A DNA stretch of 40,311 bases from Gammaproteobacteria bacterium (GTDB lineage: Bacteria > Pseudomonadota > Gammaproteobacteria > Thiohalospirales > Thiohalospiraceae): positions 1 to 40,311 of the forward strand of contig JAJRUV010000132.1 of the NCBI GenBank assembly GCA_024277595.1, read 5' to 3'. The position numbers and the translations under genes were made by a program. The notes beneath the pieces are model-generated. The model made no database searches. It was given only the letters and a program-made list of their open reading frames with translations, and was not told the origin of the DNA. Position 1 is the first letter of the stretch, and each line of letters starts with the position of its first letter. Positions 1 through 40,311 of this stretch are shown here, piece by piece.

Positions 1-11
1 CCTTGCCTTGC

Positions 12-60
12 GATTTCAGTCAGACTCAAAAATCCCGCACTTCCAGGTAGTTTGGGTATA
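12..60 (+). repeat. Half copy (right arm) of dispersed palindromic repeat
   Basis: These bases closely match the right arm of the complete palindrome at 17419-17580: the stretch from the cagactcaaaaatcccgc motif to the terminal ggtata-type end is nearly identical. Only one arm is present, so this is either a solo half or the edge of an element that continues left of the window. The rest of the gap up to 292 is A/T-rich in its middle and holds no convincing gene. Confidence 0.7.
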
Positions 61-292
61 TGCGACTGGAGTCTCGGTCGTAACATAGCGGAAGCTGTTT
101 TTTTGCCATTTTGAACACCGAAACTTGAGTTACTATATTTTTTCCTATAAAAAAACTTCTCATTCCTGTCGGGTTTCCCTCATCCGGTACTGAAGCGTGT
201 CCATCCTGCCGGACTGCTGGTTCTGAGTGGCATGCCAACAGTAAATTATTCCAAATATACAAAAAATCTAACAGCGACACATGCTGTCTTGC

Positions 293-556
293 TCAACGCC
301 TTCTGGCGTGTTTGCTTAGATAGGTGAGAATTTTCTGGCGCTCACCTAGGGACAGGGGCGGCATTTCGATATGCCCCATCCGTTTTTGCATGGTCTGCAG
401 GACGATTTTCCACTGCCCGGCGGTCAGCATCTCCGGGTCGGGTAGCTGGTGGCACATGTCGCACCGGGATTTGTAGAGGTTTTCTCCCGGGTCGCTGTTT
501 TCCGCCCAGAGGGGTTGCACCAACAGCAGTGCGGCTGTCATTAGCAGGCATCTCAC
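293..556 (-). CDS. Small periplasmic monohaem cytochrome c
   Basis: An 87-residue protein with a signal peptide (about residues 1-18, ending in LWA) and one haem c motif, CDMCH, at about residues 32-36. A Met at about 65 in the segment HIEMPP is a candidate distal axial ligand, giving a class I-like mini-cytochrome. The start is a GTG whose last two bases overlap the TGA of the upstream thioredoxin-like gene (GTGA junction), so translation is probably coupled. It is the last gene of the four-gene minus operon 293-3698. It may pass electrons to or from the CPIC redoxin made just before it. The exact partner is not known. Confidence 0.8.
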   Translation of the reverse strand: MRCLLMTAALLLVQPLWAENSDPGENLYKSRCDMCHQLPDPEMLTAGQWKIVLQTMQKRMGHIEMPPLSLGERQKILTYLSKHARRR

Positions 557-1101
557 GGCAGTGCCTCCAGAGTATCGTACAGTTTCGAGCCATCCTTGTA
601 ATCTTCGTTCATACGCACGATGCCGGAACTGTCGATGACCACGGTGGTGCCCATGGTTGCATTGAACTGGTTCAGTACGGCCTCGTCGGTGTCCACCAGT
701 ACGTTCAGGGCGGCGTAGCCGTTGGAGAGCTGGGCGGAGCGGGAGCGATCCACCGAGCCGGAGACATAGTCCACCAGCAGGAATTTCACTTCGGGAAAGT
801 CCGGCATCACATAGCTGCGCATGTGGCTCATGTGGGCGTCGCATATCGGGCACCACATGTTGAAGTAGAGCACCACGCCTCTGGCGTTGCTCAGCTCGGT
901 GGCCAGATTTACGCTTTCGCCCAGCGTATTGGTGAGGGTGAAATCGGCGGCGTTCTGGCCGACGTGGGGACCGGGTACGTTTTGGTCGACGGCGGGGCGG
1001 CGATCCTTGCCGGATGGGTTGAGATCGTCGAAGGTATCGCCGCAGCCGGCCAGCAGCAGGGTCAATCCCAGGAGAAGCAGCAGTTTGCTAGCGATAAACA
1101 T
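553..1101 (-). CDS. Thioredoxin-fold (redoxin/TlpA-like) lipoprotein
   Basis: A 182-residue protein with a lipoprotein signal ending in LAGC (lipidated Cys20) and an AhpC/TSA-redoxin type thioredoxin fold. The segment VLYFNMWCPIC carries the redox pair Cys84-Cys87, and a conserved-looking GTTVVIDSSGIV strand follows near residue 150. It is probably anchored in the periplasm. Such proteins reduce or oxidise cysteines of apocytochromes or metal sites, or act as peroxidases; which applies here cannot be told. Its 5' end overlaps the barrel gene by 14 bp and its 3' end overlaps the cytochrome start, so the three are co-translated. The adjacent barrel has an N-terminal Cys-Cys pair that could be its substrate (inference). 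Confidence 0.82.
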   Translation of the reverse strand: MFIASKLLLLLGLTLLLAGCGDTFDDLNPSGKDRRPAVDQNVPGPHVGQNAADFTLTNTLGESVNLATELSNARGVVLYFNMWCPICDAHMSHMRSYVMPDFPEVKFLLVDYVSGSVDRSRSAQLSNGYAALNVLVDTDEAVLNQFNATMGTTVVIDSSGIVRMNEDYKDGSKLYDTLEALP

Positions 1102-2065
1102 GGCTTACTCCCACGGTGTAGACATCGGTGACGGGGAAGTTCTCCCCCCATCCATCGCCCCTGAGGGCGTGGCTCCAGCTGAATTTGATCACCCAGTCGC
1201 GGTCGAGGGTGGCGAAGGCGACGGTGGCGGCGATGGAGCGTTTTCTGAACCCGCTGGCGGGATCGCGATGACTGTCGATCTTGCCCTCGTTCTCTCGCAG
1301 ATCGGAGAAGGAGGCGGTGTAGGTCAGGGTGCTCATTGATTCCAGGAACTGGGTATAGCCGAGGGATGCGGTTGCCAGCATCCGATCGCCGAGGCTTCTG
1401 TCATAGGGCTCCACGTAGTTGCCGTATTCGCGGTTGACCGAGCGTTTGAAATAAGTGCCGTAACTGAGTAGCAGCGAGGCGTTCCACGGATAGACGGTCT
1501 TGTCCAGCAGGATGGTGCCATCCAGACGGTAGAATCCGCGGCCGGTGATGTCGAAACTGTTTCCTACATCGTCGTAGGGCGAGACGCCGGTGGGGATGGT
1601 CAGCGTTGCACCGAAATAGGCGGCCGGTTTCAAGTCCTCGATACTTTTTACCTTCCACACGCACTGGATGCCGTCGAAGTTTTCATACCAGACGCTGACC
1701 GTGGTGTCGCCCAGTCCATTGGTACCGGATTTGAGTCCGGCGTAGTTGTTTTCGTTCCAGATGTAAGGGACGGTGATGCTGCCCTGCCAGCGCGGGGCGA
1801 AGCGGTAGGCGTAGCCGAGGTTGAGGCGGTACTGGTTCAGATCGGAGCCGGGTGGATCGGGAGTGTGGTCGCCATCCCGGTTCCAGAAACCATCGTATTG
1901 TTCGATGTCCAGCGAGGCGTCCGACATTGCCTTGGAGAATTTCGGAAGCAGCAGTGAAGAGGCAGAGCCACCGCCACAACAGGAGGCGGCCCATGCGGCG
2001 GAGGTTGAAAAAAGAGCGATCCCCCCCGCAAGGAGGAGCGCCTGGGAAACTTTATTGTTATTCAA
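1088..2065 (-). CDS. Outer-membrane beta-barrel protein with N-terminal CCGGG motif
   Basis: A 325-residue protein with a signal peptide cut after AWA (about residue 26). The mature chain begins with SCCGGGS (Cys29-Cys30) and continues as alternating amphipathic strands rich in Tyr, Trp and Gly, ending in VSHVYR, an aromatic-plus-polar end typical of barrels. It resembles transporter or porin-like proteins of the MetA-pathway/OprB type in layout, but I do not recognise the family with certainty. The vicinal cysteines at the mature N-terminus are unusual for a porin and suggest binding of a soft metal or metalloid, or a redox exchange with the CPIC lipoprotein encoded just downstream. Confidence 0.72.
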   Translation of the reverse strand: MNNNKVSQALLLAGGIALFSTSAAWAASCCGGGSASSLLLPKFSKAMSDASLDIEQYDGFWNRDGDHTPDPPGSDLNQYRLNLGYAYRFAPRWQGSITVPYIWNENNYAGLKSGTNGLGDTTVSVWYENFDGIQCVWKVKSIEDLKPAAYFGATLTIPTGVSPYDDVGNSFDITGRGFYRLDGTILLDKTVYPWNASLLLSYGTYFKRSVNREYGNYVEPYDRSLGDRMLATASLGYTQFLESMSTLTYTASFSDLRENEGKIDSHRDPASGFRKRSIAATVAFATLDRDWVIKFSWSHALRGDGWGENFPVTDVYTVGVSHVYR

Positions 2066-2069
2066 TCGA

Positions 2070-3698
2070 TTACATCCCCATGCTCATTGATGAACCGCCG
2101 GGAGTAATTTTAAACTCGGCGTTGTCTGCGGTGCCGTCAGGTGCCATGCCGTCGTCGGTTTTCTGTTCGCCGTTAACGGTCAGCCTGACATACAGTGTGC
2201 CCTGGGTGCCGTCAGTGAGCCCGGTGATGCCGGTCGCTGACCAGCGGCCGCCGCCGTTGTCGCTGGCGGCGATCCAGTTGGTCTGATCGGTGGAGACCTC
2301 AATACTCATGGTGTTCACAGTCCAATCCATACCCATCTCGTTTTTCAGCACTGTTCCCACCGATACAGCTGGATAGCTCATCATGCTCTCCTTGGTGGCG
2401 ATGAACAGATTGAAGGTGTGGTTGCCGGTGGTGCCGGAAATGCCGTCCTTGAACAGGAAATACTTGCGCTTTTCCGGGCCGCTGCCCATTCCGGCGATGT
2501 TGTCGTTCTGGCTCAGCAGATCCACCTTGACCGTATCACCACCCATCACCATCATCACGGCAGGATAGAAATGGATCTCCTCTCCACCCACGTCCAGTTT
2601 CAGATCCCAGTACCCACTGGAGGTGCCGTTCATCCTTGAGGCCATGAGGTAGTAAACGGCGCACTGGTAGGTTCCGGGGGAGTCCGCCTGTTCGGTACAT
2701 CCACCCACTGGTGTTGAATGGCTGTGCATCGCCATGTGCATCACCGGCATCTGGGAGATGGTCAGACCGGTGGCCAACGTCGCGTCGCTGCGGTTGGTGA
2801 TGGTGAGGGTGCAGACCGATTTGCCCTTCATCGGACCCATCATCGGCATGCGCTCGATTTTGTACTTGTCGGTCAGTGCGAGGTTCCCCTCGGGGAGAGC
2901 TCCGAGCTGGTCGGCGGTAAGCCCCGTCTCATTGTTCGCGCTGGTAAAGAAACCGGTCATGGCGCGGGCGAAGCGGTTGCGCAGATCCGTCGGGAGCTGT
3001 TCGCCGGTGGAGCCTATCTTGACGGGCGTACCGTCGTCATTACTGCCGTCTGCTGTTCCATCGGCCAGATCGTCGGCGATTGCTGCGAGCAGCTCGAACT
3101 GCTGTTCTGCGGTCATACTCAGATCCATGTTCAATTGACTGAAGGCCGCTGCCCGCAGACCGGCCCGGAGCCGGACCTCTTCACCACCGCTGGCGCTGGG
3201 GATCACTGAACTGTCCGGTGTATAGCCGAATGCGTTTCGGAACGCCTCTTCGGCCTGCTGTGGCGTTTTCCGGTGGGCGGTGATCAGCCGCGCGATGATA
3301 GTGGTGCCGGGAGTGAGGCTCACGGTGGTGCCGGAGGAGAGGGCTCCGGCGGGTACATGGGTTGTCAGGCTGCCTGCATTCACCGACAGATCGGTCGCCT
3401 CGTCGCTGAAGCTGCCACCTGCAGATTCGACAATCAACGCCCCGGACAACCGGTTTTTGTCGATCTCGATGCTGTAGTTACCGCCGCTGTCTGACTGCAC
3501 CGGCCCGGCAACAGTTTCACCGCCAGCCGTTTTGATACTGACCTGAGCGCCCGATACCGGAGCCGCATACACCGAACCGCTAATGGTTGCTGTATCGCTA
3601 TCTTTTTTTGAGCTGGACGAACCATTGCAGCCTCCCAGCAAGAGCAAGCTGCTGGAGGCCAGGAGAAGCGTGAGGAAAAGAGGATTTTTGGTATTCAT
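2070..3698 (-). CDS. Met/His-rich lipoprotein with carboxypeptidase-regulatory-like domain
   Basis: A 542-residue lipoprotein. The start is the ATG at 3698, because it places a standard signal ending LLGGC (Cys24) at the N-terminus; the longer reading frame to 3803 only adds unlikely sequence. Residues about 35-140 look like a carboxypeptidase regulatory-like beta-sandwich (SGSVYAAPVSGAQVSI). A middle helical part follows, then a region about 285-400 rich in Met and His (MPMMGPM, MPVMHMAMHSHS), which resembles FixH/YtkA-type copper-handling domains. The tail ends SSMSMGM. It leads the minus operon and lies four bases from the barrel gene. A copper- or metal-binding role at the cell surface or periplasm is plausible but unproven. 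Confidence 0.7.
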   Translation of the reverse strand: MNTKNPLFLTLLLASSSLLLLGGCNGSSSSKKDSDTATISGSVYAAPVSGAQVSIKTAGGETVAGPVQSDSGGNYSIEIDKNRLSGALIVESAGGSFSDEATDLSVNAGSLTTHVPAGALSSGTTVSLTPGTTIIARLITAHRKTPQQAEEAFRNAFGYTPDSSVIPSASGGEEVRLRAGLRAAAFSQLNMDLSMTAEQQFELLAAIADDLADGTADGSNDDGTPVKIGSTGEQLPTDLRNRFARAMTGFFTSANNETGLTADQLGALPEGNLALTDKYKIERMPMMGPMKGKSVCTLTITNRSDATLATGLTISQMPVMHMAMHSHSTPVGGCTEQADSPGTYQCAVYYLMASRMNGTSSGYWDLKLDVGGEEIHFYPAVMMVMGGDTVKVDLLSQNDNIAGMGSGPEKRKYFLFKDGISGTTGNHTFNLFIATKESMMSYPAVSVGTVLKNEMGMDWTVNTMSIEVSTDQTNWIAASDNGGGRWSATGITGLTDGTQGTLYVRLTVNGEQKTDDGMAPDGTADNAEFKITPGGSSMSMGM

Positions 3699-3729
3699 TG
3701 TGGTAATTAGCCTTATATTTTTTCTGTAA

Positions 3730-3744
3730 CTTTGATGAACAAAG
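3730..3744. promoter_or_regulatory. Short inverted repeat CTTTG-N5-CAAAG upstream of the minus operon
   Basis: A perfect 5-bp inverted repeat (ctttg atgaa caaag) lies 31 bp upstream of the lipoprotein start. It is a possible operator or part of the promoter for the minus operon. It does not fit the FNR or CRP consensus. Confidence 0.25.
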
Positions 3745-3834
3745 CAATTTAGAGGCCATAAAAATTTTCCATCAATATCATGGTGTTGTGATCTGTTTCC
3801 CAATAAATGTCGAGTTATTTAACTCAGTGAGTGA

Positions 3835-3921
3835 GGCATATAACCCATCATATCCCTTTGCCTGGTTGAGCAATCCCGCCCATGAATCGGGCCAAATAAC
3901 ACAGGCAGTGGGTTATATGCC
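3835..3921. promoter_or_regulatory. Perfect 13-bp inverted repeat in the divergent promoter region
   Basis: The sequence ggcatataaccca at 3835-3847 is repeated exactly in inverse orientation (tgggttatatgcc) at 3909-3921. The centres are 74 bp apart, about seven helical turns. The pair lies in the 372-bp gap between the minus operon and the plus multiheme operon, so a dimeric regulator bound at both half-sites could loop the DNA and control both directions. No regulator gene lies nearby. Confidence 0.5.
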
Positions 3922-3942
3922 ATTTTGCTTCTGGTAATTAAT

Positions 3943-3972
3943 GGGGGCATCTGCTGCAATCCCCTGTTTTTT
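3943..3972 (+). terminator. Possible leader hairpin with U-tract upstream of the multiheme operon
   Basis: GGGG (3943-3946) pairs with CCCC (3961-3964), with an inner GCA/TGC pairing, and is followed by TGTTTTTT. This resembles an intrinsic terminator placed about 100 bp before the first cytochrome gene, so it could act as an attenuator. The stem is short and bulged, so support is weak. Confidence 0.3.
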
Positions 3973-4070
3973 CGCTGATTGATAAAGTTGGCTTATCTAT
4001 TGCTGTGCATCGAGGGACTGACAGAGCGGATTTGGGGGCGGGTCTGGGCTTAACACTAACGGGATTTGAT

Positions 4071-6995
4071 ATGAAGAAACTATTTGGAGAGGGTAGACGG
4101 TTTACCTGTCTGGTGCTGGTGACAGGAATTGCCCTGCTTGGTTTTGGTGGGTTGGTTCATGCGGCGGAGGGGGATGATGCCGCCGAGGTTGAAGACAAAA
4201 CCAACAAGGTGGATGCGCCGGTGCTGCATCCGGCAATTCCTCTGCTGGACGAGGGTGGCGGGCATGTGCTGGACAGCGGCAAGCCCTACAGCCCGAGACA
4301 GAGCTGTGGCTCTTCCAACTGCCATGACTACGATGCCATCACCCATGCCTATCACTTCGAAATGGGGCGGGATGAGGTGGATGATGATTTTGGCGCCCGT
4401 CGTGGTTTGCCCCATCTGGTGTCACCGGGTTACTTTGGTGGCTACGCGTGTATGGGGGGCAGCAATCCCGAAGTGCTGGCGAAGAAGGCCAATGCCACTG
4501 CCGACGACTTTGCCGATCGCGGCTCGGCCGGGTGGATACTGCGCTGTGTTGGCTGTCATACCGGCGGTGGCTATGCGGAGAAGGATCGCGATGGTCGTCG
4601 TTATGACGAGACTGATCCGGCTACGGTGAAGCTGCTGGACGGCGATTATTATAATCGCGGCACTGATGAGAACAATCAGGAGACTGATGTCGATACCATC
4701 GCCCGCTGGGACTGGAAAAAGAGTGGCGTGATGGAGGCTGACTGTTTCCTCTGTCATGCCGACTTTACCCAACTGGTGAAAACCGACCCGGCACTGAACA
4801 GTGAGGATAGCGACGATGCCTACGAACACTTTCGGGAGTTGCGCCGGACCTATCTGGTGAGAGGTGGGGGCTATTTCCGTTACGCTGCAACGGCGATTCT
4901 GGAGTTCCTCAATCTCAAACATCCGCAGGGTTCGGCGCAAGACCTGACGCTGGTGAACTTCAGCCGTGACACCGCAGCCGAGTATATGCCTGTTCACTCC
5001 CGACGTGAACCCGCCTATGCGCTGAAACTGAATGCTGATGGTGAGCCAATCCTGAACTGGAATGCTGCTGCCTTTGATGCCGAAACCAGAAAAACAGTGA
5101 TTCCCATGCTGCGTTTCCCCGGCAACGACAACTGCATGATGTGTCACCGCACCAGTAACTCGCGGCGCGGCTTCTTCGGCTTCGGCGAGGGGGCGAAGGC
5201 GGTGTACGAGGAGGAGACCGGTATTCTGGTCGAGGACTATCAGGATGACGTACATAAGGGTAAGACCTGGACTGATCCGGTGACCGGCGAAGAGCGCCAG
5301 ATCGAAAACTGTAATACTTGCCACGCCCGCAACTACTTCCGTGCCGGGTTCAAGAATACCGATCTGAATGCCAACCATGACATCCTCAAGGGCAACTCTG
5401 ATATGGATGTGCGTAACGATCTGGACTATAACCCCAACGCCAAAACCTGTGAGTATTGCCACAATGATTCACCTGCGCCGGTGATCCCTTCGGGTCAAGA
5501 GGATATGGTCACTGCTCATCTGGAGCGTTGGAAGAACAGCGGCTTCATGGCGGGTTATCCGGAGTCCACGCTGATCCGCGTAACCCGGACGCACCTGGAT
5601 GTTGTTAGCTGTCAGGCCTGCCATATCACCGGCAAGAAGGATCGCCGTGGCGATGATCTGCAGATCATGTACCGCTATCGCCAGGCGGAGGATGGCTCTC
5701 TGAAGATTGTTCCGTACAACCCGCGGATCCGTTACTACTGGAAAGACAAAAACAGCGGCCGGGTGCTGACCCGCTCCGAGCGCAATAGCGTGTTCGAGGA
5801 GCGTACCGACGGCAATGGCGAGAAATATGGGGTCATCGTCGATCCGGAGACCAAAAAGGAACTTGGCAAGGTCAGCGCACGTATCTCTCATGGCAGTGTG
5901 CGTTTCGGTGATCCGGAAGATTATGCCGGCTACCTCGCTCTGAAACGTGCGCATGACAAGCTGCTGGCGAAGAAAGGGGTGAGTAATCCCGACACGGTAC
6001 TGGTGTGGACCGAGTCCAACGAGTACATCATGTCGCACAATACCCGTCCGGCCACTGCCTCGGTGCCATGCGAGGATTGCCACAACAAAAAACAGAACGG
6101 CTCTTTCAGCGCCCTGTTATCCAGAGAAGGGTTGTTCGGAGGTGGTTACTCCAAGGAGGTAACCCAACTGGCTGACCGGCGTCTGGTGGATGAGGGTATC
6201 GTGGAACTGGATCTGGCCTATATGAAAATGGATGACAATGGATTGGTTACTGAGAATGTGGCCGACATCCTTTCCGTCACCCGGGTCGATCCCTTCATGA
6301 CTATTCTCAAGGCGAGCAGCGCCAGTATCTCCACCGGCCGGGTCAGCAGGATCGATACCGCAACAGGTATTGCATCCATTGGCGCCACTGGCAAAGGCGC
6401 CAGTGCACTGTTGGAGCGCTTCAATACCGGTGATATGCTGCTTTATCAGCCCATTTACGGGGAGAAAAAACTGCGCAAAGTGGCAGTGATGCCGGAATTG
6501 AATGGCACCAATGAACAGGTATTCCCCTCTTACCGGCTGCGAGTGGCTATTGCTCCGGATGCAGTAAGTTCAGCGGCGCGTAGCGCAGGCATGGGAGAAC
6601 TGGCTTCGCCGGTGTTTCTGCTGGAGGCGAAGGACAACCGCAACAACCCGGTCAACAGTTTCACCGGCGTGCTGGTCAAGCTGCCATATGACGGTAGTCA
6701 GGATGATATCAGCAAAGTCAACGTGCTCTATTCAGCCAACGGAGCAGCATGGTCGGTGCTGAGTGAGAGCGATATCGTCACCATCCAGCCACGAACTGAC
6801 GAGATGGATGGAATGGTTGTCTTTCAGACCACTCATTTTAGCTACTATGCGCTTGCCGATGCGGCTTCCGCTATCAGCAGAACGGCATCTGGCGGCAGCT
6901 CATCCAGCGGGGGTGGGGGTAGTGTCTTGTGGTTGCCGTTGCCTGGACTGCTGTGGTTTTCCGTGCGGCAGATACGCAGAAGGCGGGTCTGCTGA
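4071..6995 (+). CDS. Octahaem c-type cytochrome with GlyGly-CTERM-like tail (ExtKL-like)
   Basis: A 974-residue secreted cytochrome. The ATG at 4071 is chosen because it starts a signal peptide (MKKLF... to VHA, about residue 31). It has seven CXXCH sites (Cys159, 225, 355, 414, 460, 514, 667) and one CX4CH site (Cys79-Cys84-His85). One cysteine, Cys127 in the segment YACMGG, is outside any haem motif and may be a haem ligand or catalytic thiol. Residues about 700-930 are beta-rich and haem-free. The end has a Ser/Gly run (SSSSGGGGS), a hydrophobic stretch and an Arg-rich tail, as in GlyGly-CTERM (rhombosortase) substrates, so it is probably processed and displayed at the outer surface. Position before a small Cys-rich protein and a porin recalls ExtKL of the Geobacter selenite/tellurite locus, where some members have Sec. 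This one has no in-frame TGA. Confidence 0.85.
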   Translation: MKKLFGEGRRFTCLVLVTGIALLGFGGLVHAAEGDDAAEVEDKTNKVDAPVLHPAIPLLDEGGGHVLDSGKPYSPRQSCGSSNCHDYDAITHAYHFEMGRDEVDDDFGARRGLPHLVSPGYFGGYACMGGSNPEVLAKKANATADDFADRGSAGWILRCVGCHTGGGYAEKDRDGRRYDETDPATVKLLDGDYYNRGTDENNQETDVDTIARWDWKKSGVMEADCFLCHADFTQLVKTDPALNSEDSDDAYEHFRELRRTYLVRGGGYFRYAATAILEFLNLKHPQGSAQDLTLVNFSRDTAAEYMPVHSRREPAYALKLNADGEPILNWNAAAFDAETRKTVIPMLRFPGNDNCMMCHRTSNSRRGFFGFGEGAKAVYEEETGILVEDYQDDVHKGKTWTDPVTGEERQIENCNTCHARNYFRAGFKNTDLNANHDILKGNSDMDVRNDLDYNPNAKTCEYCHNDSPAPVIPSGQEDMVTAHLERWKNSGFMAGYPESTLIRVTRTHLDVVSCQACHITGKKDRRGDDLQIMYRYRQAEDGSLKIVPYNPRIRYYWKDKNSGRVLTRSERNSVFEERTDGNGEKYGVIVDPETKKELGKVSARISHGSVRFGDPEDYAGYLALKRAHDKLLAKKGVSNPDTVLVWTESNEYIMSHNTRPATASVPCEDCHNKKQNGSFSALLSREGLFGGGYSKEVTQLADRRLVDEGIVELDLAYMKMDDNGLVTENVADILSVTRVDPFMTILKASSASISTGRVSRIDTATGIASIGATGKGASALLERFNTGDMLLYQPIYGEKKLRKVAVMPELNGTNEQVFPSYRLRVAIAPDAVSSAARSAGMGELASPVFLLEAKDNRNNPVNSFTGVLVKLPYDGSQDDISKVNVLYSANGAAWSVLSESDIVTIQPRTDEMDGMVVFQTTHFSYYALADAASAISRTASGGSSSSGGGGSVLWLPLPGLLWFSVRQIRRRRVC

Positions 6996-7213
6996 TGAAG
7001 CATAAGGCCAGAAAACTGTTGCCCTGGCTGACCGGAGCAGGTCTGGCGGTTGGTCATATCACCCTGTCATCCAACTGCACGCTGCCCCGTAACGGGCAGT
7101 GCTCCACCTGTGGCAGTTGCGTACTGGCGCTGGGTGTTCTGGTGAGCTGGGCGCTGTTGAAAAAACGCAGTGGGAACAGTGTTTATCTCCTTGAAGACAA
7201 GCGTGTGCGGTGA
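6995..7213 (+). CDS. Small Cys-rich membrane protein (ExtJ-like position)
   Basis: A 72-residue protein starting at an ATG that overlaps the stop of the octahaem gene (TGATG). It has a basic N-terminus, a weakly hydrophobic first segment, then four cysteines (28, 36, 39, 42) in the pattern CTLPRNGQCSTCGSC. A membrane segment follows (VLALGVLVSWALL, about residues 43-55), then a basic tail. The clustered cysteines could bind an iron-sulfur cluster or a metal, or act as a redox relay. It sits between a multiheme cytochrome and a porin, the same position as ExtJ in ext-type loci as I remember them. The function is not known. Confidence 0.68.
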   Translation: MKHKARKLLPWLTGAGLAVGHITLSSNCTLPRNGQCSTCGSCVLALGVLVSWALLKKRSGNSVYLLEDKRVR

Positions 7214-8433
7214 GCCGGGAGTGGTTGCTGCGGGCAGTGCTCATGCTGTCTGTGGCGCTGGCCGGCGGGCAGGCCGGTGCCGAAATGGTTGGCCGTTTCG
7301 ATACGCGGATACAGGTGGATAACCGCTATTTTGATGATGATATGCGACTGGATCAGCACGGTGAATTTACCGTGCATAACCGGGCGCAAGAGGTGCGTTC
7401 CGGCACCTCTTTTGCGTTGCGCCACGGCAACAGCGGGGGAGAGGCTCGGCTCTATCGGTTGTTTGTCGAGAAACGGCTGTCACCATCCGGCACAGTGCTG
7501 ACTCTCGGCCGGTTACAGCGTAGTGACAGCCTGGGATTTTACACCTTGGATGGCGTCAAGCTCGGTTGGCGCAAACGGCAACTCGCTATCAAACTGTATG
7601 GCGGTGTACCCGGTCGCATCGATGATTACCGCTCTATCGACGGGAATGCGTTGTATGGTATTGAGTTGCATTTTCGCCCCCGGAACAAGCGGAGTGCTCT
7701 GCTCAGCGGCAGGCTGGGCTGGCAGCACTACCGGGACGGCGCAAGCAGCGATCGCCTGAGCTGGGGTGTCAGTACCCGCAGCCGGAGCAGCATCGAATAT
7801 CTGTTTTCCGGTGTGTATATCCTGAAGCAGGGGCGTGCCGAGGAGTTATCCGCGCAGGCGCGGGGCGATGTCAGCGGAAAGGGTCGGTGGCAGCTCTCCT
7901 GGCAAATCTATCAACCGCAACAGCCCTGGCTGACGTTTCGGGAGCGCTTTTACTCGCTGTATGCCCCGGGGCATCAGTCGGTATGGCGTGGGGATTTCCA
8001 CTACCGGCCTGGCAAAGGCGTGGAGTGGTCTGCCGGAGGCCGCCGGGTGGCGCGGGAACAGGGTGAAGCGGGTTATGGTCTGACCGGTGGCGTCGAGCTG
8101 TCCCGGAGTTCCGGTTTGCGGATGGAGGTGCAACTCAACTTCTTGCAACTGAGCGATGACGCCACCAGCGGAATCTGGTTCCAGGCTGGCAAGGCTGTCA
8201 GCTCCAGAAACCGTGTCCACTTGCGCAGTACACTGCAATATCAGGACAAGGAGCTGTATGGCGTGGATCGCACCGCTGGTGTCGAACTGGAGGTGGAGCG
8301 GATGGTTCGGGCCGATCTCTATCTCTCTCTGTTCGCGGGCTATCTCCGGAACAGCCGCCTGGATGATGAATATCGTGCCGGTGCACGCCTGAGTTATTAC
8401 TTTGACAGGTACAAACCGGAGTCGGTACGGTGA
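7210..8433 (+). CDS. Outer-membrane beta-barrel porin of the cytochrome conduit (ExtI-like)
   Basis: A 407-residue protein starting at GTG 7210, overlapping the previous stop by GTGA. It has a signal peptide ending about residue 24 (GQAGA) and then a long series of alternating strands rich in Arg, Tyr, Gly and Trp with short turns, ending ARLSYYFDRYKPESVR. The length fits an 18-22-strand barrel. No haem motifs are present. It lies between an outer-surface octahaem and periplasmic cytochromes, as porins do in porin-cytochrome conduits (MtrB, OmbB, ExtB/ExtI types), and likely insulates an electron path or admits a substrate. Sequence relation to ExtI is suggested by position only. Confidence 0.78.
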   Translation: MSREWLLRAVLMLSVALAGGQAGAEMVGRFDTRIQVDNRYFDDDMRLDQHGEFTVHNRAQEVRSGTSFALRHGNSGGEARLYRLFVEKRLSPSGTVLTLGRLQRSDSLGFYTLDGVKLGWRKRQLAIKLYGGVPGRIDDYRSIDGNALYGIELHFRPRNKRSALLSGRLGWQHYRDGASSDRLSWGVSTRSRSSIEYLFSGVYILKQGRAEELSAQARGDVSGKGRWQLSWQIYQPQQPWLTFRERFYSLYAPGHQSVWRGDFHYRPGKGVEWSAGGRRVAREQGEAGYGLTGGVELSRSSGLRMEVQLNFLQLSDDATSGIWFQAGKAVSSRNRVHLRSTLQYQDKELYGVDRTAGVELEVERMVRADLYLSLFAGYLRNSRLDDEYRAGARLSYYFDRYKPESVR

Positions 8434-9032
8434 AGAAGACGCTGCTCTCTCTGCTGTTTGTCCTGGCTGCTTCCGTTGTGGCGGAAAATCCGCTGCCCGA
8501 TGAGAAGGAAAAAACCTGGTGGGAAAAACGCGAGCAACGCTCTGACATCTACTACCCCCACAATGCCCATCGGGAAGTGATGGAGCAGGGGGGGGATCCC
8601 TGTCTGCTGTGTCACCCCTTCAGCAAGAATGAAGTTATCGACACTGAATCGTTGAAAACACTGAATACCATCGCCAACGAGCCCTTGGCGGCTATCTGCC
8701 ACGAATGTCACATGACCCGGCAGAGTGCCTCCTGGCGCTGTGATCTGTGCCATTCGGATCCGGCAACCGCCTGGCCGGACAGTCACGATTTCGACTACCG
8801 GCAACACCATGGTGAGGATGCCCGCCTCGATGAGGGGGAGTGCCGCATTTGTCATATCGATCTCAACTTCTGTGCCGATTGTCATTTTCGCCGCGATTCC
8901 TCACGACATCAGGGGCATGCCCTGGGTTACCGTACCCTGCACGGCATCGAGGCGCGCATGAATCCGGGTGACTGTGGCCGCTGTCACAATCCGCGCTATT
9001 GTGCTGATTGCCACCGGGAGATGCGCCGATGA
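8430..9032 (+). CDS. Periplasmic heptahaem c-type cytochrome
   Basis: A 200-residue protein with a short signal peptide (MKKTLLSLLF to VVA, about residue 18) and seven CXXCH sites at Cys58, 90, 104, 138, 148, 182 and 191. This is one haem per 26 mature residues, the packing of a haem wire. No lipobox and no C-terminal anchor are present, so it is likely soluble in the periplasm or held in the barrel as MtrA-type cytochromes are. The start is GTG 8430, joined to the porin stop by a GTGA overlap, which argues for tight co-production with the porin. An ExtM-like role is possible, by position only. Confidence 0.85.
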   Translation: MKKTLLSLLFVLAASVVAENPLPDEKEKTWWEKREQRSDIYYPHNAHREVMEQGGDPCLLCHPFSKNEVIDTESLKTLNTIANEPLAAICHECHMTRQSASWRCDLCHSDPATAWPDSHDFDYRQHHGEDARLDEGECRICHIDLNFCADCHFRRDSSRHQGHALGYRTLHGIEARMNPGDCGRCHNPRYCADCHREMRR

Positions 9033-9988
9033 TCCGGCTGGTGTTTATCGCCCTGTTGCTGGTTGGTTGTCAGGCAGACGATGATGAGGTGCTACAGGGC
9101 GGAAATCTGATCCTCGGCGCCTCCCACGGCGGAGATGGATCCGCCTGGGGGCTTGCTGACTGCAATGCCTGTCATGCTCTGGCGGTGATTCATCCGGAAG
9201 CCGCCGACATTCGTCCGTTGGTGCGTGAACGGGGCTACGGAACCTGCACCGGCTGTCACGGGGGCAACGGTACTGGCCAGCCGCGCCGTTGCGTTATTTG
9301 CCATAACGCAACGGATCTTCCCGAAGCGCCGTTATTGGCCGGTCGTCATCCCCACGGTTTCACTGCCGGGAAGGCTGCTCCATTACGGGATGAGCAGTGT
9401 CTGATTTGTCATCTGGCTTCGGACATGGATGGCCGTTTCGAGCCGGAGCGGGATCTCACCCCGTTCCCCGATGCCGCCGGCTACAACACCCGCTACCGCC
9501 GTATCGCCGATTTCTGTCTGCGTTGCCACAATCGGGATCATCAGCAACCCGGATTCGAACTGGCGGGTGATGGTTTCAGCGACCCTCTGATTGCCGTGGA
9601 GGATGCCTGGCGTTTTGTCGACAAACACGGCCTGAGCGCCGGTTCGGGTGAGCGTACCTATGCCGGATTGCGCACCGGCTATCGCTACCGCAGCGTGGTG
9701 GAGTGTACCGATTGTCACGCCATGCATGGCACAGAGAACGGCAAGTTGATCATCGATGACTCCCGCAAAGGAGTTTCGCGACTGGAGGGGGCGATGCGGG
9801 AAAAACCTTACCGTGTCGTCACCACCGATGGTGACTACTCCCGGCTCTGTGTGCTGTGCCACCAGATGCAGATCCTGCTGGATGCGGGCGGTGAGGATAC
9901 CGGCAACGGCCTGTCCGGCGTCCATGAGCGGGGCAGTGACTGTCGTGCCTGTCACACCCACGGTGAAGCGGTGCAGGCGGGATTATGA
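9029..9988 (+). CDS. Octahaem c-type cytochrome lipoprotein
   Basis: A 319-residue lipoprotein starting at ATG 9029 within an ATGA overlap. The signal ends LLVGC (Cys14) followed by Gln and Ala, with no Asp at +2, which favours sorting to the outer membrane. Eight CXXCH motifs occur at Cys45, 73, 88, 124, 163, 226, 274 and 305. It would form the outer-membrane cytochrome partner of the porin, on either face. In ext-type loci a c-type lipoprotein (ExtS) has a similar place; homology is not checked. Confidence 0.85.
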   Translation: MIRLVFIALLLVGCQADDDEVLQGGNLILGASHGGDGSAWGLADCNACHALAVIHPEAADIRPLVRERGYGTCTGCHGGNGTGQPRRCVICHNATDLPEAPLLAGRHPHGFTAGKAAPLRDEQCLICHLASDMDGRFEPERDLTPFPDAAGYNTRYRRIADFCLRCHNRDHQQPGFELAGDGFSDPLIAVEDAWRFVDKHGLSAGSGERTYAGLRTGYRYRSVVECTDCHAMHGTENGKLIIDDSRKGVSRLEGAMREKPYRVVTTDGDYSRLCVLCHQMQILLDAGGEDTGNGLSGVHERGSDCRACHTHGEAVQAGL

Positions 9989-10872
9989 ATATTGTCGAAT
10001 GGCTGATCTTCATGATTGTCCTGTTGATTCCTGCAATCATTGTATCGGCAGAGGAGGATAAAAAACTGCCGCCCCTGCATCATGTGGTGGATGTTCCGGT
10101 GCCGGAGGAGATGGAGGTGCCGGAAGAGTTCCCCCTCTCCAACGACGGGCGCATTGTGTGCAAGACCTGCCACGGTATCGGGAATATCGATGAACTGCCG
10201 TTCGACCAGGTGGACAAGAGTGCCGACGACTTCCATCGTGGCGGCCCTTACCGGCGGTTGACCGATCTCTGTTACCGCTGCCACGACAAGAGAGAATACA
10301 GGCCACCCAACATCCATATCCTGCTCGATGAACAGGGCGAGTATGACCAAAAGGCGTGCGAGTACTGCCACCTGGAGGCGCCCGATCCGAAGCAGAAGGA
10401 TATCTTGCGTGATGCGCTGGAGTTCCGCCTGCCACCAGAGAAACTCTGTTACGGATGTCACCTGAAAACACCCCACCTCAACGCCCTCAACCACCAGGCT
10501 GAGCCGGACAGGGAGATGCTCAAGCGTATCGATCGGGCGGAACGGAAACACGGTGTGATTCTGCCGCTGGACCTGGACAGCACGATCACCTGCGTCACCT
10601 GTCACGCCACCCACCAGCACGGCCTGATCGATCCGCAGAGACCGGCGGGCAGGCAGGTGGCGGATACCGATCTGGAGGAGGGGATCACCTACCGGGATCA
10701 CCCCTGGAACCAGGTGTTCCGGGAGGACAAGCGGGAACGGCTGGCGGCGCTGGCCGAGGAACGTGGCGAAACCCATACGCTCTCCTACCAGCGTATCGAA
10801 AACGAGGTGTTGCTGCGGCTACCCGCCAAGGATGGCACCCTCTGCATGGCCTGCCACGAGTTCAATCGATGA
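9985..10872 (+). CDS. Hexahaem c-type cytochrome
   Basis: A 295-residue protein with an N-terminal hydrophobic segment (residues about 5-21, ending IIVSA) that may be a cleaved signal or a membrane anchor. Six CXXCH sites lie at Cys59, 96, 125, 155, 203 and 287. Between the fifth and sixth site is a long charged haem-free stretch rich in Arg and Glu. The start overlaps the previous stop (ATGA) and the end overlaps the polyferredoxin fusion (ATGA), so it probably takes electrons from that inner-membrane protein and hands them to the periplasmic cytochromes. Confidence 0.83.
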   Translation: MNIVEWLIFMIVLLIPAIIVSAEEDKKLPPLHHVVDVPVPEEMEVPEEFPLSNDGRIVCKTCHGIGNIDELPFDQVDKSADDFHRGGPYRRLTDLCYRCHDKREYRPPNIHILLDEQGEYDQKACEYCHLEAPDPKQKDILRDALEFRLPPEKLCYGCHLKTPHLNALNHQAEPDREMLKRIDRAERKHGVILPLDLDSTITCVTCHATHQHGLIDPQRPAGRQVADTDLEEGITYRDHPWNQVFREDKRERLAALAEERGETHTLSYQRIENEVLLRLPAKDGTLCMACHEFNR

Positions 10873-13034
10873 AGCTGCTCGACCGGTTCAAGGCGATCCC
10901 CGACGGTCAGAAGTTCCGCTACGGCCTGCTGCTCCTCTCCTGCCTGCTGTTCTTCGCCCCGTTCCTGTTGATCCCGAGCCTGGCGGGTAATCCCGATCTG
11001 TGCGGCAAGCTCTGCATGCGCCGCTTCTATCTCTATTTTCCCGGCATGAGCCTGGATGACCTGACCACCCAGATCAGTGTGGCGCTGATCGGTGTGGTGT
11101 TTTTTGCCGTGATCATGGTGACCACCTTCTTCTTCGGCCGCATGTGGTGCTCCTATATCTGCCCGGTGGGTGGCTTTCCCGAGCTGGTCAGCCGCCTGCT
11201 GCCGGATCGCTGGAAGATCGAATACCGCGCCCTGCCGCAGGTGCCGATCCGCTACGGTTACCTGGCCACTTTCGTGGTGCTGATGCCGATTCTGGGGATC
11301 AGCGCCTGCACCCTGTGCAACTTCATCACCGTGCCGCGCATCTTCGAGGCGTTCGGTGGCGGGGTGATGGGGATCGCCTTCCTGTTCTCCGCCATCGGCC
11401 TGGTGAATCTCGCGCTGTTGTTCCTGCTCGGTTTTTTCGCCAGCAAGGGGCGCGCCTACTGCCAGTTTCTCTGTCCCATCGGCGCTTTCGACGGCCTGGT
11501 CAACCGTCTGGGGGCGAAATTCCGTTTCACCCGCCATATCCGTGTGGAGCGCAGCCGCTGTACCGGCTGCAACATCTGTGCGCAGAAGTGCATGTGCGGT
11601 GCAATCAAAATGGTGGATCGGATCGCCGTGGTGGATCAGCTCTCCTGCATGTCCTGTCACGAGTGTGCGGATGTTTGCGACTGGCATGCTATCAGCTGGC
11701 TGGCCGCGCCGCCGGTTCGGGAGCCGAAACGGAAGAAGAAGGGTGTGGAATACCACCCCCAGCCGAAGTGGATCGCCATCCATCGCGAGCCGCAGGCAGC
11801 GGGGGAAGGGCGCCGCATGTGGCCCAAAGTGCTGGTGCTGCTGGGTACTCTGGTAGTGTTGTTCGTTACCGTCACCGAATTGGTGGCGGCACAGCGGCAG
11901 AGTGATCCGGATGGCTGCCTCTCCTGCCATGCTCTTGAGGGACTGAACTATATCGATCAGGAGGGCGTTCTGCGCAGCGCCAGTATCGACAAGGTTCACT
12001 ACTTCAGTTCGCTGCATGGCAGCGTGCCGTGCAAGGATTGTCACCGCAAGATTCGTGACTTTCCTCATGAAGTGGAGAACACCGGGGTGGACTGCGCCGA
12101 GACCTGCCACGTGGAGGAGCCCTCCGGAGGTGAGTCCTATACCCACAAGCAGGTGGTGAAAGAGTTTGAAAAATCGGTGCATGGCGAGGGGGGCAGCAAG
12201 GGCTTCACCGGCGGCAACCGCCTGCAGGAGATTACGGAGCAGCCCAATCCTTCCTGTCGCAGATGCCACAGCAACGAGCTTTACATCAGCGCAAGGGATC
12301 TGCCCAGATTCAAGGAGTCATTCGCCCATGTGGAGACCGAGTGCGGCACCTGTCACCAGGGTGAGGTGTGGCTCAACCAGTTCGGCGGCCATATCCTGCG
12401 GCGGTTCATTGGTGCGCGCTGGAACAAGAGTGACCACAACCGCATGTGCAACGACTGTCACGCCGATCATGAGCGCATGGCGCAGGTGGAGATCGAAAAC
12501 CCGCAGACAGGCAAAAAGGAGCCGGCAGGGCCCCGTTTTATTCTTGCCAGTGACAGCTACGCCATGACCCTGCATGGGCGGCTGCTGGCCAGCGGTGTGG
12601 AACAGGGTGCATCCTGCATCGACTGTCATGCCCCTGATGGTCTGCGTCATGCCATACTCCGGGAGGATGAGCCGGACTCATCCACTCATGCCGATAATCT
12701 GGCCGATACCTGCGCTGCCGAAGGATGTCACGGTTTTGCCGGCCATCCGCTTAACCGAGCCTTTGTCGATACTGATATGCACGATATCGATCTGATCCCG
12801 GTTATCGACGAAACGGTTCCGCTCGATCTGGCGCGGTTGAAATCCGGTTCGGTCAAAGCCCTCACCGCTCTGGTGCCGATAGTGGTGATAGTCGGCGGTG
12901 GCACCCTGCTGTGGATGGTGTTCGGCAAACGGAAAAAGGGAGTTACCTATGCCCTGTTCGGCGGCAGTGCGTTCCAGCGAAGAATGCTTGGCAGCAGACC
13001 GCGCCGGCGCAAGGGACAACGCAGTGAAAGGTAA
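10869..13034 (+). CDS. NapH/NosR-type polyferredoxin fused to an octahaem cytochrome domain
   Basis: A 721-residue inner-membrane protein. Residues 1-215 form a NapH/NosR/CcoG-like unit with about four membrane helices and two CX3CP motifs (Cys94-Cys98-Pro and Cys198-Cys202-Pro). Two [4Fe-4S] ferredoxin motifs follow (Cys231/234/237/241 and Cys260/263/266/270). After a basic linker comes another helix (about 320-340) and a periplasmic domain with six CXXCH (Cys350, 388, 463, 492, 527, 583), one CX3CH (Cys409) and one CX4CH (Cys615), so up to eight haems. A final helix lies at about 664-686. Known NapH-type proteins oxidise quinol for periplasmic reductases; here the electron exit is built in. 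It is the only candidate quinol dehydrogenase in the operon, since no cytochrome b gene is present. Confidence 0.87.
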   Translation: MKLLDRFKAIPDGQKFRYGLLLLSCLLFFAPFLLIPSLAGNPDLCGKLCMRRFYLYFPGMSLDDLTTQISVALIGVVFFAVIMVTTFFFGRMWCSYICPVGGFPELVSRLLPDRWKIEYRALPQVPIRYGYLATFVVLMPILGISACTLCNFITVPRIFEAFGGGVMGIAFLFSAIGLVNLALLFLLGFFASKGRAYCQFLCPIGAFDGLVNRLGAKFRFTRHIRVERSRCTGCNICAQKCMCGAIKMVDRIAVVDQLSCMSCHECADVCDWHAISWLAAPPVREPKRKKKGVEYHPQPKWIAIHREPQAAGEGRRMWPKVLVLLGTLVVLFVTVTELVAAQRQSDPDGCLSCHALEGLNYIDQEGVLRSASIDKVHYFSSLHGSVPCKDCHRKIRDFPHEVENTGVDCAETCHVEEPSGGESYTHKQVVKEFEKSVHGEGGSKGFTGGNRLQEITEQPNPSCRRCHSNELYISARDLPRFKESFAHVETECGTCHQGEVWLNQFGGHILRRFIGARWNKSDHNRMCNDCHADHERMAQVEIENPQTGKKEPAGPRFILASDSYAMTLHGRLLASGVEQGASCIDCHAPDGLRHAILREDEPDSSTHADNLADTCAAEGCHGFAGHPLNRAFVDTDMHDIDLIPVIDETVPLDLARLKSGSVKALTALVPIVVIVGGGTLLWMVFGKRKKGVTYALFGGSAFQRRMLGSRPRRRKGQRSER

Positions 13035-13803
13035 CATGATACTGATGGCATGGCTGCTGCCTGCCCTCTCCGGGGCATGGGCGGCGCCGCTCTATCCGGA
13101 TTTGGTGGAGAGGGCCGAAGTGACCGCCAAACAGCTGGATGAGGCCCGCAAGCAGATCCGGGAACACAAGGCGGTGGAGGTGCTCGATGAGCTTTCTCTG
13201 CCCCCGTTTCACCATCGTGAAGTGAAAGTGCAGGTGGGCAGACCGCCGCTCTGTATGCTCTGCCACCTGTCCCTGCCGCATCGGGAAAATGAGCGGACTC
13301 GTACCTTTCTCAATATGCACAGCCGCTATCTGAGCTGTGAGACCTGTCACCTGCAACCCAAAGGCGTGAAGCTGGAATATCGCTGGCTGGCCGATGATGG
13401 TTCGGCGCCCGGACAGCCGGTTGCGGATGCTGTCTCTGTGGCGGAAGATGAACAGATTCCATCCATTATCCCGCAGCCTGGTGCCCGCATCGCCCCTTTT
13501 TCCCACGGCGAAGTTGCACTGATCTTCCAGGAACATCCGCTGGCCAAAGAGGTGAAGCGGGTCTGGCAGGAGGGGTCGCCGGAGGAGAAGAGCCGACTCA
13601 AGGCGCGCCTGCACACGCCATTGGAGAAGAAAGGACCGGAGTGCAAGGCCTGTCACGGAGAGGAGTCCCCACTGCTCGATCTGGAAGCGCTGGGGGCATC
13701 CCCGCAACAGCTGCGCGCCATTCGTCAGAATACCATTGTGCGTTTCTTCAACCGCTTCGAGGAAGATGATGAGCGTCTGCGCATCGATGAACTGTTACGC
13801 TAA
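13024..13803 (+). CDS. Periplasmic trihaem c-type cytochrome
   Basis: A 259-residue protein with three CXXCH motifs at about Cys77, 105 and 207. I chose GTG 13024, which has an AAGGGA ribosome site 7 bases upstream and gives a Lys at position 2 of the signal peptide (ending about residue 20, AWA). The ATG at 13036 is a usable alternative. The protein also has several extra His residues (HH near 63-64, His161) that could serve as distal ligands. It overlaps the end of the polyferredoxin fusion by 11 bp. It is probably a periplasmic carrier or an adaptor for the NHL protein that follows. Confidence 0.82.
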   Translation: MKGNMILMAWLLPALSGAWAAPLYPDLVERAEVTAKQLDEARKQIREHKAVEVLDELSLPPFHHREVKVQVGRPPLCMLCHLSLPHRENERTRTFLNMHSRYLSCETCHLQPKGVKLEYRWLADDGSAPGQPVADAVSVAEDEQIPSIIPQPGARIAPFSHGEVALIFQEHPLAKEVKRVWQEGSPEEKSRLKARLHTPLEKKGPECKACHGEESPLLDLEALGASPQQLRAIRQNTIVRFFNRFEEDDERLRIDELLR

Positions 13804-16201
13804 ACGGAGCCGGATTATTCGGTTGGCTGTAGTCTGTGCAATGGTTTTGGCAACGGGTGCTCTCACGCCACAGCCCTTGGCTGCTGCCGAGGTGCAGGCC
13901 TTGTTCGTTCTGGCAGCCGATCTCGATCAGCCGAGTGACGTGGCGGTTGGTGATGATGGCACTGCCTATGTGCTGGATGGCGTCAACGGCCGTGTGGTGG
14001 TGTTCGATACCGAGGGCAGACGACGCTTCGCTTTTTATGGCGAGGGGAAAGGCAGACTGAACCTGCCGATGGGGATCGCCACCGGTGGTGAGCGTCTCTA
14101 TGTGGCTGACAGCGGCAACCACCGCATTGTCGTGTTTGACCTGCGAGGGCATTTTCTCCATGCGATCCCGCTCAGCGGCGAATCGCCACCGGAGCCGGTG
14201 GCCCTGAAAGTGCTGGACGGGATGCTCATCTGGGCCGACCGGCGCAATCACCGGCTATGCCGTCATGATCTGCGAAACGGCACTCCGCTGTCTTGCTGGG
14301 GAGAGTACGGAGAGGGCAAGGGGGAATTCCGCTATCCTTTCCAGATCGATGCCGATCGGGACGGATATCTCTATGTGGTGGATGTTCTCAACAGCCGGGT
14401 GCAGGCGTTTCATCGCAAGGGACGCTATTTTACCCGGATAGCCCGTTTCGGTCTTGCGCCGGGGGAGCTGTATCGCCCCAACGGTCTGGCCATTGCCCGG
14501 GATGGGAGGCTGTTCGTCGGTGACAGCTATCGCGGTACCGTGTCTGTGTTTCTGGCCGGGCGGTTTCAGGGGCTGCTGTCCGAGCGCAGCGGGGCGCCCA
14601 TTCGTCTGGGTACGCCGGTGGGAGTCTCTGTCTGGAGGGATCGACTCTATGTGGTGGATGCAGGTGACAGTCGCGTAGTGGTCTATCGTCTGTCACCCGC
14701 TGTTGAGACGAGCCGGTCCATCACCGGAAAAATAGTGACGTCACAAAAGAACTGTGCCACTTGTCATCTCTCCTGGGCGGCAGGATATGTTTCCGGTGAG
14801 GGGGTTCAGGATGGCATTGCACCGGTAGCAACCCCGCAGATGTGTTACAGCTGTCATCACGGTGTGATAATCGATTCGCGCCGCGCCATCGGACGTGGCG
14901 AGCAGCACCCCGACATCCACCATCGGCGCAAAGAGAAAAAAGAGAAAACCGAACGGGATGAAATCCCCAAAGAGTTTCCACTGGTGGGAGACAAGCAGCT
15001 CTCGTGCGGTAGTTGCCATACTCCCCACGGCGTTGATCCCGAACGACCGGTCACCCGGAAAAGTGACGATACGAACCCCTGGATGCGTGTGCTGAACCGG
15101 AAGGGCAGCCTTTGTCACCGCTGCCATGAGTCGAAACTGGATAGTGCACTGGATAAAAAACGACCGCGGCGCGGCATCAACCATCCGGTAGGCATCGTTC
15201 TCACGCCGCCACCGTATCCCAATGCGAAGGGCTATGCGACGGACAAAAAGCTCCAGCGCGGATTACCGGATGAACTGGCGGAGAGGGGGGCGCAGCTGGG
15301 GCCGCAGCGACAGCTGATCTGCCAGAGTTGCCACCGGGTTCATGGTGCCGCCAGTGAGGCACTGCTCCCCTTTGCCCGCGATGACAGCAGACTGTGCAAG
15401 GCGTGCCACCAGCGGCACTACGCCAGAGACAGGGACGAGGCGCGTCGTAAAGGGATTCATCCAGTCGATATAAAACTGGATCAAGCGGTGCACATGGGAG
15501 ATGAAAAAATTGAAAGAATTACCTGTTTCACCTGTCATTCGCTTCACGGCGGCGAGCCGGGTACCCCGTTGCTGAAGTTCAATCACCGTGAGGGCCGGCT
15601 GTGCAGCTTCTGTCACGATGGCTACGATGCCGTGGCCAACAGTGACCACGACCTGCGCATCACCGCCCGGGATTACCGCGACCGTTTCCACCAATTACCG
15701 AAACAGGGGGGAGTCTGCGGCACCTGTCACACCATGCACCGCGGCGATGGCCAGGCGCCGTTCCTCTATGCTGGTGAATTTCAGCCCTGGCAGGGTGACG
15801 AACCGGCTTTAAGGCGGGATGAACTTTGTCTCGATTGTCACCGGGAAAAAAAGGTTGCTGAAAAGGCCATCGTCGAGCATTTCAGTCACCCGTACAAAGA
15901 CCTGGTGCTGCGTTCCAATCCACAGAGTATGCCGTTAGTGGATGAATCGGGGGAGATTGATGAGTTCGGTGTCATCGCCTGCATCACCTGCCATGACCCC
16001 CATCGCTGGACGGCCGACAAATCACAAATACCATCATCGATTGCAGAGAATCAGGACGGCAATGCGCTAAACAGTTTTTTACGCCGCAAAGGGATCAAAC
16101 AGACATTTTGTGTTGAGTGTCACGGCATGGAGACACTGGTAAAATACAAGTATTATCATGACAAGCTCAGCCGGGATGCCGGTGTGAATTATCTTGAATG
16201 A
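13787..16201 (+). CDS. NHL beta-propeller fused to a dodecahaem cytochrome
   Basis: An 804-residue secreted protein. The ATG at 13787 is inside the previous gene (17-bp overlap) and gives a signal peptide with basic N-terminus ending near residue 34. Residues about 35-310 hold roughly six NHL repeats (GIATGGERLYVADSGNHRIV type), forming a propeller. From about residue 325 to the end are twelve CXXCH motifs, the first CATCH and the last CVECH. There is no lipobox or membrane anchor, so it is periplasmic or exported. It ends the operon. The propeller may dock a partner protein or a substrate, and the haem array stores or moves many electrons. I know of NHL-multihaem fusions in metal-reducing bacteria but not of this exact arrangement. 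Confidence 0.83.
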   Translation: MNCYAKRSRIIRLAVVCAMVLATGALTPQPLAAAEVQALFVLAADLDQPSDVAVGDDGTAYVLDGVNGRVVVFDTEGRRRFAFYGEGKGRLNLPMGIATGGERLYVADSGNHRIVVFDLRGHFLHAIPLSGESPPEPVALKVLDGMLIWADRRNHRLCRHDLRNGTPLSCWGEYGEGKGEFRYPFQIDADRDGYLYVVDVLNSRVQAFHRKGRYFTRIARFGLAPGELYRPNGLAIARDGRLFVGDSYRGTVSVFLAGRFQGLLSERSGAPIRLGTPVGVSVWRDRLYVVDAGDSRVVVYRLSPAVETSRSITGKIVTSQKNCATCHLSWAAGYVSGEGVQDGIAPVATPQMCYSCHHGVIIDSRRAIGRGEQHPDIHHRRKEKKEKTERDEIPKEFPLVGDKQLSCGSCHTPHGVDPERPVTRKSDDTNPWMRVLNRKGSLCHRCHESKLDSALDKKRPRRGINHPVGIVLTPPPYPNAKGYATDKKLQRGLPDELAERGAQLGPQRQLICQSCHRVHGAASEALLPFARDDSRLCKACHQRHYARDRDEARRKGIHPVDIKLDQAVHMGDEKIERITCFTCHSLHGGEPGTPLLKFNHREGRLCSFCHDGYDAVANSDHDLRITARDYRDRFHQLPKQGGVCGTCHTMHRGDGQAPFLYAGEFQPWQGDEPALRRDELCLDCHREKKVAEKAIVEHFSHPYKDLVLRSNPQSMPLVDESGEIDEFGVIACITCHDPHRWTADKSQIPSSIAENQDGNALNSFLRRKGIKQTFCVECHGMETLVKYKYYHDKLSRDAGVNYLE

Positions 16202-16455
16202 CAATGGCTGTTTGTCTGACAATTCATTCTGCTGTTTTTGTTGGTCTCGAACATGAATGATTATTTTATGCGGCGCCAAAGCCTCCAACGCCGGGCATGC
16301 TGTGCGTTGCCGTAACCTGCTGCATTGATATTGTTCGCGAGCTTTTTGCCCCTGTTGTAAAATGGGGCGGGAATAGCTGATCCTGTTCTTCTTTTCCCTC
16401 TCCGCCATTCGTGGCGATAAATACTGGCCAGCGGCGTAAACACTTTTTTGAGTGC

Positions 16456-17094
16456 ATGAACAAACAACTTCAGGAATTTGTATTGAATGCTACCGGTGCG
16501 ATGGAAATCACATCCCGGACCACCATTCAAAGTTTATGGAGTGGCTATGGTGAACTGGTAAAACTAGGGCTTGCCGGACCCGGGTCGGGTAGCTCTGTTG
16601 TGGTGAAATACATCGTTCTTCCTTCCGCTTCGGCCCATCCACGGGGCTGGAATACCGCGCGATCTCATGCACGAAAAATCAAATCATACCAGGTAGAGAT
16701 GCACTGGTACCGTGACTGGAGTGCGCGCTGTGGTGATGCCTGCCGGGTGGCCCGCTGTTATGCTGCCACGCAGGTCGCCGTTGACTTTCAGTATGTGGGC
16801 GGTGGCTGCGGCATGAAAGATGTGGTGTATTTGCTGGGAAGCTGTTTGAGTGAAGAGCAGTGTGAACAGTGGCAGAATGAACTGCTGAGCTATTATTTTG
16901 CCCAATTAAAACAGGCACTGGCAGACTCCGGGCTGGACCGGGACGAACTGGAGCAAGAATGGCGCAGCATGTTTGCCATTGCATGGACCGATTTTTATCG
17001 TTTTCTTGCGGGCTGGATGCCATCGCATCGCAAAATCAATCAATACACGCAACGGCTGGCTGTCGAAGCGATTGCCGGTTTGAAAAACAAATAA
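16456..17094 (+). pseudogene. Internally deleted phosphotransferase (ecdysteroid-kinase-like/APH family)
   Basis: The 212 codons from ATG 16456 read as two ends of one kinase-like protein. Residues about 1-105 match the N-lobe (WSGYGELVKLGL, then SVVVKYIVLP with the ATP-binding Lys). Then, after CYAATQ, the frame jumps to VAVDFQYVGGGCGMKDV, which is the metal-binding segment near the end of the C-lobe. About 120-130 residues, including the hinge and the HGDxKxxN catalytic loop expected just before the join, are missing. The join is near 16765-16775. The frame stays open, so a short protein could still be made, but it cannot be an active kinase. No ribosome site is clear. Family assignment is from memory of related 340-residue proteins. 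Confidence 0.72.
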
Positions 17095-17124
17095 TATTCC
17101 GTCCATCCACACATAGAGGCAGGT

Positions 17125-17382
17125 ATGAAAAAATTGAAAAACGAGTCCGAGTTGTACAAGGGAGCTATTGAAGCGGGCATGCGTTACGGCGAAGAACGTG
17201 GTGCTGTAGAGTTCGAGGCAACCGATTCCGCTAACGACAAGGCATTGTATATTTATCGGCTGCTGGTCCACGACAAAATAATTCAGGCGTTACCCGAAGA
17301 TCAGGTCTCGGTTAAATCGATCAAGCACAAGCTGGCGATCTGGCATTCAAAAACCCTGGCTAAAAAAGCGTCTTCCAGGTAG
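17125..17382 (+). CDS. DUF5062 family protein
   Basis: An 85-residue basic, helical protein with no signal peptide, starting at an ATG preceded by GAGGCAGG. The segments KKLKNESELYK, NDKALYIYRLLVHDK and SIKHKLAIWHSK fit the DUF5062 family, which is found in Vibrio, Shewanella and relatives and has no known function. It lies 30 bp after the deleted kinase gene and before a palindromic repeat, so it may be transcribed with the kinase remnant. A hairpin after it (17392-17412) may mark the transcript end. Confidence 0.75.
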   Translation: MKKLKNESELYKGAIEAGMRYGEERGAVEFEATDSANDKALYIYRLLVHDKIIQALPEDQVSVKSIKHKLAIWHSKTLAKKASSR

Positions 17383-17391
17383 GGATATCAC

Positions 17392-17412
17392 CCCGCCATC
17401 GAAGATGGTGGG
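17392..17412 (+). other. Hairpin after the DUF5062 gene
   Basis: A 9-bp stem with one G-U pair (cccgccatc / gatggtggg) around a GAA loop lies 10 bases after the stop codon. No T-run follows, so it may protect the mRNA 3' end rather than be a standard terminator. Confidence 0.35.
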
Positions 17413-17418
17413 CCGGAA

Positions 17419-17580
17419 TATACCCAAACCACTTGGATATGCAGTTTTTTGAGCCCGTCTGAAACCGCAATGCTGCGTTGCAGTTCTTGAAAAGGGCGAG
17501 CCATTTTCTGCGAACTGCAACGCAGCATTGCGGTTTCAGCCAGACTCAAAAATCCCGCACTTCCAAGTAGTTTTGGTATA
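17419..17580. repeat. Complete 162-bp palindromic repeat (MITE-like)
   Basis: Two inverted arms of about 65 bases surround a 25-base centre. The inner 27 bases of each arm (17460-17486 and 17512-17538) are perfectly complementary, and the outer parts match at roughly four bases in five. The ends read tataccc... and ...ttggtata. Half copies occur at 12-60 and 34090-34179. No coding frame is inside, so this is a non-autonomous or structural repeat. The remaining DNA to 17881 shows no gene I can support. Confidence 0.8.
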
Positions 17581-17881
17581 CACTTGCCGCGAGTCCTTCT
17601 GCTTGCTTGAGTAGTCGAACCAGAAGACGAACACTATCCCGCAATAGGGGGCTGTCACTCGGTTCATGGATTGGAGTCAGTCACTGTGACTGTCAATACG
17701 CAGCATCTTACCCCTCTCCACACTCAATTGATGATACTGCTCTAGAATTGCACAGCGGAGAACGGATTCTACCGATAGTCCTTTTCTCCCTCTGAAATAA
17801 TCAGGCTATCATTTCTTACCCGACACTAAATAAAAGTTCCGAATACCAGATCAACTGAAGAACTTCGGCACCGATTTGGAA

Positions 17882-20800
17882 TCAGTTTGTTGACGAGCTG
17901 TCCGTAACCTCGTGGATATGCCGGCAGGCGGTGAACAGCAGGAGAGCGCGCACCGGTTTTCCCGGCCGGAGTTGCTGGATGCCGGTTGCATAGAGCTGCA
18001 TCTGCTGCCGGTAGGCCGCCGCCAGTTGTGTCGCTGTTTCCGGGGTTGCGTTGCGATGGCTTTTGTAGTCGATCAGGGTGATCTTCTTGTTCCCGACCAG
18101 CAGGCGGTCGATCACCCCATGGATGGTTTTTCCGTTTAGTTCGTAGACCAGTGCTACCTCGTTGTAAACAGCGGCGTAACGTTTGTCGTCAAACAGGAAC
18201 TGGAAATGCGGTTCCTGGATCACCGCTACTGTTTCCCGGTGGCACTCTGCCAGCAATGCGGCATTGCTGCTGATAGCCAGTTCGGCTGCGATCTGCAGCA
18301 GCAGGTCTTTCTTCTGAACAGAAGGTTTGCGGGTCAGCAGTTCCAGCATGCGGTGAATAATAATCCCGCGCAGACGTCCATCGGGGTCGCCTCCAGTTAC
18401 CTGATGATTGCCCTGATGACTGGGGGCGATCTCGAGACTGTCAGGGCCGATCTGCAGTGGCTGGTGCAGCCGGGGATCCGGTTTCTCCATGTCAGGGAGA
18501 GGGTCTGTCTCCCTGGGTTGTCCGGTCTCCGGCAGGGTGCCTGTTTCGCATAACACGGCTCCTCCAGCCGGGGGTTCCTGTTTGTCGGCAAACTGATCCC
18601 GGATATGGCCATACCAACCAAGATCATCGCCTCTGGCCGGAGCAGATGCCGAAATGTATAGCAGTTGTCTGGCCCGGGTAACAGCAACATACAGCAGATT
18701 GGCATCTTCCCGCTGTTGCGCTTTGGTTTGCTGTCTGAGCAGGGAGAGTGTCAGCGGATCACTTTCCTGCTTCCTGCCTGCGAGCAGGAAGTGGCTTGGC
18801 CGATCCTGATCAGCTGGCCAGTTGATCAGGGTGCTCCAGCTGTTGTTCTGCTTGCTGCGGCTGGCGCTGTCGATCAGAAACACCACTGGTGCCTCCAGCC
18901 CCTTGGCGGCATGGATGGTCATCAGGTGCACCCGGGGTTCGCTGCTGCCGGTGGGAGCTTCGTCCGGCGCATCCTGTTTCAGTTCGCGCAGATCCTGCAG
19001 CCGGGTGATGAAGTGTATCAGGCTGGGGTAACGGCCGCTGTCGACCTCCAGTGCCAGTTGCAGAAATCGGTTCAGGTTGGCACGCACCCGTGGACGCAGA
19101 TGGGCGGGAAAAGCGGCCTCATATCGGGCAGGCACATTGCCCTCACTGTAGACCCGCTGTAAAAGATCGTGAACCGGCAGGTGGCCTGCCAGCGCATGCC
19201 ACGCCGAAAGCCAGCGGCGGGCGCGGGCCAACGGGCTGCCGCCGGGGCTGGATAGTGCCATCAGTCGTTCCCACCAGTTTCCCTGATCTTCGCTCGCCAG
19301 CGTGATGAGTTCCTCATCCGAGCATGCGAACAGGGGTGAGCGCAGTACAACAGCCAGCGAGAGGTTGTTGTACGGCGTGACCAGGGTCTCCAGCAGTGCT
19401 TCCATGTCGTTGATCTCCTGGCTTTCCAGCAGGGTGCCGCGGTTGGCGCCCAGATAGGGGATTCCCGCTTCACGCAGGGCGATTTCAATGTCAGGAAGGT
19501 GGGTGCGCCGGGCGATCAGAATCAGGATGTCGCCGTAGTTCACTGGCCGTGCCTGTCCGCCACCATCGATGACAACGGGCCTTTCCATCAGCGAGCGGAT
19601 GGTGGCGGCAATCTGCTCTCCCTCCCGGTAGTAGCGCTGGTCGGCAGGGATAATACGGGGTTGCTGCAGGGGATTGCGCAGCTCCTGAATTTCCGGCTCC
19701 GGGCCGAGTTCATCGGGCTTGATCAGGGGAAGCAGCTCCACCCGTCCCCACAACTGCTGATGGTGGGTGTCATGGGGGTGAAAATGAGGCAGCCGCCGGT
19801 TCAGTTCACTGTTGCCAAAAAGCTGGTTGACGAACTGCATAATTGCCGGCGCCGAGCGCCAGGATTTGTCCATCGGATAGCTGTGAGCATTCAGGTGGTC
19901 GGCCAGCCAGCGGTGGGCGGTATCGAAAAGTTGTGGCTCGGCACGGCGAAAGCGGTAGATGGACTGCTTGCTGTCGCCCACCAGAAACACGCTGCGTGGC
20001 CGTTCCGGCTCTCCGGCAGCCATCTCCTCCAGCAGCGGCAGAATCAGGCGCCACTGGGTGGGGTTGGTGTCCTGAAACTCATCGATGAGCAGGTGGTCGA
20101 TGCGCTGATCCAGTTTGTACTGTACCCAGTGAGCGTTGCCGGCAGCGCTGAGAAGCTTGTAGCTTTTCCACTCCAGATCGGCAAAGTCCAGCAGTCGCTG
20201 CTCCTCCTTGATGCGCTGATAGTGTTTTATCAGCCGGTGGCCAGCCAGAAACCAGGCACTGGAAAGGCACAGGGTCTGTTGTGCGGCGAGTTGCTGAAGT
20301 GTTTCGAGAATGGCCCTGCTTAATTCATCATGCAACTGGAGGAATTGCTCCTGTCCCTGGTCACCCATCGCCTTGGCCTGAGCATTTGTCGGTGGACGTT
20401 TTCTCGGCTCGTTTCCCCGGGTCAGGAATGCCCGTTGAAGTTCTGGGAATAGCGGTTCAATATCTTCAGCCGCCAAGATATGAAACAGCGATTTCGCCTG
20501 ATTGAGATTTGTTTTGGTTTTGTGCCGGGCAAGAAGGTGCGCAAATTCCAGTAGTTTTCCTCTGCGTGAGCGGGAAAAAAAACTGCTGACCGGATTTTCA
20601 TCCGTACTGATACCGAGTTGTGACTGCAGTTCATCACGGGCATGGCTTACGGGGTCGTTTTGGTTGTCAGTAAACGCCCACCAGTCGCTGCGATGCTGAA
20701 GGAAGTCCATCAGGGCGGTCTGCGTGTTGAACAAACTGGCACAGTGGCTGAACAAGGTCTCCAGTGCCCCGGCCAGCGCAGCATCAGGGTGGATGGTGGC

Positions 20801-21265
20801 TTCGCTGAACAGGGCATCCCACGCCTCCCGTTGCAGGGCAGCGCTGCTCTCCAGCAGTTCAAAACCGGGAGATACCCCGGCTTCCAGCGGAAAACAGCGC
20901 AGAATCTCCTGACAGAAGGCGTGAAAAGTGCTGGTACGCAGCGTCTGAGGGGTAGAGAGCAGTTGTTCATAGAGTGTGCGGGCCTGCTCCTGACTCTCCC
21001 TGGTAGGTGTTACCCCCTGTTGCTTCAACAGCCTGACCAGCTGTTCATCATCCGCAGCCGCCATCTCATACAAACGTTGCGCCAGACGGGTCTGCATTTC
21101 TGCGGCAGCCTTACGGGTAAAGGTAATAGCCAGGATCCCCCCCGGTCGGGCACCCTCCATCAGCAGGCGGACCAGGCGGGTTACCAGCAGCCAGGTTTTT
21201 CCGCTGCCGGCGGAAGCCATTACCGTGGCGTTATTGGCTGGAGTGGCAGGGGCAAGATGTGTCAT
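17882..21265 (-). CDS. AddA-like UvrD-family helicase/nuclease
   Basis: A 1127-residue protein with superfamily 1A helicase motifs: Walker A ASAGSGKT at residues 17-24, LAITFTRKAAAEM (motif Ia), LLIDEFQDTNPTQW (motif II), VGDSKQSIYRFRRA (motif III) and LMTIHAAKGLEAPVVFL (motif V). The C-terminal about 150 residues form a PD-(D/E)XK nuclease domain, with GVIDRLL and ITLIDYKSH supplying Asp, Asp and Lys. With the AddB-like gene upstream on the same strand it should make a two-subunit helicase-nuclease for double-strand-break repair in place of RecBCD. The two genes are separated by 444 bp that contain an RNA gene on the opposite strand, which is unusual because addB-addA pairs normally abut. 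Confidence 0.88.
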   Translation of the reverse strand: MTHLAPATPANNATVMASAGSGKTWLLVTRLVRLLMEGARPGGILAITFTRKAAAEMQTRLAQRLYEMAAADDEQLVRLLKQQGVTPTRESQEQARTLYEQLLSTPQTLRTSTFHAFCQEILRCFPLEAGVSPGFELLESSAALQREAWDALFSEATIHPDAALAGALETLFSHCASLFNTQTALMDFLQHRSDWWAFTDNQNDPVSHARDELQSQLGISTDENPVSSFFSRSRRGKLLEFAHLLARHKTKTNLNQAKSLFHILAAEDIEPLFPELQRAFLTRGNEPRKRPPTNAQAKAMGDQGQEQFLQLHDELSRAILETLQQLAAQQTLCLSSAWFLAGHRLIKHYQRIKEEQRLLDFADLEWKSYKLLSAAGNAHWVQYKLDQRIDHLLIDEFQDTNPTQWRLILPLLEEMAAGEPERPRSVFLVGDSKQSIYRFRRAEPQLFDTAHRWLADHLNAHSYPMDKSWRSAPAIMQFVNQLFGNSELNRRLPHFHPHDTHHQQLWGRVELLPLIKPDELGPEPEIQELRNPLQQPRIIPADQRYYREGEQIAATIRSLMERPVVIDGGGQARPVNYGDILILIARRTHLPDIEIALREAGIPYLGANRGTLLESQEINDMEALLETLVTPYNNLSLAVVLRSPLFACSDEELITLASEDQGNWWERLMALSSPGGSPLARARRWLSAWHALAGHLPVHDLLQRVYSEGNVPARYEAAFPAHLRPRVRANLNRFLQLALEVDSGRYPSLIHFITRLQDLRELKQDAPDEAPTGSSEPRVHLMTIHAAKGLEAPVVFLIDSASRSKQNNSWSTLINWPADQDRPSHFLLAGRKQESDPLTLSLLRQQTKAQQREDANLLYVAVTRARQLLYISASAPARGDDLGWYGHIRDQFADKQEPPAGGAVLCETGTLPETGQPRETDPLPDMEKPDPRLHQPLQIGPDSLEIAPSHQGNHQVTGGDPDGRLRGIIIHRMLELLTRKPSVQKKDLLLQIAAELAISSNAALLAECHRETVAVIQEPHFQFLFDDKRYAAVYNEVALVYELNGKTIHGVIDRLLVGNKKITLIDYKSHRNATPETATQLAAAYRQQMQLYATGIQQLRPGKPVRALLLFTACRHIHEVTDSSSTN

Positions 21266-21431
21266 GGCGGGTAATGATCCTGGGAGTCGCTGTTGACCGT
21301 TCTTGCGTTATGCTAACTTTTTGATAGGCAAGCTGTTGATTTTTTTCCCGCTTATCCACCTGCTGGGTGAATTATGCTTCTGCAGTTTCCAAGATGATAA
21401 CAAATTTCATAAATTCATCTTTTGGTTACAA

Positions 21432-21460
21432 TTGTTGTATTTGTACACAAAAATTATATG
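21432..21460 (+). promoter_or_regulatory. Candidate sigma-70 promoter for the Csr-type RNA
   Basis: TTGTTG (21432-21437), a 17-bp spacer and TATATG (21455-21460) form a reasonable promoter, predicting a start near 21467. No clear GacA/UvrY box (TGTAAG-N6-CTTACA) was seen upstream. Confidence 0.4.
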
Positions 21461-21466
21461 ATTGCT

Positions 21467-21736
21467 CGTTGTCAGCAACCCCGGTTGTTGTTACCATTTT
21501 CCGGCCTGGAAATAGTCCTGGTAATACAATAATAAGAAACAAGTTCAGGATTGAACGTTCCAGGGCGTCCAGGGACAGAGTATCTGCTTGGGATGTCGAC
21601 AGAACGTTCGTGCCGAATGGATTTTCGGTTTGGGAACAGCTAAATGGATAGCGCAGGATGATGGGTCGCAAGGAGTGCGGTGCTGGCTGGATTGCCGGAT
21701 ACGGAAGCTTCATGGCGGCGTTGTGCCGCCTTTTTT
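21467..21736 (+). ncRNA. CsrB/RsmZ-like CsrA-sequestering small RNA
   Basis: A gene-free, plus-strand stretch of about 270 bases ends in a strong intrinsic terminator. It holds a series of small hairpins whose loops show GGA, the CsrA/RsmA binding signature: GTTC-AGGATT-GAAC (21543-21556), CCGAA-TGGATT-TTCGG (21613-21628), GCTA-AATGGA-TAGC (21639-21652), CGCA-AGGAG-TGCG (21667-21679) and CTGGC-TGGATT-GCCGG (21683-21698). More GGA or GGG triplets lie at 21573, 21591, 21632 and 21657. A 5' stem pairs ttacca with tggtaa around 21490-21515. Such RNAs bind several CsrA dimers and relieve repression of motility, biofilm and carbon-use genes. The 5' end is uncertain. It runs opposite to both flanking genes. 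Confidence 0.72.
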
Positions 21737-24685
21737 AACTCCGCCTTGATATTCTGTCCAGGCCTGCCGCCGACAGACCCCGGCCAGTGAGCAGCGACCG
21801 CAGCTCTGTTCATCTCCCCATGCGGGTAAACTGTTGCCGTTTTGAATAGCGACCAGTACGTTTTTCAGGCGCTCACCGATACCGCTGGTAATTCTCTGGA
21901 ACTCTTCTCCCGCCAGCGCAGATCGTGACTTGACACCACTGTTGTTCAACTGCAGGTATTCACTGCGGTTTATCACACCACCCGCCAACAGGGCATAGAA
22001 GGGCAGCTGTATTGATTCACCGCTGAGGATCTCTTCCCGGCTGGCGACCTGGCCGCTTTTGTAGTCCACAATGGCCAGACCCTCGTTGTTCCGATCGATG
22101 CGGTCGATACGTCCCCGCAGGTTGGTCAACGGGGTAAAATTCTCCACTTCATGCACGGATTCCGCTATTTTGAGCTGATAGTCGGTGGCGCGCCGGAATT
22201 GCCAGCTGATGTAGTCAGGAATCAGCCTCTTCCACTGCTGCAGCCAGCCCCGGTGCATGAAATTATCTTCCAGATCAGTGGCGAATACCTGTTCGGAGAT
22301 CTGCTCCAGTAATAGCGTGGCTTCGCCACGACGGGATTCAGCGAACGGGGCACGCCAGGGGCCGGGCAGACCGGGCAGATTGCTGTGAAAGGCCTCCAGG
22401 CAGCGGTGTATCCGTTCGCCATAGTCTGACTTGGCCAGTGCCTCGCGTATCGCCTCGGGTGCTGCAAGCCTCAGGCAACGGGCAGCAAAGAACTGGTAGG
22501 GGCAATTCATCAGCTGCTGATAACTGCTGGCGGAAATTGAGTGTGGCAACAGACCCGGTGGCACGGATGGAGCGGGTGCCTGTTGTGGCGGGGGCAGGAT
22601 TGTGGTGTCGGAGCGGAACACCACTGCCAGGGGGTTGTGTATCAATGACGGGAGTTCGGGATCATTGAGCTGCCGGGAGTAGGCAAGGTGGTGAAAAGCC
22701 CGCAGATTTTCCAGCCAGGGACCGGGAATGATCTCCTCCCCATCCTGTTCCCGCCGCAGCGTGAGCAGTACCCGGGGTGCTGCCTGCAGGAGCCGGCGGA
22801 ACAGATAGAAACGTTCGGCAAGATTTTTCCGGGTGGCAGTCAGGTCCAATTCGATCCGTACAGCATCATTGAAGAAAGGAGAGGGGGTTCCTGTCCCTGG
22901 CAGGTACTCCTGCTCGACGGCGGCAATGATCAGTGCATCAAAATGACTCAATGCGCTTTGCGCCAGATTGATGAGCTGGACGCGGCTCCCCGGGATGGAT
23001 GGACAGAAGTTGAAGCGTTCCAGAGTGTTGCCGAGCCAGGAGCGAAACTCCTGCCAGCTCATTTTCAGTTGACTGTTTGCTGCTGCATCGGCCAGCTGTT
23101 CAATCTGCTGAATGATGCAACTGCCGGCATCATCATCGAGCAGTGCCTGCTCCATACCCACTCTCTCCATGCTGAGCTGCAGTGCCTTAATGAACTGATG
23201 GGGACTGTGTTTTCCCCGCAGGCAGCTGGACAGGGGAGCCGCCGCCTCCTCCAACTGGTTCAACAGGTGCCTGATCTCTCTGGTGGTCTGTGCTGTCCAA
23301 GTGGGGAGCAATGTCTTCTGATTTTCGAGATATTGCCGGTAACGTACTATTCCGCGGGATATATTTCCATTTCGAATGATGTCGTTCTCGAGGCGATAGG
23401 TAGTGGCTCTCAACTGTTTTCGATCCTGGCCGGCGAATATGAAAGGTGACTTCAGAAGATCGAGCAAGGGCTGTTGATCAAACTCTTCCTCAACGGATTG
23501 CAGCCAGCGCTCCAGACTTGCTGCGGCGCTGGTGGTGGAGAGCGCCCAGCCGGCGCTGTCCGCGATGGAGACACCACCCTGTTCCAGCAGGGCTCGAACC
23601 TGGCGGGCCAGACGGCGGTTTTCAGTAACAATGCCAATAGATCGATGACCTTCAAGCAGCCAGCGCCTTACCTGAATATCAATGGCCCTGGCTTCTTCGT
23701 CCGAGTTGCTGGCCTCAAACAGGGATATTTGTCCGGCAATCGGGCTTTGCGGCAAGCTGGCTGAAAACATCCGGGCGCGCTCCCGCAGCGGTGAGCCTTG
23801 CTGTGTATAGACCGCGTCGAAAAATAATTCAACTGAAGTTTTTGCTTTGTGCGCAGCTGTTTCCGGAACCTGTTCAAGCTGACGGAACAGGCTGAAGGGA
23901 ATGGCGTCCGGGTGATAACTGTCACTGTCGATACCAGTAGCATTGCTCCCCTGAATAACCACGCAGGCTCGTTGGCTCTCCAGCAGCCGCTTCAGCCAGC
24001 TAAGTTCCGCCTTGGAAAAACGGTAAAATCCGGCCAGAAAAAGCTGTGTGCCGGCCGTTGGTCGGGCAGAGCAGGCGGCCAGCTTCAGCAGATGTGCTGT
24101 ACTGGTTTCAATCACCCCCTCCCGTTGAAGCTGCTGATGCCAGGCATGCCAAAGTATATGAATCAGCGAGGCCTCTCTGCTCAATGCGTCGGGCACCAGC
24201 GAGCCGGTGTTGTAGGCGGTGGAAAGGAGTTGGACGAATTCAGCATAATCGGCAGGCAGCTGGGCCTGGTGTAACGTCAGTTCATCAAATAATTCAACAA
24301 GATTGTGCGCAAAGGCCCACGGTGAGCCCTTTCCGTAAAGATCGGGGTGTTCCATCAGTATTTCAGTTAACATCAATTCGCGTTGCCGGGGGCTAAGCGG
24401 GGGTTGTGACGGGTTGTTGCCAAGTTGGTTCAGCCAACCGGGTAAAGTATTTATTTGTGGACCGAGTAGCGCTGAAACCTCATGTCTTGCGGCAGACTCA
24501 AGCAGTAATCGGCGTAACCGGGGGGCGGTTTGCAGATCGGGCAGCAGGACAATAACTTGAGACAAGTCGGGTAGTGAAACGGTATTATGGTCGATGATCA
24601 AGTCAGCCAGTGAGGCGAGCGTATCTTCACTATAATTGACGGGAAAGACGGGAGGTATGCGGGGGAGGGGCGGATGAATATTCAC
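21710..24685 (-). CDS. AddB-like PD-(D/E)XK nuclease (probable DNA repair protein)
   Basis: A 991-residue protein of the type annotated as probable DNA repair protein in beta- and gammaproteobacteria. The first about 700 residues are a degenerate helicase-like scaffold without a good Walker A. The C-terminal nuclease has GRIDRIDRNNEGLAIVDYKSG, giving the Asp, Asp-x-Lys active residues. A cysteine in QLMNCPYQFF together with CGRCSLAGVC (C-x2-C-x5-C) near the end would bind the [4Fe-4S] staple known in AddB nucleases. It partners the AddA-like protein encoded downstream. The last codons KKGGTTPP are encoded by the reverse complement of the small RNA terminator, so the tail is probably not conserved. 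Confidence 0.85.
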   Translation of the reverse strand: MNIHPPLPRIPPVFPVNYSEDTLASLADLIIDHNTVSLPDLSQVIVLLPDLQTAPRLRRLLLESAARHEVSALLGPQINTLPGWLNQLGNNPSQPPLSPRQRELMLTEILMEHPDLYGKGSPWAFAHNLVELFDELTLHQAQLPADYAEFVQLLSTAYNTGSLVPDALSREASLIHILWHAWHQQLQREGVIETSTAHLLKLAACSARPTAGTQLFLAGFYRFSKAELSWLKRLLESQRACVVIQGSNATGIDSDSYHPDAIPFSLFRQLEQVPETAAHKAKTSVELFFDAVYTQQGSPLRERARMFSASLPQSPIAGQISLFEASNSDEEARAIDIQVRRWLLEGHRSIGIVTENRRLARQVRALLEQGGVSIADSAGWALSTTSAAASLERWLQSVEEEFDQQPLLDLLKSPFIFAGQDRKQLRATTYRLENDIIRNGNISRGIVRYRQYLENQKTLLPTWTAQTTREIRHLLNQLEEAAAPLSSCLRGKHSPHQFIKALQLSMERVGMEQALLDDDAGSCIIQQIEQLADAAANSQLKMSWQEFRSWLGNTLERFNFCPSIPGSRVQLINLAQSALSHFDALIIAAVEQEYLPGTGTPSPFFNDAVRIELDLTATRKNLAERFYLFRRLLQAAPRVLLTLRREQDGEEIIPGPWLENLRAFHHLAYSRQLNDPELPSLIHNPLAVVFRSDTTILPPPQQAPAPSVPPGLLPHSISASSYQQLMNCPYQFFAARCLRLAAPEAIREALAKSDYGERIHRCLEAFHSNLPGLPGPWRAPFAESRRGEATLLLEQISEQVFATDLEDNFMHRGWLQQWKRLIPDYISWQFRRATDYQLKIAESVHEVENFTPLTNLRGRIDRIDRNNEGLAIVDYKSGQVASREEILSGESIQLPFYALLAGGVINRSEYLQLNNSGVKSRSALAGEEFQRITSGIGERLKNVLVAIQNGNSLPAWGDEQSCGRCSLAGVCRRQAWTEYQGGVKKGGTTPP
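21714..21736 (+). terminator. Intrinsic terminator of the Csr-type RNA
   Basis: GGCGGC-GTTGT-GCCGCC is a perfect 6-bp G/C stem with a 5-base loop, followed by six T. It terminates plus-strand transcription. On the other strand the same bases encode the last residues (GGTTPP) and stop of the AddB-like protein. Confidence 0.85.
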
Positions 24686-24830
24686 TCGTATCGTTTCTGT
24701 TCAGAATTCGATTAATTGATAAATTAGAATATTCTATTTATTGTCCGGGCCGAAAAAATGGCTTGCAATATCATTTCATAAAGCTAAGCTTAAAAATACA
24801 GTTTTATCGGGGAACAACGGAGATAGTCCA

Positions 24831-25544
24831 TTGCATAACGTAAAGTCAGAGATAGTTGGCGGCGCAGGGGGCAACGAATTTGGTGATTATACTCCCCCGG
24901 GAAACGCTCGAATCAAGGTTATCCATGTTTTTACCAATGAATATGTGGATGCCCTGCAGTTTGGTTATCTCGATGAGAATGGAGAGATAGCCCTGCTTCC
25001 TAAAGTTGGTGGTGATGGTGGTTTTGCCTACCAGTTTGTTCTGGATGAAGATGAATATCTTACCGGTGTCTGCGGGCGCTATGGCTGGTATATTGACCAG
25101 CTCTGTTTTCACACCAGTAAACGGACATCCGAAACCTTTGGTGGCAAGGGGGGGATCACCAAATTCAGTGTCAAGGCCCCCAAAAATCATGAAGTAACCG
25201 GGCTGTTTGGCCGCCAGGAGTGGTATCTGGATGCCATTGGCATCATCTCGCGCAGGTTGACTCCGGACGAGCTCAAATGCAGTTCCAGTCCGCATGATCT
25301 TCAAAAAATAGAGGGGATCGGTCCCAAAATTGCCGGGCTTTTTGTGGAGCATGGCATCCTGGATCTGGAGGATTTATCCACGACATCGGTTGAGCAGTTA
25401 AAACTGATTCTTCATGAAGCGGGTAGTCATTTTGCAATGGCTGATCCATCGACCTGGCCGCAACAGGCGGCGCTGGGCGCCAAGGAGGAGTGGGATAAAC
25501 TGACAGCTCTGCAGGATGAGTTAAACAAAGGGCGCCGCGTTTAG
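24831..25544 (+). CDS. Jacalin-like lectin domain fused to a helix-hairpin-helix domain
   Basis: The protein opens with a jacalin/beta-prism lectin unit of about 145 residues (EIVGGAGGNEF, then VGGDGG, LTGVCGRYGWYIDQLCF, FGGKGG, VTGLFGRQEWYLDAIGI), where the GxxGxxxD-like turns would bind sugar. A C-terminal helix-hairpin-helix domain follows (LQKIEGIGPKIAGLFVEHGI), then DPSTWPQQAALGAKEEWD, as in extensions of some ribosomal or DNA-binding proteins. There is no signal peptide. I use TTG 24831 because GGAG lies 8 bases upstream and the lectin fold begins there; the frame is open back to another TTG at 24741 without a ribosome site. It is divergent from the AddB-like gene. Role unknown: possibly sugar or glycan binding with a nucleic-acid-binding tail. 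Confidence 0.75.
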   Translation: MHNVKSEIVGGAGGNEFGDYTPPGNARIKVIHVFTNEYVDALQFGYLDENGEIALLPKVGGDGGFAYQFVLDEDEYLTGVCGRYGWYIDQLCFHTSKRTSETFGGKGGITKFSVKAPKNHEVTGLFGRQEWYLDAIGIISRRLTPDELKCSSSPHDLQKIEGIGPKIAGLFVEHGILDLEDLSTTSVEQLKLILHEAGSHFAMADPSTWPQQAALGAKEEWDKLTALQDELNKGRRV

Positions 25545-25582
25545 ATTTTTCTATAAAAAACAGATTATTGCGATGCTTCTTT

Positions 25583-27133
25583 CTACCGAAATCTATCATA
25601 AAGGGTGGTTTCGGTCGCCGTGTCGATAGTAACGGCCTGGGGTTGCTCGTCGTTTGTCAGCGGTTCTGCACTAACCAACTGTTGCTCCAGTACCGCTAAC
25701 GTTGCTTCTGAAGCATCCTTCCCATGCTGACTGCGTTGCTGAATACGGGCACGCAGCATCGGGATCTCCGCCTGAAAATCCAGAATCGTAACCGGTACAC
25801 GCAGACGATCTCCCAGTTGCCGGAATCTGACTCGGTCTGCTTTCCTCAAAAAGGTGGCGTCCACAATAACCGGATAGCCGCTTTGCAAAAGACTTTCTGC
25901 CAGCATCAGCAACTGTTGGTAGACTCGGTGGCTGGTTTGCCGGCTGTAGATTCCCGCATCGGTTGCTGAATCGGTGCGCGCGTTGGGCGGCAGGCCAAAC
26001 AACCGTTTGCGTTCAATATCAGAGCGGATGCGGATTGCGCCCAGCTGTTCCAGCAGGGAGTGCGTCAGGTGGGTTTTGCCGGATCCGGAAAAGCCATGGG
26101 TGATGAACAGACGCGGTTTACCCGCTTTTGTATAGCGTTCTGCAAGCGACAGGTAACTTTGCAGTCCGGATTGGATAGAGATGCGCAGCTTCGAATCAGC
26201 ATCTGTTTGTGACAGGCGAATTCCCGCAACCTTGGCGCGTACCATCGCCCGATAGACCCGGTAATAGTTCAGCAGGACAAGCCCGGAGTAGTCGCCACTG
26301 TACTCCAGCTGTTTGTTGAGAAACCGGAAAGCCAGTCCCGGCTTTCCCCGTTGTTCCAGGTCCATAACCAGAAAAGCGAGTTCACTCATCACATCAATCC
26401 AGTACAGGGAAGGATTGAACTCGATACAGTCAAATACGATCACGCGGTTGTTCAACAGCACCATGTTCCCTAGGTGCATATCGCCGTGACACTCTCTGAT
26501 GCAGCCGTTCCGCTTGCGTTTATGCATCGTTTCCATGAGTCGATGAAAGGCGTTGTTGCTCCATTGTCTGATGTGCTTGATTGCGTCTGTTTTTTTATTA
26601 TCTACAGTAAGTTGTAGCAATATGGTAAAGTTGTCCATCGAAATTTCATGGATCCCTTCCGGCTCGCCCCACGGAGCATTTCCCCCGGCTGTTGCGATAC
26701 TGGCATGGAACCGGGCTATGTCACGGGCCAGTTGATCGATATGTGAGGGATGGAGTTGTTGCTGCTGCAATACATGGTCAAGGCGGGCATTAGCAGGGAA
26801 CTGCTCCATTTTTACCGCATATTCAAAAGGTATCGGCCCGTTGATGAGCGGTTGTTGCGGCGTACCACCAAAGCCAACAACATCCAGATAGAGCATGGGA
26901 GCAAGCCTTCGATTGAGGCGCAGCTCTTCCCGGCAGTAGTAGCGGCGTTTTTCCAGAGTTGAAAAATCCACGAAACCGAGATTGACGGGCTTTTTTATTT
27001 TGTAGGCGAACGGGCCGGTAAGCAAGATCCAGGAGATGTGGGTCTCAATGAGTTCAAAACCGAATGTTGGGTGATCGTAGAGCGCCGGGTTTTGCAGCGC
27101 GCCGAGGAACTCGGTCTGATAGTGATATATCAT
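25583..27133 (-). CDS. Bifunctional aminoglycoside-phosphotransferase-like/ATP-binding protein
   Basis: A 516-residue cytosolic protein of two parts. Residues about 20-330 form an APH/choline-kinase-like domain with CRECHGDMHLGNMVL (catalytic HGDxHxxN) and VIVFDCIEFNP (metal-binding Asp). Residues about 340-500 form a P-loop kinase-like domain with Walker A GFSGSGKT and a likely lid region (RQRSQHGKDAS type), like zeta-toxin or polynucleotide-kinase ATPases. This fused layout is common in proteobacteria, usually annotated as an AAA family ATPase, and its substrate is not known. It converges on the jacalin gene (38 bp between the stops) and is divergent from the PBP1b gene. Confidence 0.85.
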   Translation of the reverse strand: MIYHYQTEFLGALQNPALYDHPTFGFELIETHISWILLTGPFAYKIKKPVNLGFVDFSTLEKRRYYCREELRLNRRLAPMLYLDVVGFGGTPQQPLINGPIPFEYAVKMEQFPANARLDHVLQQQQLHPSHIDQLARDIARFHASIATAGGNAPWGEPEGIHEISMDNFTILLQLTVDNKKTDAIKHIRQWSNNAFHRLMETMHKRKRNGCIRECHGDMHLGNMVLLNNRVIVFDCIEFNPSLYWIDVMSELAFLVMDLEQRGKPGLAFRFLNKQLEYSGDYSGLVLLNYYRVYRAMVRAKVAGIRLSQTDADSKLRISIQSGLQSYLSLAERYTKAGKPRLFITHGFSGSGKTHLTHSLLEQLGAIRIRSDIERKRLFGLPPNARTDSATDAGIYSRQTSHRVYQQLLMLAESLLQSGYPVIVDATFLRKADRVRFRQLGDRLRVPVTILDFQAEIPMLRARIQQRSQHGKDASEATLAVLEQQLVSAEPLTNDEQPQAVTIDTATETTLYDRFR

Positions 27134-27202
27134 AGCGCGTTACTATTATTCTCCGAACTAACGGTTCAGAATTCCTACCTGAATTTTAGCAGACAGTAGC
27201 AG

Positions 27203-29563
27203 ATGGCTTCGAAGAAACCAAAAAAAACCGCCAGGCGGCGAACCGCTGATAAAAACGAGTATTCACCGGCTCGCTGGCGCAAGTATATTGCACCTGTAGT
27301 TACCGGCCTGGCGCTGATGCTGGCTGCCTATGTATTCTATCTTGATATCAATGTGCGTGAACAGTTCGAAGGCAAACGCTGGGCTGTGCCGGCAAGCGTC
27401 TATGCGCGGCCATTGGAACTGTATCCCGGGGTGAGACTGACCCGTCAGCAGCTGCTGGATGAACTGCAGGCTCTGGGTTATCAGCGCAGTACCAGTGCAG
27501 ACGGGGCTGGTAGCTTCAAGGCGCATGGCCGGCATGTGACGCTGGTGACACGGCCGTTTCAATTCTGGGACGGGCAGGAGTCCTCGCGGCGTATCGAGTT
27601 GAGTTTTGATGGCTCGGCTCTGGACCGGATTCGGGATACCGGCAATAACCAGCCTCTCACCTTGGTGCGGCTGGAGCCTCGATTGATTGCGAAGATCTAC
27701 CCGGGACACAATGAAGACCGCATTCTGGTTCGGCTCGATCAGGTTCCCCAGGCGCTGGTTACCGCGCTGCTCGCAATCGAGGATCGCAATTTTTATCGCC
27801 ACTATGGTGTTGCACCGCGCTCTATATTACGCGCAGTGTGGGTCAACCTGCGCGCAGGCCGGACGGTTCAGGGCGGCAGCACCCTGACCCAGCAACTGGT
27901 GAAAAACTTCTACCTGACCAATGAACGTACTTTGTGGCGCAAGATAAATGAAGCCATTATGGCTCTGCTGCTGGAGTTTCATTATGACAAGGATGAAATT
28001 CTGGAAGCCTATCTGAACGAGATCTATCTGGGCCAGGATGGGCTGCGCTCGATTCACGGCTTTGGTCTTGCTGCCAGATTCTATTTTGGTCGCCCGCTGC
28101 AGGAGCTGCGCTTGTCCCAGCTTGCCATGCTGGTTGGCATGGTCAAGGGGCCATCCTACTACGATCCGCGACGCCATCCCGAACGGGCCGTTGCCCGCCG
28201 CAATCTGGTGCTGCGTGCTCTGGCAGGACAGCAGCATATCGACAAGTCACAGCTGCAAACCGCGGCTGGCGAGGAGCTGGGGGTGCTGCCGGAAACCCCT
28301 AGCGGCATAACTCGCTATCCGGCGTTCATGGAGTTGGTGCGGCAGCAGCTCTACCGGGACTACCGTGATGATGATTTGCGTTCTGAGGGGATGCAGATCT
28401 TTACTACTCTTGAACCGGTTGCCCAGGCGGCAGCGGAGCAGGCACTTACGGAACGGCTGAAAAAACTGGAGCAGGTTCGTGGCATGGAGTCTGACAGGCT
28501 GGAAGGCGCTGCCCTGATAACCGATCCTGCCAGCGGGGAGATTCTGGCGGTGGTTGGCGGGCGCAAAGTCCGCTTTGCCGGGTTCAACCGGGCAGTGAAT
28601 GCGGTGCGCCCGATTGGATCATTGATGAAGCCCGCCATCTACCTGACAGCGCTTGAGCAGCCGAACCGCTATACACTGGTCACCCTGCTGGATGATGAGC
28701 CCCTCACCCTGACTTGGCCCAACGGCAACAGTTGGTCGCCGCAGAACTATGACCATCAAAGTCATGGGCAGGTGCCACTTTATCTTGCCCTTGCCCACTC
28801 CTACAATCTGGCAACCGTGCGGCTTGGTCTGGACATAGGGGTTGATGAGGTGCTGAACACCGTCCGGCAGCTGGGGGTGTATCGCCCGCTGAACAGCTAT
28901 CCCTCTGCGTTGCTGGGAGCAGCCGAACTCAGCCCGCTTGAAGTCGCCCAGATGTATCAGACGCTTGCCAATGGCGGCTTTCGTTCCCCTCTGCGCACCA
29001 TTCGAGAAGTGCTCGCCGGCAACGGGGAGCCGCTGCAGCGCTATCCACTGGATATAGAGCAGGCAGCTGATCCTGCTGCGGTCTATCTGCTTAACCGGGC
29101 GTTGCAGGCTGCTGTGCGCGAGGGTACCGGGCAGGCATTGTACCAGCAGTTACCCTCGTCGCTGGATATTGCCGGCAAGACCGGCACGACCGACGGACTG
29201 CGCGACAGCTGGTTTGCCGGTTATACCGGAGATCGTCTGGCGGTGGTATGGGTGGGGCGTGATGACAACAAAAGTACCGGGCTGAGCGGTTCCAGCGGTG
29301 CATTGTTGGTCTGGCGTGATATGATAAAAACAATGGGTACGCAACCCTTGATGCTGGTTGCACCGCAGGAGATCCAGCAGGCATGGGTTGAACCCGATAC
29401 CGGCCTGCGCAGCCGGGAAACCTGTCCGGGTGCAGTATGGTTGCCTTTCATTGATGGAGCTGTACCTGCCGAGCACAGCGAGTGCGGTATTGACGGGTAT
29501 CAGCAGCGGCCGGTCAACCCCCTGCAACAAGGTATCGATTTGCTGAAAGGAATTTTCCAATGA
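27203..29563 (+). CDS. mrcB: Penicillin-binding protein 1B, bifunctional peptidoglycan synthase
   Basis: A 786-residue class A PBP. A basic cytosolic tail and one membrane helix (about 29-48) come first, then a UB2H-like domain, then the GT51 glycosyltransferase with EDRNFYRHYGV (catalytic Glu), GGSTLTQQLVKN and EAYLNEIYLGQ. The transpeptidase follows with the SxxK nucleophile in GSLMKPAIYL, SYNLATV for the SxN-type motif and AGKTGTTD for KTG. It polymerises and crosslinks peptidoglycan at the inner membrane. The stop overlaps the start of a TPR lipoprotein gene (ATGA), which suggests that protein is its activator. All active residues are present. Confidence 0.95.
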   Translation: MASKKPKKTARRRTADKNEYSPARWRKYIAPVVTGLALMLAAYVFYLDINVREQFEGKRWAVPASVYARPLELYPGVRLTRQQLLDELQALGYQRSTSADGAGSFKAHGRHVTLVTRPFQFWDGQESSRRIELSFDGSALDRIRDTGNNQPLTLVRLEPRLIAKIYPGHNEDRILVRLDQVPQALVTALLAIEDRNFYRHYGVAPRSILRAVWVNLRAGRTVQGGSTLTQQLVKNFYLTNERTLWRKINEAIMALLLEFHYDKDEILEAYLNEIYLGQDGLRSIHGFGLAARFYFGRPLQELRLSQLAMLVGMVKGPSYYDPRRHPERAVARRNLVLRALAGQQHIDKSQLQTAAGEELGVLPETPSGITRYPAFMELVRQQLYRDYRDDDLRSEGMQIFTTLEPVAQAAAEQALTERLKKLEQVRGMESDRLEGAALITDPASGEILAVVGGRKVRFAGFNRAVNAVRPIGSLMKPAIYLTALEQPNRYTLVTLLDDEPLTLTWPNGNSWSPQNYDHQSHGQVPLYLALAHSYNLATVRLGLDIGVDEVLNTVRQLGVYRPLNSYPSALLGAAELSPLEVAQMYQTLANGGFRSPLRTIREVLAGNGEPLQRYPLDIEQAADPAAVYLLNRALQAAVREGTGQALYQQLPSSLDIAGKTGTTDGLRDSWFAGYTGDRLAVVWVGRDDNKSTGLSGSSGALLVWRDMIKTMGTQPLMLVAPQEIQQAWVEPDTGLRSRETCPGAVWLPFIDGAVPAEHSECGIDGYQQRPVNPLQQGIDLLKGIFQ

Positions 29564-30081
29564 AACAGTTGTTGAAATTGTCGCCGCCGGAAGTTGGTCG
29601 ACATTGTCTGGAAGGGGCGCCTGCGCTGCTCTCAGCCGGAGTTCTCGCCATGCTCCTGTCAAGCTGCGCCGGAGTTCAGGGCCCTGCATCTGCGCCTGTC
29701 ATAACCATACCGCCGCAGCCGGAGGAGGTTGTGGTGGCAAAACCGGCTACGCGGCCAATAGTGACTCCGGCACCGCTGCCGATACCTCCCGCCCGTCCGG
29801 CACCACCCGCCAATGATACTGTGTTGGCGCTGTTGAGCGATGCCCGTGTTCAGGCTGATTCCGGTAATCTTGCCGCCGCCGCGGCCAATCTTGAACGTGC
29901 TATCCGTATTGAACCCCGAAATGCCCAGCTGTGGAACCGGCTGGCCCATGTGCGCCTGAAACAGAAAAAATATGCATTGGCTGCCAGTCTGGCAGCGAAA
30001 TCCAGTACTCTTGCCGCCGGAAACCGTGTTTTACTGAGTGACAACCGGGCCATCATCGAGCAGACGCGGCAGGGACGTTAA
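29560..30081 (+). CDS. TPR lipoprotein, probable PBP1b activator (LpoP-like)
   Basis: A 173-residue protein with a long basic N-terminus and a lipobox LLSSC at about residue 36. A Pro-rich linker follows (PIPPARPAPPA), then a C-terminal pair of tetratricopeptide-like helices (LLSDARVQADSGNLAAAAANLERAI split over two repeats, then LWNRLAHVRLKQKKYALAA). In Pseudomonas a TPR lipoprotein next to the PBP1b gene (LpoP) stimulates PBP1b from the outer membrane, and this has the same design and place. It is co-translated with mrcB through ATGA. The role is inferred from that parallel. Confidence 0.75.
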   Translation: MKQLLKLSPPEVGRHCLEGAPALLSAGVLAMLLSSCAGVQGPASAPVITIPPQPEEVVVAKPATRPIVTPAPLPIPPARPAPPANDTVLALLSDARVQADSGNLAAAAANLERAIRIEPRNAQLWNRLAHVRLKQKKYALAASLAAKSSTLAAGNRVLLSDNRAIIEQTRQGR

Positions 30082-30087
30082 CAACTG

Positions 30088-30582
30088 GTGGGCGTCTATT
30101 CCGTCAATAAACTGATGACCGAGGCGCGCCGCCTGGCAGCCGAATATCGTAAAACCACCGGCAAGCCCCTCGCAATCAGCAATGAGATCGCCCTGTTTGA
30201 CGCTGCCCGCCTGCTTGATCTGGAGGTTCCGGAAGTTTCGGCCTCCGGTTATGATGTGGTAGGCCGGGGTCGGCGGGAAGGGCAGCGCATCCAGATCAAG
30301 GCGCGGGCTCTGTTTGACGAAAGCAAGTCAGGTCAGCGCATCGGGCAGCTCAAACTGGATAAGGAGTGGGATCGGGTCATGCTGGTGTTGATGGATGAAA
30401 ACTATGAACCCTGTGAAATCCATGAAGCAACGCGCCCGGTCATTCTCGACTCCCTGGAGGGACAGAAAAACAGTCAGCGTAACCGGCGCGGCGCGATGTC
30501 TATTGCACGGTTCAGGAATATCTCCCGGCTGGTGTGGACCCGGGAAGAGGGGGAGATAACCGGCGAGTTGTGGGAAAACTGA
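30088..30582 (+). CDS. DUF6998-like conserved hypothetical protein
   Basis: A 164-residue soluble protein from GTG 30088. Segments such as LAISNEIALFDAARLLDLEV, IQIKARALFDES and WDRVMLVLMDENYEPCEIHEA recall the DUF6998 group, whose core (E...QIK...D.V..V..D..Y) looks like a divergent restriction-endonuclease-like fold. No function is known. It lies 7 bp after the lipoprotein gene and 10 bp before yoaA, so it is part of the same transcript. The start could instead be ATG 30115, since no ribosome site decides between them. Confidence 0.6.
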   Translation: MGVYSVNKLMTEARRLAAEYRKTTGKPLAISNEIALFDAARLLDLEVPEVSASGYDVVGRGRREGQRIQIKARALFDESKSGQRIGQLKLDKEWDRVMLVLMDENYEPCEIHEATRPVILDSLEGQKNSQRNRRGAMSIARFRNISRLVWTREEGEITGELWEN

Positions 30583-30591
30583 GAATCCGGC

Positions 30592-32520
30592 ATGCTTTCC
30601 AGTAGCGAGATCTTGGCCGCAGACGGCCCGCTGGCGCAGCATATTCCCGGTTTTGCGCCGCGCCAGCCGCAACAGGAGATGGCGATGGCGGTAGAGCAGG
30701 CCATCGCCAACAGCAGCGTACTCATCGCCGAAGCGGGGACGGGTACGGGAAAGACTTTTGCCTATCTGGTTCCCGCTCTGCTCAGTGGCGAGAAGGTCAT
30801 TATCTCCACCGGCACCAAAAACCTGCAGGACCAGCTATTCCACAAGGATTTGCCGGTGGTGCGTGATGCACTGGGCGTCCCGGTCACTGTTGCCATGCTC
30901 AAGGGTCGCGGGAACTATCTCTGTACCCACCGTCTCGATCTGGCCGAGGAACAGGGGCGGTTCACCTCCCGCACGCAGGTGGATCAACTGTTGCGTATCC
31001 GCAGCTGGAGCGGGCGCACCCGCACGGGCGATACCTCCGAAATGAGTGATGTTCCCGAAGATGCGCCCGTCTGGAGCATGGTAACCTCCAATACGGACAA
31101 CTGCCTGGGGCAGGAGTGTCCTGATTTCAGTGATTGCCATGTCATGCGCGCCCGGCGCAAGGCGCAGGAGGCCGATGTGCTGGTGGTTAACCACCATCTG
31201 CTGTTCGCCGACATGGCGCTGAGAGAGAGCGGGTTTGGTGAGATACTGCCGTCAGCCAATGCCCTGATTCTCGACGAGGCCCATCAACTGCCTGATGTGG
31301 CCACCAGTTTCTTTGGCCAGAGTGTGACCGGCAATCAGTTGCTGGAACTGGCCCGCGATACCATCAGCGAGGATCTGCAGGAGGCGGGGGAGGACAAATC
31401 CCTGCAAAACCAGGCCGACAAGTTGCAGAAAGCGGTACAGGATATGCGGCTCGCCTTCGGTCCGGAACAGCGGCGCGCGCCTTGGCGCGGCATCGCCGAA
31501 CAATCTGCCATGCAGGAAGCCGTAGCGAAGCTGCACGAAGTCCTTCGGGAGTTGCAGCAACTGCTGGAGCCTCAGGCCCAGCGGGGCAAGGGGCTGGAAA
31601 ATTGTTTGAAGCGCAGTGTTGAACTGCTGGATAGGTTCACCCATCTGACTGGCGATTCTCCCGATGAACATATCCACTGGTTTGAAACCTACAAACGCAG
31701 TTTCAGCCTCCATCTTACCCCGTTGAACATCGCCGATATTTTCCGCGGCAAGGTGCAGCAGCAGAAGATCGCCTGGGTTTTTACTTCTGCTACCCTGGCG
31801 GTTGGTACCGGGTTTGACTACTTCTCCAGCCGTATGGGGCTATCTGATGCAGAAACCTGCCGTTGGGACAGCCCGTTCGATTATCCTCGTCAGGCGGTAC
31901 TCTATGTGCCGCAGCAGATGCCCAGTCCCACAGCCCAAAACTATACCGAGGCCGTACTGGAGCGAGCCCTGGAGGTCATTCGGCTAAGCCAGGGCAGGGC
32001 CTTCATTCTGTTCACCAGTCACCGTGCCCTGCAGTGGGCGGCCCAACAGCTGAGAGATAAACTGGACTACCCGCTGCTGGTTCAGGGGGAAATGCCACGC
32101 AGCCGCCTGCTGGAACGGTTTCGTGAACTGGGTAACGCGGTTCTGTTGGGAACCAGCAGTTTCTGGGAGGGGGTGGATGTGCGGGGGGAAGCACTCTCCT
32201 GTGTGATTATCGACAAGCTGCCATTCGCCTCACCCGGTGATCCGATCACGGAGGCACGCATAGAGGCGTTGCGGGCGCGGGGAGGCAATCCATTCATGGA
32301 GTTTCAACTCCCGGAAGCGGTACTCACCCTCAAGCAGGGGGCCGGGAGATTGATCCGCGATGACAAGGATCGGGGTACGCTGGTGTTGTGTGATCCACGC
32401 CTGTTGAGCAAACCTTACGGACGCCTGTTTCTTGACAGTCTGCCTGCCATGACCCGTACCCGGAAAATCGATGTGGTACAGCGGTTTTTTGCTTTGCAAC
32501 AGAAGGAGTCCGCGACGTGA
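30592..32520 (+). CDS. yoaA: ATP-dependent DNA helicase YoaA (DinG/XPD family)
   Basis: A 642-residue superfamily 2 helicase with Walker A AEAGTGTGKT near residue 47, DEAH box (LILDEAHQLPD), and the C-terminal motif VI region QGAGRLIRDDKDRG. Four cysteines (RGNYLC, then C, C and C in DNCLGQECPDFSDC) form the iron-sulfur cluster site that marks XPD/DinG-type helicases. The length and layout fit YoaA, which helps repair replication damage. Its stop overlaps the GTG start of tsaB (GTGA), a common gammaproteobacterial pairing. Confidence 0.92.
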   Translation: MLSSSEILAADGPLAQHIPGFAPRQPQQEMAMAVEQAIANSSVLIAEAGTGTGKTFAYLVPALLSGEKVIISTGTKNLQDQLFHKDLPVVRDALGVPVTVAMLKGRGNYLCTHRLDLAEEQGRFTSRTQVDQLLRIRSWSGRTRTGDTSEMSDVPEDAPVWSMVTSNTDNCLGQECPDFSDCHVMRARRKAQEADVLVVNHHLLFADMALRESGFGEILPSANALILDEAHQLPDVATSFFGQSVTGNQLLELARDTISEDLQEAGEDKSLQNQADKLQKAVQDMRLAFGPEQRRAPWRGIAEQSAMQEAVAKLHEVLRELQQLLEPQAQRGKGLENCLKRSVELLDRFTHLTGDSPDEHIHWFETYKRSFSLHLTPLNIADIFRGKVQQQKIAWVFTSATLAVGTGFDYFSSRMGLSDAETCRWDSPFDYPRQAVLYVPQQMPSPTAQNYTEAVLERALEVIRLSQGRAFILFTSHRALQWAAQQLRDKLDYPLLVQGEMPRSRLLERFRELGNAVLLGTSSFWEGVDVRGEALSCVIIDKLPFASPGDPITEARIEALRARGGNPFMEFQLPEAVLTLKQGAGRLIRDDKDRGTLVLCDPRLLSKPYGRLFLDSLPAMTRTRKIDVVQRFFALQQKESAT

Positions 32521-33209
32521 AGCTACTTGCAATTGACACCGCTACCGAGGCCTGTTCGGCTGCATTGTGGGTAGACGGGGAGGTTGCCGAGCGCTTTGAT
32601 ATTGCTCCGCGCCAGCATGCCAGCCTGATCTTGCCGATGGCCGAGCAGTTGCTGGCAGAGGCTGAACTGATGGTGTCACAGCTGGATCTGCTGGCGTTTG
32701 GCCGCGGCCCCGGCTCATTCACCGGCGTGCGGATTGCGGCCAGTATCACTCAAGGTATCGCCTTTGCTGCTGATCTGCCGGTGCTGCCGGTTTCAACCCT
32801 GACTGCGTTGGCCCAGGGGGCGGGACGCAAAGCGGGAGTTAACCGGGTACTTGCCGCCATTGATGCCCGCATGGGCGAGCTGTACTGGAGCCGTTGTACA
32901 GCCGAACCGGGCGCTATCATGCGGCCAGCGGGAGATGAGCAACTGGCAGCACCAGCGGCCGTTCTGTTGCCTGCGGGAAGTGGCTGGCACGGGGCCGGTC
33001 CCGGTTGGCACAGCCACGGCGAGAGTTTGCGTAAACGCATGGCGACACGATTGGAAAGCAGCGACCCGGAAAGCTATCCTCATGCCCTTGATGTAGCCGC
33101 TCTGGCGGCGCATGATCTGTCAGCAGGAGTTGTGCCGCTTCCCGCTGCGCAGGTGCTTCCTGTCTATTTGCGCAACAGCGTCGCGGGGCGGCGGAAGAAG
33201 TCTGAGTAA
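32517..33209 (+). CDS. tsaB: TsaB, tRNA threonylcarbamoyladenosine biosynthesis subunit
   Basis: A 230-residue protein with the ASKHA-fold opening LLAIDTATEACSAALW, the segment RQHASLILPM and FGRGPGSFTGVRIAAS, all typical of TsaB. It dimerises with TsaD and, with TsaE, transfers the threonylcarbamoyl group to A37 of ANN-decoding tRNAs. It lacks the metal-binding His pair of TsaD, as expected. The start is GTG 32517, coupled to yoaA. Confidence 0.93.
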   Translation: MKLLAIDTATEACSAALWVDGEVAERFDIAPRQHASLILPMAEQLLAEAELMVSQLDLLAFGRGPGSFTGVRIAASITQGIAFAADLPVLPVSTLTALAQGAGRKAGVNRVLAAIDARMGELYWSRCTAEPGAIMRPAGDEQLAAPAAVLLPAGSGWHGAGPGWHSHGESLRKRMATRLESSDPESYPHALDVAALAAHDLSAGVVPLPAAQVLPVYLRNSVAGRRKKSE

Positions 33210-33288
33210 TCATGTCCTGTTCGCAACCCGTTACGTTTCGTATTTTAGTTCGGCATTGCTAATTTAGTTAATAATTAATGTCGATATT

Positions 33289-33513
33289 ATGCTTGCAAAG
33301 CGAAAGATGAAACAAAAAAAGTTAGCCGAGAAAATTGGAATTACGGTTCAAAATCTTTCCACCCTGAAAACAGGAAAAGCCCGAGCCATTCGTTTCTCTA
33401 CCTTGGACGCTATCTGCAAACAGGAGTTCTGTCATCATGGAGGTTCCCATTCCCGATCGCCACACTGCTGGCCATGCGTTAGTAGAGTTTTTGAAACATT
33501 ATGCGGGGCGTGA
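33289..33513 (+). pseudogene. Truncated XRE/Cro-type HTH regulator
   Basis: The first about 45 codons give a Cro/C1 helix-turn-helix typical of the YozG-like group: MLAKRKMKQKKLAEKIGIT, then NLSTLKTGKARAIRFSTLDAICK. Family members usually continue AL-CQPGDLLEY, but here the frame runs into unrelated residues (QEFCHHGGSHSRS...) that are out of frame with, and overlap, the phosphoribosyltransferase start. Upstream codons N-V-D-I in the same frame also match the family, but no standard start precedes them. Both ends therefore look degenerate, and I treat it as a remnant, probably joined to the next gene by a deletion. Confidence 0.65.
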
Positions 33514-34078
33514 TGATGTTATTGTTCTGGCGCTGCCGCGTGGCGGGGTGCCGGTGGCGGCGGAAATTGCCAGGGCACTGAATGCGCCGCTGGATGTGAT
33601 GCTGGTGCGCAAGCTGGGGTTGCCTGGTCATCCTGAATTGGCGATGGGGGCCATTGCCAGCGGGGGTGTGCAGGTGATGAATGACGGGGTGCTGCGCCAG
33701 GCAATGGTTTCTCCCGAGGCCATTGACGCAGTGGTGCAGCAGGAGAGTCGGGAGCTGGAATACCGTGAACGAACTTATCGGGGTGATCGGTCATGGCCGG
33801 TTTTGAAGGGGCGCTGTGTCATTTTGGTGGATGATGGTCTGGCGACCGGTGCGACCATGCGGGCCGCCATCGATGCGGTGAAGGTGCAAGACCCTGCGTG
33901 TGTTGTGGTGGCCGTGCCGGTGGCGCCACCGGAGGCTGTCCATGAACTGGAGCCGCGGGTTGATGAGGTGGTGTGTCCGCTGCAGCCGGAGTCGTTCATG
34001 GCTATTGGTCAGTGGTATCGTGATTTCCGCCAGGTCTCTGATGCCGAGGTTTTGACCCAGCTTGAAGCGTTGGCGTAG
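33437..34078 (+). CDS. Phosphoribosyltransferase domain protein
   Basis: A 213-residue type I PRTase-fold protein. VILVDDGLATGATM (about 130-143) is the PRPP-binding signature, and VLALPRGGVPVAAEIA near residue 33 supplies the PPi loop. Proteins of this sort act on an unknown base or are regulators. An AGGAG lies 10 bases before ATG 33437. It overlaps the end of the HTH remnant frame, so its promoter may have been changed by the event that cut that gene. Confidence 0.85.
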   Translation: MEVPIPDRHTAGHALVEFLKHYAGRDDVIVLALPRGGVPVAAEIARALNAPLDVMLVRKLGLPGHPELAMGAIASGGVQVMNDGVLRQAMVSPEAIDAVVQQESRELEYRERTYRGDRSWPVLKGRCVILVDDGLATGATMRAAIDAVKVQDPACVVVAVPVAPPEAVHELEPRVDEVVCPLQPESFMAIGQWYRDFRQVSDAEVLTQLEALA

Positions 34079-34089
34079 AAGGCATGTTC

Positions 34090-34179
34090 TATACCCTAAA
34101 TTACCTGGAAATGCAGTTTTTTGAGTCCGTCCGAAACCGCAATACTGCGTTGCAGTTCTTGAAAAGGGCGAGCCATTCT
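34090..34179 (+). repeat. Half copy (left arm and centre) of dispersed palindromic repeat
   Basis: From tataccc through gaaaccgcaatactgcgttgcag to gggcgagccatt, this matches the left arm and part of the centre of the palindrome at 17419-17580 with few changes. The right arm is absent, and unrelated sequence follows from about 34180. Confidence 0.8.
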
Positions 34180-34584
34180 TTTGTTGCCGGATTTGTGGTT
34201 CAGGCCGGTGATGTGGGTCTGCCACTCTTCCTGATCCATCCCGAAAATGCAATGGGTCTGGTGCTTGTTGACCGTGATAAATACGCCGTTAACAGCTTGT
34301 GGCGCTGGCAAGCTTTGCACCATCCGTTGGCATGACAAGCTCCCGTCAATCCAATGACGGATAACAGTGCCTTCCCACTGCTCTGTGTACGATGCGTTAC
34401 CGTGAAACTCCAAAGAAGCGCTTAACTGGGCAATGTTACCCTGAGGGAGCGTTGTATTTGCGTGGTAATTTCGTGGAGTTTCCGGTGGAACGCGACGGTA
34501 TCACTGTGTTTTTGTGCAATATAATCGTTTTATAACAAAGTAAAAGAAGGTAGAATTTCCTGTACCGGGGATATTTGGCTATTT
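34180..34584. other. Gene-poor stretch between repeat and amidase gene
   Basis: Open frames exist on both strands (minus 34096-34413; plus 34392-34535, 47 codons beginning MRYRETPKKRL), but none has a ribosome site or a family I can name. The composition suggests decayed coding DNA, perhaps a lost mobile gene next to the repeat half. The last 70 bases are A/T-rich and may hold the amidase promoter. Confidence 0.4.
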
Positions 34585-35802
34585 ATGGGAAATTACAGAA
34601 AAACCGGGCAGCGCATCATCAAGTCAACGATATTACACGATGTTTATTGTGAGAATCTGGCTTCTGAGCAGCTTCCTCGTATTCAGCAGCCGCTCAGCCT
34701 GCGGCGGTATCCGGAATGGGTGCGTATGGGTTCGCTGGTTCTTGTCCTGTCCCTGGCCGTTATTGCGACATATGTCGTTTTGCAACACTCCGATGGTGTT
34801 ATCCCGGGTGTTGAAATCGTGGATGCAAAATATTCTGCTGCCGGATGGAACCAGAATATGCTGCCGCTGATTCCTGATGCGAATGCGGGAGTCGTTCCTC
34901 CGGGGGGGCGGTTTCCCGACAATGATTTGTCTTTCGACGAAACCGCACTACTCTCTGGAGAAGGTGCTGTTTCACCGTTGGGCCAAGGAGCGGCAACGGA
35001 CAGCGGTATTTTAGGCGCGGGCAACTATCAGATGCTGCTTGGGTGGCCCGATGTGGCTATTGCAGATCTGTTTGGTCTCGGAGTTCATACTATTGTTATC
35101 GATGCCGGGCATGGTGGCAAAGATCCGGGTGCCATCGGTTCCGGTGGCCTGATGGAAAAGGACATTACCCTGAAAATAGCCCGATTGCTATATAACAGGC
35201 TTGCGGACGAAGAGGGGATCAACGTCGTTATGACCAGGGACTCGGATGTTACGCTGTCACTCAAACATCGGGTGGAGTACGCCAGACAGCATGATGCCGA
35301 TCTGCTGATATCGATTCATCTGAATACGATTCCAGATAGTCCGATGACGATTGTGGAGACCTACTATTTTGGACCGCCTGCCGATGACCAGAGCATGGCG
35401 GTTGCGAAAAAAGAGAACTATCACTCAGGGTATGCCGTGGCCGAGTTCAATGAACTGATAGCCGGACTCGGTGACACGCTGAAACAGCAGGAGTCCCGGA
35501 AACTGGCTTCGCATATACAGAAAAATATCTATGGAACTCTCAGCCGGGACAACCGCAGCATCATCAACGTCGGAATAAAGACTGCTCCGTTTGTATTGCT
35601 GCTTGGTGCAGAAACACCCAGTGTACTTGCTGAGGTGAACTGTATCAGCAATACTGAGGAAGAAGCCCGTCTCGCAAAACCTGCCTATCGCGATAAAATA
35701 GCAGGAGCGCTGGAGAGGGGCATCCTCTCGTATCTGAATCAATTTAGGCAACAAGACAGGCAACGGCCTGAACAAGGGAGTATTATCCATGCCGAAAGCT
35801 AA
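34585..35802 (+). CDS. Membrane-anchored N-acetylmuramoyl-L-alanine amidase (Amidase_3)
   Basis: A 405-residue protein. A basic cytosolic tail of about 47 residues precedes one membrane helix (MGSLVLVLSLAVIATYVVL). A low-complexity periplasmic linker follows, then an amidase_3 catalytic domain from about residue 168: VIDAGHGGKDPGA (Zn His), MEKDITLKIA (Zn Glu), LLISIHLN (Zn His) and LAEVNCISN (catalytic Glu). All ligands are present. Most AmiC-type enzymes are secreted with an AMIN domain; this one lacks AMIN and stays in the inner membrane with a sizeable cytosolic tail. That tail could touch the actin-like filament encoded by the overlapping next gene (inference). Confidence 0.87.
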   Translation: MGNYRKTGQRIIKSTILHDVYCENLASEQLPRIQQPLSLRRYPEWVRMGSLVLVLSLAVIATYVVLQHSDGVIPGVEIVDAKYSAAGWNQNMLPLIPDANAGVVPPGGRFPDNDLSFDETALLSGEGAVSPLGQGAATDSGILGAGNYQMLLGWPDVAIADLFGLGVHTIVIDAGHGGKDPGAIGSGGLMEKDITLKIARLLYNRLADEEGINVVMTRDSDVTLSLKHRVEYARQHDADLLISIHLNTIPDSPMTIVETYYFGPPADDQSMAVAKKENYHSGYAVAEFNELIAGLGDTLKQQESRKLASHIQKNIYGTLSRDNRSIINVGIKTAPFVLLLGAETPSVLAEVNCISNTEEEARLAKPAYRDKIAGALERGILSYLNQFRQQDRQRPEQGSIIHAES

Positions 35803-36817
35803 GGTAAGTCAACAGGACAAAGCACTACGTATTGGTATCGATCTGGGTACCTCCCGATCAGCCATCGCGGCTAACAACGGGAAACGCAAATGGGTGCAGA
35901 GCCTGGTGGGCTGGCCGAAAGATTTTGTCGCCCGAAAGATGCTTGGCGACCGGGTGCTGTTTGGTGATGAAGTGAAAGAGCATCGTCTGTCGCTGGATGT
36001 GATGCGGCCGCTGGCTCAGGGTGTCATCAAGTCTGGAACTGAAAAAGATGAAGAGTCCGTGGCTGAATTGATTGGCCACCTGATTAGCCTGGTTGAACCC
36101 CGGCCTCGGCAGAAGATCTTTGCTGCTGTGGGTGTCCCCGCCGAGGCACTCAAGGTCAACAAGCGGGCCATCAGAGAGGCCATTGCCGATTATGCCGAAA
36201 AGCTAATCGTTGTCTCTGAGCCGTTTGCGGTTGCCTATGGCATGGGAGCGCTGGACAATGCCATGATTATCGACATGGGTGCCGGTACTACTGATTTTTG
36301 CATCATGCATGGCACCATGCCTAGTGTGGATGATCAGCGCAGCCTGACCACCGCTGGTGATTATATTGATGAGCAGTTGCTTGGGCTGTTGACCGAGCGC
36401 TATCCTGATGCTGACTTTAATATAAACGTTATCCGTTCGTTCAAGGAGGAGCATGGTTTTGTTGGCGATTCACTCACCCAGGTAGAAGTAGAAGCGCGGG
36501 TTGAGGGTCGGCCGATTGTTCATGATATCACCAGCGAGATGCGTCGCGCCTGTGAAAGTGTTCTCCCCGCTATTGCCGAGACGGCCATGGACATGATCGC
36601 CCGCTTTGACCCGGAATACCAGGATCAAGTACGTAACAATATCATCCTGGCCGGTGGTTGCAGCCAGATTGCCGGTATCGACACCTATCTGATGGAAGCG
36701 CTGTCTGAGATGGGTCCCTGTAATGTTTCCATTGTTGACAATCCTCTCTATGCGGGCGCCCAGGGCGGATTGGCGTTGGCCAAGGATATGCCCTACGAAT
36801 ACTGGATGGATATGTAG
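35789..36817 (+). CDS. MamK-family actin-like filament protein
   Basis: A 342-residue actin-fold ATPase. Phosphate-1 loop IGIDLGTSRSA (residues 15-25), VVSEPFAVAYG with the catalytic Glu144, phosphate-2 IDMGAGTTDF (161-170) and the adenosine motif ILAGGCSQI are present. The spread of motifs WPKD, VGVPAEA and the C-terminal end MPYEYWMDM match MamK of magnetotactic bacteria more than MreB or ParM. ATG 35789 lies 14 bp inside the amidase gene, with AGGGAG 8 bases upstream. No other magnetosome gene is in the window, so it may organise the amidase or other membrane machinery rather than magnetosomes. Confidence 0.85.
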   Translation: MPKAKVSQQDKALRIGIDLGTSRSAIAANNGKRKWVQSLVGWPKDFVARKMLGDRVLFGDEVKEHRLSLDVMRPLAQGVIKSGTEKDEESVAELIGHLISLVEPRPRQKIFAAVGVPAEALKVNKRAIREAIADYAEKLIVVSEPFAVAYGMGALDNAMIIDMGAGTTDFCIMHGTMPSVDDQRSLTTAGDYIDEQLLGLLTERYPDADFNINVIRSFKEEHGFVGDSLTQVEVEARVEGRPIVHDITSEMRRACESVLPAIAETAMDMIARFDPEYQDQVRNNIILAGGCSQIAGIDTYLMEALSEMGPCNVSIVDNPLYAGAQGGLALAKDMPYEYWMDM

Positions 36818-36856
36818 CAGGGCTAAATGTAGCTATTTGCCTCATTTTTTGTTTAG

Positions 36857-36948
36857 CAGCAACTGTGTTTTCAATAAGCCCTATTCGTCCTGCAGAACCC
36901 TACCGGGTCCTCCAGGACGAATAGGGCTTATTGAAAACACAGTTGCTG
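36857..36948. repeat. Perfect inverted repeat with 36-bp arms
   Basis: Arms 36857-36892 and 36913-36948 are exact reverse complements. The 20-base centre holds its own small hairpin (ACCC-TACC-GGGT). It lies 40 bp after the MamK stop. It could terminate transcription, but the perfect match and length are more like a recent mobile palindrome. A poly-T run comes only 27 bp later. Confidence 0.85.
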
Positions 36949-37107
36949 TTAGTGCACAAAAGCAATCCGGTTTATTTGTCTTTTTTTATATAATTATTTA
37001 TCTCGGATTGCCATTTTGAATTGGTAGTTCCCATAGTAAGTTATAGCGCTGTTGTCACGGCGTTCCGGGAGCAGGGTGGTGCTACGGGCTATGTCTGAGG
37101 AAAGATA

Positions 37108-37121
37108 TTGATGTTTGTCAA
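37108..37121 (+). promoter_or_regulatory. FNR/DNR-type box upstream of the hemerythrin operon
   Basis: TTGAT-GTTT-GTCAA differs at one base from the FNR/DNR consensus TTGAT-N4-ATCAA. A possible -10 element, CATAAT at 37145-37150, puts the start near 37157 and the box centred at about -42, the class II activator position. This fits low-oxygen or nitric-oxide induction. Confidence 0.55.
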
Positions 37122-37181
37122 GGCAGTAATATGCGCCCCCTTACCATAATGTTTATCGAAAAATAGCCGGGAGATCGTTTT

Positions 37182-37625
37182 ATGGACACCATTTCTGAAT
37201 ACATGGAGAGTCAGCATCAAGCCTGTGATGATTTTTTCGTCGATGCTGAACGGGCAGTTTCAGAGCAGAACTGGGAGCAGGCCCAAAGCGGATTCGATGC
37301 TTTTCACCGCGCCATCATGCACCACTTTGCCATGGAGGAAGAGGTGCTGTTCCCGGCTGTTGAGGAGATCACTGGCAGTGCTATGGGTCCAATCCAGGTG
37401 ATGCGCATGGAGCACGAACAGATGCGCGGTTTGTTTTCCGAGATGGAACAGGCCCTGGCCGCCAGGGATGCGGACAGTTTTCTTGGCGCAGCCGAGACCC
37501 TGCTGGTGCTGATGCAGCAACACAATGCCAAGGAGGAGCAGATTGTTTACCCGATGAGTGATCAACTGTTGGCTCCCCGGTTGGGGGATGTGTTGGCGCG
37601 ACTGCGGGCTGCACCCGCGCCGTGA
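37182..37625 (+). CDS. Hemerythrin domain protein
   Basis: A 147-residue soluble four-helix protein with the diiron ligand pattern: an N-terminal His (SQHQACDDFF), FHRAIMHHFAMEEEVLFP, MEHEQMR and HNAKEEQIVYP. It binds O2 or nitric oxide, or helps repair damaged iron-sulfur centres. ATG 37182 has GGGAG about 9 bases upstream. With the DUF2249 and NnrS-like genes downstream and an FNR/DNR box upstream it fits a nitric-oxide or nitrosative-stress set. Confidence 0.88.
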   Translation: MDTISEYMESQHQACDDFFVDAERAVSEQNWEQAQSGFDAFHRAIMHHFAMEEEVLFPAVEEITGSAMGPIQVMRMEHEQMRGLFSEMEQALAARDADSFLGAAETLLVLMQQHNAKEEQIVYPMSDQLLAPRLGDVLARLRAAPAP

Positions 37626-37637
37626 CGGGTACAGGCA

Positions 37638-37919
37638 ATGACCTCTGAAGCCGAGTGTTTCCTTGATGTCAGTGATCTGGAACCGCCGGAGCCTCTGATT
37701 CGTGCACTGGCTGAAATTGATGCGCTTAAAGATGGGCAGTACTTGCATATGTGCCACCACCGGGAGCCCTGCCTGCTGTATCCAAACCTGGAGCAGCGGG
37801 GTTTTACCCATGTAACCCGTGCCAGCGGGGACGGTTTTGATGTTTTTATCTGGCGCAAGGATGATTCCGTAGCGGAGCAGGCCGCATGTGCTACTGCAAA
37901 TGCGGCCACGGAGGGATGA
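37638..37919 (+). CDS. DUF2249 domain protein
   Basis: A 93-residue protein whose core LDVSDLEPPEPLIRALAEID, then MCHHREPCLLYPNLEQRGF, is the DUF2249 fold (TusA-like alpha/beta sandwich). Such proteins often sit with hemerythrins and denitrification genes. No catalytic role is known. It lies 12 bp after the hemerythrin gene. Confidence 0.85.
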   Translation: MTSEAECFLDVSDLEPPEPLIRALAEIDALKDGQYLHMCHHREPCLLYPNLEQRGFTHVTRASGDGFDVFIWRKDDSVAEQAACATANAATEG

Positions 37920-39202
37920 ACGCCACTGCGCTGTCCCTGGAGCAAACTCCTCCGCTGTCGGTTCCGTTGCGTTTTTTTCTTACTGCGCCACTTTTTGTTA
38001 TGGCTGCCGCCGGGGTTCTTTTGTGGTATGGCCCGGTTGCTCTGAGCAGTCGCTGGATGTCCCCCCTGCTTGCGGTGACCCATCTTGTTACCCTTGGATT
38101 TCTTGCCATGATAATGGTCGGTGCGGTACAGCAACTATTACCGATTCTGATGGCTTCGCCAGTGCCCCGACCCCGATTGACCAGTACGATGATTCATCTC
38201 CTGTTGACCACCGGCACCCTGTTGCTCGGAGCGGGAATGCTGACCGGCCGACCCGGCCTTTTCATTGTGGCAATGGTGACGCTGGGGCTGGGGCTGCTGA
38301 TATTTATTGCTGTCGTGGCGTATTGTCTGGTGCGTGCCCGTTCAAGTCACGCCACTGTTTCTGCTATGGCGCTGGCAATAATCTCCCTGCTAGTGACAGC
38401 GGGAATCGGTCTGGTTCTTGCCGGAGGCTATGGTCTGGCTTCACTTCAGCTGCCGCGATATCTGACTGATCTCCATCTAATCTGGGGAATGCTTGGCTGG
38501 GTAGGTTTGCTGGTTATTGGTGTTGCCTATCAGGTGGTGCCGATGTTTCAGCTTACCTCCAATTATCCAGCAGTGGTGATGCGCTGGTTGCCCCGCCTGC
38601 TGTTTGCGGCTTTGCTGTTGTGGAGCGCCGCACTGCTGCTGCCCGACTCATATTACTGGCTGGTATTGCTGGGGGGGGGAGGGCTGGGTGCCGGTTATAT
38701 CGGTTTCGCGATGATCACTTTATTGCTGCAACAGCGCCGTCGGCGGCGGGTGTCTGATGTGAGTACGGATTTCTGGCGTCTGGCGCTGGTCAGTCTGCTA
38801 CTGGCAATGCTGGTATGGGGAGCAGATGGTTTCTCCCTGCTGCAACAGGGAGAGTTGTTGCTGGGTATCTTGCTTATCATGGGATTTGCCATGTCGGTGG
38901 TCAGTGGTATGCTTTATAAAATTGTGCCGTTTCTCCTTTGGTTGCACCTGAACAACCATCTTCAGGTTGCCGGGCGTTGGGGGGCAAAAATTCCCAATAT
39001 GAAACAGATCCTGCCGCAACAGCGCAGCCGCTGGCAGTTCTGGTCGCAGTTGGCTGCTTTACCGATGATGCTGGCTGCGGCGCAATGGCCGGAGTTGCTG
39101 ACCCGTCCTGCAGCGGTGTGCCTGCTGTTTGCATTTGCGCTGCTTTGGTGGAACTTGCTGGATGGAGTGAGAACCTATCTGCGCTATGTCAGATCGGCCT
39201 GA
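37916..39202 (+). CDS. NnrS-like polytopic membrane protein
   Basis: About 428 residues with some 12 hydrophobic helices (VPLRFFLTAPLFVMAAAGV first) and several His residues in helices (THLVTLGF, DLHLIWGMLGW, KIVPFLLWLHLNNH), as in NnrS and haem-copper-oxidase-like proteins linked to nitric-oxide stress. I use ATG 37916, which overlaps the DUF2249 stop (ATGA) and fits the usual N-terminus of the family. The frame also opens at ATG 37886 with GGAG 8 bases upstream, and this would add MCYCKCGHGG, a Cys-rich leader. Position in a hemerythrin-DUF2249 set supports an NnrS-like role. The 198 bp after it (39203-39400) show no gene. Confidence 0.75.
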   Translation: MNATALSLEQTPPLSVPLRFFLTAPLFVMAAAGVLLWYGPVALSSRWMSPLLAVTHLVTLGFLAMIMVGAVQQLLPILMASPVPRPRLTSTMIHLLLTTGTLLLGAGMLTGRPGLFIVAMVTLGLGLLIFIAVVAYCLVRARSSHATVSAMALAIISLLVTAGIGLVLAGGYGLASLQLPRYLTDLHLIWGMLGWVGLLVIGVAYQVVPMFQLTSNYPAVVMRWLPRLLFAALLLWSAALLLPDSYYWLVLLGGGGLGAGYIGFAMITLLLQQRRRRRVSDVSTDFWRLALVSLLLAMLVWGADGFSLLQQGELLLGILLIMGFAMSVVSGMLYKIVPFLLWLHLNNHLQVAGRWGAKIPNMKQILPQQRSRWQFWSQLAALPMMLAAAQWPELLTRPAAVCLLFAFALLWWNLLDGVRTYLRYVRSA

Positions 39203-39400
39203 AAATGCTCACGGATAGATGAGTTCATCCGGAGTATATACCCAATTCCTGCAACCGCCTGGCGGCCTCCCTTGCATCAGCACCAGTGATACCGGCCGAC
39301 TGCCATGGCTTGGTTGCTCCTTATCTCTCGGTACTGCATAGATGGTAAACGGTATTTGATGGATGCGATCTCTATTGATGCCGGGTTAATAGTTTAACGA

Positions 39401-40033
39401 TCACTGTCGATAATCCCTGAATTTTTCCAATACTTGGTTCATTTCATCCTGGCTGAGCAGCAACGGTTTCCCGATCTGCAGCGCCTGGCTATAGATGCGG
39501 GCCAGGTTTTCCACTTCGATTGCGAGGGAGAGTGACTGTTGCAGGTTTTTTTCCAGACAAAGCATTCCGTGGTTGGCCAGCAGGCACGCGCTGCGATCTT
39601 CAAGGGCCTGCAAGGCAAGGTTTGACAGCTCCTGGGTGCCAAAAGTGGCGTAGGGTGCGCAGCGAACGGTGTTGCCCCTTGCGATGGCAACCATATAGTG
39701 AAACGGGGGAATCTCTATGCCCAGACAGGCGAGGGTGGTACACCAGGGTGGGTGAGCATGCAGGATGGCGCCTGCCTCTTTCCGGTGCAGATAGATGTCG
39801 CGGTGAAAACGCCATTCGCTGGAGGGTTTTTGATTGCCCTCGTGGTTTCCTGCCAGATCCATCAGCACGATGTCCTGTGGCTGGCACTCGTCATATGGCA
39901 GTGCGGATGGCGTGATGAGAAACCCCCCAGCGATCCGTACGCTGAGATTACCGGAGGCTCCCTGGTTTATACCGCTGCTGTTCATGGTCAGTGCGGTGTC
40001 AATCAGTTGTTGACGCAGGCTGGAATGATTCAT
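39401..40033 (-). CDS. Class II aldolase/adducin family protein (fuculose-phosphate-aldolase-like)
   Basis: A 210-residue soluble enzyme with the class II aldolase fold: NQGASGNLSVR (phosphate-binding loop), PSSEWRFHRDIY (catalytic Glu), ILHAHPPWCTTLA (two Zn His) and LLANHGMLC (third Zn His). This group includes FucA, AraD and MtnB; the length and motifs fit FucA-like sugar-phosphate aldolases best, but the substrate cannot be told. Its start lies about 18 bp from the end of an insertion sequence, which may have displaced its promoter. Confidence 0.83.
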   Translation of the reverse strand: MNHSSLRQQLIDTALTMNSSGINQGASGNLSVRIAGGFLITPSALPYDECQPQDIVLMDLAGNHEGNQKPSSEWRFHRDIYLHRKEAGAILHAHPPWCTTLACLGIEIPPFHYMVAIARGNTVRCAPYATFGTQELSNLALQALEDRSACLLANHGMLCLEKNLQQSLSLAIEVENLARIYSQALQIGKPLLLSQDEMNQVLEKFRDYRQ

Positions 40034-40050
40034 TTATATATATAGTCGAA

Positions 40051-40311
40051 TGGCACTAAGTTAAGCCCCGCCGAAACGAGCGGTGCGCGCCAACTTATTG
40101 AAAAAGAAGAAGGCTGGCTCAGGATTGGATAAGATGTTTGTTGACAGACATCCACCCCACCGACCCCGAGGCCAACCTTCATGAGACACCACTTTAACCG
40201 CCGATCTGCCCAACAGCAACGTTGCCTTGCCAACCAGGTTCAAAAAGTTGATGCCAACCATTTTTTCAATCTGCTTACCGATGCGCGCATGCTGGAAATG
40301 GTTGAGGCGCA
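40051..40311 (+). mobile_element. Left end of an IS4-family insertion sequence (partial)
   Basis: The sequence tggcactaagttaag at 40051-40065 looks like the terminal inverted repeat of an IS4-type element, and a transposase reading frame begins 130 bp later. The element continues past the window, so its right end and target duplication cannot be seen. Confidence 0.55.
40181..40311 (+). CDS. IS4-family transposase, N-terminal fragment
   Basis: The frame from ATG 40181 reads MRHHFNRRSAQQQ..., then HFFNLLTDARMLEMVEA, which matches the N-terminal helix-rich domain of IS4-family DDE transposases (the FFNLLT...LLD.VE pattern). It is cut by the window edge after about 43 residues, so the catalytic DDE residues are not seen. 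Confidence 0.65.
   Translation, partial: MRHHFNRRSAQQQRCLANQVQKVDANHFFNLLTDARMLEMVEA

Follow-up and report, generated by a model that had tools for sequence, protein, structure and literature searches.

Through which proteins, and in which direction, would electrons cross the cell envelope along a run of nine closely packed genes dominated by multihaem cytochromes? This question is raised by a cluster in the window, i.e. the whole stretch of 40,311 nucleotides that was analysed here. The gammaproteobacterial host named in the preliminary description agrees with the nearest relatives, which are Chromatiales and other gammaproteobacterial MAGs.

Nine open reading frames on the same strand, here called A to I, were confirmed (Table 1). 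Genes A and B overlap by 1 base, B/C, C/D, D/E, E/F and F/G by 4 bases each, and H and I by 17 bases, so that the near-universal overlaps of 1-17 bases described earlier have a single exception in the 1-base gap separating G and H. Seven of the nine genes encode cytochromes, and a recount of their haem motifs (A 8, D 7, E 8, F 6, G 8, H 3, I 12) returned the total of 52 that had been counted before. Seven CXXCH motifs and one CX4CH, which comes first, make up the set of A, while G combines six CXXCH with one CX3CH and one CX4CH. An additional CMSCH of G at residue 260 was left out of the count, since it belongs to the cysteine set of the ferredoxin part and its histidine is not conserved, being kept in 78% of homologues. 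Composition shuffles of the same proteins contained CXXCH at means of 0.005-0.08 each (maximum 2); because shuffled proteins yield fewer than 0.1 motif each, a chance origin of the haem motifs is excluded. Across the aligned homologues (18-64 sequences), conservation is 95-100% for every haem motif of A, D, E, F, G and H and lower (62-76%) for the last two motifs of I. Scans of the whole window for tRNA genes and Rfam families returned nothing.

Table 1. Features of the window around the multihaem cytochrome cluster.
Feature	Coordinates	Strand	Description
Small c-type cytochrome	293-856	-	
AhpC/TSA thioredoxin-like lipoprotein	553-1101	-	
CCGGG-bearing secreted protein	1088-2065	-	
Met/His-rich lipoprotein	2070-3803	-	
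Sigma-54 type -24/-12 promoter-like site	3989..4005	+	TGGCTTATCTATTGCTG; 82 bases before the A start codon
Nine-gene set A to I	4071-16201	+	
Gene A	4071-6995	+	Secreted octahaem cytochrome; relative of MCA0424/MCA0426
Haem domain of A	4203-6290	+	About residues 45-740
ZU5/GAIN-like domain of A	6321-6869	+	Residues 751-933
Gene B	6995-7213	+	Small Cys membrane protein; position like MCA0425
Gene C	7210-8433	+	Predicted outer-membrane beta-barrel, 22 strands in model; MCA0427 equivalent
Gene D	8430-9032	+	Secreted heptahaem cytochrome
Gene E	9029-9988	+	Octahaem cytochrome; LVGC lipobox, hence predicted lipoprotein in the window lineage
Gene F	9985-10872	+	Secreted hexahaem cytochrome
Gene G	10869-13034	+	NapH-type membrane polyferredoxin fused to periplasmic octahaem domain
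Gene H	13036-13803	+	Secreted trihaem cytochrome; MCA0432 equivalent
Gene I	13787-16201	+	NHL propeller and dodecahaem cytochrome; MCA0433 equivalent

The composition of the set supports the previous assignment of a NapH-type inner-membrane module, a barrel, a lipoprotein cytochrome and a surface-type octahaem protein, which together are consistent with a trans-envelope multihaem conduit. The octahaem half of G, which follows its NapH-type ferredoxin half, is weakly similar to NapC/NirT, and in I the NHL propeller precedes the twelve haems. Gene C has no match in Pfam or NCBIfam, including the MtrB family; nevertheless, its AlphaFold2 model is a 22-strand barrel (mean pLDDT 88.1), for which Foldseek returned MOMP, OprD-type porins and usher barrels, and on the basis of this model C is confidently predicted to be an outer-membrane beta-barrel. 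The three cytochromes encoded directly downstream have as many invariant partner histidines as haems (D 7, E 8, F 6) and 3.0-5.3 kDa per haem, figures typical of electron carriers. At 3.0 kDa per haem, D is the probable wire through barrel C; in the family searches it matches generic c7/c3 models only. The lipobox of E was absent from the methanotroph sequences inspected. Gene B, which belongs to no known family, encodes 72 residues with four invariant cysteines (C-x7-C-x2-C-x2-C) flanked by two hydrophobic stretches, and this cysteine set could hold an Fe-S cluster or a metal.

The putative surface end of the conduit, A, has no NCBIfam match above cut-off. Its nearest models are OmcA/MtrC and TIGR04315, the octahaem tetrathionate reductase (OTR), which it reaches with 34 bits where 375 are required; each of the 50 A proteins in the alignment matches TIGR04315, likewise below its cut-off. 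The sole PDB profile match of A is 1SP3, the OTR of Shewanella, a weak match (E 0.69) that is collinear across several haem sites. Foldseek gave no match to A below 0.001, and the resemblance to OTR emerged afterwards from VIA-align, in which residues 51-736 of the A model aligned with chain 1-428 of 1SP3 at Z 7.7 (308 residues aligned, 20% identity), a moderate match by the tool's own guide. Both proteins have eight haems, the alignment covers nearly all of OTR, and the surroundings of haem 2 (CxxCHxGxGW) are common to the two. In contrast to OTR, A starts with a CX4CH motif, scores far under the family cut-off and does not keep the position of Lys153, where the aligned column varies; C127 and K139 are invariant or nearly so. 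Furthermore, A differs from OTR as a surface-type protein with additional ZU5/GAIN-like and sorting parts. The former resembles ankyrin ZU5 domains at Z up to 10.0, and the latter is a C-terminal GlyGly-type sorting tail; some homologues match JDVT-CTERM, SVAGG GlyGly-CTERM and other sorting models. A rhombosortase is encoded in the window's own genome (138 bits, cut-off 84), and the sorting tail is absent from A in the methanotroph sequences inspected.

On these matches, A is a likely relative of octahaem tetrathionate reductase, and its haem domain may have an OTR-like fold. OTR reduces nitrite, hydroxylamine and tetrathionate, with haem II as the catalytic haem (PMC4484225). Across the homologue alignment, A has seven invariant partner (non-motif) histidines for its eight haems, and an OTR-like fold combined with one haem lacking such a histidine would suggest that A is a terminal reductase of an extracellular acceptor. 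The mass of A per haem is 9.7-13 kDa (9.7 kDa within the haem domain), which exceeds the 7 kDa per haem given for catalytic cytochromes (PMC7096707). An ExtKL-like selenocysteine was rejected for A, as the TGA of one homologue (G146) is an ordinary stop.

The preliminary description took the cluster for a possibly undescribed type of conduit, a proposal that has to be given up, because the full gene order is already described in MCA0424-MCA0433 of Methylococcus capsulatus Bath. This putative operon of eleven genes encodes eight multihaem cytochromes with 58 CxxCH motifs and the beta-barrel MCA0427; two of its products, MCA0424 and MCA0426, were located at the cell surface, and an outward electron path has been proposed (Larsen and Karlsen 2016, PMC4831470). 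In M. capsulatus Texas, the order is c553O, c553O, A, B, A, C, D, E, F, NapH, octahaem, H, I; its eight cytochromes have 7+7+7+8+6+6+3+14 CXXCH motifs, which add up to 58, equal to the number published for Bath. Given the same families, the same order and the 58 CXXCH motifs in Texas, the window operon is the MCA0424-MCA0433 system, of which it is the non-methanotroph form. The two share the order A-B-C-D-E-F-NapH-octahaem-H-I and a sigma-54-like promoter. They differ in that the window has a single A and a fusion of NapH with the octahaem protein, whereas M. capsulatus has two A genes and separate NapH and octahaem genes; moreover, the sorting tail on A and the lipobox on E are features of the window only, and adjoining c553O genes are absent from it. 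As to methanotrophy of the host, a search of its genome for pmoA/amoA detected nothing, with the positive control likewise giving no signal; as to Dsr sulfur oxidation, dsrA yielded nothing above cut-off. Among the open-access papers searched, the MCA0424 genes are mentioned only in PMC4831470 and the genome paper. Two further candidates proved to be different systems, i.e. the Methylobacter porin-cytochrome cluster with its 10-haem MtrA type protein (PMC13322032) and the system of the Nitrosomonas EET paper (PMC10415592).

Among 369 genomes sampled evenly across the class, A was present in seven, including the window's own, and a scan of 84,980 species genomes with the alignment of A returned 79 loci. 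These belong to Methylococcales (among them M. capsulatus Texas and the methanotrophic symbionts of Bathymodiolus), to relatives of Beggiatoa (Venteria, Halobeggiatoa, Parabeggiatoa, Thioploca), and to Chromatiales, Sedimenticola, tubeworm symbionts (Escarpia, Lamellibrachia) and Nitrosomonas. Of the loci in which B/C come after A on a contig of sufficient length, 44/44 have C, 42/42 D, 40/40 E, 37/37 F and 35/35 G; all 35 loci with at least 8 kb of downstream sequence have C to G downstream of A. Gene H was seen in 29 of 34 loci, the remainder being short of sequence or carrying inserts. In seven loci A occurs on its own, and in one of these it is broken or frameshifted. The state of G varies: its NapH and octahaem halves are encoded separately in methanotrophs (MCA0430 and MCA0431) and in Nitrosomonas and are fused in most other lineages, and on the tree of A two changes between the fused and the split state are needed.

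Several observations accompany this distribution. The operon also occurs in MAGs labelled Acidobacteriota (Polarisedimenticolaceae) and Deltaproteobacteria (L059 and L061), which could reflect horizontal transfer or misbinning. In a Venteria locus (L064, 12953-15607), unrelated genes, one of them DUF262-like, are apparently inserted between A and B/C. Within the window's genus, a second cytochrome cluster was seen in the own genome (L020, C167, 758-7570) and at three further loci (L022, L023, L024); it comprises cytochromes with 7, 3 and 18 haems and an NHL protein encoded separately, and includes distant paralogues of G, H and I. Adjoining 8-haem and 9-haem cytochromes, the second of which is weakly like the octahaem half of G, were found in the own genome (L021, C35, 984-4709) and at one other locus (L025).

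The region upstream of A gives an indication of how the operon may be regulated. The promoter-like site of the window scores 9 of the 11 sigma-54 positions, at least 9 being the threshold for a site. Ten such sites occur across the whole window, so that a single site is weak and the weight rests on the enrichment across loci: 32 of 61 have a site upstream of A, compared with 2 on the reverse strand, 1 in the coding control, and 0 and 2 when the spacing is altered by one base. The best site of M. capsulatus Texas is the sequence predicted for Bath by Larsen and Karlsen (PMC4831470). An NtrC-type response regulator adjoins A in seven loci and is divergent from it in six of these, mostly in Sedimenticola and relatives. 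Such neighbours fit the sigma-54 sites, and sigma-54 together with an NtrC-type activator probably turns on expression of the operon.

We consider it fairly probable that the nine genes form one operon encoding a trans-envelope conduit, in which electrons pass from quinol via G and the periplasmic cytochromes to D inside C, and on to A. Quinol would be oxidised at the inner membrane by G, through its NapH-like ferredoxin part and its NapC-like octahaem part, and the periplasm would be crossed via F, H and the NHL-dodecahaem protein I. The heptahaem cytochrome D, with the lipoprotein E, would pass the outer membrane inside the 22-strand barrel C, and the electrons would end on A, an octahaem cytochrome predicted to be sorted to the cell surface. 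There, A would act as the terminal reductase of an extracellular acceptor instead of a plain wire, with a sulfur or nitrogen oxyanion, a metal oxide or an electrode as possible acceptors. As a tentative extension, for which we would claim rather little certainty, these operons may constitute a widespread and hardly studied class of conduit, linking the quinol pool directly to a surface-anchored, OTR-like enzyme by which a metalloid or a soluble compound of sulfur or nitrogen is reduced outside the cell. The analysis establishes the genes, their haem motifs, the conserved order, the orthology, the barrel model and the promoter enrichment, and from these we infer the order of the proteins in the chain, their localisation, the outward direction and the catalytic role of A.

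Sequence does not reveal which way the electrons flow, and multihaem chains are reversible in principle. The same proteins might work inward, with A oxidising an extracellular donor, such as reduced sulfur, Fe(II) or another cell, and passing the electrons via G to the quinone pool. The ecology of the holders would suit such a function: many of them oxidise sulfur or live in symbiosis with vent and seep animals, and one oxidises ammonia. Entry modules of the NapH type, however, usually oxidise quinol, as known from Nap systems. The relatives of A in the OTR group are reductases (PMC4484225), and M. capsulatus delivers electrons to anodes, yielding current, and reduces ferrihydrite (Tanaka et al., PMC6281684). 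In the latter study, deletion of MCA0421 lowered the current; the gene with this mutant phenotype adjoins MCA0424-MCA0433 and lies outside the operon. Weighing these points, we regard inward flow as unlikely.

A role in metal acquisition would give the conduit a different purpose, namely the reduction of extracellular Cu(II) or Fe(III) to enable uptake of copper or iron. The M. capsulatus operon points in this direction, being induced by copper limitation, i.e. copper-repressed, and adjoining TonB genes, with a Fur-like box (PMC4831470). In the window, four possibly copper-related genes lie divergent to A on the minus strand, among them those for the Met/His-rich lipoprotein, the CCGGG protein and the thioredoxin-like lipoprotein. 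All four have homologues at a congener locus (L047), and the first two, the Met/His-rich lipoprotein and the CCGGG protein, also at another (L045); homologues are confined to the window genus, however, so that conserved copper neighbours of the operon were rejected. Regulation by Fur was rejected likewise: the Fur-like box was seen again in L088, a good box occurs in the Methylococcus locus only, and such boxes are not enriched upstream of A across loci. Since 52 haems would also be a heavy outlay for such uptake, metal acquisition appears distinctly improbable as the main function.

The resemblance to the Ext proteins of Geobacter noted in the preliminary description did not survive the search with the NCBIfam Ext models, in which no protein reached any of them; the only Ext-named match was ExtS (NF040971), at 14.4 bits against a cut-off of 100, and the homologue sets of B and C matched no Ext model. 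No ExtI, ExtJ or ExtKL match was obtained, from a library whose inclusion of these models is unconfirmed (NF040963 and NF040972 are other families). The cluster does resemble extHIJKLMNOPQS of G. sulfurreducens in bringing together a barrel, a small protein and several multihaem cytochromes. It differs in its NapH module and NHL-dodecahaem protein, both of which are present as had been remarked, and in the lack of counterparts of ExtH, ExtO and ExtP; none of the nine genes encodes a rhodanese, a Rieske protein or a cytochrome b, in line with the earlier remark that rhodanese and cytochrome b were missing. Moreover, A is an octahaem, OTR-related protein, whereas ExtKL of Geobacter is pentahaem (PMC6148476). 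Judged by family models, haem number and missing genes, as opposed to direct sequence comparison with ExtI, ExtJ and ExtKL, the cluster is not the Geobacter ext selenite operon. A selenite or tellurite reductase of the ext type, as first proposed from the joint presence of porin, small cysteine protein and multihaem cytochrome as in extIJKL (PMC5877670), with a 12-haem cytochrome in addition, is therefore highly improbable in view of the lacking Ext matches, the nature of A, the absent counterparts and the different quinol module.

In its presumed mode of action, the outward conduit would resemble MtrCAB of Shewanella; both combine a small multihaem wire, a barrel and a surface cytochrome, and the MtrC/MtrF domain model weakly matches A, E, G and I. 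Unlike MtrCAB, the window has a barrel with 22 modelled strands and no MtrB-family match, a wire with seven haems that is not MtrA, and an OTR-like surface protein.

The present analysis thus provides new evidence on a described system with respect to its spread, its promoter and its surface end, and carries a single remark of 2016 further, to Nitrosomonas, Beggiatoa-like bacteria and the symbionts of tubeworms and mussels. The system bears on the question of how aerobic methanotrophs and the oxidisers of sulfur and ammonia get rid of electrons once oxygen is exhausted. If the tentative extension above is true, a dedicated nine-gene line would be common to methanotrophs, animal symbionts and the oxidisers of sulfur and ammonia. 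As one conserved operon, whose order barely changes across these groups, it makes the question testable in the genetically tractable M. capsulatus, and it predicts regulation by sigma-54 as well as a surface end that resembles an enzyme.
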